64,000 nucleotides of DNA from Tubiluchus corallicola (lineage: Eukaryota > Priapulida > Priapulimorpha > Priapulimorphida > Tubiluchidae). A model generated the notes under the pieces. The model was not told the origin of the DNA and searched no databases. It was given only the letters and a program-made list of their open reading frames with translations. Positions 1-64,000 of this stretch are shown piece by piece. The position numbers were made by a program, and so were the translations under genes. The stretch spans positions 156,501 through 220,500 of the forward strand of contig JAQGDQ010000322.1 of NCBI GenBank assembly GCA_030141605.1, given 5' to 3'. Numbering within the stretch: position 1 is the first letter of the stretch; each line of letters starts with the position of its first letter.

Positions 1-708
1 CTGAAACCAAAGCGAATTTCAACAGTTTCGAATACGAATCAAATGCAAATTCAGCTTCAAAAATTTCCGAATAAGTTTTCGAATCGCTAAAATAAGAGCA
101 CTCTCACAATGATCGTGCATAGTACTTGATTTAGTTCTGCAGTAAAAACACTAATAATTTGTTTGTAAACCGTACACAGAAATCACAGCTAAATTGTTCT
201 GACTGCATTGTTCTGAAGCAATCTGTCTTTCAAAGAATAAAACACAAATATAACATACCTAGACTTACTCAACGATCCACAGTAACAATGAACAATTTCA
301 ACCATGGCAGTAACTACAGTGCACATTTTTCACACCATTTATTCATAAACAGTAACATTCCAAAATCAAGTTCTATTTCAGCAGTAGTGGATTTACGTGC
401 CAAGCAAAAATACATTCATTTCACATCACAGCTCTGATAAATATCTGCCGACTCAGTGTCTCATCTTAGATGGTGTTCAGATATACGATAAAAAACAATT
501 TCAGCTTTTGTCTTATCAAAGCTGCAGAATTTGCAAAGATCAAAACAAAATATAATGGTAGCTGCTGAACACATGACAGCTCATACAGGAAAAAATATCT
601 TCACCCATGAATTCTGCTCATAGCAACTTTCATGCACTTTGGAGATTTTGGTAAAACACTAAGACTCTTAAAACGGTAACACCGTGTTTCAAGATAATGT
701 AAACTTAC

Positions 709-3700
709 TTTTTTGTTACTAATTTCTTTCCGTTAATAAACTTTGTGGACGTGGAGGTTTTGCGTACTTTCATTCCTGCTGTTGAGTCTCCTCCCGTGGG
801 CCGCATACTACTTGAGCTACTGAAGAATGAGGTGAAACCGCTGTAAAATGAAAAACAAACTGCTTGAGTTACTGAAGAATGAGGTGAAACTACTGTAAAA
901 TGAAAAACAAACTGCTTGAGCAACTGAAGAATGAGGTGAAACTACTGTAAAATGAAAAACAAACTGCTTGAGCAACTGAAGAATGAGGTGAAACTGCTGT
1001 AAAATGAAAAACAAACTGCATTCAGCTACTGAAGAATGAGGTGAAACCGCTGTAAAATGAAAAACAAACTGCATTCAGCTACTGAAGAATGAGGTGAAAC
1101 CGCTGTAAAATGAAAAACAAACTGCTTGAGCTACTGAAGAATGAGGTGAAACCGCTGTAAAATGAAAAACAAACTGCTTGAGCTACTGAAGAATGAGGTG
1201 AAACCGCTGTAAAATGAAAAACAAACTGCATTCAGCTACTGAAGAATGAGGCGAAACTGCTGTAAAATGAAAAACAAACTGCTTGAACTACTGAAGAATG
1301 AGGCGAAACCGCTGTAAAATGAAAAACAAACTGCTTGAGCTACTGAAGAATGAGGTGAAACCGCCGTAAAATGAAAAACAAACTGCATTCAGCTACTGAA
1401 GAATGAGGTGAAACCGCTGTAAAATGAAAAACAAACTGCTTGAGCTACTGAAGAATGAGGTGAAACCGCTGTAAAATGAAAAACAAACTGTTTGAGCCAC
1501 TGAAGAATGAGGTGAAACCGCTGTAAAATGAAAAACAAACTGCTTGAGCTACTGAAGAATGAGGTGAAACCGCTGTAAAATGAAAAACAAACTGCATTCA
1601 ACTACTGAAGAATGAGGTGAAACCGCTGTAAAATGAAAAACAAACTGCTTGAGCTACTGAAGAATGAGGCGAAACTGCTGTAAAATGAAAAACAAACTGC
1701 TTGAGCTACTGAAGAATGAGGCGAAACCGCTGTAAAATGAAAAACAAACTGCTTGAGCTACTGAAGAATGAGGCGAAACCGCTGTAAAATGAAAAACAAA
1801 CTGCATGAGCTACTGAAGAATGAGGTGAAACCGCTGTAAAATGAAAAACAAACTGCTTGAGCTACTGAAGAATGAGGTGAAACCGCTGTAAAATGAAAAA
1901 CAAACTGCTTGAGCTACTGAAGAATGAGGTGAAACCGCTGTAAAATGAAAAACAAACTGCATTCAGCTACTGAAGAATGAGGTGAAACCGCTGTAAAATG
2001 AAAAACAAACTGCTTGAGCTACTGAAGAATGAGGTGAAACCGCTGTAAAATGAAAAACAAACTGCTTGAGCTACTGAAGAATGAGGCAAAAGTGCTGTAA
2101 AATGAAAAACAAACTGCTTGAGCTACTGAAGAATGAGGTGAAACCGCTGTAAAATGAAAAACAAACTGTTTGAGCTACTGAAGAATGAGGTGAAACCACT
2201 GTAAAATGAAAAACAAACTGCTTGAGCTACTGAAGAATGAGGTGAAACCGCTGTAAAATGAAAAACAAACTGCTTGAGCTACTGAAGAATGAGGTGAAAC
2301 CGCTGTAAAATGAAAAACAAACTGCTTGAGCTACTGAAGAATGACCTAAATGAAAAACAAACTGCATTCAGCTACTGAAGAATGAGGTGAAACTGCTGTA
2401 AAATGAAAAACAAACTGTTTGAGCTACTGAAGAATGAGGTGAAACCGCTGTAAAATGAAAAACAAACTGCTTGAGCTACTGAAGAATGAGGTGAAACCGC
2501 TGTAAAATGAAAAACAAACTGCATTCAGCTACTGAAGAATGAGGTGAAACCGCTGTAAAATGAAAAACAAACTGCTTGAGCTACTGAAGAATGACCTAAA
2601 TGAAAAACAAACTGCATTCAGCTACTGAAGAATGAGGTGAAACTGCTGTAAAATGAAAAACAAACTGCTTGAGCTACTGAAGAATGAGGTGAAACCGCTG
2701 TAAAATGAAAAACAAACTGCTTGAACTACTGAAGAATGAGGCGAAACTGCTGTAAAATGAAAAACAAACTGCATTCAGCTACTGAAGAATGAGGTGAAAC
2801 CGCTGTAAAATGAAAAACAAACTGTTTGAGCTACTGAAGAATGAGGTGAAACCGCTGTAAAATGAAAAACAAACTGCTTGAGCTACTGAAGAATGAGGTG
2901 AAACCGCTGTAAAATGAAAAACAAACTGCATTCAGCTACTGAAGAATGAGGTGAAACCGCTGTAAAATGAAAAACAAACTGCATTCAGCTACTGAAGAAT
3001 GAGGTGAAACCGCTGTAAAATGAAAAACAAACTGCTTGAGCTACTGAAGAATGACCTAAATGAAAAACAAACTGCATTCAGTTACTGAAGAATCAGGTGA
3101 AACCGCTGTAAAATGAAAAACAAACTGCATTCAGCTACTGAAGAATGAGGTGAAACCGCTGTAAAATGAAAAACAAACTGCTTGAGCTACTGAAGAATGA
3201 CCTAAATGAAAAACAAACTGCATTCAGCTACTGAAGAATGAGGTGAAACTGCTGTAAAATGAAAAACAAACTGTTTGAGCTACTGAAGAATGAGGTGAAA
3301 CCGCTGTAAAATGAAAAACCAACTGCTTGAGCTACTGAAGAATGAGGTGAAACTGCTGTAAAATGAAAAACAAACTGCTTGAGCTACTGAAGAATGAGGT
3401 GAAACCGCTGTAAAATGAAAAACAAACTTCTTGAGCTACTGAAGAATGAGGTGAAACCGCTGTAAAATGAAAAAGAAACTGCATTCAGCTACTGAAGAAT
3501 GAGGTGAAACCGCTGTAAAATGAAAAACAAACTGCATTCAGCTACTGAAGAATGAGGTGAAACCGCTGTAAAATGAAAAACAAACTGCTTGAGCTACTGA
3601 AGAATGACCTAAATGAAAAACAAACTGCATTCAGCTACTGAAGAATGAGGTGAAACTGCTGTAAAATGAAAAACAAACTGTTTGAGCTACTGAAGAATGA

Positions 3701-6700
3701 GGTGAAACCGCTGTAAAATGAAAAACCAACTGCTTGAGCTACTGAAGAATGAGGTGAAACTGCTGTAAAATGAAAAACAAACTGTTTGAGCTACTGAAGA
3801 ATGAGGTGAAACTGCTGTAAAATGAAAAACAAACTGCTTGAGCTACTGAAGAATGAGGTGAAACCGCTGTAAAATGAAAAACAAACTGCTTGAGCTACTG
3901 AAGAATGAGGTGAAACCGCTGTAAAATGAAAAAGAAACTGCATTCAGCTACTGAAGAATGAGGTGAAACCGCTGTAAAATGAAAAACAAACTGCTTGAGC
4001 TACTGAAGAATGAGGCGAAACTGCTGTAAAATGAAAAACAAACTGCATTCAGCTACTGAAGAATGAGGTGAAACCGCTGTAAAATGAAAAACAAACTGCT
4101 TGAGCTACTCTTTAATGAGGCGAAACTGCTGTAAAATGAAAAACAAACTGCTTGAGCTACTGAAGAATGAGGCGAAACTGCTGTAAAATGAAAAACAAGC
4201 TGCTTGAGCTACTGAAGAATGAGGTGAAACCGCTGTAAAATGAAAAACAAACTGCTTGAGCTACTGAAGAATGACCTAAATGAAAAACAAACTGCATTCA
4301 GCTACTGAAGAATGAGGTGAAACCGCTGTAAAATGAAAAACAAACTGCTTGAGCTACTGAAGAATGAGGTGAAACTGCTGTAAAATGAAAAACAAACTGT
4401 CTGAGCTACTGAAGAATGAGGTGAAACCGCTGTAAAATGAAAAACAAACTGCTTGAGCTACTGAAGAATGAGGTGAAACTGCTGTAAAATGAAAAACAAA
4501 CTGCTTGAGTTACTGAAGAATGAGGAGAAACTGCTGTAAAATGAAAAACAAACTGTTTGAGCTACTGAAGAATGAGGTGAAACCACTGTAAAATGAAAAA
4601 CAAACTGCTTGAGCTACTGAAGAATGAGGTGAAACCGCTGTAAAATGAAAAACAAACTGTTTGAGCTACTGAAAAATGAGGTGAAACCGCTGTAAAATGA
4701 AAAACAAACTGCTTGAGCTACTGAAGAATGAGGCGAAACCGCTGTAAAATGAAAAACAAACTGCTTGAGCTACTGAAGAATGAGGTGAAACCGCTGTAAA
4801 ATGAAAAACAAACTGCTTGAACTACTGAAGAAAAAACATTTGCTCATTCTTCATTAGTGAATGCAGTATGTTTTTTTTGGTTTTTGTGTTGGTTTGTTTT
4901 TTTTTGGTTTGTCAAACTGCTTGAACTACTGAAGAATGATGTAAATGAAAAACATACTGCATTCAGCTAATGAAGACTGAGGTGAAACTGCTGTAAAAGG
5001 AAGAGCAAATGTTTACAACAAGTGAGACGATTTTTTTCTACAAAACTTACCCAGAGCTTGCGATGGCGTCGTTTCCAAAACCGCCAAATCCGAAACTTGG
5101 ACTAGGAAATCCGAAAAAACCGGTTGTATATCGCTGGCCTGTCAATCCCACCTGATTACGATTTTGCCGACTCCGGGACGGTCGACCTGCAAACGAACGA
5201 GTTTTAAATTACAAGCATCACAACTTTCTAAAGTTCTTTTAAGCTGCTGAAATGTGAAAACGAACGGTGTTAATATAGTAAAGAGACTTAGGAATAAAAA
5301 ACTTAAAGAACAAGGCAGTATTTTGAACAAAAGGCAGAAAACAAACGGAAACAAAAAGGTAAATATCACTGTGTAACGTTCACCTTAATCACCTTCTCCA
5401 GAAAAGGACTGCTTCCTTTTCTTCTTCCAGAGAGAGTTAAAAAGAGACTAGTTATCAAACAGTGTAAACGGTACTCTGTTAATTAAACATGCACAAAATA
5501 ACGGCCATGCAAAGCAAAATTCCCGTAAGGGAAAACTTCCTGACGTGGGTAAAACTTTCGCAAACCTCTGATCATCATAACTCTGGGGAATACCAAAAAA
5601 GAGGAGAAACACAACTCATGCAAAAACTATAAATACGATTCCTTAATGTTAAAAACTTAGGAATTACTGAACTAAAGTGTTAGCAGGAACAACCACACAC
5701 TATTGTTAATATGAAATAAGCTGTAGGCAAGAATGTATAAGACCAAAAGACATTTCCGTATCTTGTTCAGTGGCGGTTGTACCTGCGTAATAATTTACGT
5801 TACGTAATAAAATAGTTAAACCACCTTGTCCATACGGATGGAACCTATCGGCGATATCCAAGTCAAAATCTGAGCCAGCTGAAATAAGCAAACACATGCT
5901 CGTTTACAAGACGGTCGCTAACGAAGCATAAATAATTGGGAAGTGGATCACAGCTGCAGGTACCGCACAACATAGGAACACGAAGGAGATGAGAAGGCGA
6001 GACGAATGAATGACTCAACAAGACGGTCGCTAACGAAGCGTAAATAATTGGGAAGTGGATCACAGCTGCAGGTACCGCACAACATAGGAACACGAAGGAG
6101 ATGAGAAAGCGAGACGAATGAATGACTCAACAAGACAAGAAAGAACTTTAATCAGTCGGATACAGCACACAATAAACAAGCCAAAAACATTCGAAGCAAA
6201 TAAAACCAGCAGTTTATTAGTTTGGGACATTCAACTGATGAAGAATAAAACTGAACAGCACAGAGTTTGCAGTCACTGCTACCACAATGCATAACCACAT
6301 CAAAATAGTAAGCATGAGGCAAACAAAAACCCAAGAATAACAGATAAGAATACAAGTAGCATGGTAAGTAAACTTGCCTGCATCCTATCAACTAGTAACG
6401 TACGATTAACATTAATAATGCAAGAATGGAAGTGCAACAATTAATGAATGTTAAAGCAGAAGATATCAGACAAGAACAAACAAACAAGCACTAAAAGAAA
6501 GACACACAATGGCATAGCAAGTGTTTGCGGCACCCAGGGGCAAAACAACTTCTGTCACGCTAACCTTTTGATGTTGATCATTTGGTTCGTGTGTGAAACC
6601 AAAAATTGTTCACACTTTCTGCATCTGTGAGCCAAACTTTTCTTTTTTGACATGATGGGACAAAGTTTAACGAATTTTTTCTGAGAATCTCCCCGAGTTT

Positions 6701-9700
6701 GATTTGTGGTACTGCAGCAGAGTAACTCTTTTCTATGCATTAGTTACGCATAACACGACAGTCACTAAACATTCAGCTCCAGCATTAAAACATGCAAAGA
6801 TTATGAAAGATACAGAACACTACAGGTTTTCATAATAATACAATCAGCATTTAGAGAAACGTCACTGTTTCTTCCAAAATTATCAATCTGCTAAACCACG
6901 TGACACCCTCAACACGCCGTTAAGTAACAACATGAATCTTTTTTCTTTTGTTGAAGTTTGAAAACTTTTGTTAATGCTGCATCTGTCATTAAGAATTAAC
7001 AGTCAATGAGAACTCCAGAAGAATTTACGCCCTCTCACCATTAACCCGGGTGCGATCGCCCCTCTCGTGCCCACCTTGCTACCCCTCTGACGACACAACA
7101 AAAACAACAGAACACGACTGTTGCAACGCAATGAAACGCAAGAATGAGACAAACCGTTTCCACAAGCAAATCTAATGCATAAGAACATAGAAAAGCTGAC
7201 AACACTGTGATCATAAGAATTACGATCGGGTGAAAGCGGGCTGCATGGAAAAATCCCACAAACAACAAAACAGGCAACATTTAAAACTTCAAGTTTAAGA
7301 TGTATAAACACTACATAATATAAGGCATTTCAATGATAAAAGCTAATGAAATGATCCGATGAAATCATGCTAAAAGCATGCTGTTAATATTCATTATATA
7401 AAATTATTAATAAAACTTCCACTCATGTAAAAATGTGACAAATTCAAAAACAGCAGCAACAACAACAACAGCAAAAACATCACATTTCTTTAAATTACAG
7501 TCTAGCCTCGTTATGCCGCCACCCTCGCCACGTCATGCTAGGATGAGTGCTTATGTAAACTATATTCGTTATGTCGCCAAACAGACAAACTCAGAGGTGA
7601 ATCGATCAATACATATACTGCGTGTCGATCAATATAACCGCGGTATGTAGACAATGCTGCTGTACTTGGTTAATGCGTAGAGAAACTAAAGTGCCAAAGC
7701 TGCGTTTAAGTTTGAGTTCCCACAAAGTGTGAGCAAATTTACATGATGTCTCTGAAGCGAAAACTGTTTTGTCTTAATCCTGAACAAAAAAAAAGGAAAT
7801 TTGTATTTATCATACGAATAATTCTTCAAAGACACAGCAGGAAATTGCTACTGTATTTAGTGCGAAATTTGGTGACACTGTTAGCCGGAGAACTGTAGGA
7901 GATATAATAGCGAGTAAAGAAAAATGGATGCAAAGTCATGGTCACAGTGGCTCAACGAAATTGCGACGTGGACAGCATTCCAATCTGGACATGGCACTTC
8001 AGCTATGGTTCACGACTGCACGATCGCAAAATGTCGTCATCACTCATTCTAAGATTATTTTTATGACATTTTTTCATTTCTGATTTAATGTTGATTGGTA
8101 TCGTAATGCGGAATATATTTTATATGTACATAGAGGAACACTATGTTAATCAACTATTATGTACAGTATGTATATACATATAGACTAACTTCGTTATGTT
8201 CCCATTATCTCGCCATACTCGCCTCTCGCCAAAAATTTGCCCTAGACGGACAGTGGCGAGATAACGAGGTTAGACTGTAAGTATGAAAACACGTTACACT
8301 TACAGCAGTCAAAGGTGAAAAATGCAACACACCACACGAAACTTACTAATATCGGCAAAGAAGTCTGCAAATGGGTCTCGCCCGCCGAAAAATTCCCTAA
8401 AAACTTCTTCCGGATCTCTGAACGTGAAACCTCCGTGGAAAGTACCAAAATGGAAGCCAGCAAGATCATCGAATGCCGAACTGGTAGTTCCAGCTCCGTT
8501 GATTAGTCCCTCCTTGCCGTACCTGTCGTATATTTTACGCTTCTCTTCTATATAACACAAATACATAAAACTTAAAGCAAAACCGGACCCAATTCTAAAC
8601 TGGAGGTTAAAACAATTTACCTTGTAAAATATTGAAAGGAAACGCAGTATTTTTTTAAAGAATGACTGGTGTGAATATGAATTATTACCACACGAAAGTA
8701 ATTTCGTGTTCCTGCGGCTAGGTCTTTACCATTTTCGTCATTCGTTAGTTAGATGGGTATTAGTGCCCGCATTTCGGAACATGATGGATGAAAAACGGGT
8801 GCTGTACCTTTCACTACAGACGTGTTCTTTTGTGACATAATACACACATGCATGGGCACAGGAGTAAATTTAAAATTTCAGTTTTTATCTCAGAACTTGT
8901 GGAATTTTTGTACATTACACTGAATGTTACACGTTAGCACTGTACTTCAATATTTGCCTTTGCAAACACATGCAACACGTTCGTGGAATGTTTGTGCTGT
9001 TTAAAAATTATGTTCATTCATGATGTCATCAACAGCTGGACTCACTCGCTGATAATAAAGTTTTTAACCTATCATTTCATCATCAGAAATGCTTTGCAAT
9101 TACTACATGTGCTAACATGTACACATTTTACCCAATTTACCAAACTCAAAAATGGGGTAGGACATGAAAATCATACTCAAAAATGGCGTAGGACATGAAA
9201 ATCATACTCAAAAATGGTGTAGGACATGAAAATCATACTCAAAAATGGGGTAGGACATGAAAATCATACTCAAAAATGGTGTAGGACATGAAAATCATAC
9301 TCAAAAATGGGGTAGGACATGAAAATCATACTCAAAAATGGGGTAGGACATGAAAAATCATACTCAGAAATGGGGTAGGACATGAAAAATCATACTCAAG
9401 AATGGGGTAGGACATGAAAATCATACTCAAAAATGGGGTAGGACATGAAAAATCATACTCAAAAATGGGGTAGGACATGAAAATCATACTCAAAAATGGG
9501 GTAGGACATGAAAATCATACTCAAAAATGGTGTAGGACATGAAAATCATACTCAAAAATGGGGTAGGACATGAAAAATCATACTCAAAAATGGGGTAGGA
9601 CATGAAAATCATACTCAAAAATGGGGTAGGACATGAAAAATCATACTCAAAAATGGGGTAGGACATGAAAATCATACTCAAAAATGGGGTAGGACATGAA

Positions 9701-10997
9701 AATCATACTCAAAAATGGGGTAGGACATGAAAATCATACTCAAAAATGGGGTAGGACATGAAACTCATACTCAAAAATGGGGTAGGACATGAAAATCATA
9801 CTCAAAAATGGGTATGATTGAGTCTGTATACTCATACACATACTCATACTCTGTAAATTTTAGCCATTTTAGGTATTTAACACACCAAGACGTAGCAATA
9901 TTTCAGCAGAACTTAGACGTTCCAGTATTATTGAAATAACTATTGCATCACTTTGCCTACAACATTTTACTTTTAAAAACCTAGTTTGCTGTTCTGTTAT
10001 CAACTTTGATCTTCACAAACTTTGCTGTGAATTCGTTTATTTTAAGTAAATACAATTTCATCTTACTGTCTGAAAGGACTTCGTAAGCTTCAGATATCTG
10101 TTTAAATTTTCTCTCAGCTTCTTCTTTCTTTGTGGGATTTTTATCTGGGTGCCACTTTAGTGCGAGCTTGCGATACCTAGAAAAAAAATCAATATTCATG
10201 TTAACAAAACCCCGAGCAAACTGGCAAAAATCAACTTCCCGTTCAACAAGCAACGTAAGAAGAATCTTAATGTCATTATCCGGAAAGCCAATGCAAAATT
10301 TGTAGAAAACTTCCACTGGTGATAGATTTACAGACCTGGAAGCTTCCAGATTTTTCAATTTGTAAACATTTCAACTAAGACTATAAAAACGTCACACTCG
10401 AAGTTCCGCGGTATAGCCAACATCATAAATTTACCTTCTATTTAAAAACTTATGTAGTTTTAAGCAATAAGAAACTGCTGGCAGTCTGAAACCAATGAAA
10501 CAGAACATAGACAGGCATCTGATTATTTTCATACCTTGAAGGGCAAGCAAAAGTTAAAAATTTCGCAGCTTTGAAACACCAAGTAAAAACTGCAAAACTT
10601 GACTGCCAATTAATGAAGAAGCCAGTTGCTAACAGCACGGATTTAACGCTCGTGTTTTCAAATAGTTCTTGTAAAGCAACAAACCATTTGTTACAATTTG
10701 TTGAGTCTGAACCGTGCTTTTAGATCAAACAAGTAACAAATACACCACGAGTTAGACAACGTGCACAAAAAGGAGCTGAAAAATACGCTTTTTTACCGCT
10801 TGCTCGGTGGCATCTCTCTTCACCTCCAAGATGTCGTAATAATTGCTCAATGTCACTGCTTACTGCATTGCCTTATCCACTGTGCTACGAACACTTGTAT
10901 ACTTACTAATAATTAAGAATACTTACGCTTTTTTTATTTCTTGCTCGGTGGCGTCTCTCTTCACCTCCAAGACGTCGTAATAATCGGTCATTGTCAT
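709..10997 (-). CDS. DNAJB6: DNAJB6-like HSP40 co-chaperone (3' end off the left edge)
   Basis: Class B J-domain protein that stimulates HSP70 and, in the DNAJB6/B2 group, suppresses protein aggregation. Exons on the minus strand: 10997-10927, 10176-10067, 8547-8347, 5186-5051, 840-709; lengths 71, 110, 201, 136 and 132 nt join in phase (216 codons so far). Exon 1 begins [20 protein letters not shown], helix I of the J domain. Exon 2 has the HPD loop (KWHPDKN) and [12 protein letters not shown]. Exon 3 has YDRYGKEGL, a Gly/Phe-rich part and [13 protein letters not shown]. Exons 4-5 hold the F/S/G-rich region ([27 protein letters not shown]) and [16 protein letters not shown], which matches the human DNAJB6 segment STSTKMVNGRKITTKR. 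The donor after exon 5 (AAAAAA|GTAAGT) shows that coding continues left of the window; I could not find the next exon in 1-700. The downstream of the two adjacent ATGs fits the family length equally well. DNAJB2/B7/B8 are alternatives within the same group. Confidence 0.9.
811..4830. repeat. 52-53 bp minisatellite, roughly 75 copies, in DNAJB6 intron 4
   Basis: The plus-strand unit contains CTACTGAAGAATGAGGTGAA, then ACCGCTGTAAAATGAAAAAC, then AAACTGCTTGAG. A CATTCAG variant makes 53 bp units. A recurrent shorter form, GAATGACCTAAATG (for example near 2340, 2590, 3050, 3200, 3606, 4270), drops about 12 bp. Read on the gene's coding strand, each full unit contains a pyrimidine-rich TTTTTCATTTTACAG acceptor followed by CGGTTTCACCTCATTCTTC, the start of exon 5. 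The first unit overlaps exon 5 itself (to 840), so exon and array share one origin. Beyond 4830 a few diverged units run to about 5000. The short ORFs in the array on the minus strand are repeat translations, not genes. Confidence 0.97.
5907..6134. repeat. Two-copy tandem repeat of about 112-116 bp
   Basis: The segment starting ACAAGACGGTCGCTAACGAA occurs at about 5906 and again at about 6020. Both copies include GGGAAGTGGATCACAGCTGC and end in GACGAATGAATGACTCAACA. The copies are nearly identical, so the duplication is recent. It lies in DNAJB6 intron 3 and the ORFs across it show no family resemblance. Confidence 0.9.
7498..8277 (+). mobile_element. Tigger/pogo-type DNA transposon remnant with CENP-B-like DNA-binding fragment
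   Basis: Terminal inverted repeats start CAGTCTAGCCTCGTTATG on the left. The right end is the reverse complement of CAGTCTAACCTCGTTATCTC. Both are flanked by TA, the Tc1/mariner/pogo target duplication. Between them, the segment at about 7820-8040 reads, with one frame change, [18 protein letters not shown], then [16 protein letters not shown], then [13 protein letters not shown]. This is the CENP-B-type N-terminal helix-turn-helix pair of Tigger transposases. The DDE catalytic domain is absent, so it is an internally deleted, non-autonomous copy. It sits in DNAJB6 intron 3. Confidence 0.85.
9148..9815. repeat. 30-31 bp minisatellite, about 22 copies, in DNAJB6 intron 2
   Basis: The unit is AAAATGGGGTAGGACATGAA followed by AATCATACTC. 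Variation is slight: GGGG or GTGT near the middle, and four or five A after CATG. The near identity of the units points to recent expansion or homogenisation. The ORFs on both strands here are repeat translations. Confidence 0.97.
10783..10870 (-). pseudogene. Decayed tandem duplicate of DNAJB6-like exon 1
   Basis: About 130 bp downstream of exon 1, inside intron 1, the minus strand repeats exon 1 almost base for base: it reads [15 protein letters not shown] against [15 protein letters not shown] in the real exon. Similarity also covers the 5' leader (AGTAAGCA before the start) and the donor. Both start codons are gone (ATG ACA ATG has become GTG ACA TTG). One A is missing from the lysine run, which shifts the frame relative to the donor, and the donor has weakened from GTAAGT to GTATTT. 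The original is therefore 10920-11010 and this is an inactive copy. An untested alternative is a remnant alternative first exon. Confidence 0.8.
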
Positions 10998-11189
10998 TGC
11001 TTACTGATTTCCTGTAAAAACAAAAGAACATACATACAGTTAATGACGACTCACAGCTTGTAAAATTCCACAAATTAAAAAACTAAAAAACAGAAGACCA
11101 TAAGAGGTGAAATATGAAAGGTAAGTAAAAAAAAACATTTAAAACTTTGACAGATTCATTAAAGTGCAAACAGTTCACATAGTGTTTGC

Positions 11190-11680
11190 TTAATATCCCT
11201 TTAATGATGGCAACAACCACTTGTGCAGAGGAGCTACATATTGGTGAAACCTCCTCTGTTAATAACGTTTACCGTTCTTCACCATCATTACAGCTGCCAC
11301 CGCCATCAGCAGCCAAATCATCGCCACCAAGGACGACAACAACAGTAACTCCACTAGCACCACCACCACCAACAACAACACCATCATCAACAATAACTCT
11401 ACTAATACCACCATCGCTACGACCACCACCAAAAGTGTCACCAACAAAAACAATAAATCACCAACATCAACGCCACCACCACCACCAACAACAACACCAT
11501 CATCAACAATAACTCTACTAATAGTATACCACCACTAGCACCACCGCTACCACCACCACCAAAAGTATCACCCACAAAAACAATAAATCACCAATATCAA
11601 CACCAACGCCACCACCACCACCACCAACGACAACAGCAACAATACCTGCATCAGCACCAACAATAACTCCTATAACAGAG
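11190..11680. repeat. Cryptically simple ACC/ACA/ATC trinucleotide-rich tract
   Basis: The plus strand is dominated by ACC, ACA and ATC triplets, with blocks such as ACCACCACCACCAACAACAA recurring. A Pro/Thr/His-rich frame and its antisense Val/Leu frame both follow from the composition. I see no start context, splice signals or family motif to support a protein. It lies about 200 bp upstream of the DNAJB6-like start, so promoter-proximal. Confidence 0.75.
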
Positions 11681-11689
11681 TAACGTTTT

Positions 11690-13960
11690 TTCAGTTACTA
11701 GTTCATATACTCTGGACATAATTATCGGCAATAATTCACCAAGCATCTAAGCACCAATGAGAAAATCAGCTGCCGTTTGGTAATTAACATTAATGATTAA
11801 TCACATGACCATCAATTACTTAATTACACTGATTCATCGAGCCTTGCAAGGGAGATTCCTAGTCACGGATTACTCAGTTGTTAGTTTTAAAACTTCTTCA
11901 TACCATCCCGCCAGCTTGCTGATTAAACGAACATGTTTCCACGTGGCGCGAACTTTTACTAAAAATAAGTGAACGTCTCTTTACGCTGTTCTTAATCAAT
12001 TTCCTGGGGCATTGATCTACTTAAATTGGACCTCGTCAAAACCAAATCAGACTCTGTTTAAAAAAATCCCCAGCGTTTGACAAAGAAACTAGCCTGGCTT
12101 TTAAACAGTTTCTAACAATTTCACGGACTTAAAAAGGCCACTACAAGTAGGGTTGCCACCACTCCTGACTTGGTCAGCAGTCTCCCGAAATTCAGACATA
12201 CACCCCGTAGTTCGGTCAGGTTTTTGAAAAATTATGAAATCTCTTGATTTTGATCATCATTTTAAAGTTCTGTCATTCATACTGGGGTTTTTAAGAAGTG
12301 GGAGCTTATTGTTTTTGAAAGGAGAATTAATATTGCTGATATATTTATAGAGAAACAGGAGAGTTTGATAATCTCTGTGGGTTTCTAATATCGGGATTTT
12401 CATGGAGTTTCTTAAAGAGGTGGCTGTACATTAGACACGGTGAAGTTGCAGTTCGTAATACGTGTGCAAATCACGTGGATTAATCAGAATAAATCATCAT
12501 CATCATCACTTAGCACCAATGTACGGCTGTCAACACGAAATCGTGCGATCAAAGGACTGAAAGGAATTACGTCATTTTCCTATTTCCGGCATTGAGCGGC
12601 TAGAACCGATTGTGGCTTTCACGGAAACGTCAAACTATCAACGTTTTCTCTTCATTCATCAAAATCTTTCGTACGCCATTTTCGTTGCGTAGCAATGATT
12701 AAAAGCCAATAAGTGTTAGACTGAAATGTGGGCTGGTGGTGCATTGAAGTGTCAAAATCACAAATGCGTATATCAGCTGAAAACTCATAACGTTGCAGAA
12801 TCAATTGCTGAGGGACAAATTTTCCTGCCAGCAACTTCATAATGAAATTTACGTCATCATACTAAAGTTCAACAAGACAATCAACGTCATGCGGTCATGG
12901 CAAAAAGTACCTGGTTCAAATCCGGGAAAGTCAGCAATTTTTCAACATTCGTTTCTTTTGGTCAAATAAGTTTTATAAATCTAATAATTACTGTGGTTCG
13001 TTATATCACTGTCATAAAGCAAATGGACAAAGAAAGGCACATACAGCACAAGCCAAGTTTCTGACAAACCAAGTACCTTTGTTAAGAACCAAATACGTGA
13101 TCTGTAACACAAGTACTTATTTTGTACTACGGTTAACATCGGCGAATGAATACTAAAACCATAGATACACCATGGCTAGAAACTTACACATATCGCGGTG
13201 CTAAAAAAGAAGAACTGAATTAGATTACGGACGGACGGATGAGATGCAATCTCATACAACGCTGATCATTGCACGACTCCCGCCTCAGGTGTTACAGTAA
13301 CCGTACTGTCAGTAGAAACGTGGGTCAGGCCTAGATTTAACGCTCTCAGACGAGCTGTGCACAATATCGTTGCTGTTTTAATACAAGGACATATTAACCC
13401 TGACATCAGCTGTTACTCAAAAACCTCTTTATTCACCGTCACTCAAAATTCTACACCCATAAAGCCGCATGCAGTTAAAACCTTGTATGTAAAACTGTGA
13501 AAGATTGAACGTGGGACAGGTATGGAAAAGTTGCACAAACTTGAGAACCTGCTGTCATGTGAAAACAATCCTTCCAATGCTTTGAAAATCAAAACCCCGA
13601 ATCCCTAATGTTTTGCATGAGCAAAAGTGATCAGCTATTCAATTTCCAATTCAATTCAATTTCATAGTGTTACAATGAAACATGATTAATAAAAGAATCT
13701 CTAATAAGTTTTGAAGAATGGTTAAAATGTATAGATAGATCTAGAACTAGAGAAAGGATAGCAAAAAGACTATAAAGTCACCTAGTCTGCTGTCCTTTAC
13801 CGAATATAGATAAAAAGATTTTTTAGACACTGGTGGGCATTAATGTTATCAGTTTAATTCAGGAAACATTAGTAATTTTTAAAATTATGACATTTTCGAT
13901 ATAATCCAGAGAAAAGAATATAAATGTAGTTTAATTAGCGGGCAACACAATAAGTAATTT
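11690..13960. other. Intergenic stretch with no recognisable gene
   Basis: No ORF here carries a family motif. One isolated GGTTCAAATCC with a good flanking stem (near 12913) resembles a tRNA T-arm, but no A box or acceptor stem accompanies it. A short TA-rich run lies near 13990-14018. Confidence 0.5.
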
Positions 13961-14202
13961 ACAACTATATATGTATATTCACATATTCATATAAACATAT
14001 ATTATATATATATATATGAGGTGGCACAAAAAGGTCTCTTATTCCAGTATGAGTTTTGGAAGGAAGCGAGCAAAAACTTCGCTTGTTAAAATATTGCAAT
14101 TTTAACGTATATTACATTGCTACCATACTTCAACGATCCCTCCCAAGTTTTGTTAAATTGTTGTTATAATACAATTAAATTTATTGTATTTTTAATGTAA
14201 CT

Positions 14203-14683
14203 AATGTAGTTTTTATCCAACGTAAACCCATGTATTTTAATTTTGCTACTTCACACAATGTAGGCTGGCCTAAGAGCTAACATGGCCTGCCAGTCTCATG
14301 TTTTATAAAATAATGTATATTTTTACAAAAGTTCTTAATAAATAAATAAATAAATAAATAATCAATGTAGTTTTTATCCAACGTAAACCGATGCATTTTA
14401 ATTTTGCTACTTCACACAATGTAGGCTGGCCTAAGAGCTAACATGGCCTGCCAGTCTCATGTTTTATAAAATAATGTATATTTTTACAAAAGTTCTTAAT
14501 AAATAAATAAATAAATAAATAATCAATGTAGTTTTTATCCAACGTAAACCGATGCATTTTAATTTTGCTACTTCACACAATGTAGGCTGGCCTAAGAGCT
14601 AACATGGCCTGTCAGTGTCATATTTTATAAAATAATGTACATTTTTACAAAAGTTCTTAATAAATAAATAAATAATCAATCTA
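14203..14683. repeat. Three tandem copies of a 161 bp unit ending in TAAA repeats
   Basis: Copies begin at about 14203, 14364 and 14525 with AATGTAGTTTTTATCCAACG. They share GGCTGGCCTAAGAGCTAACA and end in AAGTTCTTAATAAATAAATA. The (TAAA)n end resembles a non-LTR retrotransposon 3' tail. Origin as a tail amplified in tandem is inference; no coding part is attached. Confidence 0.85.
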
Positions 14684-14782
14684 TGACATCTAGATGACGA
14701 TAAAAAGCGCGAACAACAGAAGAAAAACTAGAACAGCTAAAAACAAACAAAAACGGCAGTGAAACGAAAAAGTATCCCCCTA

Positions 14783-14915
14783 TGTTGGAATGGACTAATC
14801 CAGATTAGACTAGGGTATAAAACAGCACAGAGACTCTTACTCCCCCCCCCATGTTGGAATCTACTAATCCAGATTAGACTAGGTTATTAAACAGCACAGA
14901 GACTCTTACACACCA
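14783..14915. repeat. Two-copy tandem repeat of about 66 bp
   Basis: Both copies contain ATGTTGGAATGGACTAATCC or its TCTACTAATCC variant, followed by AGATTAGACTAGG and AAACAGCACAGAGACTCTTA. A short poly-C run separates them. Confidence 0.85.
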
Positions 14916-15137
14916 ACACCCTGAGGCAAACTCGTAAATACAGCAAACTTGGCATAGTGATAAGCCAAACCAACTCACACAAACTCAGTTACTGGATCAA
15001 ACAGTGAATGATACAATTGTTATTACAAAAACTCAAACAGTTATATAAAGAAAACTAAAACCTACCCGCCCACGACTTAAAAAGTTGTACCGAAAAACTC
15101 AGACATTTGAAGAACTCCAATAACTGATGTACTTGAT

Positions 15138-15380
15138 ACCTCTAAGCGAAATTAGTGTTGAATATATTAACACCCACAGCGCCGTCTGCAGGCAATACGG
15201 AAAAACAATGGTATAGTTTCAGTGAAGTTCACATTTATTAAACCAGAAAGATAATGACACGTCTAAGCGAAATTAGTGTTGAATATATTAACACCCAACA
15301 ACCACAGCGCCGTCTGCAGGCAATACGGAAAAACAATGGTATAGTTTGAGTGAAGTTCGCATTCATTAAACCAGGAAGAT
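15138..15380. repeat. Two-copy tandem repeat of about 120 bp
   Basis: Each copy starts TCTAAGCGAAATTAGTGTTG and continues through CGCCGTCTGCAGGCAATACG to TTATTAAACCAG or CATTAAACCAG. The second copy carries a small insertion after AACACCCA. Confidence 0.85.
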
Positions 15381-15584
15381 GAACCAGCTGAAAAGTTTAA
15401 TCCACTAGATGATTATTTTCACAATTCAATCTGCCCGCTGGCAAACGATAAAATAAGCCAGCCAGTGATGGATTACGTTTGTTTTTGCCCGTGAGCTTGT
15501 TGCTGTCATACCGGAAGCGGGTTCGAAACCGGAAGTACAACAAACTTTGCCACTATTTCACCAACCAGTCGTGTTTGAACAAGA

Positions 15585-15803
15585 TACAGTGAACAGCATT
15601 TAGTTTTATTTTTTACCTCATTGTGTCAATGACAGAAATCTTTCCAGTACTGTATTCAAACAGACGTTTTTTCACAATCATCACAACCTAACGACGGTAG
15701 TAGAGTGTACAGCATGTAATTTTATTTTTACCTCATTGTGTCAATGACAGAAATCTTTTCAGTGCTGCATTTAAATCATCACAACCTAACGACGGTAGTA
15801 AGT
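15585..15803. repeat. Two-copy tandem repeat of about 100-115 bp
   Basis: Both copies share TTTTACCTCATTGTGTCAATG, ACAGAAATCTTT and ATCACAACCTAACGACGGTA. The second is shorter, lacking the segment around CAGACGTTTTTTCACAATC. Confidence 0.8.
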
Positions 15804-16367
15804 TATAAGCAACAACAATGCAGTGTCTTAAACAACTTTATCAACCTTTTTACGCAGAATTCGTAAGAGGAAACTTCAATAAAAACACTGTTTTTTATAT
15901 TTAATATAAAATAAAACCAAAACTATGTTAGCTTAAATGCATTTCTAGCACAGCAATTAAAAATAAATAAAATGTCTATCATTTAATCAAGATAAATGTG
16001 AAATCTTGAGAGAGAAAGAGTGAGATATTGATAACTCTACAGTTTTCTTTGGCATTATTGCAAAGATTCATGGTAACTGCTTGTCACGCAATGGCTTCAT
16101 TCATCAAATACATCATTTCAATTGCGTATGCATTAACCAGCAAATGAAAATCAATATTTAACTTCGTGCTTGAGCTAAAATTTCGTTACTCCTACAGTGT
16201 AAGCTAACACTTTTAGACAGAAAGATTAAAAGCGCTAACTCGTTTATCAGAAACAAACGAATTTCCATCATTCATGTTGTTTAACACTACTGTACTTTTA
16301 GGGAAAGTCAGCAAGTGTAAAAACTGCTAAAAAGAACAAAATCAAAAATATAAAAACCTTTAGCAGG

Positions 16368-16850
16368 TTTGGCTTTAGTTTTACACCATAAAGTGAGTAT
16401 ACAGCACGGCTATGTGAGTATACAGCATGACTATTCAATGAAATCAGTTGCGAAACTTGGCTTTAGTCTTACACCATAAAGTGAATATATAGCACGACTA
16501 TTCAATGAAATCAGTTGCGAAACTTGCCTTTAGTCTTACACCATAAAGTGAGTACACAGCACGACTATTCAATGAAATTAGTTATGAAACTTGCCTTTAG
16601 TCTTACGCCATAAAGTGAATATATAGCACGACTATTCAATGAAATCAGTTGCGAAACTTAGCTTTAGTCTTACACCATAAAGTGAATATATAGCACGACT
16701 ATTCAATGAAATCAGTTGTGAAACTTGGCTTTAGTCTTACACTATAAAGTGAGTAATCAGCACGACTATTCAATGAAATTAGTTATGAAACTTGCCTTTA
16801 GTCTTACACCTTAAAGTGAATATATAGCACGACTATTCAATGAAATCAGC
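16368..16850. repeat. 67 bp minisatellite, about 7 copies
   Basis: The unit contains TTTAGTCTTACACCATAAAG, TGAATATATAGCACGACTAT and TCAATGAAATCAGTTGCGAA. Copies differ by a few substitutions, such as GTGAGTACACAGC for GTGAATATATAGC. Confidence 0.92.
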
Positions 16851-18663
16851 TGTAAAGGGAATTAACTGTGACGTCTTTTAACAAAGCGCTACGTGATTTT
16901 GCTCTAAGACGCTTGAGCTGTTAATAAGATAAGTAGCAAAGAGATAAACTGGAGACGTGACCTAGAAACGCGTTGATCACATTATGCTTTGTTATTTTAC
17001 AGTGTGTGCACAGCATTGAAGTCTTAGCATTGAATGTTTACTAGAGAACACGAGGTAGGACGAAAGTCAAGCGATCAGTCAACATAAACGCAACACACGA
17101 GTTAGAAAAGCAAATATGGATCACATAAACAATACAAAAGCCCTGTACACAAGTAAACAAAGTGAAAAAAAAATCAATAAATGGGACAGACTGGTGACCA
17201 CCACTCCCTGCATTCAGTTTGCCAAGCTTATTTGCAAACGATCCTTTGTTCAAACAAACTAGCTACTGTTCACGGCAAAAATAGGATAACAGCGGACACT
17301 TGTTGACCTTTAAACTCGCCATTCCGTAAAATTCACGCCGCAAATAAATAACCCAAGTCATTTCTGGGTCTCTCTACACACGTATGCATAACTGAACAGG
17401 GCTTAATAGCCCCACATTCAACACGAGCTAATAGAACGAAATAGAAACGCAGATCTCTGAGTACATATAACATAACACGTGACTTGATTATAGATGCATT
17501 GTGGTCAGACGTATCCACAGATCACGAGAGACTTGAAGGAATTGATGTTATTGATCGTTCACGTGACTAGTGACTAACCATCTGCTTTATAGTCAAACCC
17601 TTCAACAAAGCTTTACACAATCTTATACGACGACTTGTCGATTTCAAACTGGTTACAGTATCTTAAAAGTGAAAGGAGAATTCTATTAAAGCTCTGTCAA
17701 ACAACTGTGTCGCTGCGGTCGCAATAACACACTTCACAACGAAAGTCCCACCCACACAACATACATCACAACGAAAGTCCCACCCGCATAACTTGATAAA
17801 CATACGAAAATGCATTCATCAAAGCAAATGGTTAATATGTTCATTGTCTTGTAAGAATTCGGCTCTCTTGGACTGAAGAAATCAACTAAATCTTCTCTGA
17901 ACAATTCGGAACAAACAGACCCAAGTTACAGTAATCATTCATCATGTAAACGACTTGACTTGGAAAAGAACCGGTCTATTTTTTAACCATCAATAAAATC
18001 GGGTTCACTCAACGCAGCAACTCACCCCGTGGCTTTACAGTATTACACTGAAACTTCTAAACGTACAAACACGGAAACAGCAAATAATAGAACGCCAGTT
18101 ACCAGCTGGGAATATACGGAGACCGGTAATACAGCCACAGGAATAAGCTATGGAAAAGACACATTTTTGACTAGGAAGAAAGTCAATTTCGGCTAGGGTT
18201 AGGGTTATTTCTTTTTCCCCGTGGATTCATTTTATACTACTGTATCAAAGCTAACAGGCTGCACACTAAATTAAAACCATTCTACGTGAAAAATATCAAC
18301 TAATGCCATAAAGTATTAAAGAATTCTAGTTGTGGCAGCACGCAAGTGAAAAAGTAGAAAGTAGGTTGCGACTCATCTGTTGGTGGTCTGAACACAATCT
18401 CCTCTTGTCTGTTAACTAGTTTATGAGTTAGCGAAAGTTTCTACGTACAGAGTAGAGTGACCACAAAACTGTGTTACGGAATACAAATTTTCTTTCATAG
18501 GCTCTTTTACGACGCGCTAAACACGTATGATAGAATAAAAGACACAGAGAGTCCAGACAGTGTAACAAGTTTCAGCTACTTGGTCTAATCTGTAAATAGC
18601 CTGAGACAGAAGTTAAGTAAACGATTGCTCAGATCGCTTTTCACAAAATAAAAACAGCGGGGT

Positions 18664-18826
18664 ATTCTGTGTGTGCGTGTGAACTAATTCCCACTCCATG
18701 CACCAATTCGACCTAGTGCAGACGGCTGGCGTGTGTGAGTGAGTGCATGCGTGCGTGCGTGGGTACGCGTGTGTGTGTGAACCAATTCCCACTCCATGCA
18801 CCAATTCGACCTAGTGCAGACGGCTT
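18664..18826. repeat. Direct repeat flanking a GTGT/GCGT-rich microsatellite
   Basis: Two copies of CCCACTCCATGCACCAATTC, each followed by GACCTAGTGCAGACGGCT, flank a run of GTGTGTGAGTGAGTGCATGC type. It is a tandem duplication with the simple repeat inside. Confidence 0.85.
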
Positions 18827-18863
18827 ATAATACATGAATATATCTCAATCTTAACTTCTTAAA

Positions 18864-19440
18864 TTTGAATTATGAATTTATTCCACAGCAACTCAAACAT
18901 ACCTACAAGTTGATATTACACTGAAAAAAAAATAAACTACGCGAGTTACTGTGAGGAGGAAGGAGCATTAAGCTTTCGAGTCCTCCTCCAGATAAGTGAA
19001 ACAATTGACAATTAATATTACATTTTCATCAGTTATAGCATACATTAGAACAAAATAAGTTTTGTTAGTAACATAAGATCAGGATGAGTAAAATTGTGAG
19101 TTAATTATACCGTTGTAGTTAATAATTCTTTGATGCTTTTTTAAACTAATAAAGACTAAGAGTTTTAATTTCACATGGAATTGATGACCATATTTTAATA
19201 GCATTATATTTTGATAGTTTTCGACTGAATATCTTGTGTAATGATCATGTTGATTTGAAACTGGACTAAAGTATGACTGAAAAGCTGGTGGAAGTAGTGA
19301 ATTATGATACTGATACATGAAATGAAGACAATACATGCCAACCAAGGTATGACTTTGCTAGCAGTTTCAAATACTGAGTGAATCAATCGCATCTCACTGT
19401 TTTGAACTATACAATTTATTGGCATTGGAAGTACTCGACG
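18864..19440 (-). mobile_element. LINE 3' end (same family as 61370-61905), truncated
   Basis: The minus strand reads AFQSYFSPVSNQHDHYTRYS and, after a small internal deletion, a C-terminal LVFISLKK segment. It continues into a 3' UTR that matches, in opposite orientation, the one at 61650-61905 (GGAGGAGGACTCGAAAGCTC, TTGAGTTGCTGTGGAATAAA). The protein part resembles the C-terminal tail after the reverse transcriptase domain of CR1/L2-like non-LTR elements. The reverse transcriptase proper is missing. Confidence 0.75.
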
Positions 19441-19739
19441 GCTTTATTAACAGTAGAAGGGCTACACACTTATCACATTCCACATAAACTAATTTAATTT
19501 GCTAAGCACCATATCCGACTAAACTTTTGATCGCGTACTATAACGAATCCATTTAAAATGTTAAAGGTAAAAAGTCAGGAAAAATCAGAAGAAGAAGGCA
19601 GAAGGCACAGGAAAAGAAATAATTCAAATAACCCTAACTCTAGCCAAAATTAATCGTGACTTTTTTCCTGTGACTTTGTTACCAGCTACCGCTATAACAC
19701 ACCTGTACACTACAGTAGACTAAGCAAAATTTGCTACAC

Positions 19740-19975
19740 GTATGTACTGTATGAACTGTATGTATGTATATGTATTTACAACACCTATATGTAGGTACTG
19801 TACATACTGTACTGTACGGTATGTACATGTATTTACAACACCTATATGTAGGTACTGTACATACTGTACTGTACGGTATGTACATGTATTTACAACACCT
19901 ACATGTATGTACTGTACATACTGTACTGTACGGTATGTACATGTATTTACAACACCTATATGTATGTACAGAGTT
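19740..19975. repeat. 57 bp minisatellite, about 4 copies
   Basis: The unit runs through GTACTGTACATACTGTACTG, TACGGTATGTACATGTATTT and ACAACACCTATATGTAG. It is rich in GTAC and TGTACA palindromes, so single strands can fold locally. Three reading frames stay open across it because the unit lacks stops; I see no gene. Confidence 0.92.
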
Positions 19976-20517
19976 GATACAGCACCAAAATACTTCACAC
20001 TGTACAAACGAATATTTTACATGTCAACATGGCTTACGACATTTTAGTATAAAGTTTCGCAAATACGTGACATCTACAGCTGTGCATAGAAGGAAGCCAT
20101 CAAAATAATTATGATATCGACTGCATCCGATAACTTGAACACGCTACACAACCGCTGAGTGACATTAAATGCGTGAACCTGTCGGAAATGCGCAGTCACA
20201 TGAACCACATTTAAATAACTCGATCGCATTCAAATATTAAGTTTGGCCAAGGGCAAGTCCCAAGACCCTGTTATGCGTCTCGATTTGAGACGAGCCAACG
20301 CACGGAGAATGCAAAATGCCCGCTAACCAAATAGATTTCTCGTTCAATTTGCACCTACAAAGCTAAATTATTTTCATTTCAAACAACTGCGGGCAAAAGC
20401 AAACAATCTCTAGATGTTTCTGACGCAGCCTCCGAAATAGAAAAGCTGCTCTCAGCCGTATAAATTTGGCATGAAATAAAAGATGACTGTCTACACATCA
20501 AAAGTTAAAGAATTGTC

Positions 20518-21170
20518 AGTACATGACATGGACATGGCAGACTCTACTAGCTATCCTGACAGTGCATGACATGGCAGACTCCACTAGCTATCCAGACAGT
20601 ACAGGACATGGACATGACAGACTCTACTTGCTATCTAGACAGTACATGACATGGACATGGCAGATTCCACTAGCTATCCAGACAGTACATGACATGGACA
20701 TGACAGACTCTACTTGCTATCTAGACAGTACATGACATGGACATGGCAGATTCCACTAGCTATCCAGACAGTACATGACATGGACATGGCAGACTGTAGC
20801 AGCTATCCAGACAGTACATGACATGGACATGGCAGACTCTACTAGCTATCTAGTCAGTACATGACATGGACATGGCAGACTGTAGCAGCTATCCAGACAG
20901 TACATGACGTGGACATGGCAGATTATACTAGCTATCCAGGCAGTACATGACATGGACATCGCAGACTCTACTAGCTATCTAGTCAGTACATGACATGGAC
21001 ATGGCAGACTGTAGCAGCTATCCAGGCAGTACATGACATGGACATGGCAGACTATACTAGCTATCCAGGCAGTACATGACATGGACATCGCAGACTCTAC
21101 TAGCTATCTAGTCAGTACATGACATGAACATGGCAGACTGTAGCAGCTATCCAGGCAGTACATGGTATGG
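20518..21170. repeat. 43 bp minisatellite, about 15 copies
   Basis: The unit is ACATGGACATGGCAGACTCT, ACTAGCTATCCAGACAGTAC, ATG. Variant units alternate (TGTAGCAGCTATCC, CTAGTCAGTAC), hinting at a two- to three-unit higher-order pattern near 20780-21140. Confidence 0.93.
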
Positions 21171-21219
21171 AAATCGTAAACTCAACTTGTTGTCATATAG
21201 ACAATCTACAAGCACATAT

Positions 21220-21960
21220 AAATTTGTACATTGTGTATGCCTTTGTACAGCAAGTACAGAGATAAGGACTTACAGTTTATGCCTTTGTACATTAAGTACA
21301 GAGATAAGGACTTACAGTTTATGCCTTTGTACAGCAAGTACAGCAGTAAATTATGTGTTATAACCCATCAAGTTAAAGAGACACACTTGTATATTATGTG
21401 ATTGGAGACTAATTAAAGAATTATACAGGTGTAGATCATGAACATAGTACTGAGTTATATTCTTGCTAACTAAAGAGTATATGAACCTGTAGTTTGTTGT
21501 TTACATTATATTGTTTACTTTTGGTTATCTAATTGTGCCCTAAGTCCTGAGGTATATTCACCAAGTAATTAATTATTATCTTGCAGCTTATTGGGTTGTA
21601 GATTTTGTACTTGTACACTAAGTACAGAGTATATGCTTATTTATTATGCACTTGAACACGAAGTATTGAAGTACACGAATGCTTGTTTAGTATGTACTTT
21701 TACTGAGTAATATACTTGTATATAAGCACTTGTGCAGTAAGTACTGAATTTTATGCTGGTAGCTACTAGTAAACTAAGTACCGGGTTTTACTTGCAAAGT
21801 AACTAGTGATATATCGGGTAGTATATTGTGTACTTGTACACTAAGTCGAGTATATGCTTATTTATTATGAATTTGTACACTAAGTACTTAGTTACATGCT
21901 TGGCTGTACTTGTACTTGTACTGTATTTGTACACAAAGTATCATCTTGCCAAAGTTTTCA
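21220..21960. repeat. Diffuse GTAC-rich repeat zone with a 42 bp triplicate
   Basis: Three copies of CTTTGTACAGCAAGTACAG-like units with GATAAGGACTTACAGTTTAT lie at 21240-21345. They pass into about 600 bp of diverged TTGTACACTAAGTAC motifs. This looks like an older repeat array in decay. Confidence 0.75.
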
Positions 21961-22808
21961 AGTACCTACAAATGTCAAGCATCTAAAAGCTCAACTTTGC
22001 CCAAAGTATTGGTTTCTTTCAATGTAAAAGCAACAAGTTTATTTGGGTATAACGACACCGACATGTGGCCTCTATTAGCGCAGCAAGGGATCGTAGCACG
22101 AAGCCCACCACCAAGCAGACGGAATCAGCAAGCAGTAATGCGGTAGACTCATGAAGCCACGCAGGCTGTGAACCAATCAATGACCTTGCTGGCTCCCTCG
22201 GAAACAAAAAAATGGCAAAGATATCTAAGACACGCTGCATAGTCAATATCAACTTTAGTGCAATGGCTCACTCACAGCTTGGTGACCAGACTACCTACCA
22301 AAATCAATTTCTCGATGTCGCCATCATCAACTGCACATTCCCAACAACTTCCAGTCATCTGTAGTCAACTGCTTACATACTCATTCGCCCACTCGACCCA
22401 CTTTTCCGAATCAACGTCCCACACCCGTCAACACCCCCGACTCGGATCTGGCTTCAGCATACTAGAAAGTAAACATTTTCTCCAGCTCCGCATAAATGCA
22501 TAACACTATCGAGATGCTAACAGATGCTAAGAAAATACGTGCAACCCTTACACGCAGTCGTGAGGGTCAATGCACACAGGCAGGAATACAAACAAACACT
22601 CCCTGATATTCCAACATCATTAGTAAGTGAAAAAACACGGTTTATCAACCCCAAACTTCACGTGTTTGTAAATTCATTGTTAGTTAAGCAATCCTCAATC
22701 ATTTTAACATGAACATTATCAAACGCCGAGTTTATTAGGATCACTAAAGATTAGGCAATCAGGACCACTAACAGTTTTCAATGATATGCGATAAGCAGGG
22801 CATTTATG

Positions 22809-23051
22809 ACAAGGAAGGCAACACTTGTTTGATCATGACAGTAGCAAACAAGGTTTGTAACTGGATGGATGACCAACAGGAAAATTGTTTCGTCAGCTGA
22901 ATTGAAGCCCGTTCATTGATTGAAGGACGACTGAAAGCAGCACTTGCTTGATCATGACAGTACCAAACAAGGTTTGTAACTGGACGGATGACCATCAGGA
23001 AAATTGTTTCGCCAGTTGTAATACAGCCAGTTCATTGATTGAAGGACGACT
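22809..23051. repeat. Two-copy tandem repeat of about 120 bp
   Basis: Both copies share TTGATCATGACAGTA, AACAAGGTTTGTAACTGGA and CATTGATTGAAGGACGACT. Several substitutions separate them. Confidence 0.85.
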
Positions 23052-23869
23052 AAGGATGTATACAAGGTTTACACCCCCAAACACGAGTAAGACACTATGT
23101 GGAAAGTTTGCATATCATTGATTATTAGTATTATCATTAATAGTCATGGATAGGCCAGTGGTAAGGTACCATCTTGGGTTGACAGTGTAAATTACCAGTA
23201 ACAAAATAACGGCCACAAACATGAGAACTGATCCATTGATACACATCCTCAAACCACCAATAGCAAAACTCCACAAAATCAGTCTCGAAGAATCCACTGG
23301 AAACTAGACGACTGACCACCACTAGGAAATGAAGCATTGCACACATAACACACCAAAAACAACTTTAAAAGTTTGTTTTAAGTTTTTCAGGGTTTTAAAA
23401 ACAGAGATTTTAAACATGATATCTGACCAAATGGTCCATTCATTGACCGATCAGCAATGGATGTTTCCTGCATCAACAATGCAGCGTATTCATTTTCATT
23501 TCAAAATATGAAGATTTCAGTTGCCATTAGAGGTTAGTTAAGTCTAGTTGTGACACTCGCGCAAATCTCCCCAAGATGGTGGATCTATACACCATTCTAA
23601 GTGGCTGGCACAATTGTCTTGGTACCAATATTCAGTAAATGGTACGCGAAGTACTTACATATTATTGCTTAAATGTAAAACACAAAACAAGTTCTACTAA
23701 TTTAGAAAAATAAGTCTTTAGAAAAAGCTCCTCCCACACCTTCTACGTCAAAGAACCATCCTCCATATTCAGTCAGTTTTTTAACGATTCACCATTAATG
23801 TACGACCAGCATAAGCTGCAATTTGTGCAAATACACGCTGTGATACAGGTTTTACATGTCAAATGTAGA

Positions 23870-24050
23870 CCTGCGTTAACTCAAATGTAGATTTAGGTAA
23901 TTCAAACGTGTCTTGGTAACTCAAATGTAGAGTTAGGTAGTTCAAATGTGTTAACAATGGTTTTCAACAAATCTTGAGCGCTTTTGGTAAGTCAAATGTA
24001 GACACATGTCAAGTCAAATGTGACATTGGTATCTCAAATGTGGATAGGTG
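23870..24050. repeat. Imperfect short repeats of the AACTCAAATGTAGA type
   Basis: Variants of TAACTCAAATGTAGA and GTTCAAATGTG recur about eight times at irregular spacing. There is no coding signal. Confidence 0.6.
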
Positions 24051-24644
24051 GTAAAGTTTAAGGATGTTAAATTTAATCTTCTTTAATTTCAATTTAATAA
24101 TTGCTCCTAAGTTAAAATAACAACGTTATAGGCCTACTAATAGATGCACTATCTTTGGTTTATCTTTTTCTAATTTGCACTTAAATAACTTAATTACCGA
24201 TTAATTCAAAGTATTGCATCTACATTTGACTTACCTAAGTCACATTTAAACTTTCCTGTGTATACATTTGAGGTGTAAAATCTATACAACTTATCATAAC
24301 CTCTACAACTTACGTGAGAGCCCAGCTAGGCTTAGAACAATCCAAGCTAAACGAATAGGTAAAAACGACTCTATAGTGGAACAGACGTTGAATCCAAAGC
24401 ACGTGTATGATCCACTGCACCAGGAGACAACAGAGAAAGCAAGGAGCAAGGTAACCGATGCACACCAACGTATGACAAGGGTTCCCACAAATTCCGAACT
24501 CAGCTAGTATGCGATTCAGTTCAGCACATAACATCACACTCCTGTTAACTTTGCGTTGGAATCCATGAGAAAAACCCGCTAGACGACTGCACGCACGGCT
24601 CGGGCCAGGATGCTGCCGGGAGTTTTAGTAGAAGCCAAGCGTAG

Positions 24645-24652
24645 TGACGTCA
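24645..24652. promoter_or_regulatory. Palindromic CRE-like site in a CpG-richer patch
   Basis: TGACGTCA, the CREB/ATF palindrome, sits in about 200 bp (24540-24740) that is clearly richer in GC and CpG than its surroundings. A consensus donor, TGC|GTAAGTG, follows at 24714. The patch could be a promoter with a non-coding first exon, perhaps for the plus-strand gene at 30275. This is inference; no transcript evidence is visible. Confidence 0.3.
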
Positions 24653-25062
24653 GTAGCGACGAAACAGAGGTTTCCAAGTTGCACGGTTTCTAGGGAGAAG
24701 AAGCTAACGCTGCGTAAGTGAATACCGTTCCCGCGGAGTCTGGTAGTGAGACTCCATAAAAACCATTTTCATAAAACTTCAGTAACTGCCTCAAGTGTCT
24801 CTTCCTGGACGAAAGGAACGCGTATAAAATTACACAATTCTCCTTACAGATGAGAACGTACGCAAAATCTTCGAAAGCGAGCCAACAGGCGTATGTATAC
24901 ACAGAATTTTATTACCTACATAAATAATTTATAAAAGTTTCTATGCCACCTGCCATCCCAACAGTTTAATCTTCCTCAAAAGGTTTCAATCGTTACAATT
25001 AAACACAGTTATTAATATTTTGAAACCAAACTTCTCCAAATGAAAGAAAATGTGAAAAACAC

Positions 25063-25138
25063 AGGACAGAACTTGGATTTGAACCAGAGACTTTGCGTTT
25101 ACAAAGCAAACACCATGACTACTAGACTACTCTGCCCC
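25063..25138 (-). other. tRNA-like Pol III element (tRNA pseudogene or SINE head)
   Basis: The minus strand has a perfect A box (TAGTCTAGTAG, consensus TRGYNNARNNG) and B box (GGTTCAAATCC) at tRNA spacing. A 7 bp acceptor-like stem is possible, GGGCAGA with TCTGTCC (one G-U pair), about 74 nt end to end. The anticodon arm (GTTTGCTTTGTAAACGC) folds poorly and gives no clear anticodon, and the T stem has a mismatch. That favours a tRNA-derived SINE head or pseudogene over a working tRNA. Confidence 0.5.
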
Positions 25139-25919
25139 AATTCTCATTAAATCCCTACAACTCATCAACCAATTGAACATTTCCAACGGTTAGTTTACTG
25201 TACTTACACTAGAGTAAAGCTAATTAATTTCTTTGTAATTCATATGACTTTTATTAAATAAGTTGCGTCTGTCTGTCTGTCTGTTCCGCCTGTTACAATA
25301 ATCACCAAACTTGGTGCAGGTGTAGGCCTATTAAAGAACTGGGAATCAATCGGTTAAAAAAAGTCAAAGTTCAAGGTCACGAGATGGAATCAATCGGTTA
25401 AAAAAGTCAAAGTTCAAGGTCACGGGATCAAAAAACATCAAAATAAATTTCTGAATGTAGTGACTTCGTGTCGGGTGAGAGTTTACGTGTCTATAATAGC
25501 TCTCACTCTATTTTTAATCCGTAAATACCAGCTGACTGGAACTGGATTGCAAAAAAAAGGCCATTCCAACTCAAAAATTAAACTAGTACCAACGTGACTC
25601 CAACGAAGCGTCTGCACGATCTTACTGGCAGCCATTATAACAATAATTAAAGAATACAGATGAAACCAGCAAGCTTAAAAACCTCAATTAGGAGAAAGTT
25701 TGATAATGGTTTATTGTAATAATTCAAATCTTATGCTCTTGAAACTTGAAGTCTTCTACTTAAAAAAGTCTTCGACACACTAGAAGTTTGAAGTGCGCAT
25801 GATTAGTATAATCTCTGACAAAACAACTTGCTAGTTTGTGATGACATTGGAGGTTATGATTAGAGGTGAAACAAGAGGAAATCAAACATTATGCACGTGC
25901 ACGCTAAAAACATGGTTAG

Positions 25920-26630
25920 ATTTACAGACAGGTAAGGTGTTGTGGCAACCCCATGATGCTGAGGTAAAATAAACACACAGCACAATGGTTACATAATATT
26001 GCCACAAATTTACAGACAGGTGAGGTGTTGTGGCAACCTCATGTTGTTGAGATACAATAAACACACAGCACAATGGTTACATATTAATGCCACAAATTTA
26101 TAGACAGGTAAGGTGTTGTGGCAACCTCATGATGCTGAGATACAATAAACACTCAGCACAATAGTTACATATTAATGCCACAAGTTTACAGACAGGTAAG
26201 GTGTTGTGGCAACCTCATGATGCAGAGGTACAATAAACACACAGCACAATAGTTACATATTAATGCCACAAATTTACAGACAGGTAAGGTGCTGTGGCAA
26301 CCTCATGATGCTGAGGTACAATAAACACACAGCACAATTGTTACATATTAATGCCACACGTTTACAGACAGGTAAGATGTTGTGGCAACCCCATGATGCT
26401 GAGGTAAAATAAACACACAGCACAATGGTTACATATTAATGCCACAAATTTTCAGACAGGTAAGGTGTTGTGGCAACCTCATGATGCTGAGGTACAATAA
26501 ACACACAGCACAATAGTTACATAATAATGCCACAAATTTACAAACAGGTAAGGTGTTGTGGCAACTGCATGATGCTGAGGTACAATAAACACTCAGCACA
26601 ATGGTTACATATTAATGCCTCAAATTTCAA
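25920..26630. repeat. 88 bp minisatellite, about 8 copies
   Basis: The unit contains ACAGACAGGTAAGGTGTTGT, GGCAACCTCATGATGCTGAG, GTACAATAAACACACAGCAC and TTACATATTAATGCCACAAA. Each unit carries AATAAA and a donor-like CAGGTAAGG on the plus strand. No gene is recognised here. Confidence 0.93.
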
Positions 26631-26639
26631 AGTTTCAAA

Positions 26640-29270
26640 TGCTACAGTTCTGTCACAACAAAGAAAAATAAATGTATCAAAACGGCACGCCAGGTGGCAG
26701 GCAATGTCACTGAATGTACGGCAGGTCCAGCATTACTGTTTATGTTCAGAACAATGTTTCCTAAAAACTGCATTTAAAAGTTTTATAAAACAAGAGAGAA
26801 GTGATTTGATTCACTGTAATGAGATAGAAGATTTTCAGCCAAAAATGAGTTTATAATAAAATATAAGAAGTGGCAACAGCTGACGTGGGATTCGAAAAGA
26901 AAATTCCGCATTGAGAGAAATGCGGGCAGCTTGTAAAAAGAGACGTGACCAACATTGATTATTTTTAGCCACATTATTAGCCACAGCGCAATTATTAACC
27001 CTAGTAAAAATGTGAGCTTCAATCAATGCATTTTATAAGTTCCAATCATTATACATATAAACTCATAAAACTACTACCATTCTTTTAGTTCAAATTGTTT
27101 TTTGATAACTTTCTCGTAGCCAAACCAGCAAATTATAACTATATAGTTTCTGAACACAATGAACCATATTTTAAAGGAATTCAATGTTGTTAAGTCAAGT
27201 AGTAATACTAAATTGCATACATATGCAACTAAAAACTGGATAAAACTATATAGACGCAGCAAAGCAGCTTGTAATCCAGTTTTTCCTTCGGATCTCTTAT
27301 CTATGGAAGTCTCTAGCAGAAAACGATTAACATGTACCTCCCATTACTAGCAAATAAGTTAAAGCTGTAATTCTACTTTTAGACATATCTTAACCTTTTT
27401 ATTAAAACTCCTTACTTTGAGTGACCAATGTCCACTGGCCTTTTTAGGGTGATTTGCGCAGATTGGAAAACAGAATGGAAGTCATTTACCCACATACACT
27501 GCAGTCACTACAGGATTAGCATGAAGTTGTTCAAAAAATATTATAACAATTAGGGAATTATACATAATATAATCTCTGAATCAGACACGTTCACTCTACA
27601 CTGACTACACACAAAAGCGTGAAAACAGTCATTCAACACATGAACAAAATTTAAACGAAAAAGCTTAACAGTTCTAAGTGTTAATCAAACGGTTAATCAA
27701 TTTCTGGCTTGATTTTTTTATTTCATAAAAATCGCGGACTTTAACTCTAAAGTCTTCCCGGGTGACAAAAAAAGAGCTTAACACAAGACAGGATAGATAA
27801 GCCAAATGATCATATATTAAATGATTTCAAGATTTCACCCAATTCGTTTGTCACCTGATAAGATATCTTCATAACTTAGATTATGATTCACGATTTTAAT
27901 GATTTCAACTAATTCGTTTGTCACCTGAGAACTCTTTAGCACGAACGTCGAGACAAAATGTCTTAAATTATTCATATAAATTCTGGCTGCAATACGTTAG
28001 TTCTAAACATCCAATAGATAAAAAGGTAATCGCAGAGTAGCTAACAAATCCTTTAAAAGTAACGCGACCAAGGCAACATGAAGAAAATCGGTTTTGACAG
28101 TTGGGATTAGGAAAATGACTCGAGGCAAAGCTTAAATAGTAAACAGCTAAGAGTAAGAAGTACAGCTCACATTTTCAACACAAACGTTGCAGTAGGTGTC
28201 AAGGATGATGTCCGCTGGGTTTACGTAGAAACCAAATGTTGTGATGCTGGAATGTGACTTCATTTTTTCCTTTTACACAGTTTTACAGGAATAATTTGAG
28301 ATTAATTAAAAATAACACAATTTCTTTTTAAATACTATTCCATTTTACAAGCTCATTTGAGCTTTTTGCTAATTTTTCTTTGCAAAATGTACATCCTTTA
28401 ATTTGGAAGAATTGGAATTTATTATACATGAAATCCAACCAGTAATTCCACAGCAGGTGTTTTCTCCAAACTCGCTCAACCCATTCTTTTAAATCTTGCC
28501 TAAGCACAAACTAGTAAAAAGAACTAGGAGCACACTTCACTGAGTTCTGTATTCTAGGAGTTGTACAGTGCTATTGTAGGAGGAAGAACAAAACTACAAG
28601 GTACTTTGTTTACTTTTTAAAAACATCTCTACCTTGACAACCGAGAACAGTAATTCCAAGTAATGTTTCGAGAACTTTTTCCTGGGAAAACTAGAAAACA
28701 CATTAGGGATACCATCCACTATTCTCAACAGTGGAACTATTCATTGGTCTAGCTTTTAAATTATTACGAACCAGTGTTGTAGTCAAGTCTTTCAGTTCAA
28801 GTCCAAATCTTGGACTATTAATATTGTTGATAGGAATGATTTACGTGAAATGTCTGCACATTAGGCTTGCTGATACTGGAACTAAAGTATTCCTCGAAAT
28901 ATAGGTATGTTGGTACTAAGCAGCTCGCATGCATCCATTTTCTTTCTGTACTTCTAACAAAATTATCAATGGAAACATGTGAATGATTGCATTATATGAA
29001 TTTGATATCAATGTGCCAGTTTGATGTGCACCAACAATATGGCTTTTAGCCATCGATGATTTATTACTCTTTGTCACAAGATTTGCAAGATCATTCAAGT
29101 TTGTAGTACTGAAGAAACATAATTTCGATTTTCACTTTATTTCCTTATGTCCAGGTTTGTTTATTTCCTTAGAATGGGCACCGTCTCTAAATTACGCTTA
29201 GGTTGGAGAATTACAGCCTAGACTAGAACATGTTTTAATCCTTTCATAATAATTTTGACTTCTTAAAGCA
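26640..29270. other. Intergenic stretch with no recognisable gene
   Basis: The ORFs here are short and show no domain or motif I can name. I saw no RNA gene and no tandem array of note. Confidence 0.5.
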
Positions 29271-29276
29271 CGACTA

Positions 29277-29640
29277 TCATGAAGCCCTCGATTTCTCCTT
29301 ACAAAGGTTTAAATTTGGTGCACTAACCACTCTTTCTGGCAAACTATTCCATTTGTTCACTACGCAGTGTGAAAAAAATGAACTTTTACAAATGGTTCTT
29401 GCATACCGTTTATACAATTTCTTAGAATAACCCCTAATGGACAGCAGAGGTGCAGCCTTAAATAGTGTATCACAACTAACAAGGTTGTCTCCATTTATGT
29501 TCTTGAATACCTCATACAAATCAGCTATTTCTCTTCTCAGGACGCAAAACAGCTGCATAACATAATCGCAGGCACCTGTCTTGAACTTTCTACAATCCCT
29601 TGATGTCAAATTATAACGATGGTGACCATACTACACTAGA
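29277..29640 (-). mobile_element. CR1-like LINE fragment, region after the reverse transcriptase
   Basis: A 110-codon minus-strand ORF contains RREIADLYEVFKNINGDN, LLSIRGYSKKLYKRYAR and FFSHCVVNKWNSLPERVVSA. This is the order typical of the C-terminal segment of CR1-like non-LTR polyproteins (RGHS.KL.K, FF..RVV..WN.LP). It is a 5'-truncated fragment about 650 bp upstream of the unknown gene at 30275. Confidence 0.85.
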
Positions 29641-29851
29641 TTATTCTACCAAATCCTCAGGCTTTTATTCGTTTCCTCTTTACTTTTTTGATGGTGCATC
29701 ACAGGACCACAAAAATTCATTAACGCTTAATAAAAGCAACGTTTCTAAATAAAAAGTAATTAAACAATATACTGTAACTATACATACCATTGAATTTTTC
29801 TTCAGCATCAAAATTACACACGCTCACACATTTCCCCACGAACCATTTGTG

Positions 29852-29859
29852 TGACGTCA
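29852..29859. promoter_or_regulatory. CRE-like palindrome upstream of the gene at 30275
   Basis: TGACGTCA lies 416 bp upstream of the ATG of the unknown gene. The position suits a CREB/ATF promoter element, but only sequence match and location support it. Confidence 0.3.
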
Positions 29860-30274
29860 ATGGATAATTTGGATTTTGGAAAAGTGCAGGGAACAAAAAC
29901 GATTACTGCGCCATCTGTGATGAATTTTAGTAATAAACTAATACGAATGTAATAGAACGACAAGCATTGGTCTGTGCTGATATCAATATAAAAAACAACG
30001 AACTGTACAAATAAAAGTATTTCTAACAAATACAAAGCACCTAAAAAGGCGATATATAAGTTTTTCTATGAATCCTGAAGTTAGTGAGCTCCTTTATTAT
30101 AAATGCCATGATAAAGAATTTTAACTCAAATTTTGATGTCACAATCAATCACATAGAAAAAATATCTTTTGTCACAATCATTTTTATCATTTTTAAAAGT
30201 CAGTATTAGAGACACTTTCATGCAAGCACATTTTCATGTAACAAGCAAAAGCAATATAGAAGCTTACTACCAAA

Positions 30275-32060
30275 ATGGATATTCAACTGAGTGATGCGGT
30301 CCACTACAGTCCAGAGGTTGATCCGCGGGAGTCACAGGAGCAAACAAACTTAATAGAAGCACAACAGCAGCAGCCAAATCCTCGAGTCCTTCAAATGTTT
30401 GTTCCAGATTGTCCCATGTGTCAGCAAGAGTGCGAGACACTAGCAAGTTTGCCACAGTCATTGGAGTCCTGCGACGAATCGAGTGGAACAACGATATCAA
30501 CACCGCCATCTTATGAGCAATCCTTCAATGATGAAAATTCTGGTACATATATGTATGGACTTGCACAGCCTCAAATGACAGGCTATGCAAATCAACAGCA
30601 GGCAGTTAGTCTCTCCCAAAACCCATCAATTTATGTTACATCTTCGGGAATAATCGCCCTGTACTTCAACAGCAATATTGTAATTGAAATAACACTAGAC
30701 AACGTTATCAGAGTCATAAATAACAATAACGGATCGCTATGTGCCGTAAATCGGAATGCGCACCGTAGTGTTATTTGGCACCCAGGAGGAAAAATAGTGC
30801 AAGATGGTGTTAGGGTAGAAACAGAGGTTTGTGCATGTTTTATAAGTACTTTTTATGTTTGCTTGTAACTTAACTCTTCGTATTTTGGAAGTGTTTCGCT
30901 ACTGAAAAACTTCTGATGAAGTAAAGCACTGATTCAAGTCAAAAATTGATTCTTGAAATGTACAACCTATTACGGTCAAATTATGCTCAAGTTGGAGAAA
31001 TAAAATGAAATAAAATTTCGAAGTTAAATAAATCTCAAGTAATAAAAATACCAGAGACATAACATGGCAATATTTTCTACAATTTAATATACTGCAAGCC
31101 AGAATTCAACAATTGTTTGTGGCAAGACTAAAGCCTGGTTCATTATCAAAGACAAAGCCTCTAAAATCAGATACTAAACCGGCAGAAGTGTCTCGAATGT
31201 ACGAGATAAACAGACAGGATCAGCACGGTAACAAAACCGTTCTGAACCAGTATGCAGCCCAGCAGTCTCGCACCACTATCATGGCGCACGTGCACATAAC
31301 CACTCGGCCATGTAATATCCATTGATATCAATGAATTTTTGATCAGCACTTGACCTTGATATTTGCAATTGCTTACACACTTGGCAAGAATTGTAAAACC
31401 AAAACCATACATTCCACTATGCTGTATAATACAATTCTACAAACTATTATCCACAAATCAAGCCAGTAATAATGTACAAAATTATGGCATATGAACGTTT
31501 CTAATAGATAATGTTCTGATTCTTAGTTATTTGCTAACCAAAGAGCTCGATTCATACCCGAAGGTATTCAGTTTCTGCATCCGGCTTGCCAACATGCGTA
31601 TATTCTAGACGACAAGGGGATTCGACTGACGCAGCCAAGTTTTAGGAAAATATGCCGAGACTACTCCGTCGACTATCTGTACGAATCGAAAACTTTCGTG
31701 TACGAAGATTTAATAATGCAATGTCTGACAGCTGCGAATCAAGCCCACAAATACATACGCAGCGACGGAACGACTGTCATAATCCTTGGAGGTGTTAAAA
31801 TGCAGCACCGGATGAACGGAGACACACTTATTACCGCAAGAAGACGGAGGATCATCGTTTCGCCATCGATGAATCGCTTTGAAGTTAAAACGCCATTTGT
31901 ACAGATGTACGTTGACGGTCTATGGAACGTGCACGTTCAAAGAGGGGAGCGAAGTTTGGAACTTTCGCTCTACAGTGGATTTGGTATTAAAAATGGACAC
32001 ATTGTCACAGGCTTTGACAAAAAAGGCTCTCTCGTAGCACCACGCAAATATGATATGTAA
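30275..32060 (+). CDS. Two-exon gene, unrecognised conserved-looking protein of 361 residues
   Basis: Exon 1 is 30275-30826 (184 codons), donor GAG|GTTTGT. Exon 2 is 31527-32060 (177 codons plus stop), acceptor GATTCTTAG|TTATTT; both boundaries are phase 0. Residues 1-110 are polar and Gln-rich, with a CPMCQQEC cysteine cluster (46-53) and a PPSY motif (77-80, a possible WW-domain ligand). From residue 118 the protein looks folded and beta-rich (GIIALYFNSNIVIEITLDNV, then HRSVIWHPGGKIVQDGVRVE). It continues across the intron with RFIPEGIQFLHPACQHAYIL and repeated strand-like stretches (GTTVIILGGVKM, YVDGLWNVHVQRGERSLEL). No signal peptide or membrane segment is visible. I do not recognise the family. 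AATAAA lies at 32215-32220. The intervening ORF at 31113-31325 does not fit the splice phase. Confidence 0.75.
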
Positions 32061-32119
32061 ATAATGTAAATAGTAACATATTTATAGATTTTAACTTGTG
32101 CAATTTTCTTGTGTGTGTG

Positions 32120-32172
32120 TGTGTGCGAGCGAGCGAGCGAGCGAGCGTGTGTGTGTATATATATATATATAA
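32120..32172. repeat. Compound microsatellite GT / GAGC / TA
   Basis: The run goes GTGTGTGTGTGTGTGC, then GAGCGAGCGAGC, then GTGTGTGTATATATATATAT in the 3' UTR of the gene at 30275. Likely length-polymorphic. Confidence 0.95.
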
Positions 32173-32214
32173 AATGCATAAACACAAAACCTATGTACAA
32201 GAGCTTCATGAGGA

Positions 32215-32220
32215 AATAAA
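32215..32220 (+). terminator. Poly(A) signal of the gene at 30275
   Basis: AATAAA lies 155 nt after the stop codon; a second AATAAA occurs near 32246. Confidence 0.55.
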
Positions 32221-32321
32221 AATCCGCTTAAAAAACTAATTTGCAATAAATTTTACGTGCCATGTCACATATTATACAAATTTCTTCCAGCAAACAACTT
32301 TATAATGAAATAAAATGTTCG

Positions 32322-32327
32322 TTTATT
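32322..32327 (-). terminator. SNAPC1 poly(A) signal overlapping the stop codon
   Basis: On the minus strand GGAATAAAC contains the in-frame stop TAA inside AATAAA. I saw no other AATAAA or ATTAAA in the next 90 nt, so the 3' UTR would be only about 10-30 nt long. Confidence 0.45.
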
Positions 32328-35300
32328 CCGTCTCTACCTCAGTATGAGTCTGCAACGTGGATAACTCATATAAGCTAGCACGGGCTGCAGGCTTTGGTCC
32401 AGACGATCTGTTTAATGATCCCTTTGGCCGTCCTCTACGTTTCACTTTCTCCGGAGGAACCTCGACTGACAGCACATGTGGTTCTGTCTCGCCTACTGCT
32501 ACGTCCTTTGAGCTAGTACTGATTGAAAGTGTTACCGTCTTTTTTACAGAATCAACTTCTTCTTGCCTTTTTTTACCCGCTACACTTTTCTTTTTAACAG
32601 CTTTTTCTGACGCCTTATCTGAAATCTTCTCCGTCATAGAGATATTAGATTTGTCTCCAGCTTCTTCTTCGACATAAACTGGCATACTTAGATCCAAAGC
32701 CAAATCAGTCTCTTCAACTTCTTCTTCTTCATAAATATCATCTATCCAAGAATATAAAACTTACATGATCAACTCGAATCTATTAAATAAAATATCTAAC
32801 TAAACAGCAGACTTCCTGCTATATATTTTGCACAGTGAAAATTATAGACAAAGGTGAATTAACAGATTAACTAAACTAGCATGTATAGTTGTATATTGCA
32901 TAACATATAATCGAAGGCTCTTTGTACCATCTTACTCGAGACTGCAAAAAAACTGTTAAGCAAATTTGGCAATAAAACAAGGTGAATTAATACATACATG
33001 TCTAGGCAAATATAGACATTGTGTTTTGCAAGAATTTTCTTCACTGAAGTTGGAGTTACAATGAGCTTTAACTGTTTACTATCTTTTAAATCAAATGTGC
33101 ATTGTATCTATAAATGTAAAAACTCCTATAGAATGCAATAAATAAATAGAACAAATAATCTAAGTCATTAAATAACTAATTTATCTGTGCAAACTGTCAT
33201 TAATGTGTTTTTAAATCAGCAGTAACTTTACCGCTTGCGTACTACAAGGTAAAATATATGTTTTTTTATGGTGCAAATTTCAAAAAACATTTCAAAAACA
33301 GAAGCATTAAAATTGTCTTTGCATACTGAAGAAAGTTTTTCTTCCATCCCTAGTGACATCCTTTGAACTGATGAGGTAAGACAGAAACAAATTTTTTGTG
33401 GCCGTCATGATGACATAATTTCTCATTTGAAGTAAAAGCTGATATAAGAAACAGCAAAGCAAAAGTTTTTTCAATGTTTTCAAAAACACACCTTCTACAC
33501 CACTCTGTTTCTTTGCTGTCTTCTTTTTTTTCTTGTCCAGACAGCCATGACTCTCATCTCTACTTTGCATTTGAAGTTCATTTGTCCGTTTCTTCTTAGG
33601 AAGAGATTTCATGGCTTGTTTCTTAATATGCGTACGCCTCGGACCGACGCCATCACCATCAGGAACCTAGTACAAATGTGGAGAGTTTCACATGAAAATC
33701 TCCTTGTACATATTTTATTTTTAAATGTAGAACATCAGCTGTTTGTAAAAACCAAAGCCAAATAATTGCACAAGGTAAGTAAACAAATGAAAATGGCCGC
33801 TATCAAACTAGAAATAAGTAACGCTAAACTGTTCTCTAGTGCCACTTAATCAAAGTAGTGGTGCTTTCAAACTAGCAGGTTTTCTCACCAAGTAACTCAC
33901 AAGCGTGTTCAGACTAGAGAACAAAACGTGTTATTCTCCAACAGTAAGCGGGAGGTAACACTCTCTTCTCTGTTACCTGAGAAAAGTGTTGAGAATGACT
34001 CACGTTCACACTAGACAGTAAATCAACTCGCAGCAACTGTCGGAGAGTTTGCAATAAACTTTGCTATTCACAAAGCAGTTCACACTTTTGAGTTTGTTAT
34101 CGAAGAGAAAACTCGCAACACAAAACTTGCTAGTCTGAACGCGCCACAACAAACTGTTTTTGACAAAAACTTTGACGAAGCCAACGGCGGACTGCTGTAC
34201 CGTTTCTAGTGCTACGCTACAGCAAGCGGAAGTACATTTAATGCTCTTTTCTACAATGTTCGGAACTCTGCAAAATGGATACAGCACTCATGCTTGTGAC
34301 AAGACTGGAACTTAGCTAATTCTCTAAAATGAAGAATGAAATGACTGACGTGTGTCAGCCATAGTCAGCTCTTATCCTAACGCATTATGAAAGATTTTTC
34401 TCACACACTCATGTCTTCCGTTTAGCACAACATAATGGATATTACAGACAAATTATTCTTGCATTAACATGAATAAGTGTTTATTGTATGTTTCACTTGT
34501 GTGCAGAGGAATTTATCTACCAGTTGTATTACAGTGTCACAGTTAGATACAAATATTTATTAACAATGTCATAAGCAATGCTAAAAATTTACCTCTTCAT
34601 CTGTTAGCGCTTCTAACTCCTGTACATCCTCGTCAGAAACGTAAGCCGATTCACGATCTGACTTCTACAAATACAAAGAAAATAGTAATTAACTAGCAAA
34701 CGCCCCGGAAAAATTTTTGCGTAACAATCCACTTATAATCAGTAATGCGCGAACATCTTAGATAGTGTTCATTTATTTATCTAATGCAAAGCCGGCAGCA
34801 GCTTTTATTGAATTGCAGTGATAGACAGAGTACAATGGAATGACGTCAGAACAATAGCTTTGCGTCAGCAGTTTTCTAAGAAAGAATCGATCGCGCGAAG
34901 CGAACCTCCAAACAACTCGTCACGACTTAAATGTATCCCACGTCATCATGCAGCCCTGTTCCTGCTCTTCTTCAAGAGTCCCGCCAGGCGCAGCCAGAAC
35001 GTTTTTGCTACACGATGACCATAATTTTGAAAAAATTGGGAGTTGGGTCCGGGAAATCGCTCATTAAGGGTCGTTGTGGCTCTTCCACGAATGCTAACAA
35101 TGTCTACCACACTGGTTGAACAGGCTATCCAACCATTATCAGCATCACCACAGGTCTGTTCCTAATCTCTAGAAATAAGAGGTATAAGTTTTGCAAAAAA
35201 CGGGCACTTTTGAAAGTTTTTCGCTCCCCGTTCCTTCCGGCGGCCCCGATTCGAAAATATAAACCCTCGATGGAACACACTAGATCAAGACCTTTCATTT

Positions 35301-38300
35301 GATATATAGATTACCAAAAATGATGCCGTCGGTGCTGTAGCATTGTCGGTAATATATATATATATCGACCACCGAAATTAATATATTTACACAAATGGAA
35401 GCAGCTTTGCATCACGAAAACAAAAAAAAACACAAATAAAAATAATTATTATTTAGCAAGCTGTTAATCAAGCCTCTAATCAAATCACCAATAATCCTAA
35501 TACGTCATTCACTAATTAATGTAGCAAATAATGAAATTGACAACTGAGTCAGTAAACTGTACATCTGCAACACAATTTCATTCACTAGGTGGCAGTAGGT
35601 GTTAAACAATTCTATTCACTAGGTGGCAATAGGTGTTAAACAATTCTATTCACTAGGTGGCAGTAGGTGTTAAACAATTCTATTCACTAGGTGGCAGTAG
35701 GTGTTAAACAATTTTGCAACTCACAGATGAGCAGCAGTAAAGCACTGAAATACAAATTCAAAGACATCTAAGTAAATTGCAATTCTATGGAACATTTCAT
35801 TATGTAACCGTGAGTTATTTAGAAATTACATCATAATAAACGACTCAAGTTAGCAAATGTACTGAATAATGAAAGTCTACCTTTTTAAGAATCTCTTTCT
35901 TTCTTTCAAGATCCTCGACCAGCCTGCAATAAACAAATTTCTGTTGAAGAATTATATACAATAAAATAGTCAAATTTTGTCTATTCTCATATAGAAATAA
36001 TAATTGTCAACCAGACTATCTATAGATTTCAGTACAGCAGCTAGAATACTGCTTACCATGGCAATACATCCAGACATCCAGACAAGTAACTATTTGCGAA
36101 CATTTGGGTATTTCATCTAAAACTGGCAAAAAAATTAAAATTTTTTCCTCAATCCAGCATTAATGACCATATTTGTGCCTGTGGCCACAAAGCTGATTTA
36201 AATCATTTTGGCCTTGTGACCAGAGCTACAAATAACTGGAACTTATTAATAAAAGAAAGTTCATCTGTGTACCATAATAAGCATTTTCTTAATGTACAAA
36301 ACATTTCAATTCTAACTTCATTTTCTAGCACTTAGCTACTTGTTACTGTATCAATTTCTTTTCGACAGGTCTGCTTAATCCTTACCTATTTGGCTTTTGT
36401 AAATATATAATTAGCGCACAATTTACTGTATCAATTTCTTTACTGGTCTGCTTACTCATTACTATTTGACTTGTGTTTACTACTTAGCGGCATAATGTCC
36501 TATATAAACTATAATGTTATATAGGCTCTGCCTATATAAACTGATTGTACATTTGTAAAATTTACCTCTGATAATGACAACAGTAATCTGTCAAAACGTT
36601 TGACGTGATTTTTGACATTTTGACAATGTGAATTGGAAGTTTTAATAAAGTTGTGTTGTTTTGGCTACAATTGTCAACCACTAATAAAACAGATTTAGTC
36701 AACCGAGTAATGCCTTTTCCACGCCAACTATTGGAACTGAAATTTTCTCGTCCCAGCGTGGCAAATACCTATTCTACCAACAACTTGTTAATGAATTGCA
36801 TTAATTAGATAACTAACTATTCTTCTTACATTAGATTGAGAAAAAAACAATGTCTAACCAATGTTTTACGCATTGGTTAATGCATAACTAAATAAAGTCC
36901 ACGTAAAACATGTAGAGTTACTGAGCTGACATGGCAGACGGCTTTGCTTTCCCCAGATGTTACGTGACAGTTGTAGTTAAGATGCGTTGCTGTGGTACAC
37001 TTAATGTTTGGTCCACAGCAATTGCGCGTGCGCACAACAAAACTGTGAAAAGGCTTATGAGTACAACTATTACCTAGTACCTACATGTGTTTGCGTAGCT
37101 CCTATATTACTAACTGGAATGCATAACTGTTTGTAGTGCAGTACCTTTTATGTAATTGTACATGTTTGTTATATGGGGCTATATAGAAAACGCTTTATAT
37201 GAATGCATGAGAAGACACACATTTTCTGTCAAAGAGAACTTTTTAACACCAATCCAAAAATCTGGCACCCCTGGTTACAGCTTAGTTAGCCTATTGGTAA
37301 ATACGTCCCTGAGAACATCGTGAGGCACCTCTAGGAGACACCCAAAAAAAGTTCTGAAAGACACATCAGCTTGCTCATAAAAAACTCAGGATTGAAATTA
37401 TTGCTATGAAAGCAATTCTTGGTGACTCAAGTAGCAGTGAATCTGTCTGAGATGTGGAAATCCAAGGATCAAATCTTTAATGAGGAGTGATTTTTTTCCA
37501 ACTTTCACTCCATGCCAAGCCAAAGGGTTAAAATCGCCCTCCAGCATAGATATACCATTATAGGAGTACTTAGCATATATATATATGTTATTGTTCACTT
37601 GTCAATGTTCACTGCATTTCTCGCTTATGATCACTAATATACATAAAGATTACTCATCTAAAACATAATTTAAATGAATTAGGATATTATTATACGCAGC
37701 TCTTTGTTCCATTGTGCAGCTAACAAACTTATTAGAAAATCTGCTTATTGTACAAATGATGTAAACAAATAATTATTTAGCTCCTTCTATAACATGACCA
37801 CGTGGAGAAATTTTTTTGATTATAACCTACAAAAGTTAAAAATAGCACATAATATATCGAAGAGGAAGATCTTTAATTATGACTATAATGCTAGATCAAT
37901 GTGTGTACAACAAAATACATACGTAATACATAGAAAATGTGTGTATAGCTTGTTAACCCGTTTGAAAAGCAGTTCTAATGTAATTTGCATGCCGATGTTT
38001 AAAAGTGACATCCGTTTCACATCTCAAATTAGAAAATAATGACGAAACTTACTATATAGGCAATAACGTTTTTTTGGTAACACTGCGCACTAAAAAGTAA
38101 TCGTGATTTAGCTAACTGAAACTTTATACTAACACCAAGTCATTTAATTATTTATTTATGTATATAATTGTGTGTACTTGTAATAATATGAATAAAATTG
38201 TTTCAAATAAAGGTAAATCAGTCAATAAACTAGAATCAGAAAGTTGAATGGCATTAATGCATTACCTCTGCACTAAAGTTGAAATGTTCTGCTGTACGAC

Positions 38301-41300
38301 GTTCAGCGAACTATCAGGTTGTGTGACATCAGACTCATTAATCGCACACTTTGTACTTTGATACTGATTATGAATTGCTCGAAGTTGCTGCAAAAAATTT
38401 AATGAAGACAACTATATCAAAACGATTATCTATTAACATAAGACATTACTCAACAAGATTTAACGAATTTCGTATTAAATACTGCAGGACTGACGCGGCA
38501 AGGCACTTCATCATTACCACCGGCCCTAGACTTTGGAATAACATCAACGAATACATAAAAAATTCTTTATCTATAAATAACTTCAAAAGAAATTTCAAAA
38601 GTGAAATCTTTTCTAATTATACAGAATAAATCAATTTGATTAATTACACTGCTGTCCCTGTCGGAATCCATTGTGTTGCTGGCTATGTCAATTTGTACAT
38701 TTCTATAGTTCATGTTACTTCATACAGATACCATCACATCTTTCTCCTTCTTTCTATTCTCTATCAACCTTTCTTTCTACTCCTTTACTGCTCTTTTCTA
38801 CTACACTCAGTCCACATTCATTTGGGGTGCTCTGAACAAGTATTTACTTCTTGAGTACCCCACGGGTCATTTGCGGCTTGGCATCTTGTGTACATAATAA
38901 TAAATATGTTATTAAATACTTTTATGTACAATGCTGTAATGATGATTGTGGATTTATTTAATAAATAAATAAATAAATTTCAGACTATTAAATTACTCGA
39001 CGCAACTAGTAACATGTAAATATGCCATGTTTAGCTTTTTTTATTTTCCGTTGATAAATATTATTTCAATATTATTATTCATGAGGTAAAACAACAGCAG
39101 TAACAACAGCAACAGAAACAGCAACAGCAACAGTAAATAAATACAATTTGCAGCTAACACTGAAATGATATCGTCACATTAAATTAAATCATATTTTAGA
39201 TGCAAGTTATAGTATATGAGTTTTTTTGGGAACAGTTTTAATTTTAAAACCATTACTAGCTGTAACAATAGAATATATGTTTAATAAGAAAACAAAAGCT
39301 ATTTGTAGTAAGTCTTCGCTTAACGACTCTCCTGTTCAGTGACATTTTGCTTTAACGACGCTGAACATTTGACACCTTTTTTCCAATTAACGACGAACAT
39401 TTCATTTTAAAGACAATTTTTTTTACTTTGCTCAAAGCCAATTTTTATTTTATCAACAACTTTCTTACCTAATTTGCTGGATTAAAATAGCACTTACTGC
39501 ATTATTTTATAATGTAAACAGTGCAATTAATACAGGTGCATATGTTTTTGTTTCCCGACTCACTGCTAAATGCCAGCCGAGTAGTTGTTTGCATCAAGCG
39601 AGACCTGAGAGCAAATTTTACGTAAAGGAGCTTCGCCTGCAACCTGTTGCTATAGCCACCAGCGTAAGAAGAAATTCCAAAGTTTGCCCCTCAAATTACT
39701 TGCTCTGGCAGTCTCAGCTTCGTGTAATGACGTTTCGCTTAACGTCGCGTTTTGATGAAACGCATTAGCGTCGCTAAACAAGGACTTACTGTATTACCTT
39801 TGCCCTTCACTTGTTAAAGAGAACACGTTGGAGCAGGTAAGATAATCGACTAAAACCAAACAATACCTCAAAGTTATCTGTCTTCATCAGCTGCACAAGT
39901 TCACTCGTTTTCTCTTTCAAATGATCCGACACTCTCTCTATCTCTGACATGGCTTTTATAGCTATCGGCCCCATCTGAAAAAAGAAATGGATACAAAGTC
40001 GCGCTGTTAGTCATCTAAACGCTCATTACATTAATTTGTAAATTAGTGGTTACTCATCACCTACCTCGGTTGGCGTGGCAACGAAAGCAAACGCGTTACA
40101 TAATTTCAGTTTGAGGAATATGAAGCGAGCATCGTGATGATTCTGCGCCACAATGACATTGTAAAATTCTTCAAACTGCAGCCATTGAGACAATACCACT
40201 CTTATCTGAAGCAAAAAACAAAGTTACGTTACAGTAAACTAATCACTAAGATTTCCTTGTTTAATCATGGAGATTCTGACACAAATCATTCTGTTATTTA
40301 AAAGAAATGACAAGTAACTTGGCAAATAGGGGTTTATTTTAATGTTATCGCTTAATTGGTTGCATAAGAAAAATATAAGAAAAAAACTTGCAAAAACTGT
40401 CTATAAAGCATAAAGTTAATTTATACTACTGCTATATAGAAATTTTCAGGTGCAGTGGTTGCAGTAATTCACTTGAAAATCATGACGTAACTGGGACGCT
40501 GCTTGATTTTTCGTACGTGCATCATGATTTTTCGTAAGTGCATCGTGATTTTTCGTACGTGCATCGTGTTTTTCGTAAGTGCATCGTGATTTTTCGTACG
40601 TGCATCGTGATTTTTCGTAAATGCATCGTGATTTTTCGTAAGTGCATCGTAATTTTTCGTAAGAGCATCGTGATTTTTCGTACGTGCATCGTGTTTTTCG
40701 TAAGTGCATCGTAATTTTTCGTAAGTGCATCGTGATTTTTCGTATGTGCATCGTGTTTTTCGTAAGTGCATCAAGATTTTTTGTACGAGCATCGTGATTT
40801 TTCGTAAGTGCATCCTGATTTTTCGTACGTGCATAGTAATTTTTCGTAAGTGCATCGTGATTTTTCGTACGTGCATCGTGATTTTTCGTACATGCATTAC
40901 TTAAACTAATTCAGATTTCTGCAGCTTACCTAATGTTCGGGCAGAAACATTACACAATTAGCCATCCAATTTTTCGTAAAAACTTATTATACTTTTTATA
41001 GAAATTGGCAGTGCATTGTCTTTCTTCAGTCGACGAACGATGTCACTGAAGATGGGAGCATTCATGAAATGATCAAGAAAGTGACTTTCCTAATTACGTG
41101 AGGTGCTAATTACACTTTTATTACTACATTCTTTTAGCATTTTTTGCAAACAGTGAACAAACTCGGGAAGCCTCTCCTTTAAAAAAAGGCAGACAGATTC
41201 TGAAGTTTAACAGCAGAGAAATTGACTTATTCAACTCCTTCAGGACTGCACCATTCAAAATAGGTCATATAAGACCTATGACTTTTCTGCTACTGTATGA

Positions 41301-43641
41301 GCACAGACATAACTAAATGATTACAAGTCAGATACTGTTCTATTCAGGAGAATCACGGCTATCTAATTATGCTGTTTGTTTAAACATTTATAAGTGATTT
41401 AATTGGATAAGATTAAGAAAAACACACCCTCGTCAGACACTCCAACTTACCCAATTGAGCAGCTTAGTCTGGGGTACACTTGTCTGATCGTTATAGATTT
41501 AGATGCGCATAGAAAGATTGCTAACTACCGTATAGAACAATACTTCAAAAGTGTGGCGCTCAAGGGCCGTTTTCACTTAACAATCGAATGCAGTTTCTCC
41601 TTTCATGAATTTACAATGCTTACCATAACTTTCGGAACAAGCGGTTGCGTGGAAAATATCCCGTACAATAGGTAGAGTCCACCAACACGTTGCTGAAATG
41701 ATTCGGAATGAAGGCATATCCTCAAAGCTATTTGCAAACATTCCTCGGTAAACTGCAAATGAAAAAACATAAATAATCTTGCATGTTTGTTAGTAGCGAA
41801 TCAAAGTTACGGTAAATTAAACTTACCTAGAAGCACCTTACAAATTTGGTAGTTCATAGAGTAAACTATTCTTAATTCTGGTAACATTCATAGATATTTA
41901 CAAAAACAAGATTTATGAGACATTTAGCATTTAGACATTTAGCATGCTAGTACAATTCATTTCTTTATTATTTCTTTTTTTTGCTCATTTAGAATATGAA
42001 ATTTCGTTTTTGGCATTTTTTTATGTTATATAGATGTAAACCAGTGCATAATTCAATATTTCGTTATTTTTGATTAGTTATCGTCTGCACTGCATGCGAA
42101 ATATTTATAACAAACTGAGTTGGGGTGGCTGATACGATAACGCATGTTCTTCGCCACCCCTTCCCATCTGATTGGCTATTATAATTATGCTACTAAGCTT
42201 TAATCGATGTTGTATGTGGGAAAAACAATAAATAATTTGATTTGATTTGTTATAAAGTTGCATTTAAAAACAAATTTTCTGAACAGCAAACATTAACACA
42301 CGTTTACTACAACAAAAATGTCTAATTCATTCAAGAAGTTGTGCTACATTCTTTTTGAAGACCTTAACTGCTAGCTTCTCCTTTTTTAGCAGTGCAAACT
42401 TTTGTATCATTTTGCTGAGAAAACATAATCTTGATTCACTATCTTTTCTTACTCTAATTTACACATCTCATAAAAACAACTTCATAGAAATTCATTGAAT
42501 TTTACAAGTGAGTCAAATAAATAATTTTAAATAATATGCTATCATAAATAATCTTGCAAGTAATTAGCAGAGGACAAAATGGCTCTTACCATAATGCGTT
42601 CTTTCTCACTAGGTCTCAAACTGAAATATAAAAAAGCTGTTTTATAAACGTTAAATTAATAATAACCTCAAAAATGAAACTTGGAGATTTTTCACATGTA
42701 TGCAGTTCAAAACATTCATTCTGAAAACACCGTATGCAGAGTTCATTTGCAGGTATTGCTGTACAAAACATGAAAAATCAAACTTTGATCATGTACAGAT
42801 GTGGTGGTGGTGCTGATGGTAACTGATACACTGCATTAGCTAGCTTTCTTATATAGGTAACTGATTATATAAATTAACACAGATGCACAGTCAGCAATTA
42901 CTGAGCATGCTCAAAGTGAAGCACTGAGCTGTTGTTATCGCTCAAGGTCCTGTGAAGGTGTTCTTAATGGCACACTGAGTAGGGGAGTGCTATTACACTA
43001 GGCTAGGACAGCATTATACACATTAGATCACATTCATAACAAACTTGTTTCTGCAACATCTACGAAGCATCTTAATTCAGAACGTTATTCTTGACAAAAT
43101 AGACTCTGACCCCGCCGTTCACAGAACTCTCAAGTTGCAGAAGTACTACAGAGTGAGACTTAAGAAATGACAGCACAAAGGAGAGGGTAGGAGGTGCGAT
43201 TTACACCCAAGTACCTGATGCATTTCCCTCCAGAGAGTAGCACCAGAATGTCAAATTAAAAAAAGAAATAACACTAAACAAAAAACATATCGCTACAGGC
43301 TAAAAACGCAGGATGGCTTGTTTGAAACTCATAATTCTCGTACGTACATTTGCTAGTTCCCAGTTCAAAATCACATTACGAATAGACAGGCATGAAGGTA
43401 AAAATGAATCAGTTTAGTAATCAATTGACAATAATCTGTACATGCCTAAAAATTACCTGAACACCAGGGAAAATTTCATTTCCTGCCAAACCTTCGCAAA
43501 CTGCTCAAATCGCACGCTGTTGGTTTGCGCAAATTTGTCAAGCAACTTATTGCAATCTGTCTGAAAACCAGCGACAAGAAATGATGGAACCTCCGTCACG
43601 GCAGGCGCAACATCCCAACGGGCTGCTTGGTTCACTGCCAT
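32323..43641 (-). CDS. SNAPC1: SNAPC1, snRNA-activating protein complex subunit 1
   Basis: Subunit of SNAPc, the nuclear factor that binds the proximal sequence element of snRNA genes and other Pol III type 3 promoters. Ten exons (minus strand): 43641-43457, 42620-42590, 41752-41624, 40205-40065, 39974-39867, 38387-38266, 35923-35881, 34664-34593, 33666-33492, 32741-32323; 1,425 nt in phase, 474 residues (human 368). Diagnostic matches to human: QTDCNKLLDKFAQTNSVRFE with WQEMKF (residues 27-57), RVGGLYLLYGIFSTQ, the HHDARFIFLKLKL stretch, the helical KTSELVQLMKTDNFEQLR segment, and LDLSMPVYVEEE near the C-terminus, like human LSLSMPVITEEE. The N-terminal two thirds form the conserved core; exons 8-10 are charged and low-complexity. 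The extra length is mostly a C-terminal tail with an AT-hook-like KRRGRPKG (436-443). Exon 2 is only 31 nt. ATG chosen as the first in frame after an upstream acceptor. Confidence 0.93.
33857..34147. mobile_element. Non-autonomous DNA transposon (MITE-like) in SNAPC1 intron 8
   Basis: The left end GTGGTGCTTTCAAACTAGCA and the reverse complement of the right end, GTGGCGCGTTCAGACTAGCA, match at 16 of 20 positions and continue as GGTTTTCTC / AGTTTTGTG. The 290 bp interior has no coding capacity. The superfamily is unclear because I cannot define a confident target-site duplication. Confidence 0.6.
35574..35715. repeat. 35 bp tandem repeat, 4 copies, SNAPC1 intron 7
   Basis: The unit is TTCACTAGGTGGCAGTAGGT followed by GTTAAACAATTCTAT; one copy has GGCAATAGG. 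Confidence 0.93.
36148..36665 (+). mobile_element. Penelope-like element 3' fragment with hammerhead-like core
   Basis: Translation gives NDHICACGHKADLNHFGLV, then NNWNLLIKESSSVYHN, then FLNVQNIS. This is the C-terminal part of a Penelope-like element GIY-YIG endonuclease (H..C.H..D...F pattern and LLIKES). The 3' UTR includes CTGATAATGAC...GTCAAAAC (36568-36597) and ends near TTTTAATAAAG. Reverse transcriptase is absent. It lies in SNAPC1 intron 6 in opposite orientation to the gene. Confidence 0.75.
36568..36597 (+). other. Degenerate hammerhead-ribozyme-like motif in the Penelope-like 3' UTR
   Basis: CTGATAA, a TGAC/GTCA stem around an 11 nt loop, then AAAAC mirrors the hammerhead core CUGAUGA - stem II - GAAAC. 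Two core changes (G to A in CUGAUGA, G to A in GAAA) would be expected to inactivate it. Minimal hammerheads are known in Penelope-like elements. I did not resolve stems I and III. Confidence 0.35.
37790..38215 (+). mobile_element. LINE 3' fragment in SNAPC1 intron 6
   Basis: The ORF at 37794-38036 includes FNYDYNARSMCVQQNTYVIH, RKCVYSLLTRLKSSSN and MFKSDIRFTSQIRK, resembling the region just downstream of a non-LTR reverse transcriptase. It is followed by an AT-rich tail with AATAAAATTGTTTCAAATAA. It ends about 50 bp before SNAPC1 exon 6. Confidence 0.6.
38396..38985 (+). mobile_element. LINE 3' fragment abutting the exon 6 acceptor of SNAPC1
   Basis: The plus strand encodes RHYSTRFNEFRIKYCRTDAA, then FIITTGPRLWNNINEYIKNS and an SINNFKRNFKSEI end. 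This is the standard C-terminal signature of CR1/L2-like LINE proteins (R..STR..N....). A 3' UTR follows, ending in TTTAATAAATAAATAAATAA. It is antisense to SNAPC1 in intron 5, and its coding similarity starts about 10 bp from the acceptor at 38388. Confidence 0.75.
39308..39792. mobile_element. Tigger/pogo-like MITE in SNAPC1 intron 5
   Basis: Left end AGTAAGTCTTCGCTTAACGA and the reverse complement of the right end, AGTAAGTCCTTGTTTAGCGA, form terminal inverted repeats, with TA at the right border. Further TTAACGACG motifs lie inside both ends. The 480 bp interior does not code. The left border is mutated, so the TA duplication is only partly visible. Confidence 0.65.
40497..40897. repeat. 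20-21 bp minisatellite, about 19 copies, SNAPC1 intron 3
   Basis: The unit is GATTTTTCGTAAGTGCATCG T with alternation of TACGTGCAT and TAAGTGCAT. Minus-strand frames read as HVRKITM/TYEKSRC repeats because the unit has no stop; they are not genes. Confidence 0.96.
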
Positions 43642-43699
43642 CTTCACACCAGAAATGTAGAGATAACTGAAGGAAAATTATTGCCTCAAATGCTGGATT

Positions 43700-44780
43700 A
43701 AATTACACTTTCTAATCAGACGAGCTGAAATGCATTACTTCGTAACTTAAAAACAAAACGGGAGCGAAAATCTCATGCATGGAAACTTCTGTAGCACAAC
43801 ATAAATTTGACATCAAGATCAACTCAAACAGGTTTTATTGATAGACATCGCTGGCTGAATAACGGAAAGTCTGAAGAGGCAGATTTGTATCAATCACCAT
43901 AAAATTTAATAAACTATAATAATAAATGCAATTAAAACAACTTCACTTTGGCAGCAGATATTTGGACAGTGAATACTTGGGCAACAGGAAGTGGACGTTT
44001 GGGAAATTGGACATCAATACTTTTAATAGGCCTATTATTACTTAATTCATTACTTACCTAACAACCTACCTAAGTACTTACTTACACACGTGCTTACTTA
44101 CTTACTTACGTACATACTCACTCACTCTTCTGTTACTTACTTACAATAGGACAGAATAAATTCCAGTAGAATGAGTGCAATGGAACAAAATAGATCACAG
44201 TAGAACAGCTAGAACACTAAGAGTATAGAACAGGACAGAATGTAATAGCACCAAACGTGTAATGTAATGTAATGTAACTGAACAAAAGTTATCAAACAAG
44301 CTATTTGTATGTTAGTGTGCCCACCAACACCCCTGTTTTGGGTCAGTAAGCCCATGTCATGTCAAAACAGTTTAAATTTAGGTAGATGAATTGGCAAGCA
44401 TGCAGGTAGATAGACAGACAGCTAAATACCTTAGCTAGGTAGGTATTTAGATAGGTAAGTAGAGGTATTTAGGTATGTAGGTTGTTAGGTAGGTTGATGG
44501 GTAGACAGGTAGGTAGGTGAATAGTAAGTAAGTGGGGTTATAGCCTACAGGTTGGTAGGTATACAGTTTAACATGTCTATTTTGCTTTGTATAAAATTAT
44601 TGCTTTCATGTCTTTCCATCCAGAATCTGAATTTTCAGTGTTGACGATTATTGACTAGATTTTGCTTTGCAAATTAGCTCACTTGATAATGAACTTTTCC
44701 ATTTACAATCCACTTTTTTATTTGCCTGTACCAGATGTTGAATGCCACCTGCTCGTGAATTTAATTAAGTGACCAGTTTT
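43700..44780. other. SNAPC1-IMP3 intergenic region with complementary simple repeats
   Basis: TTAC/ACCT-type runs at 44040-44150 (CTTACTTACTTACTTACG) face AGGT/TAGG-type runs at 44395-44560 (GGTAGACAGGTAGGTAGG). The two tracts are partly complementary. No gene or promoter element is identified. Confidence 0.6.
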
Positions 44781-44799
44781 TTTGGGTTCTAATTAGTTT

Positions 44800-46110
44800 A
44801 TCTTAATATCTGCTTAGCATAGCTTATCTAAGAAACACTCTACCTCTGTGTGTGCCAGCTTGGGTGCTCCTGTATGAGATTTCTAGTGCATGCAGATTTG
44901 TCCAAGCGTGTTTTGAAGGCACTGACTGTAGTGGTATTGATGACTGCAATGCAGTGCAGTGAATTCCATGTGTTTACCTCTGCATTTGAGAAATTAAACT
45001 TATATACATCCAGACTGAAGTTTTTTACATACAATGCATTTATGGTCTGTAGTTACTTGAATGGCAAAATCGAAGAAAAATGCAGGATCCAAGCCTGAAA
45101 CATCTGTGAACTGATCTTTTTATACAGTTCGACTAAGACACCTCTAGTACATGTGTATGCAAAGCTGCGTAACTTGAGTTCCTATCATCTGTTCTCATAT
45201 ATATGACTGTTTAAGCCAGAGACCACTCTTCTCTTATGGATTTCCTCTAGAGCTGAAGTATCCCTGACATATCCTTGGCTCCATACATGATTTACACATT
45301 CCAAGTGTGGCCTCACTATAGAGCCTTATTATATTGGTATGATGATATCTCTATTCCTACTAACAATTGTTCGGGAAGCAGCTCCAAGTGTCTAATTTGT
45401 CTTGGCAACTTTATCATTGATGTGTATAGGGTATTTGAGTTGGTCATCCATACCAACACTCAAATATTTCTCAGAAGTAACGAGTGATAGAAATATTCTG
45501 CCAAATTGATATTGGCATTCAGGATTGTTTTTTCCAAGATGTAGCACTTTGTGTTATATGTCTGCTCTGTTAAAAGTCATTTGCGAACATTTAGCCCACT
45601 AGTTTATTTTCTCTAAATAAGCTTGCAAGTCAGCAGCAGGTTGTGGCAACGATACACACCCTGCAAGCTTCGTATCATCTTTGAGTTAAATTTCGGGATG
45701 ATACCACTATCAATGTAGTCAATAAAGATCAAAACAGCAATGGTCCTATAGTACGCAACCTTGGGGTACTCCAAAAAGAAGGAAATGTCGGAAATGAAAG
45801 TGTTGATGTTTGTTTGTTCTGTATCATCACCATTTGTTTTCTATCTGTCAGCTATTCTTTGACTCACCTAAAAAGTTTACAATGTATATCATGTAGGCCC
45901 GTAGCTTAACAAGAATACGTCGATGAGGGACCACGGCTATGTCCACGTATATAATGTCAATTGAAGAACCAATGTCAATGCTCAAAGACGTCTAACAGGT
46001 TGGTTGCCAACTAAGTTTTTCAAATATGTTAGCGGCTACACTTGTCAAAGAGATTGGTCCATAGTTGCTGGCTACATTTCTGGAACCTTTCTTGTGACTA
46101 GGTGTAATAT
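44800..46110 (-). mobile_element. Degenerate CR1-like LINE, reverse transcriptase through 3' part
   Basis: Minus-strand translation, broken by stops and frameshifts, gives in order KKGSRNVASNYGPISLTSV, HRRILVKLRAYMI, a GVPQGCVL block, DDTKLAGCVSLPQPAADLQA and FNRADI..KVLHLGKNNPEC. These are reverse transcriptase motifs of CR1/Rex-type non-LTR elements; the YADD box is damaged. The end reads RLKFF/NAEVNTWNSL. Stops in every frame make it a dead copy. The region between RT motifs 1 and 3 is shortened. Confidence 0.85.
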
Positions 46111-46324
46111 ATTATAGGTATTATTAGTTTTAATAAGGTTTGTCGTTTCTCGGTTCGTTATTACCAAAATAACAGCAAATTTACAATAGCGTTTGGATCA
46201 CGTAAATGACAAGAACTTTCATTTACTTCATCAACTTCGAAGGTTTCTGCTTGTGTTACGCACGTGAAAACTGAAAAGGTAAGATTAGAATTGTTCAAAC
46301 AGAAAAATTTCATTATACGTACAT

Positions 46325-46766
46325 AACAAAAATTAAAAACATCAATTAGATATGCCCGAAAAAAGGAAAAAATACATTAAAACAGGTGTGATCAAGGGGT
46401 GCATTACATGCACCTGGAGAAATTGCAGACCTATTATGTATCCAGCTTTTCCATGCTGTATCATTTCTTAAGAAACGTATCTGGGTATCTGAGAAAAGGT
46501 AACAATTGGCATTTAAAATTATAAAATAAAACAGTTATCGATTAGTTGTGTCAGGTGAAACTAATTAAGAATTTCCAGCAATAGGTTTTGTGGAGCCCTT
46601 GATAACCGTTCTTGGGTACTAAAACGCACATCATTAATTATGATTTGGTTAACATTTATATTATGCCATGAAGTAACAAAAATGATAAAAATATCAATTA
46701 GATGTGCCTGGAAGTAGGTCATCAATGCATTAAAACAGGTGTAATCAAGGTAGTACATGCCCTATG
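46325..46766. repeat. Dispersed pair of about 85 bp repeats
   Basis: AATATCAATTAGATGTGCCT (46688) matches CATCAATTAGATATGCCCG (46339), and both continue into CATTAAAACAGGTGT and ATCAAGG. The copies are about 350 bp apart, perhaps two insertions of one short element. Confidence 0.6.
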
Positions 46767-46769
46767 ATA

Positions 46770-48590
46770 AAAGATTACAGATTTAAGGTATTATTTTTAA
46801 AATTATTTTTGAAAAAAATAACTTTAAAATGCTCTTGGATTAGTTCTACAAAGAATTAATTAATGCGTTGCCATGACAACGGAGTTTCTTCATCCTAGAT
46901 TTTTACCTGTACAAGAGGAAAACATGGATTTGGCACTAAACACAGAAAAATCACTTCAATGGCTGTGTGTAACCAACTAAATCCCACTTTCTAAAACGCA
47001 TAGGTTTCATATCGTAAATTTCGTAATACTCACGAAAATGCTGTTTTCCCGGTTTTTCCTGTAAAAATTTTCCCTAGCATAAATCTGAAGATGCAAAGTG
47101 TTTATGAATATCTGTTCTATGTACACTGAGCTACCAAAAGTCATATTAACAATTAACTACCAGCTGAATTGGCATCTTTTATAACAGTCCAAAGTTGACA
47201 AGTTAGCACACTTTCGTAAAAGGTCCATTTTCACACCTGTTAAGGTAAAACATCATTTGGATGAATTTTGGATGCTGGAAAAATGAATACTATGTTGCCA
47301 TAGGACTTGATATGATTATTTCTCGTGCAATGCACTCCATTTAACAACACTAACATTCTAAAACCTGTATTTGGAATTTTTAGTTATAAATAATAGAATG
47401 CTAAAAGTACAATTTTCAACTTTTTGCTCAAACCGGACTTAGCCATTTTTTGTTACTTCTAAAACACGAGCGTTTTTTTGAACTTTAAATGACCGCCATT
47501 TCAAGACAAACTAATTATTTTAAATCTGTTTTTTTTTAATTAACTATATGCTCATAGCACTATCAAATGAGCACAGTTGCGACTATGGTGGCGCGCTCTA
47601 CAATTTTCGTTCAGCCACCCTAATAATAATATGTGTGCTTGCATAGCAAAGACGTTTATAACTTGGCAGTTAGGCTTTTCTAGTTATTCACATATCTTGA
47701 ATCTCCATTTGATGAGGATAATTTTTATACCAAGCTCAACTGTCTATGTTATTTCTAAGCTGAGATAATCCATGTTGAAGTTGAGGTGCAGAGGCTACAC
47801 ACTGAAAAACATAATCTTGAGAGAAATCGCTGTTAAAGTTTGACTTTTTTTTTGCATTTCTACAAAACACTTAACACCTGTACGAAAGGTTGGTTGCCAT
47901 GGAATTTGCATGAGCACCTTGAAATTATGTTCAAATCCAGTAGATGGCTGTTCCAGACAAATATCTGGGTTTGCTAACAGAAAAAAAACCGCAAGTAAAA
48001 TGACTTCTTCCATGGGCTACTGTGGGAATTTCAAAATACGAGTTTTTCACAATTGCAGTACTAGTTTCTAGCCAGAAACGTACATGGTACGGGGTTATAA
48101 AATTAAATTTTTAGTATATTTTTTTTAACATTTTCCTGATGATTTGATGCTAGAATGTAAAAGCCCAATATATTTTGCATTCGTTTTTATTAAAAAAACA
48201 AAAAATTGAGATTTGACCCAATTTTTACTACTTTTTACTTTGAAGTATCATAACACGTTTAACTATGCAGACTTATTGATGAATTTGATTTGCAAACATA
48301 CAAATGTTAAGTCTTAGCACTCTGGTCGAGTCTAAGTTTTGTTCATAGATAATTGCATGAATTGCAGTGCATCTCTTCTGTTCGTAAGAGCTCCATTTTG
48401 GTTTTTGTTAAATCTAAAATTATTAATCTTGTTGTTAGCCCAGTAAATTTTCATAGATTTTTACAATTAAACTCTGTGTATAGATACATCAGTTATCAGA
48501 ATTCGTTTTTTTTACTTAGTAATTGGTTAGACAGACAATTTTTATACAATTTTATGTAGAACCAATAGCCAATATATTGGTAATATATTT
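46770..48590. other. IMP3 upstream region, nothing recognisable
   Basis: AT-rich sequence without a named ORF, RNA gene or strong promoter motif. The only signal next to the gene is the acceptor-like TATTTTTTACAG ending at 48597. Confidence 0.5.
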
Positions 48591-48616
48591 TTTACAGCTT
48601 CCTCTTGATTGTCACA

Positions 48617-51600
48617 ATGGTTAGAAAATTAAAATTTCATGAGAAGAAATTGCTGCGAAAGGTCGACTTCATTTCTTGGGAGGTCGACAACAATTTGCAC
48701 GAAGTTCGGATAATGAGGAAGTTTCACATCCAGAAGAGAGAAGATTACACGACGTACGGCATTCACAACTTTATTTTTTATAATATTTTGGACTAATATT
48801 GTTGAGGGATATGCTTTAGTATTTGTTTAATATGTGTAAAAGAAAAGACAGTTTTATTTTGCGTCTCCCTTAGTACATAAAACCATTTTAATTTGACTTT
48901 TATTAAGAAACCGTATTTATAAGTAGTTCTGTTTCAGTGTTTGTCAACTTTCTTTTTTCTCTGTAGTATTTTTAGTTTTGCACAAATAATTGTGAATAAT
49001 GTGAATTTCTGATTACTGAGGTAGAAATTATTGCTAAATTCTTTTTCACATTTCCGCTTTTCAATTCAGACAAATTTGGTTTCAGATTTTAACAATTTAC
49101 TTTATCACGATTGGCTTCATCATCATTTTTGAAATTCATTAAATCTCGTTTACAAACGTTTAGTAGTTTACTGTACATGCATGAATTCAAAAAAACATTT
49201 CACCAAGTTTGACGTGGATAAACGAGTTCTTTCATGTTCCATCACAGTTTGGCTGCTGCTGACCTACATTGCAACATGCCTAGTGTTTGCCTAATCATAA
49301 TCATCAAATATCAGTTCTATAGATATGAGTGATCAGCGGTCATACTGCTGAACTTTACATCGTGAGAATCTTGCCTTTGTCACCGTTAGGTAGCTCTTAC
49401 GTAGCTTGCGGATGCATTTTGGGGATGCAGAATAGATAAAATCGGTTTACATTGTTTTCAATGCAGCCTGCGTATGCATTGTTCTTTTTCTGCAGCTATT
49501 CCGACTGATTTCTTTCTGCAGGTGGAAACACGTCCGTATCCCGGATGCTACGTGAACTCCACTTTAACAGTCTTTGTTTTTCTTTTAGTTTTTATTCAAA
49601 CGTATTGTTGTTTAGTGATTGAAACTAGTTTTCTAAGCTTTGATATACTTTCAGATATAACAGATTTTCAAGAAACATACGAGAATTAGCTAGAAAAATA
49701 AAGGATCTGGATCAGAAGGATGAATTCAGAACTGAGGCAACTGCACAACTCTTAGAAAAATTGTGAGTGTGCGCATGATGAAAATTATACTTTTACACTT
49801 GAATATCAGCAGTAAACACAATAATTATTATAACATCATTTTTCGAGGAAAGCAGGACGTAGCTATGTTTTTCTATAGCTAATTCTTAGCCAGGGTTGCC
49901 ATTTTGTATGATGCTTATTGTATTGAAAGCTAAAAAGTATGGAATTTTCTATACTATACGAACGAGAGACTATACAATCATCGATAATTATACACCAATT
50001 TAGTAATGTGAAACTAAAAAACAAAGTGCATTTCTTCACACTTTGTCTTTTAGTTTTGCATTACTAAATTGTTATATAATTATCGATGATTGTATAGTCT
50101 CATGTTTATAAAATGAGCATGTATGTTCTAATAATTATGGTATAAGCAGCAGTCTGTCATATAGAAGTTCATATTGATCTGTGCCTAAAAACTAAAACTC
50201 TGTTTATGTCATTAGTAGTTGAACACCAGTCATTATTATTGAGCTTACCTGTGCTACAAAACCTTACACCACCAACAGTTTATGCTGCACATACAGGTAC
50301 ATTTTCTGGAAAAACTTATACTAGCTTAAGTGCACAGAAATGGAAATTTGAAATTGTATTTCAAAAAATCTTCCATACAAAGATATAATGCTCGGTATTA
50401 CGTGTACCTGTTTTAAAGACATGTAACTGAAAAGGAAAGTAATTTATAATTTGAAAATGTTTGTACTGACGAGTAAAATGTCACTGTTTCACTATCCCAG
50501 TGTGCACCACTGATTCACTAAAAGGTATGTTATTGATTTTATTGATAGTATAAAGTAATTTAAACTTTTGCTTAATTAACAAAGAGTGCGCTACAAATAC
50601 ATTGATTATTTATTTCAAATTTTACTGTGTGGCATCTAAACTTGTTTCAAGCTACTTACTGTTGAAAAGGCTGTGCCTAATGGTCATTGGTTGGTTGGTT
50701 GGCATCCTTCTGTCTCGGAAGACAATGGAGTGTGCACCAAGTCATTGATCACATTGATGGAGCTGCAGCGTCGACTGTGGCTGAGCAGTCCGATCTTTGA
50801 ACATCTCCAGGGCGCATGCCTGGGCAGGGTGTATGGAGATCCTGAGTTGCCCAGACAACAGGAACCCCCTCTCTTCCTCGCTGGTGTAGTCCAAAGGAAA
50901 GCGGAGCGATACATTTGGCTCCAGGTTGGCTGCAGGAGCTGCCGGAGTCAGTGAGCATGCTGCACTGGTCCGCCTTCGGGGCTCCACTCCTGATTTGGAA
51001 GGTTTACTCCTCTACACATGGCCGTTTGATCACTTGACCTCCTCCGCCCTCTAGCCGACGGCTGCCTTGTGCAGCTCCTCCACCTAGTGTCGAGATACAG
51101 TGTGGGCATCTCGCAAGCCTACAGCACCTGGTATTCCTAGGCGGTCACCCATCCAAGTACTAACCAGGCTCTGCGTTGCTTAACTTCGGTGATCAGACGA
51201 GAACCGGTGTTTTCAACGTGATTTGGCCGTAGTTAAATATGGTCATTACTCGAGTTTAAATTTACAAGTTTTGTACAATGTTACTGCTAATGCAAGCTCT
51301 ATAGACAGTAAGATAGCTTGCAAGTGATACAAAATTTTAAGATTTTTTTAGTTTTATGTAGAATTAAACGGTTTTCATCTCCTTTAACTTAATTTCTGCG
51401 TGATCGTTGTGTTAAGTAACTGTTAATTCTTGACGTTGTTTTCAGGTATGCCATGGGTTTAATACCAACGAAAAGAAGTTTAGCTTTGTGTGATAAAGTT
51501 TCAGCATCTTCATTTTGCAGGTAAATATCACTGGTAAAGATCACATAGTTGTTTGCTACGTGTCTTTTCAGTTCCTTCAGAAAAAGTATGACAGTTTATA

Positions 51601-54071
51601 TTTGATATTTGAAAGTTGACATTTTAAACGATGGACTTTGCGTAATTCAGTTCTGTTAAATTCGGAATTTTGTTCATCTCAGATGTACTCTGTCTGTAGA
51701 ATGGATTTGTTTATATATATTTTAATGCTTAAAGCAACAGCGAAACTCTGTATTTTTAACTTAGTATATTGCTGAATTCAGTACATCCTAGAAGATCAGC
51801 TTGTGGTGTTCAAGTGTGAGCATATCAGCTTGTGGTGTTCAGGTGTGAGCATTTCAGTCCTGTTGTTCAGGTGTGAGCATTTCAGTCTTGATGTTCAGGT
51901 GTGAGCATTTCAGTCCTATTGTTCAGGTGTGAGCATTTCAGTCCTAATGTTGAGGTGTGAGCATTTCAGTCCTGGTGTTCAAGTGTGAGCATTTCAGTCT
52001 TGGTGTTCAAGTGTGAGCATTTCAGTCCTGGTGTTCAAGTGTGAGCATTTCAGTCCTAATGTTGAGGTGTGAGCATTTCAGTCCTGGTGTTCAAGTGTGA
52101 GCATTTCAGTCTTGGTGTTCAAGTGTGAGCATTTCAGTCCTGGTGTTCAAGTGTGAGCATTTCAGTCCTGGTGTTCAAGTGTGAGCATTTCAGTCTTGGT
52201 GTTCAAGTGTGAGCATTTCAGTCATGTTGTTCAGGTGTGAGCATTTTATTCTTGATGTTCAGGTGTGAATATTATAGTCTTGATGTTCAGGTGTGAACAT
52301 TTTAGTCTTGATGTTCAGGTGTGAACATTTTAGTCTTGATGTTCAGGTGTGAACATTTTAGTCTTGATGTTCAGGTGTGAACATTTTAGTCTTGATGTTC
52401 AGGTGTGAACATTTTAGTCTTGATGTTCAGGTGTGAACATTTTAGTCTTGATGTTCAGGTGTGAACATTTTAGTCTTGATGTTCAGGTGTGAACATTTTA
52501 GTCTTGATGTTCAGGTGTGAACATTTTAGTCTTGATGTTCAGTGTGAGCATTTCAGCATTGATGTTCAGGTGTGAACATTTCAGTCTTGATGTTCAGGTG
52601 TGAACATTTTAGTCTTGATGTGCAGTGTGAGCATTTCAGTCTTAATGTTCAGTGTGAGCATTTCAGCATTGATGTTCAGGTGTGAGCATTTTATTCTTGA
52701 TGTTCAGGTGTGAACATTTTATTCTTGATGTTCAGGTGTGAACATTTTAGTCTTGATGTTCAGGTGTGAACATTTCAGTCTTGATGTTCAGTGTGAGCAT
52801 TTCAGCATTGATGTTCAGGTGTGAACATTTTAGTCTTGATGTTCAGGTGTGAACATTTTAGTCTTGATGTTCAGGTGTGAACATTTTAGTCTTGATGTTC
52901 AGGTGTGAACATTTTAGTCTTGATGTTCAAGTGTGAACATTTTAGTCTTGATGTTCAGGTGTGAACATTTTAGTCTTGATGTTCAGGTGTGAGCATTTTA
53001 TTCTCGATGTTCAAGTGTGAACATTTTAGTCAGGATGTTCAGATCCAAGCTTTAAAGTCGTAACTTGATTTCACTCTATAAATCACAGAAGACAAGCTTC
53101 TCCTTCGAATGCCTTGCAGCTTGTATGGTACAAATGTTCTTTGTTTTGTACAGGCGACGATTACCAGTGCTCATGGTTCGTAATCACATGTCAGAATCTT
53201 GCAGAATTGCCACTCAGTTCGTTGAACAAGGACATGTTCGTGTCGGACCGGAAGTAGTGATGGATCCAGCATTTCTGGTACCACGGTGCGTGTCGTTGAA
53301 AGAATATTCATGCTTTAGTAAATGATGATAATGTTATAACTGACACTTTACTTGTTGGTTAATGAAGGACAAGAAAAGGGGTACCAGAAGTATATTTCAG
53401 AAAAATCGCCTTTAAAATCGCGTTACTTTACAGCATTTTTATGCATTTATCGTACTGGCGTTGAACCATATTAGTTATGAGCCATCGAATTCTTGTGCTT
53501 ATTGTTCGTTTTATGGATTCATTGAGAAACTATGTCTGCTAGTATTGAGGTTTTGTGCATACATGTTGTACCAAAAGTTTTGTGATTTTTCAGAGCACTA
53601 GAAGATTTTGTGACTTGGACTGACTCTTCAGCGATTAGGAAACACGTCTTGCAGTATAATGAAATGGTGAGAAGGGTTCATTTTCAGTTACTTTTCTATA
53701 AACAGTAGCATTTATAAAGCTTTCTTCCACTTTCACTTACTGAAATGTTTATAAAATTCTTTGTTTTTTGAGATTACTTTATAAATTAATAACATTATGG
53801 ATAACATTGCTCATTTCTAAACGATGAAATATGTGATTAAGCTTGAACTTTTTGCAGTTTTGTAATCAGTGGGTGATTAAGAATGAACACTTTTTGTATG
53901 ACGTATGTGACAGGTGGAATATGTGATTAAGCTTGAACTTTTTGCAGTTTTGTAATCAGTGGGTGATTAAGAATGAATACTTTTTATTTTGTTTGGTTCT
54001 TTCTGCGCACTTTCCTATTTCAGCTTTTATTAATTTGTAATTTTTAGAGGGATGATTACGATGTATCATAG
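48617..54071 (+). CDS. IMP3: IMP3, U3 snoRNP protein
   Basis: Nucleolar S4-domain protein that, with MPP10 and IMP4, helps U3 snoRNA pair with pre-18S rRNA in the small-subunit processome. Six exons: 48617-48753, 49655-49762, 51446-51520, 53154-53285, 53594-53666, 54048-54071; 549 nt, 182 residues (human 184). The start [18 protein letters not shown] matches human almost residue for residue. The middle reads [19 protein letters not shown] and [20 protein letters not shown], then the S4 domain with [20 protein letters not shown]. The end is [20 protein letters not shown] and RDDYDVS. The last exon supplies only seven codons and the stop. Every junction is GT-AG and in phase; the ATG follows an acceptor by 19 nt. 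Confidence 0.97.
49967..50100. mobile_element. 134 bp foldback element in IMP3 intron 2
   Basis: Left arm AGACTATACAATCATCGATA ... ACAAAGTG and the right arm CACTTTGT ... TATCGATGATTGTATAGTCT are reverse complements over about 62 bp with few mismatches, leaving a loop of about 10 nt. It is a near-perfect hairpin, likely a foldback MITE. No clear target duplication is visible. Confidence 0.75.
50689..51238 (-). mobile_element. 5S-rRNA-headed SINE (SINE3 type) with target-site duplication
   Basis: Read on the minus strand, the element opens with a 5S rRNA-derived head (51232-51118) and about 430 bp of GC-rich body. It ends in CCAACCAACCAACC repeats. The 9 bp direct repeat ATGGTCATT flanks it at 50680-50688 and 51239-51247. 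The body ORFs read in several frames and match nothing I know. It lies in IMP3 intron 2, antisense to the gene. An LTR-free, Pol III-driven, LINE-mobilised element fits all of this. Confidence 0.85.
51118..51232 (-). rRNA. 5S rRNA-like sequence (head of the SINE)
   Basis: 115 nt from CTACGGCCAAATCACG to GGTGCTGTAGG. The internal promoter parts are recognisable: an A-box-like AAGTTAAGCAACG, and a C box CTGGTTAGTACTTGGATGGG followed by GACCGCC. Differences from human 5S are concentrated near the 5' third (TTGAAAACACCGGTTCTCG). Its joining to a SINE body argues against a functional ribosomal 5S gene. Confidence 0.8.
51785..53043. repeat. 28 bp minisatellite, about 45 copies, IMP3 intron 3
   Basis: The unit is GTCTTGATGTTCAGGTGTGA ACATTTTA. 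Two subfamilies are spatially separated: GTCCTGGTGTTCAAGTGTGA GCATTTCA dominates 51790-52220 and the ACATTTTA type dominates 52250-53000, with occasional 27 bp units lacking a G. Confidence 0.97.
53840..53978. repeat. Two-copy tandem repeat in IMP3 intron 5
   Basis: ATGTGATTAAGCTTGAACTT and TTTGCAGTTTTGTAATCAGT recur after about 82 bp, the second copy continuing as GGGTGATTAAGAATGA like the first. Each copy holds an acceptor-like TTTTTGCAG. Confidence 0.85.
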
Positions 54072-54299
54072 TGGCAGTTTGCACTCCAGTTTCAAGAAAT
54101 GCTCTGATGCCGAGTTTGTCGTTGACAATCAACAATCATGGAAGCAGAGATAGAACTGGGACATGGTTCAATCAAATTATACTTGTGGCTCCATGCGAGA
54201 AACAGTACAACATTACCTGCTCGAGTTTCCCTAATATACAGCCAGTAGGATGAATCCTGAGGAAAAACTAAATCAGCTACATCAACAGAATGTTTTCCC

Positions 54300-55230
54300 G
54301 TTTAATATACATAACTTGAGTAATCAACTGAAAATTTCCACATTTCTTTTGTTCTTTACGGATTCTTAACAATGTTCTAAAATGTTACATTGTTTCAAAC
54401 AATCTAAGACTATATAAAATCTACGAGCCTCTTTTGTCTCAATTAATTGTATGTAGTATCACTAATTTAACATCAATATTTAAAGGAAGACCGGACGATT
54501 GTTTAGACTCAATCTCATTTTAATTTACTATCAAAACATTTTCTTGCCTATAAAAGTTAACAATTGTTACTTAAATTTGAAAAAATTAGCTTTGAAAGTT
54601 AATTAACGGCAACTGAATATCAGCTATTTTTTGCGTCAGGAACTTTTTGCGGCAGGCGTCTTCCCTTGCACATCAACAACGTTTGCGTGTTACATTACTA
54701 CTTAAACGCGTGATGTCACGAAAATGGGCTCTACGTCATATGACATCTGAAGCTGACACTGCAGTTCATGATCATGCTTATCACGGTACCACCTTCTATT
54801 TGTCGGCCACGTGAATATGACAAAAGGCGCCGCTGCCAATCTTAGTAGATTCACTGAGCCGCACGTAGCTTTGAAAGTTTAACGAAATTTGAGTATCCGA
54901 TGTAATTATTATTTAATCTAAGCTTTGATTTAATAAAAGCTATCGTATTTTTCAATATTTTAGAGCATTTCTCATTCTGAACTCGTGTTTACACAATCAT
55001 CCGGTTTTCCTTTAAATCATTACTAACACATAATTGTCATGCATCGCATTTTGTGTCATCTATTTCTCTTGCATTACATTGCATTTCTAAGGTATTATTA
55101 ATCAGTTATGTATAACTGCATACCAAAGGTTATGACTAAATAAAAATATGTTTAGATAAAAACACTAATAATGAAACTTGTTATTTGTACAAAATATATT
55201 CAATACCGTCACAATTTATTTCAATGCATT
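54300..55230. other. IMP3-CIAO2B convergent intergenic region
   Basis: About 1.2 kb separates the two stop codons. Only AT-rich sequence is visible, with candidate AATAAA near 54933 (plus) and 55231-55236 (minus, 15 nt after the CIAO2B stop). Confidence 0.5.
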
Positions 55231-55250
55231 TTTATTATATTAACACAAAA

Positions 55251-55766
55251 TCACTTCTCATTCTTGTAGTTAAAAATATTAGGAGGTAAAGCAAGCTGTG
55301 AGGTAAGACACTGATTAAGAACTTCTAGCAAATGATTGTTCTCTAATGCAGCAGCTATTCTTTCCTTATCTGCTAGTTGCTTGTTAATTGCATCTTCGGA
55401 TACGTGAGTTCCTGGAGTGATTGAGACCGTAACTTTAAAACGAGACGGTAACACTCGCAGCAGCTTCACTCTGATTGACAATCCGATCAGTGTTGCCATG
55501 CTACAATGAGGTATAGTCGGAGTAAACTCCACATTCACCACGTTGGCATCATTATCCACTTCAACGCGCGACTGCTCGATGACATTTAGCGTTTCCAGCG
55601 ATAATGGATGCTCCGGATCTTTTATTATGCGGAGATGGTCAAATATCTCTCGGCAGTCGATCGGATCGGAAATGTCATTATCAAGCTCTTCTTCAAGTAG
55701 CTCGCGTTCTTTTAGCGCTTCATGAATCGTGGGGTTATAATTCTGCAATCTGTCACTTTCTTCCAT
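55251..55766 (-). CDS. CIAO2B: CIAO2B (MIP18/FAM96B), cytosolic Fe-S targeting factor
   Basis: Component of the CIA targeting complex with CIAO1 and MMS19, which delivers Fe-S clusters to cytosolic and nuclear apoproteins. A single 171-residue ORF contains the MIP18/DUF59 family core: [49 protein letters not shown] (with the conserved reactive Cys of PHCSM), [20 protein letters not shown] and [16 protein letters not shown]. It ends [10 protein letters not shown] plus a 15-20 residue tail absent from human. No intron interrupts the coding sequence. An acceptor-like AATTGCAG lies 11 nt before the ATG. CIAO2A is less likely, because the DPEHPL and [11 protein letters not shown] blocks are closest to CIAO2B. 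Confidence 0.96.
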
Positions 55767-56389
55767 CTCTCATCAATCTGCAATTGAACGAAATAATAGT
55801 GATAACTACTACAAGTACTATAATGTGTAACACAGTAAGTTAATTTTCATTGATACCTACAGTAATTAAACATCCTTAATGTAGCATCATTAATATACAG
55901 TTAAGTATACAACTTTGAAGCACACATGATTCATGTATTCAGAAACAAATCTGCGAGCATGACACAGTTTATTACTTACTCATCTCAGTGTGATATTAAT
56001 AGCTCTGTTAACCCATCCTTCCTGTTTTCCCACTGTTATCTTCTTTCTAACTACTAACACTTCCAGTTTTTTCCAACACTAACCTCTTTCCAGTCCTCTG
56101 TCAGAATGCACAAGATCATCATTTACTTTTGGCAGTCAAACAAAATAAATAAAATCTATTCGATGTATTAGTATTACTGTATATTATCTATCTATGTACT
56201 TTTCGTTATAAAACTTGTAATTATTTTTCTTTAATGCGGAAATTAATGCTACATTACAATAGCTCCAAAACCCAGACTTCCTCTCTGTTATTATTTTTCG
56301 ACTTTTACTCTTTCTGTAGTCTTTAGCACTTCTTTAGCTTCATACTCATATAGCTCAAATAGCGTAAATAAATAAACTTGACCCAAGTA

Positions 56390-56635
56390 TTAAATAGAAA
56401 TAATCAAATCCAAATACCAAAATGACAATCTTGTCGGTAAACCAGAATATGGTTGTGGGTGGTAACCAATACGTTCGTGAACAATTTCTTGGCGAGATTT
56501 TTGAGGCACTGGCAAATTGGCTTCAGACTTGTCTGTTGTTTTTGATTTTCGTTGTTCGACCTCCTTTCTTAAGGTATCGTATTCTTCAAGATCCTCTAAT
56601 TTTAATTCAATTCTCGTGGGGTTTCGACGAATCAT
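56390..56635 (-). CDS. CDC26: CDC26, anaphase-promoting complex subunit
   Basis: Small APC/C subunit whose N-terminus lies in the TPR superhelix of CDC16/APC6 and stabilises it. The ORF from the ATG at 56635 gives 81 residues (human 85). It has the family signature MIRRNPTRIELKLEDLEEY, against human MLRRKPTRLELKLDDIEEF. A charged middle follows, then SRQEIVHERIGYHPQP, against human SREQMINDRIGYKPQP. The frame stays open for 28 codons upstream, but family length and Met1, which is buried in CDC16, fix the start here. Candidate acceptors lie 4 nt and 46 nt upstream. It is in one coding exon. Its neighbour in head-to-head orientation is PRPF4. Confidence 0.95.
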   Translation of the reverse strand: MIRRNPTRIELKLEDLEEYDTLRKEVEQRKSKTTDKSEANLPVPQKSRQEIVHERIGYHPQPYSGLPTRLSFWYLDLIISI

Positions 56636-56899
56636 TACACTGACAATAATGTCTCGTGTTATTTCAATACCCACTAAGTTTCTACAGGATACATAAACGC
56701 ACAATGGGGAATCTTTCAATTACGCTTGTTTCAATCGGTGTTTACGCAAGACAACCATTCAACGGTTTTGCATGTCAGAATTAAAAGGACAAAATGCACA
56801 AAAAGATAATGACTTCTGTCGGTCTTCACTTATTTACACCACCACCACTACAATTATATATTTATGTATAATATTATCATCATTGTATTCGATTACTGA

Positions 56900-57178
56900 G
56901 CTTAACTAGTTTAATTTATTATAATTTTGCTGAGTGGAGTCTACACAAAACTCGACCCGAGCTCTACAGAATGATATTGTCTCAGAAAGTATGTGGATCC
57001 TCAAATTGCATGATTCTGAAACTCTTATCAGTCTAGACAAAATACTCAAATGTTCACATATTCTCACTTTAAAGTGTCTGGAAGTTTTACCATGGTAAGC
57101 AGCATTGCAGCTGTCACACTGAAATCTATAAATATTAAGGAATGCAGGTATTTTGTTTTTAAATGGTAAAACACTCAA
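56900..57178 (-). mobile_element. Penelope-like element GIY-YIG fragment, minus half of an inverted pair
   Basis: The minus strand reads FLNIYRFQCDSCNAAYHGKT, then SRHFKVRICEHLSILSR. This is the C..C..AYxGKT..H.K.R..EH pattern of the Penelope-like GIY-YIG domain. Downstream frames decay quickly. It faces the plus-strand fragment at 57163. Confidence 0.8.
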
Positions 57179-57377
57179 ACAGTGGCAAACACTTTAAAGT
57201 AAGAATATTTGAACATCTGGATATTTTGTCTAGAATTGGCAAGAAATTTAAAAAATCTCAAATTAGCATTTTAATGAAGATATTTGTGCTTCTGGCTGCA
57301 AAGTTGATTTTAATCATTTCAGCACTAAGTTTAAATTGCGTCCAGAGCTACAAATGGGACTTATTAATAAAAGAAAG

Positions 57378-57408
<31 letters not shown>

Positions 57409-57545
57409 CTATCTATCTATATATATATAAACACACAAGCGCTTCATCTAATTAAATCTGTCCTTAATAAGCCTTCTCTTAGTGTGCAAAGCAGTTTAAT
57501 ACCATTAACTGTATTATTATTATTATTATATACTTATTAATAAAG
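57163..57545 (+). mobile_element. Penelope-like element 3' fragment, plus half, interrupted by a microsatellite
   Basis: The plus strand reads SGKHFKVRIFEHLDILSR, then in shifted frames a segment equivalent to 36160-36260 (KWDLLIKESLSI). A TCTA/TATA microsatellite (57380-57430) follows, and the element resumes with NTQALHLIKSVLNKPSLSVQ. The nucleotide match to the copy at 36148 (AATAAAAGAAAGTT and flanks) shows the same family. Confidence 0.75.
57380..57430. repeat. ATCT/AT microsatellite
   Basis: Tandem ATCTATCTATCT with TATATATA blocks, inside the Penelope-like fragment. Confidence 0.95.
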
Positions 57546-57549
57546 GTCC

Positions 57550-60260
57550 TTTATTTAATATTAATGTCTGTGATCACAGTCATTTTGCATTAAAAGTATA
57601 CATTTCGTAAAATAACAAGAAAGAATAAACTATGCTAAGACTAACATGTATAGATAGTTGGTGAGCTAGAAAAAATGGAGAAATCATCTGACAGTGATCA
57701 GTGATTGCACATGCTGCGAGTGCGATATACCGCGTGAATTGTGTATGATGTTGAGTGAGTTTTAGTTGGTATCGGCCAACGTTTAATTTTTTTGTTTTTT
57801 TGAAATGAGTTGTAAGTGCTAGAGAGTATTGCGTTAACAGCCACAGTAACCTGATTTGTGAAAAGTGCGAATTGGAATAGCTGGTATGAGTTTCTATATT
57901 ATATGCTTTGTTTTGATGGTTTCACATGCAAAATTAATTGGAGGTAAAATGGCACATTATTTGGGGTTAGGGTTATTGTCGGAGATAATTATTTTAGTTA
58001 TCACTACCGTTGCCAAGGAAGTTATTTACTTCCACTTCTGAGACAAGTTTAGAGAGAAAACATAAATGTACAACGTGTGATAAAAGTTTAAAACGATTAA
58101 CACAGGTTTAACAAGAGAGATAACTAGTATAGGCAAAAAGCCTACTTTTACTTTAGGCTTTGCCCTGTCGATCTACGGTAATCTATGCTTCAACACAGTT
58201 TATTAGTTTATCTGATAGGCTGCTTTTTGTGTGTAATAGCAGTAAATCAGTTACACAAAACTGTTTTCCATGAAACTTTGTGAAGAAGGCGGGTATAGGC
58301 TGCCAAAAGAGGCATTTTTTGCTGTTCTTTTTTAGCAAAACTTGACCGAACACGTCATACAAAAACATTCGTGAAGCACTTCGTGGAGTCTCAGAGGGAG
58401 TGTTTAGTATTTCTTTTATATTATCTCCACCAGGAAAAACACCTACGAGTTGATACCAGGTTCCATTTCAAGAAATTTTTGCTTGGCAAGCTGTGTAATG
58501 CCATCTATAACCTTTACTTATTAATATGTATAGCCTACCTGACTTAGTACATAAATTCAAAAATTTGGTTCAATTCAATTCAAAATGTGCATTTATTTCC
58601 ATATTCATGATATAATTGAGGCAAGTAAATTTATTTAATTATCACAATGGAAATAGGATGGTGAAAGACCAGGAAGGTCAACTGGTCAAGCCATCCTTCA
58701 ATGGATGTAGGTGATTATTGGGATGACACTGTAGCTATTTCACTCATGAATAGTAGTGAAATTACATTATTACTATTTTACTTAGCAACTTGATCTGTTT
58801 AAAATTCACTAATCAACTTTAAATAACTGAAGGATGAAAATGCAATCAAAAATATCTAAACATACAGGAAAATGATGAAAAATGGTAAGCAATGGTAAGT
58901 GAAAGCCAAATAATGTGGTACAAATGAATATAAAAATGATCAAAATTGAAGCTGTCATATCGTCCATGCATAACTCAAAATGAGAAAAACATGCAAAATA
59001 ATAACAATAATATTAAATAAAAAATAATAAAAAACAAATTAAATGAAGTGAAAAGTAAGCTAGCCAAACAGAATTTAAATAAACTTTCAAATAGGGAACT
59101 GAATCAAACTGCAAAATACATGCATTAAAATAATAACAAACATGTCTGATTAATAAACCAAACAAAAGAAAAACAAATAAGATCTGCTAAGTTTGAGTCA
59201 TATACCGAAAATTGATACTGGTGAGTAATTTGTGATTGTAATTCATGCAGTCGTATCCTAATAAATACACGAATATGATATTTTCCTAGATAATAAACTT
59301 GTGACAGATTATTCCTATCATAAAGCACTATTATCACATATTTGTGTGCGCTGAAAATTATCAAAATAGAAAAATATTTGTAAGTTTATGAAGAACAGTA
59401 ATGCAAAAGTAAGTGTAAGCGAAATTTTCGCGTAGCTGATCTAAAGAAGGAATTGCTAGTGAATTCTCTTGAAAGTTTATTCGACAGCACTGTGCTGTTA
59501 TATTTTAATGTGCTTATAATAAATACGTATATATGTCAGTCTATTACCACCACTAAAATAAATGGTTAAAGCAAAACAGGATGATATTTCATTTCCTACG
59601 CAATTCTGAAGTACAGTAAATGTCTACATTTAACACATATAATAATGCCAAAGCATTTCTGATAATTAGATAAGAGGTTAAAAACTTCATTAATGGCGGG
59701 CGAGCTTAGCTGGTGGTGACATCACATTCGAACATAATTTTCAACAACATAAACATTCCATCACCCATGAAAGCGAAAACTGAAGTACAGTGCTATTGTA
59801 CAACATTGAGTGTAATATACCAAAGCTCAACAAACTATGAGATAAAAATTGAAATTTTAAATTTACTGCTGTGCTCACCCATGAACTCTCGAAGGTGTGT
59901 AGTTTGTCACAAACTAACTAGTCTGAACTGAGAGGTGCAGCATGTTTTTTTATGTAACACATTTCCAAACTGCACGCGCTAGTGCACATCAAATGAACTC
60001 AAGCGAAATGCATGTAACAGTGAAGAACTAGTGGTGCGAAATTACTTTTTTGTGATAATTTTTTCACGTAAGTCATTTTTGAAAAAAATAGTATGTTTCC
60101 TTTCAATGTTTTAAAAGAGTAGATTGTTTTGACGTGCAGTTTAAGATTGGGTCCAGTTTTGCTTTAACTTACCGATAATGTAGAAACATTAATAATATTT
60201 TAAGATGATAGGCGTATCAGAGGGTAGAAAAACTATATATTCACTCTATGATGTTACTAC
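57550..60260. other. CDC26-PRPF4 head-to-head intergenic region
   Basis: A small CpG-richer patch at 57700-57740 (GCTGCGAGTGCGATATACCG) and a donor-like CTG|GTATGAGT at 57882 could mark a promoter and non-coding first exon of PRPF4. At 58057-58107 a short frame reads HKCTTCDKSLKRLTQ, like half of a C2H2 zinc finger. At 59696 GGCGGGCGAGCTTAGCTGGT resembles a tRNA-derived SINE start without a B box. Otherwise I see nothing. Confidence 0.35.
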
Positions 60261-60297
60261 TTTCAGGGTTTCACCGTAACTAGTTCTAAACAGCAAT

Positions 60298-62569
60298 ATG
60301 TCTGACAAGTCAGATAGCGAAGAAGAAGTCTCATATGTAAAAAAGGACAAGGTTATTCATTATGGGAGTCTGGAAGTAAAAGAGAAAGAAAAGAAGAATG
60401 AGGGTGAGAAGAATGAAGATCGCGCAGTCTCAGTTGATGTGGAGGCTGCCATTAAGACGGGACACATCAATTTCTCGGAAGGTATAATTACACTATAACA
60501 TGTCTTTTTATATACATCTTTCTTTTCATATGTATATATAAAAGAAAAATATACATATATATATTTAATCAAGAGGGACCACGAACCTTACTGAAAAGAA
60601 AGGATACTTTTGGAAAGTTGGTCTTTATTTTAATATTTTGTGGAGTTAAAAATTTCAGTAATAAAAATGTGCTAGTGTAATTTTTTTAGTAGCAAAATCA
60701 ATTTAAAGTATCAGTTGTTTCACAGCTAGCTACATTCATTTTAAATGAGTAGTGTAGTTATTGTCTGACAAGTATCAAGGCCAGGCTGGCCAGGTGCTTA
60801 ACCTGCTGTCTATGTGTTTTGCAGTAATGTGGTTACAGTTTTCAGCTATCTGTAAACAACCTAAAATATTAAACTTGACTTTTGAATTACTGTTTTATGA
60901 TGAATATGGTGGTCTCGTGTTAAATTACCGACATACTAAAACAATAATTTCTGCAAAGTTATAAAATAATTAACTTTAATAGCTGAATCTGAACTTTACA
61001 AAACTAAGTAATTTACCGCACCTCCTGAAAAGTGAACATTAAGCTGAGGTCTGATCCCGAACACTATTTTCAAAACTTTGTCCCGCTTTTGCTATGGATT
61101 AAGACCATGTGTGTACTAAGAGTTTTCGCTAGGAGGTTCCGCATCAAGTTACAATTTAAACTTTTACATACCTAAACTTACACTCAAGTTTCTGAAATTT
61201 CCAATTAAATTGTTAAGGTTTGATGTTAGGTTGAAATGGTGTGAGCGGTTTAGTTTGGTGTTGGGATGTTTGATGATATTTGTTTTGGCTTCATTATAGC
61301 GTTGAAAATGACATTTGCTGTCAAAACGGAGGTCTACACTACTAGACAACATGTAAAACTTTATTTTGGATGACTGTTTCATTATATTTGTTTTTGGAAG
61401 GGGAAGTACATAGTTTTCGACTGAATATCTTGTGTAATGATCATGTTGATTTGAAACCAGCTTTTCAGTCATACTTTAGTCCAGTTTCAAATCAACATGA
61501 TCATTACACAAGATATTCAGTTGGAAACTATGTACTCCCCCTTCCAAAAACAAATATAATGAAATGGTCATCAATTCCACGTGAAATGAAAACTCGTAAT
61601 CTCTATCAATTTAAAAAAGCGTCAAAGAATTACCTACTACAACGGTATAAATAACCCACAATTTTACTCGTGCTGATCTTAAGTTACTAACAAAACTTAT
61701 TTTGTTCTAATGTAAATTATAACTGATGAAAATACTATGTAATGTTAATTGTCAATTATTCCACTTATCTGGAGGAGGACTCGAAAGCTCAATGCTCCTT
61801 CCTCCTCCTCACAGTGACTTATTTTTTTTATTTTATTTATTTTTTTTCAATGTTATATAAATTTATATGTATGTTTGAGTTGCTGTGGAATAAATTCATA
61901 ATTCAATGTTTCGTTGCTTATTCGTGTGTACAGTGTGTTGCAATACAGAAATTTTAATAGATTTTTGATTGAGTTGTAGCTTTTGCCGAAGTAACTCATG
62001 TTATAATATGTGCATTTTAACTGCTGAACGGTAAAAATGAATGTGAATCCTGTGATTGCTGAAAATTTCAGGGGAGGTGATGGAAATTGAAGAAGAGCCA
62101 AAAGAATCGCAGAAAGAGCTTTTGTTGGAGTTCGAAAAACGAAGGAAGGTAGTGTACACTTTCTCTCTCTCTCTCACACACACATACACACTCTCTCTCT
62201 CTCACTCTCTCTCTCTCACTCTCTCTGTCTCTTTCTCTGTCGCACACACATTCTCTCTCTCACTCTCTCTCTCTCACTCTGTCTCTGTTGCAGATAGTCA
62301 TAAATATTCTTGCCAGTGTTTCCTTGCATGGCATGTAAATGGTGAACCACGTAATGGCTACTTAGCTGACGAAATGCGCCGTTCTCGAATATGTACACTT
62401 TCTTGTGTAGATATTAATTGTTTTTTTAGTGCTTATAAGCTTCTCGTCTGGTTATAAGAACCTGGTAAAAATCTTTTACATTTGTTGTTCGTTTAGGCTC
62501 GGCAAATAACAGTTCCTACAGATGATGTTGAAGTAAAAGCCAAACTGAGGGAGGTCGGACAGCCTATTT
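60298..62569 (+). CDS. PRPF4: PRPF4, U4/U6 snRNP protein (5' part; gene continues past the right edge)
   Basis: Spliceosomal protein of the U4/U6 di-snRNP that works with PPIH and PRPF3. Three exons: 60298-60481 (donor GAAG|GTATAA), 62072-62148 and 62497-62569 (donor ATTT|GTACGT); 184, 77 and 73 nt, in phase. Exon 1 has an acidic start, KVIHYGSLEVKEKEK (human HIYYGSLEEKERER) and VEAAIKTGHINFSEG. Exon 2 reads GEVMEIEEEPKESQ and LLEFEKRRK. Exon 3 reads ARQITVPTDDVEVKAKLREV then GQPI, against human [20 protein letters not shown]. This is the SFM/PRP4 N-terminal region; the WD40 repeats would lie beyond 64000. The start codon is the first ATG after an acceptor-like CTTTCAG at 60266. Confidence 0.95.
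61164..61905. mobile_element. LINE 3' end with 5' inversion (twin-priming-like) in PRPF4 intron 1
   Basis: The plus strand, 61470-61652, encodes AFQSYFSPVSNQHDHYTRYS, then GNYVLPLPKTNIMKWSSIPR and KASKNYLLQRYK. It continues into a 3' UTR to about 61905 shared with the copy at 18864-19440. Immediately upstream, 61164-61465 is the same family in reverse (minus-strand SNQHDHYTRYSVENYVLPLP). The shared segment forms inverted arms of about 90 bp around a 30 bp centre at 61465-61488. Confidence 0.8.
62158..62292. repeat. CT/CA microsatellite in PRPF4 intron 2
   Basis: About 130 bp of CTCTCTCTCTCACACACACA type sequence directly after the exon 2 donor. It is pyrimidine-rich on the sense strand. Confidence 0.96.
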
Positions 62570-62699
62570 GTACGTATGCTTGAAGCCTTAAACCATTTTT
62601 TAATTGTATGTTAGATTTGCTTTTAAAGTTTTTGTGTTCATTTTGAAAATACCTTTCACGGTAATGCTTAAATTCAAGAATCTGTTGCTTTTATTCGTG

Positions 62700-64000
62700 G
62701 ATGTTAAGGGAAAGAACGAGTCACTCAGTATGTTGGGTTTATTTTACTGTTGTCACTTAAACTGTTTGTGGTGTGCTAGAGGAAAGAACGAGTCACTCAG
62801 TATGTTGTGTTTATTTTGCTGTTATCACTTAAACTGTTTGTGGTGTGCTAGAGGAAAGAACAAATCACTCAGTATGTTGGGTTTATTTTACTGTTATCAC
62901 TTAAACTGTTTGTGGTGTGCTAGAGGAAAGAACGAGTCACTCAGTATGTTGTGTTTATTTTGCTGTTATCACTTAAACTGTTTGTGGTGTGCTGAAGGAA
63001 AGAACGAGTCACTCGGTGTGTTGGGTTTATTTTACTGTTATCACTTAAACTGTTTGTGGTGTGCTAGAGGAAAGAACAAGTCACACAGTATGTTGGGTTT
63101 ATTTTACTGTTATCACTTAAACTGTTTGTGGTGTGTTAAAGGAAAGAACATGTTACTCAGTATGTTGGGTTTATTTTACTGTTGTCACTTAAACTGTTTG
63201 TGGTGTGCTAGAGGAAAGAACAAGTCACACAGTATGTTGGGTTTATTTTACTGTTGTCACTTAAACTGTTTGTGGTGTGTTAAAGGAAAGAACAAGTCAC
63301 TCAGTATGTTGGGTTTATTTTACTGTTGTCACTTAAACTGTTTGTGGTGTGTTAAAGGAAAGAACAAGTCACTCAGCATGTTGGGTTTATTTTACTGTTG
63401 TCACTTAAACTGTTTGTGGTGTGCTAGAGGAAAGAACGAGTCACTCAGTATGTTGTGTTTATTTTACTGTTGTCACTTAAACTGTTTGTGGTGTGCTAGA
63501 GGAAAGAACAAGTCACTCAGTATGTTGGGTTTATTTTACTGTTGTCACTTAAACTGTTTGTGGTGTGCTAGAGGAAAGAACAAGTCACACAGTATGTTGG
63601 GTTTATTTTACTGTTGTCACTTAAACTGTTTGTGGTGTGCTAGAGGAAAGAACAAGTCTCTCAGTGTGTTGTGTTTATTTTACTGTTGTCACTTAAACTG
63701 TTTGTGGTGTGCTAGAGGAAAGAACAAGTCGCTCAGTATGTTGGGTTTATTTTACTGTTGTCACTTGAACTGTTTGTGGTGTGCTAGAGGAAAGAACAAG
63801 TCACTCAGTATGTTGGGTTTATTTTACTGTTGTCACTTAAACTGTTTGTGGTGTGCTCGAGGAAAGAACAAACTCAGTATGTTGGGTTTATTTTACTGTT
63901 GTCACTTAAACTGTTTGTGGTGTGTTAAAGGAAAGAACAAGTCACTCAGCATGTTGGGTTTATTTTACTGTTGTCACTTAAACTGTTTGTGGTGTGCTAG
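62700..64000. repeat. 72 bp minisatellite, at least 18 copies, PRPF4 intron 3, cut by the window end
   Basis: The unit contains GAGGAAAGAACGAGTCACTC, AGTATGTTGGGTTTATTTTA, CTGTTGTCACTTAAACTGTT and TGTGGTGTGCTA. Variants alternate AACGAG/AACAAG and GCTAGAG/GTTAAAG. The array runs out of the window, so its true length is unknown. Confidence 0.97.

Follow-up and report, generated by a model that had tools for sequence, protein, structure and literature searches.

How is a 3' splice site chosen when the intron that it closes is filled with copies of it? This question is raised by a DNAJB6-type gene on the minus strand of the 64,000-nt stretch of Tubiluchus corallicola DNA analysed here (hereafter the window). 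In splice motifs below, a slash marks the junction.

The gene and its minisatellite

The gene has 6 exons and, once spliced, encodes 248 amino acids in an uninterrupted frame (Table 1). The gene model was guided by the human DNAJB6 sequence, with 9 kb beyond the window start added, and consensus junctions together with an intact 248-aa frame were obtained only with the acceptor at 842-841. Searched against the PDB, the spliced protein is closest to human DNAJB6 (6u3r, E 4e-57), over residues 1-124 and 195-244, which include both the J domain and the C-terminal domain. A J domain, a G/F linker, an S/T-rich part and a C-terminal domain of the STSTK..NGRK type, as in a DNAJB6 class B J-protein, are all present. 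Intron 4 splits a Gly codon in phase 2, directly ahead of the residues that correspond to human GLTSFSSTS. These belong to the S/T-rich region, which amyloid suppression by DNAJB6 requires according to two papers (PMC5979959, PMC7294096). A retrocopy that could bear witness to past splicing was looked for, and no near-identical paralogue was found in the genome: the best matches among other J-proteins are 57-61% identical over the N-terminal part only, and the two best of these loci proved, when read, to be DNAJB1-like. The gene appears to be the only DNAJB6 of this genome and, being apparently single-copy, must for the most part be spliced correctly. A decayed tandem copy of exon 1 lies just downstream of that exon (10788-10844, minus strand) and has neither ATG nor GT donor.

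Table 1. Features of the DNAJB6-type gene and of its intron 4 array, in window positions.
Feature	Coordinates	Strand	Basis
Exon 1, coding part	10927..10991	-	gene model
Exon 2, J domain	10067..10176	-	gene model
Exon 3, end of J domain and G/F region	8347..8547	-	gene model
Exon 4, G/F-rich linker, donor GG/GTAAGT	5051..5186	-	gene model
Intron 4, 4,210 bp, phase 2, minisatellite almost throughout	841..5050	-	gene model
Exon 5, 132 nt, donor GTAAGT after 709	709..840	-	gene model
Last exon (exon 6), its start 1,638 bases ahead of window position 0		-	gene model
True exon 5 acceptor AG; none of the other 77 gives the full-length protein	841..842	-	
52-bp minisatellite; successive acceptors delimit 77 tandem units, with 31 distinct unit sequences	807..4832	-	
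Inverted, internally deleted fragment of the putatively oldest unit; complementarity of arms I2-I4 reaching 100% over 18 nt	4834..4875	+	
Degenerate, putatively oldest units at the exon 4 end, exon-like junction AGTATG kept	4925..4990	-	
Divergent acceptor AG at the distal extreme (CTCTTCCTTTTACAG/CAGTTTCACC), exon 4 donor 60 nt away	4991..4992	-	

TRF describes the array as 78.4 copies of period 52 with 91% matches. On the minus strand the unit reads CGGTTTCACCTCATTCTTCAGTAGCTCAAGCAGTTTGTTTTTCATTTTACAG and joins about 37 nt of the start of exon 5 to about 15 nt of the intron end, the exon-like CGGTTTCACCTCATTCTTCAGTAGCTCAAGCAGTTTG being followed by TTTTTCATTTTACAG. The intron has 71 exact copies of this 15-mer where base composition predicts 0.0001, so that chance is not an issue. 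Most units measure 52 nt (50 units) or 53 nt (15 units), and six 50/43 pairs complete the series. The array runs into exon 5, whose start carries the same CGGTTTCACCTCATTCTTCAGTAGCTCAAG(T)AGT as the units, and the final copy of the unit, a coding one, makes up the first 33 nt or so of the exon. The sequence-only reading had proposed a minisatellite built from a splice acceptor and the start of exon 5 of a DNAJB6-type gene, and beginning inside that exon; TRF, the unit structure and the PDB match agree with it, and exon 5 (840-709) indeed opens with the letters of the unit.

The six shortened units, with TTTAG/GTCATTC (2345-4275), recur beside the same neighbours, a pattern that may point to duplications of several units at a time within the array. 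Misassembly is common in large repeats, and a single assembled copy is present here, a second haplotype not having been found in the genome; the copy number or order could accordingly be an artefact of a shorter (or longer) array. We regard this as quite unlikely, given that the window contains no N, that unique gene sequence anchors the array on both sides, and that the 31 unit types are accompanied by distinct end units.

Minisatellites (period of at least 10) account for 16.6% of the window, compared with 1.5% in twelve 10-kb pieces sampled from the same genome. The region itself is therefore array-rich, and genome-wide abundance of arrays, at 1.5% of 120 sampled kb, was rejected as an explanation. 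An 88-bp array at 25920-26627 (plus strand) has a unit with TTTACAGACAG/GTAAGG, an acceptor-like site and a good donor-like one; no neighbouring exon was recognised for it, nor was overlap with an exon evident at a glance for the other arrays of the window. A 72-bp array of 18 copies (62709-64000, plus strand) runs off the window, is open in one frame (a 465-aa ORF of 24-residue repeats) and has AAACTG(C/T)TTGTGGTGTG in common with a 41-bp array in L013 (7523-7664).

Seventy-eight acceptors and one protein

Intron 4 contains 78 acceptor-like AGs, the true one included; the earlier estimate of about 75 decoys thus comes close to the 77 counted. Seventy-two of the 78 read TTTTACAG, the divergent distal copy (AG 4992-4991) among them, and the other six, in the shortened units, read TTTAG/G. 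Every unit has its own polypyrimidine tract and AG; one further unit, at 1364, has no AG (TTTTACGG). Over positions -19 to +3, 45 acceptors are identical to the true site, which is one of them, the other 44 being decoys. Pyrimidines occupy 13 of 16 positions in the unit acceptors versus 10-12 of 16 in the other acceptors of the gene. As the unit acceptors equal or exceed these in pyrimidines, strength cannot single out the true site.

All 78 possible joins of exon 4 to an acceptor were translated. Full-length protein results only from the join to 840, and the 77 others stop after 4-61 new residues, their stops preceding the exon 5/6 junction by 108-4,254 nt. All these stops lie more than 50 nt before the last exon junction, as in the usual 50-nt rule for nonsense-mediated decay (NMD), and by that rule decoy-spliced mRNAs would be fit for NMD. 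The in-frame stops are the TAG of TTCAGTAG and the TGA of GCTGAATG. Since one of them is met within a few units in every run, unit length modulo 3 is irrelevant, and the 26 decoys that add a multiple of three also lead to a premature stop. The sequence-only reading had expected a frame shift or added F/S-rich codons, depending on the unit; this did not hold, as 77 of 77 decoys stop whatever the frame. The array might still be thought to yield alternative proteins with longer or shorter F/S-rich segments, because the units encode, in one frame, peptides like the F/S-rich start of exon 5. Every such product would lose the C-terminal domain, leaving at best a truncated J-domain protein if its mRNA escaped decay, and we hold this reading to be extremely unlikely. 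With a premature stop behind all 77 decoys, lost output is expected and not an altered F/S-rich chaperone: decoy use would lower the dose and leave the S/T-rich linker unaltered, as judged from the translated joins.

What is unique to the true acceptor is the exon 5 donor 132 nt downstream. No good 5' splice site was found in the units, only sites of the TCA/GTAGCT and GCG/GTTTCA types, which makes the decoys poor candidates for cassette exons; recursive splicing was rejected on the ground that the units have no AG/GTRAGT site. The remaining introns of the gene, calculated from the exon coordinates, span 750-3,160 nt, a range in which exon definition would favour the true site. Choice would then fall on the acceptor closest to the exon 5 donor GTAAGT, with the array removed as one long intron, while accidental use of an upstream copy would lead to one of the translated stops and probably to NMD. 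The greatest threat to correct site choice is the distal acceptor (4992-4991), only 60 nt from the exon 4 donor. Intron definition could act on the resulting 60-nt intron, in which case this acceptor would win.

Boundary-spanning repeats and the question of dose

In amphioxus, tandem repeats over an intron/exon boundary, a rare kind of repeat, received the name "mirages" at Adh3; further cases were then described in TnC, globins (BflGb6, BflGb9) and PGBD5, and the papers concerned report undisturbed splicing and normal mRNAs (PMC3087553, PMC3902484). The amphioxus globin paper describes repetition of the 3' intron end and a 5' exon part, with regular splicing and with haplotypes of 6 and 3 units, and cites somatic instability of Adh3. 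The layout of BflGb6, where the 3' end of an intron and the 5' part of the next exon are repeated, is exactly that of the array described here, and in both cases the units carry splice signals. The two differ in copies (about 78 versus 3-6 in BflGb6), and here the unit has 52 bp and the host gene is of the DNAJB6 type. As in a mirage, the unit holds the intron end and exon start of its host gene, and the array adjoins an authentic exon of an intact frame. Amphioxus genomes possess GFP genes and have about 41% GC. In the genome studied here, GC is 0.36, lying between 0.33 and 0.37 in 11 of 12 samples, and GFP, innexin, cuticle and haemocyanin families were not found, nor was a COX1 hit, in weak searches run without a positive control. 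The array is a very large new example of a mirage, probably outside amphioxus.

Human genes provide further comparisons. In CBS, the 844ins68 allele duplicates the intron 7/exon 8 junction (68 bp), and the downstream copy is strongly preferred, with normal mRNA (PMC2630376, whose wording is 'donor', the work that it cites concerning 3' splice-site selection). Here too an acceptor and an exon start are duplicated, but only once, with no expanded array; by analogy, the duplicated CBS acceptor behaves as exon definition would predict for the DNAJB6 array. The same gene carries a 31-bp VNTR (c.1444_1467+7, 16-21 copies), for which a link with enzyme activity is reported (Lievers 2001, as cited in PMC2630376); it is likewise a tandem repeat across an exon/intron boundary, but covers the donor side. 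Minisatellites at exon-intron boundaries are also described from human segmental duplications, as variable internal tandem repeats that alter splicing or the length of the intron (PMC2812944). Unlike the present array, they average about 4 copies of 30 bp and lie in recently duplicated primate genes.

Could the decoys nevertheless serve to control dose, by diverting a copy-number-dependent fraction of DNAJB6 pre-mRNA into NMD, with array length tuning the chaperone level? Of the 77 decoys, 44 share the sequence of the true site over -19 to +3, and an NMD-type transcript is predicted for every decoy join; both points are in keeping with this idea, as is an acceptor core that hardly varies. Among 65 units of 52-53 nt, 1 of 15 columns is variable in the acceptor core versus 19 of 37 in the exon-derived part (Fisher p 0.004; p 0.0085 when stratified by A/T vs C/G), a comparison between units that arose by copying from each other, and one that includes a T-rich tract with a possibly different mutation pattern. 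For these two reasons we treat the low variability as a hint only; it would speak against selection to disable the decoys. It also counts against a by-product, in that decoys free of selection, or selected against, would most simply be expected to behave otherwise. The nearly invariant core may be explained by a mutation bias of the T-rich tract or by units spreading through duplication. Amphioxus mirages, on the other hand, are reported without aberrant mRNA, and we consider dose control unlikely. Its strongest form, in which some 77 near-identical decoys are kept intact to set the dose of this anti-aggregation chaperone through decoy splicing and NMD, array length acting as a heritable, perhaps somatically changing dial, seems to us very unlikely.

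Origin and meaning of the array

Unit DNA was found at this locus only in a search of the 343.5-Mb genome, which argues that it arose in place; a dispersed repeat or transposon was rejected as its source for the same reason. The boundary structure, the old junction in the distal unit and the shared unit variants provide the observed basis for a history. The array would have been founded when a short segment spanning the end of intron 4 and the start of exon 5 was duplicated in tandem, joining exon ...AGTATG to intron TTTTTCATTTTACAG (37 + 15 = 52 nt). The most divergent unit is the most distal one and retains the junction AGTATG/TTTTTC, in which AGTATG is the true continuation of exon 5 (CAAGTAGTATGCGG), as fits such a founding event. 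Amplification of the 52-bp unit, presumably by replication slippage or unequal exchange, would have followed, and the junction AGTATG would later have been homogenised to AGTTTG. The copy beside the exon 5 donor would have remained the real exon start, everything upstream turning into intron. The distal acceptor is a candidate for the original intron end, and before amplification the intron may have measured only 60 nt.

We therefore think it likely that the array is a local, slippage-grown by-product of the mirage type that is tolerated, exon definition picking the acceptor beside the exon 5 donor. As such it would have at most a small expression cost, which could grow with copy number. The structure is real and striking yet explicable, namely a mirage of very large size in a chaperone gene that is apparently single-copy, and the functional prediction is mostly one of lost output without new protein forms. 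An intron has been lengthened to 4 kb through amplification of its own end. The locus also suggests that mirages, so far known from amphioxus, occur in other animals and can reach about 78 copies. For the study of how a 3' splice site is selected, it is a natural experiment of unusual clarity: a single intron offers 78 acceptors, of which 45 share the sequence around the site and one alone makes the protein.
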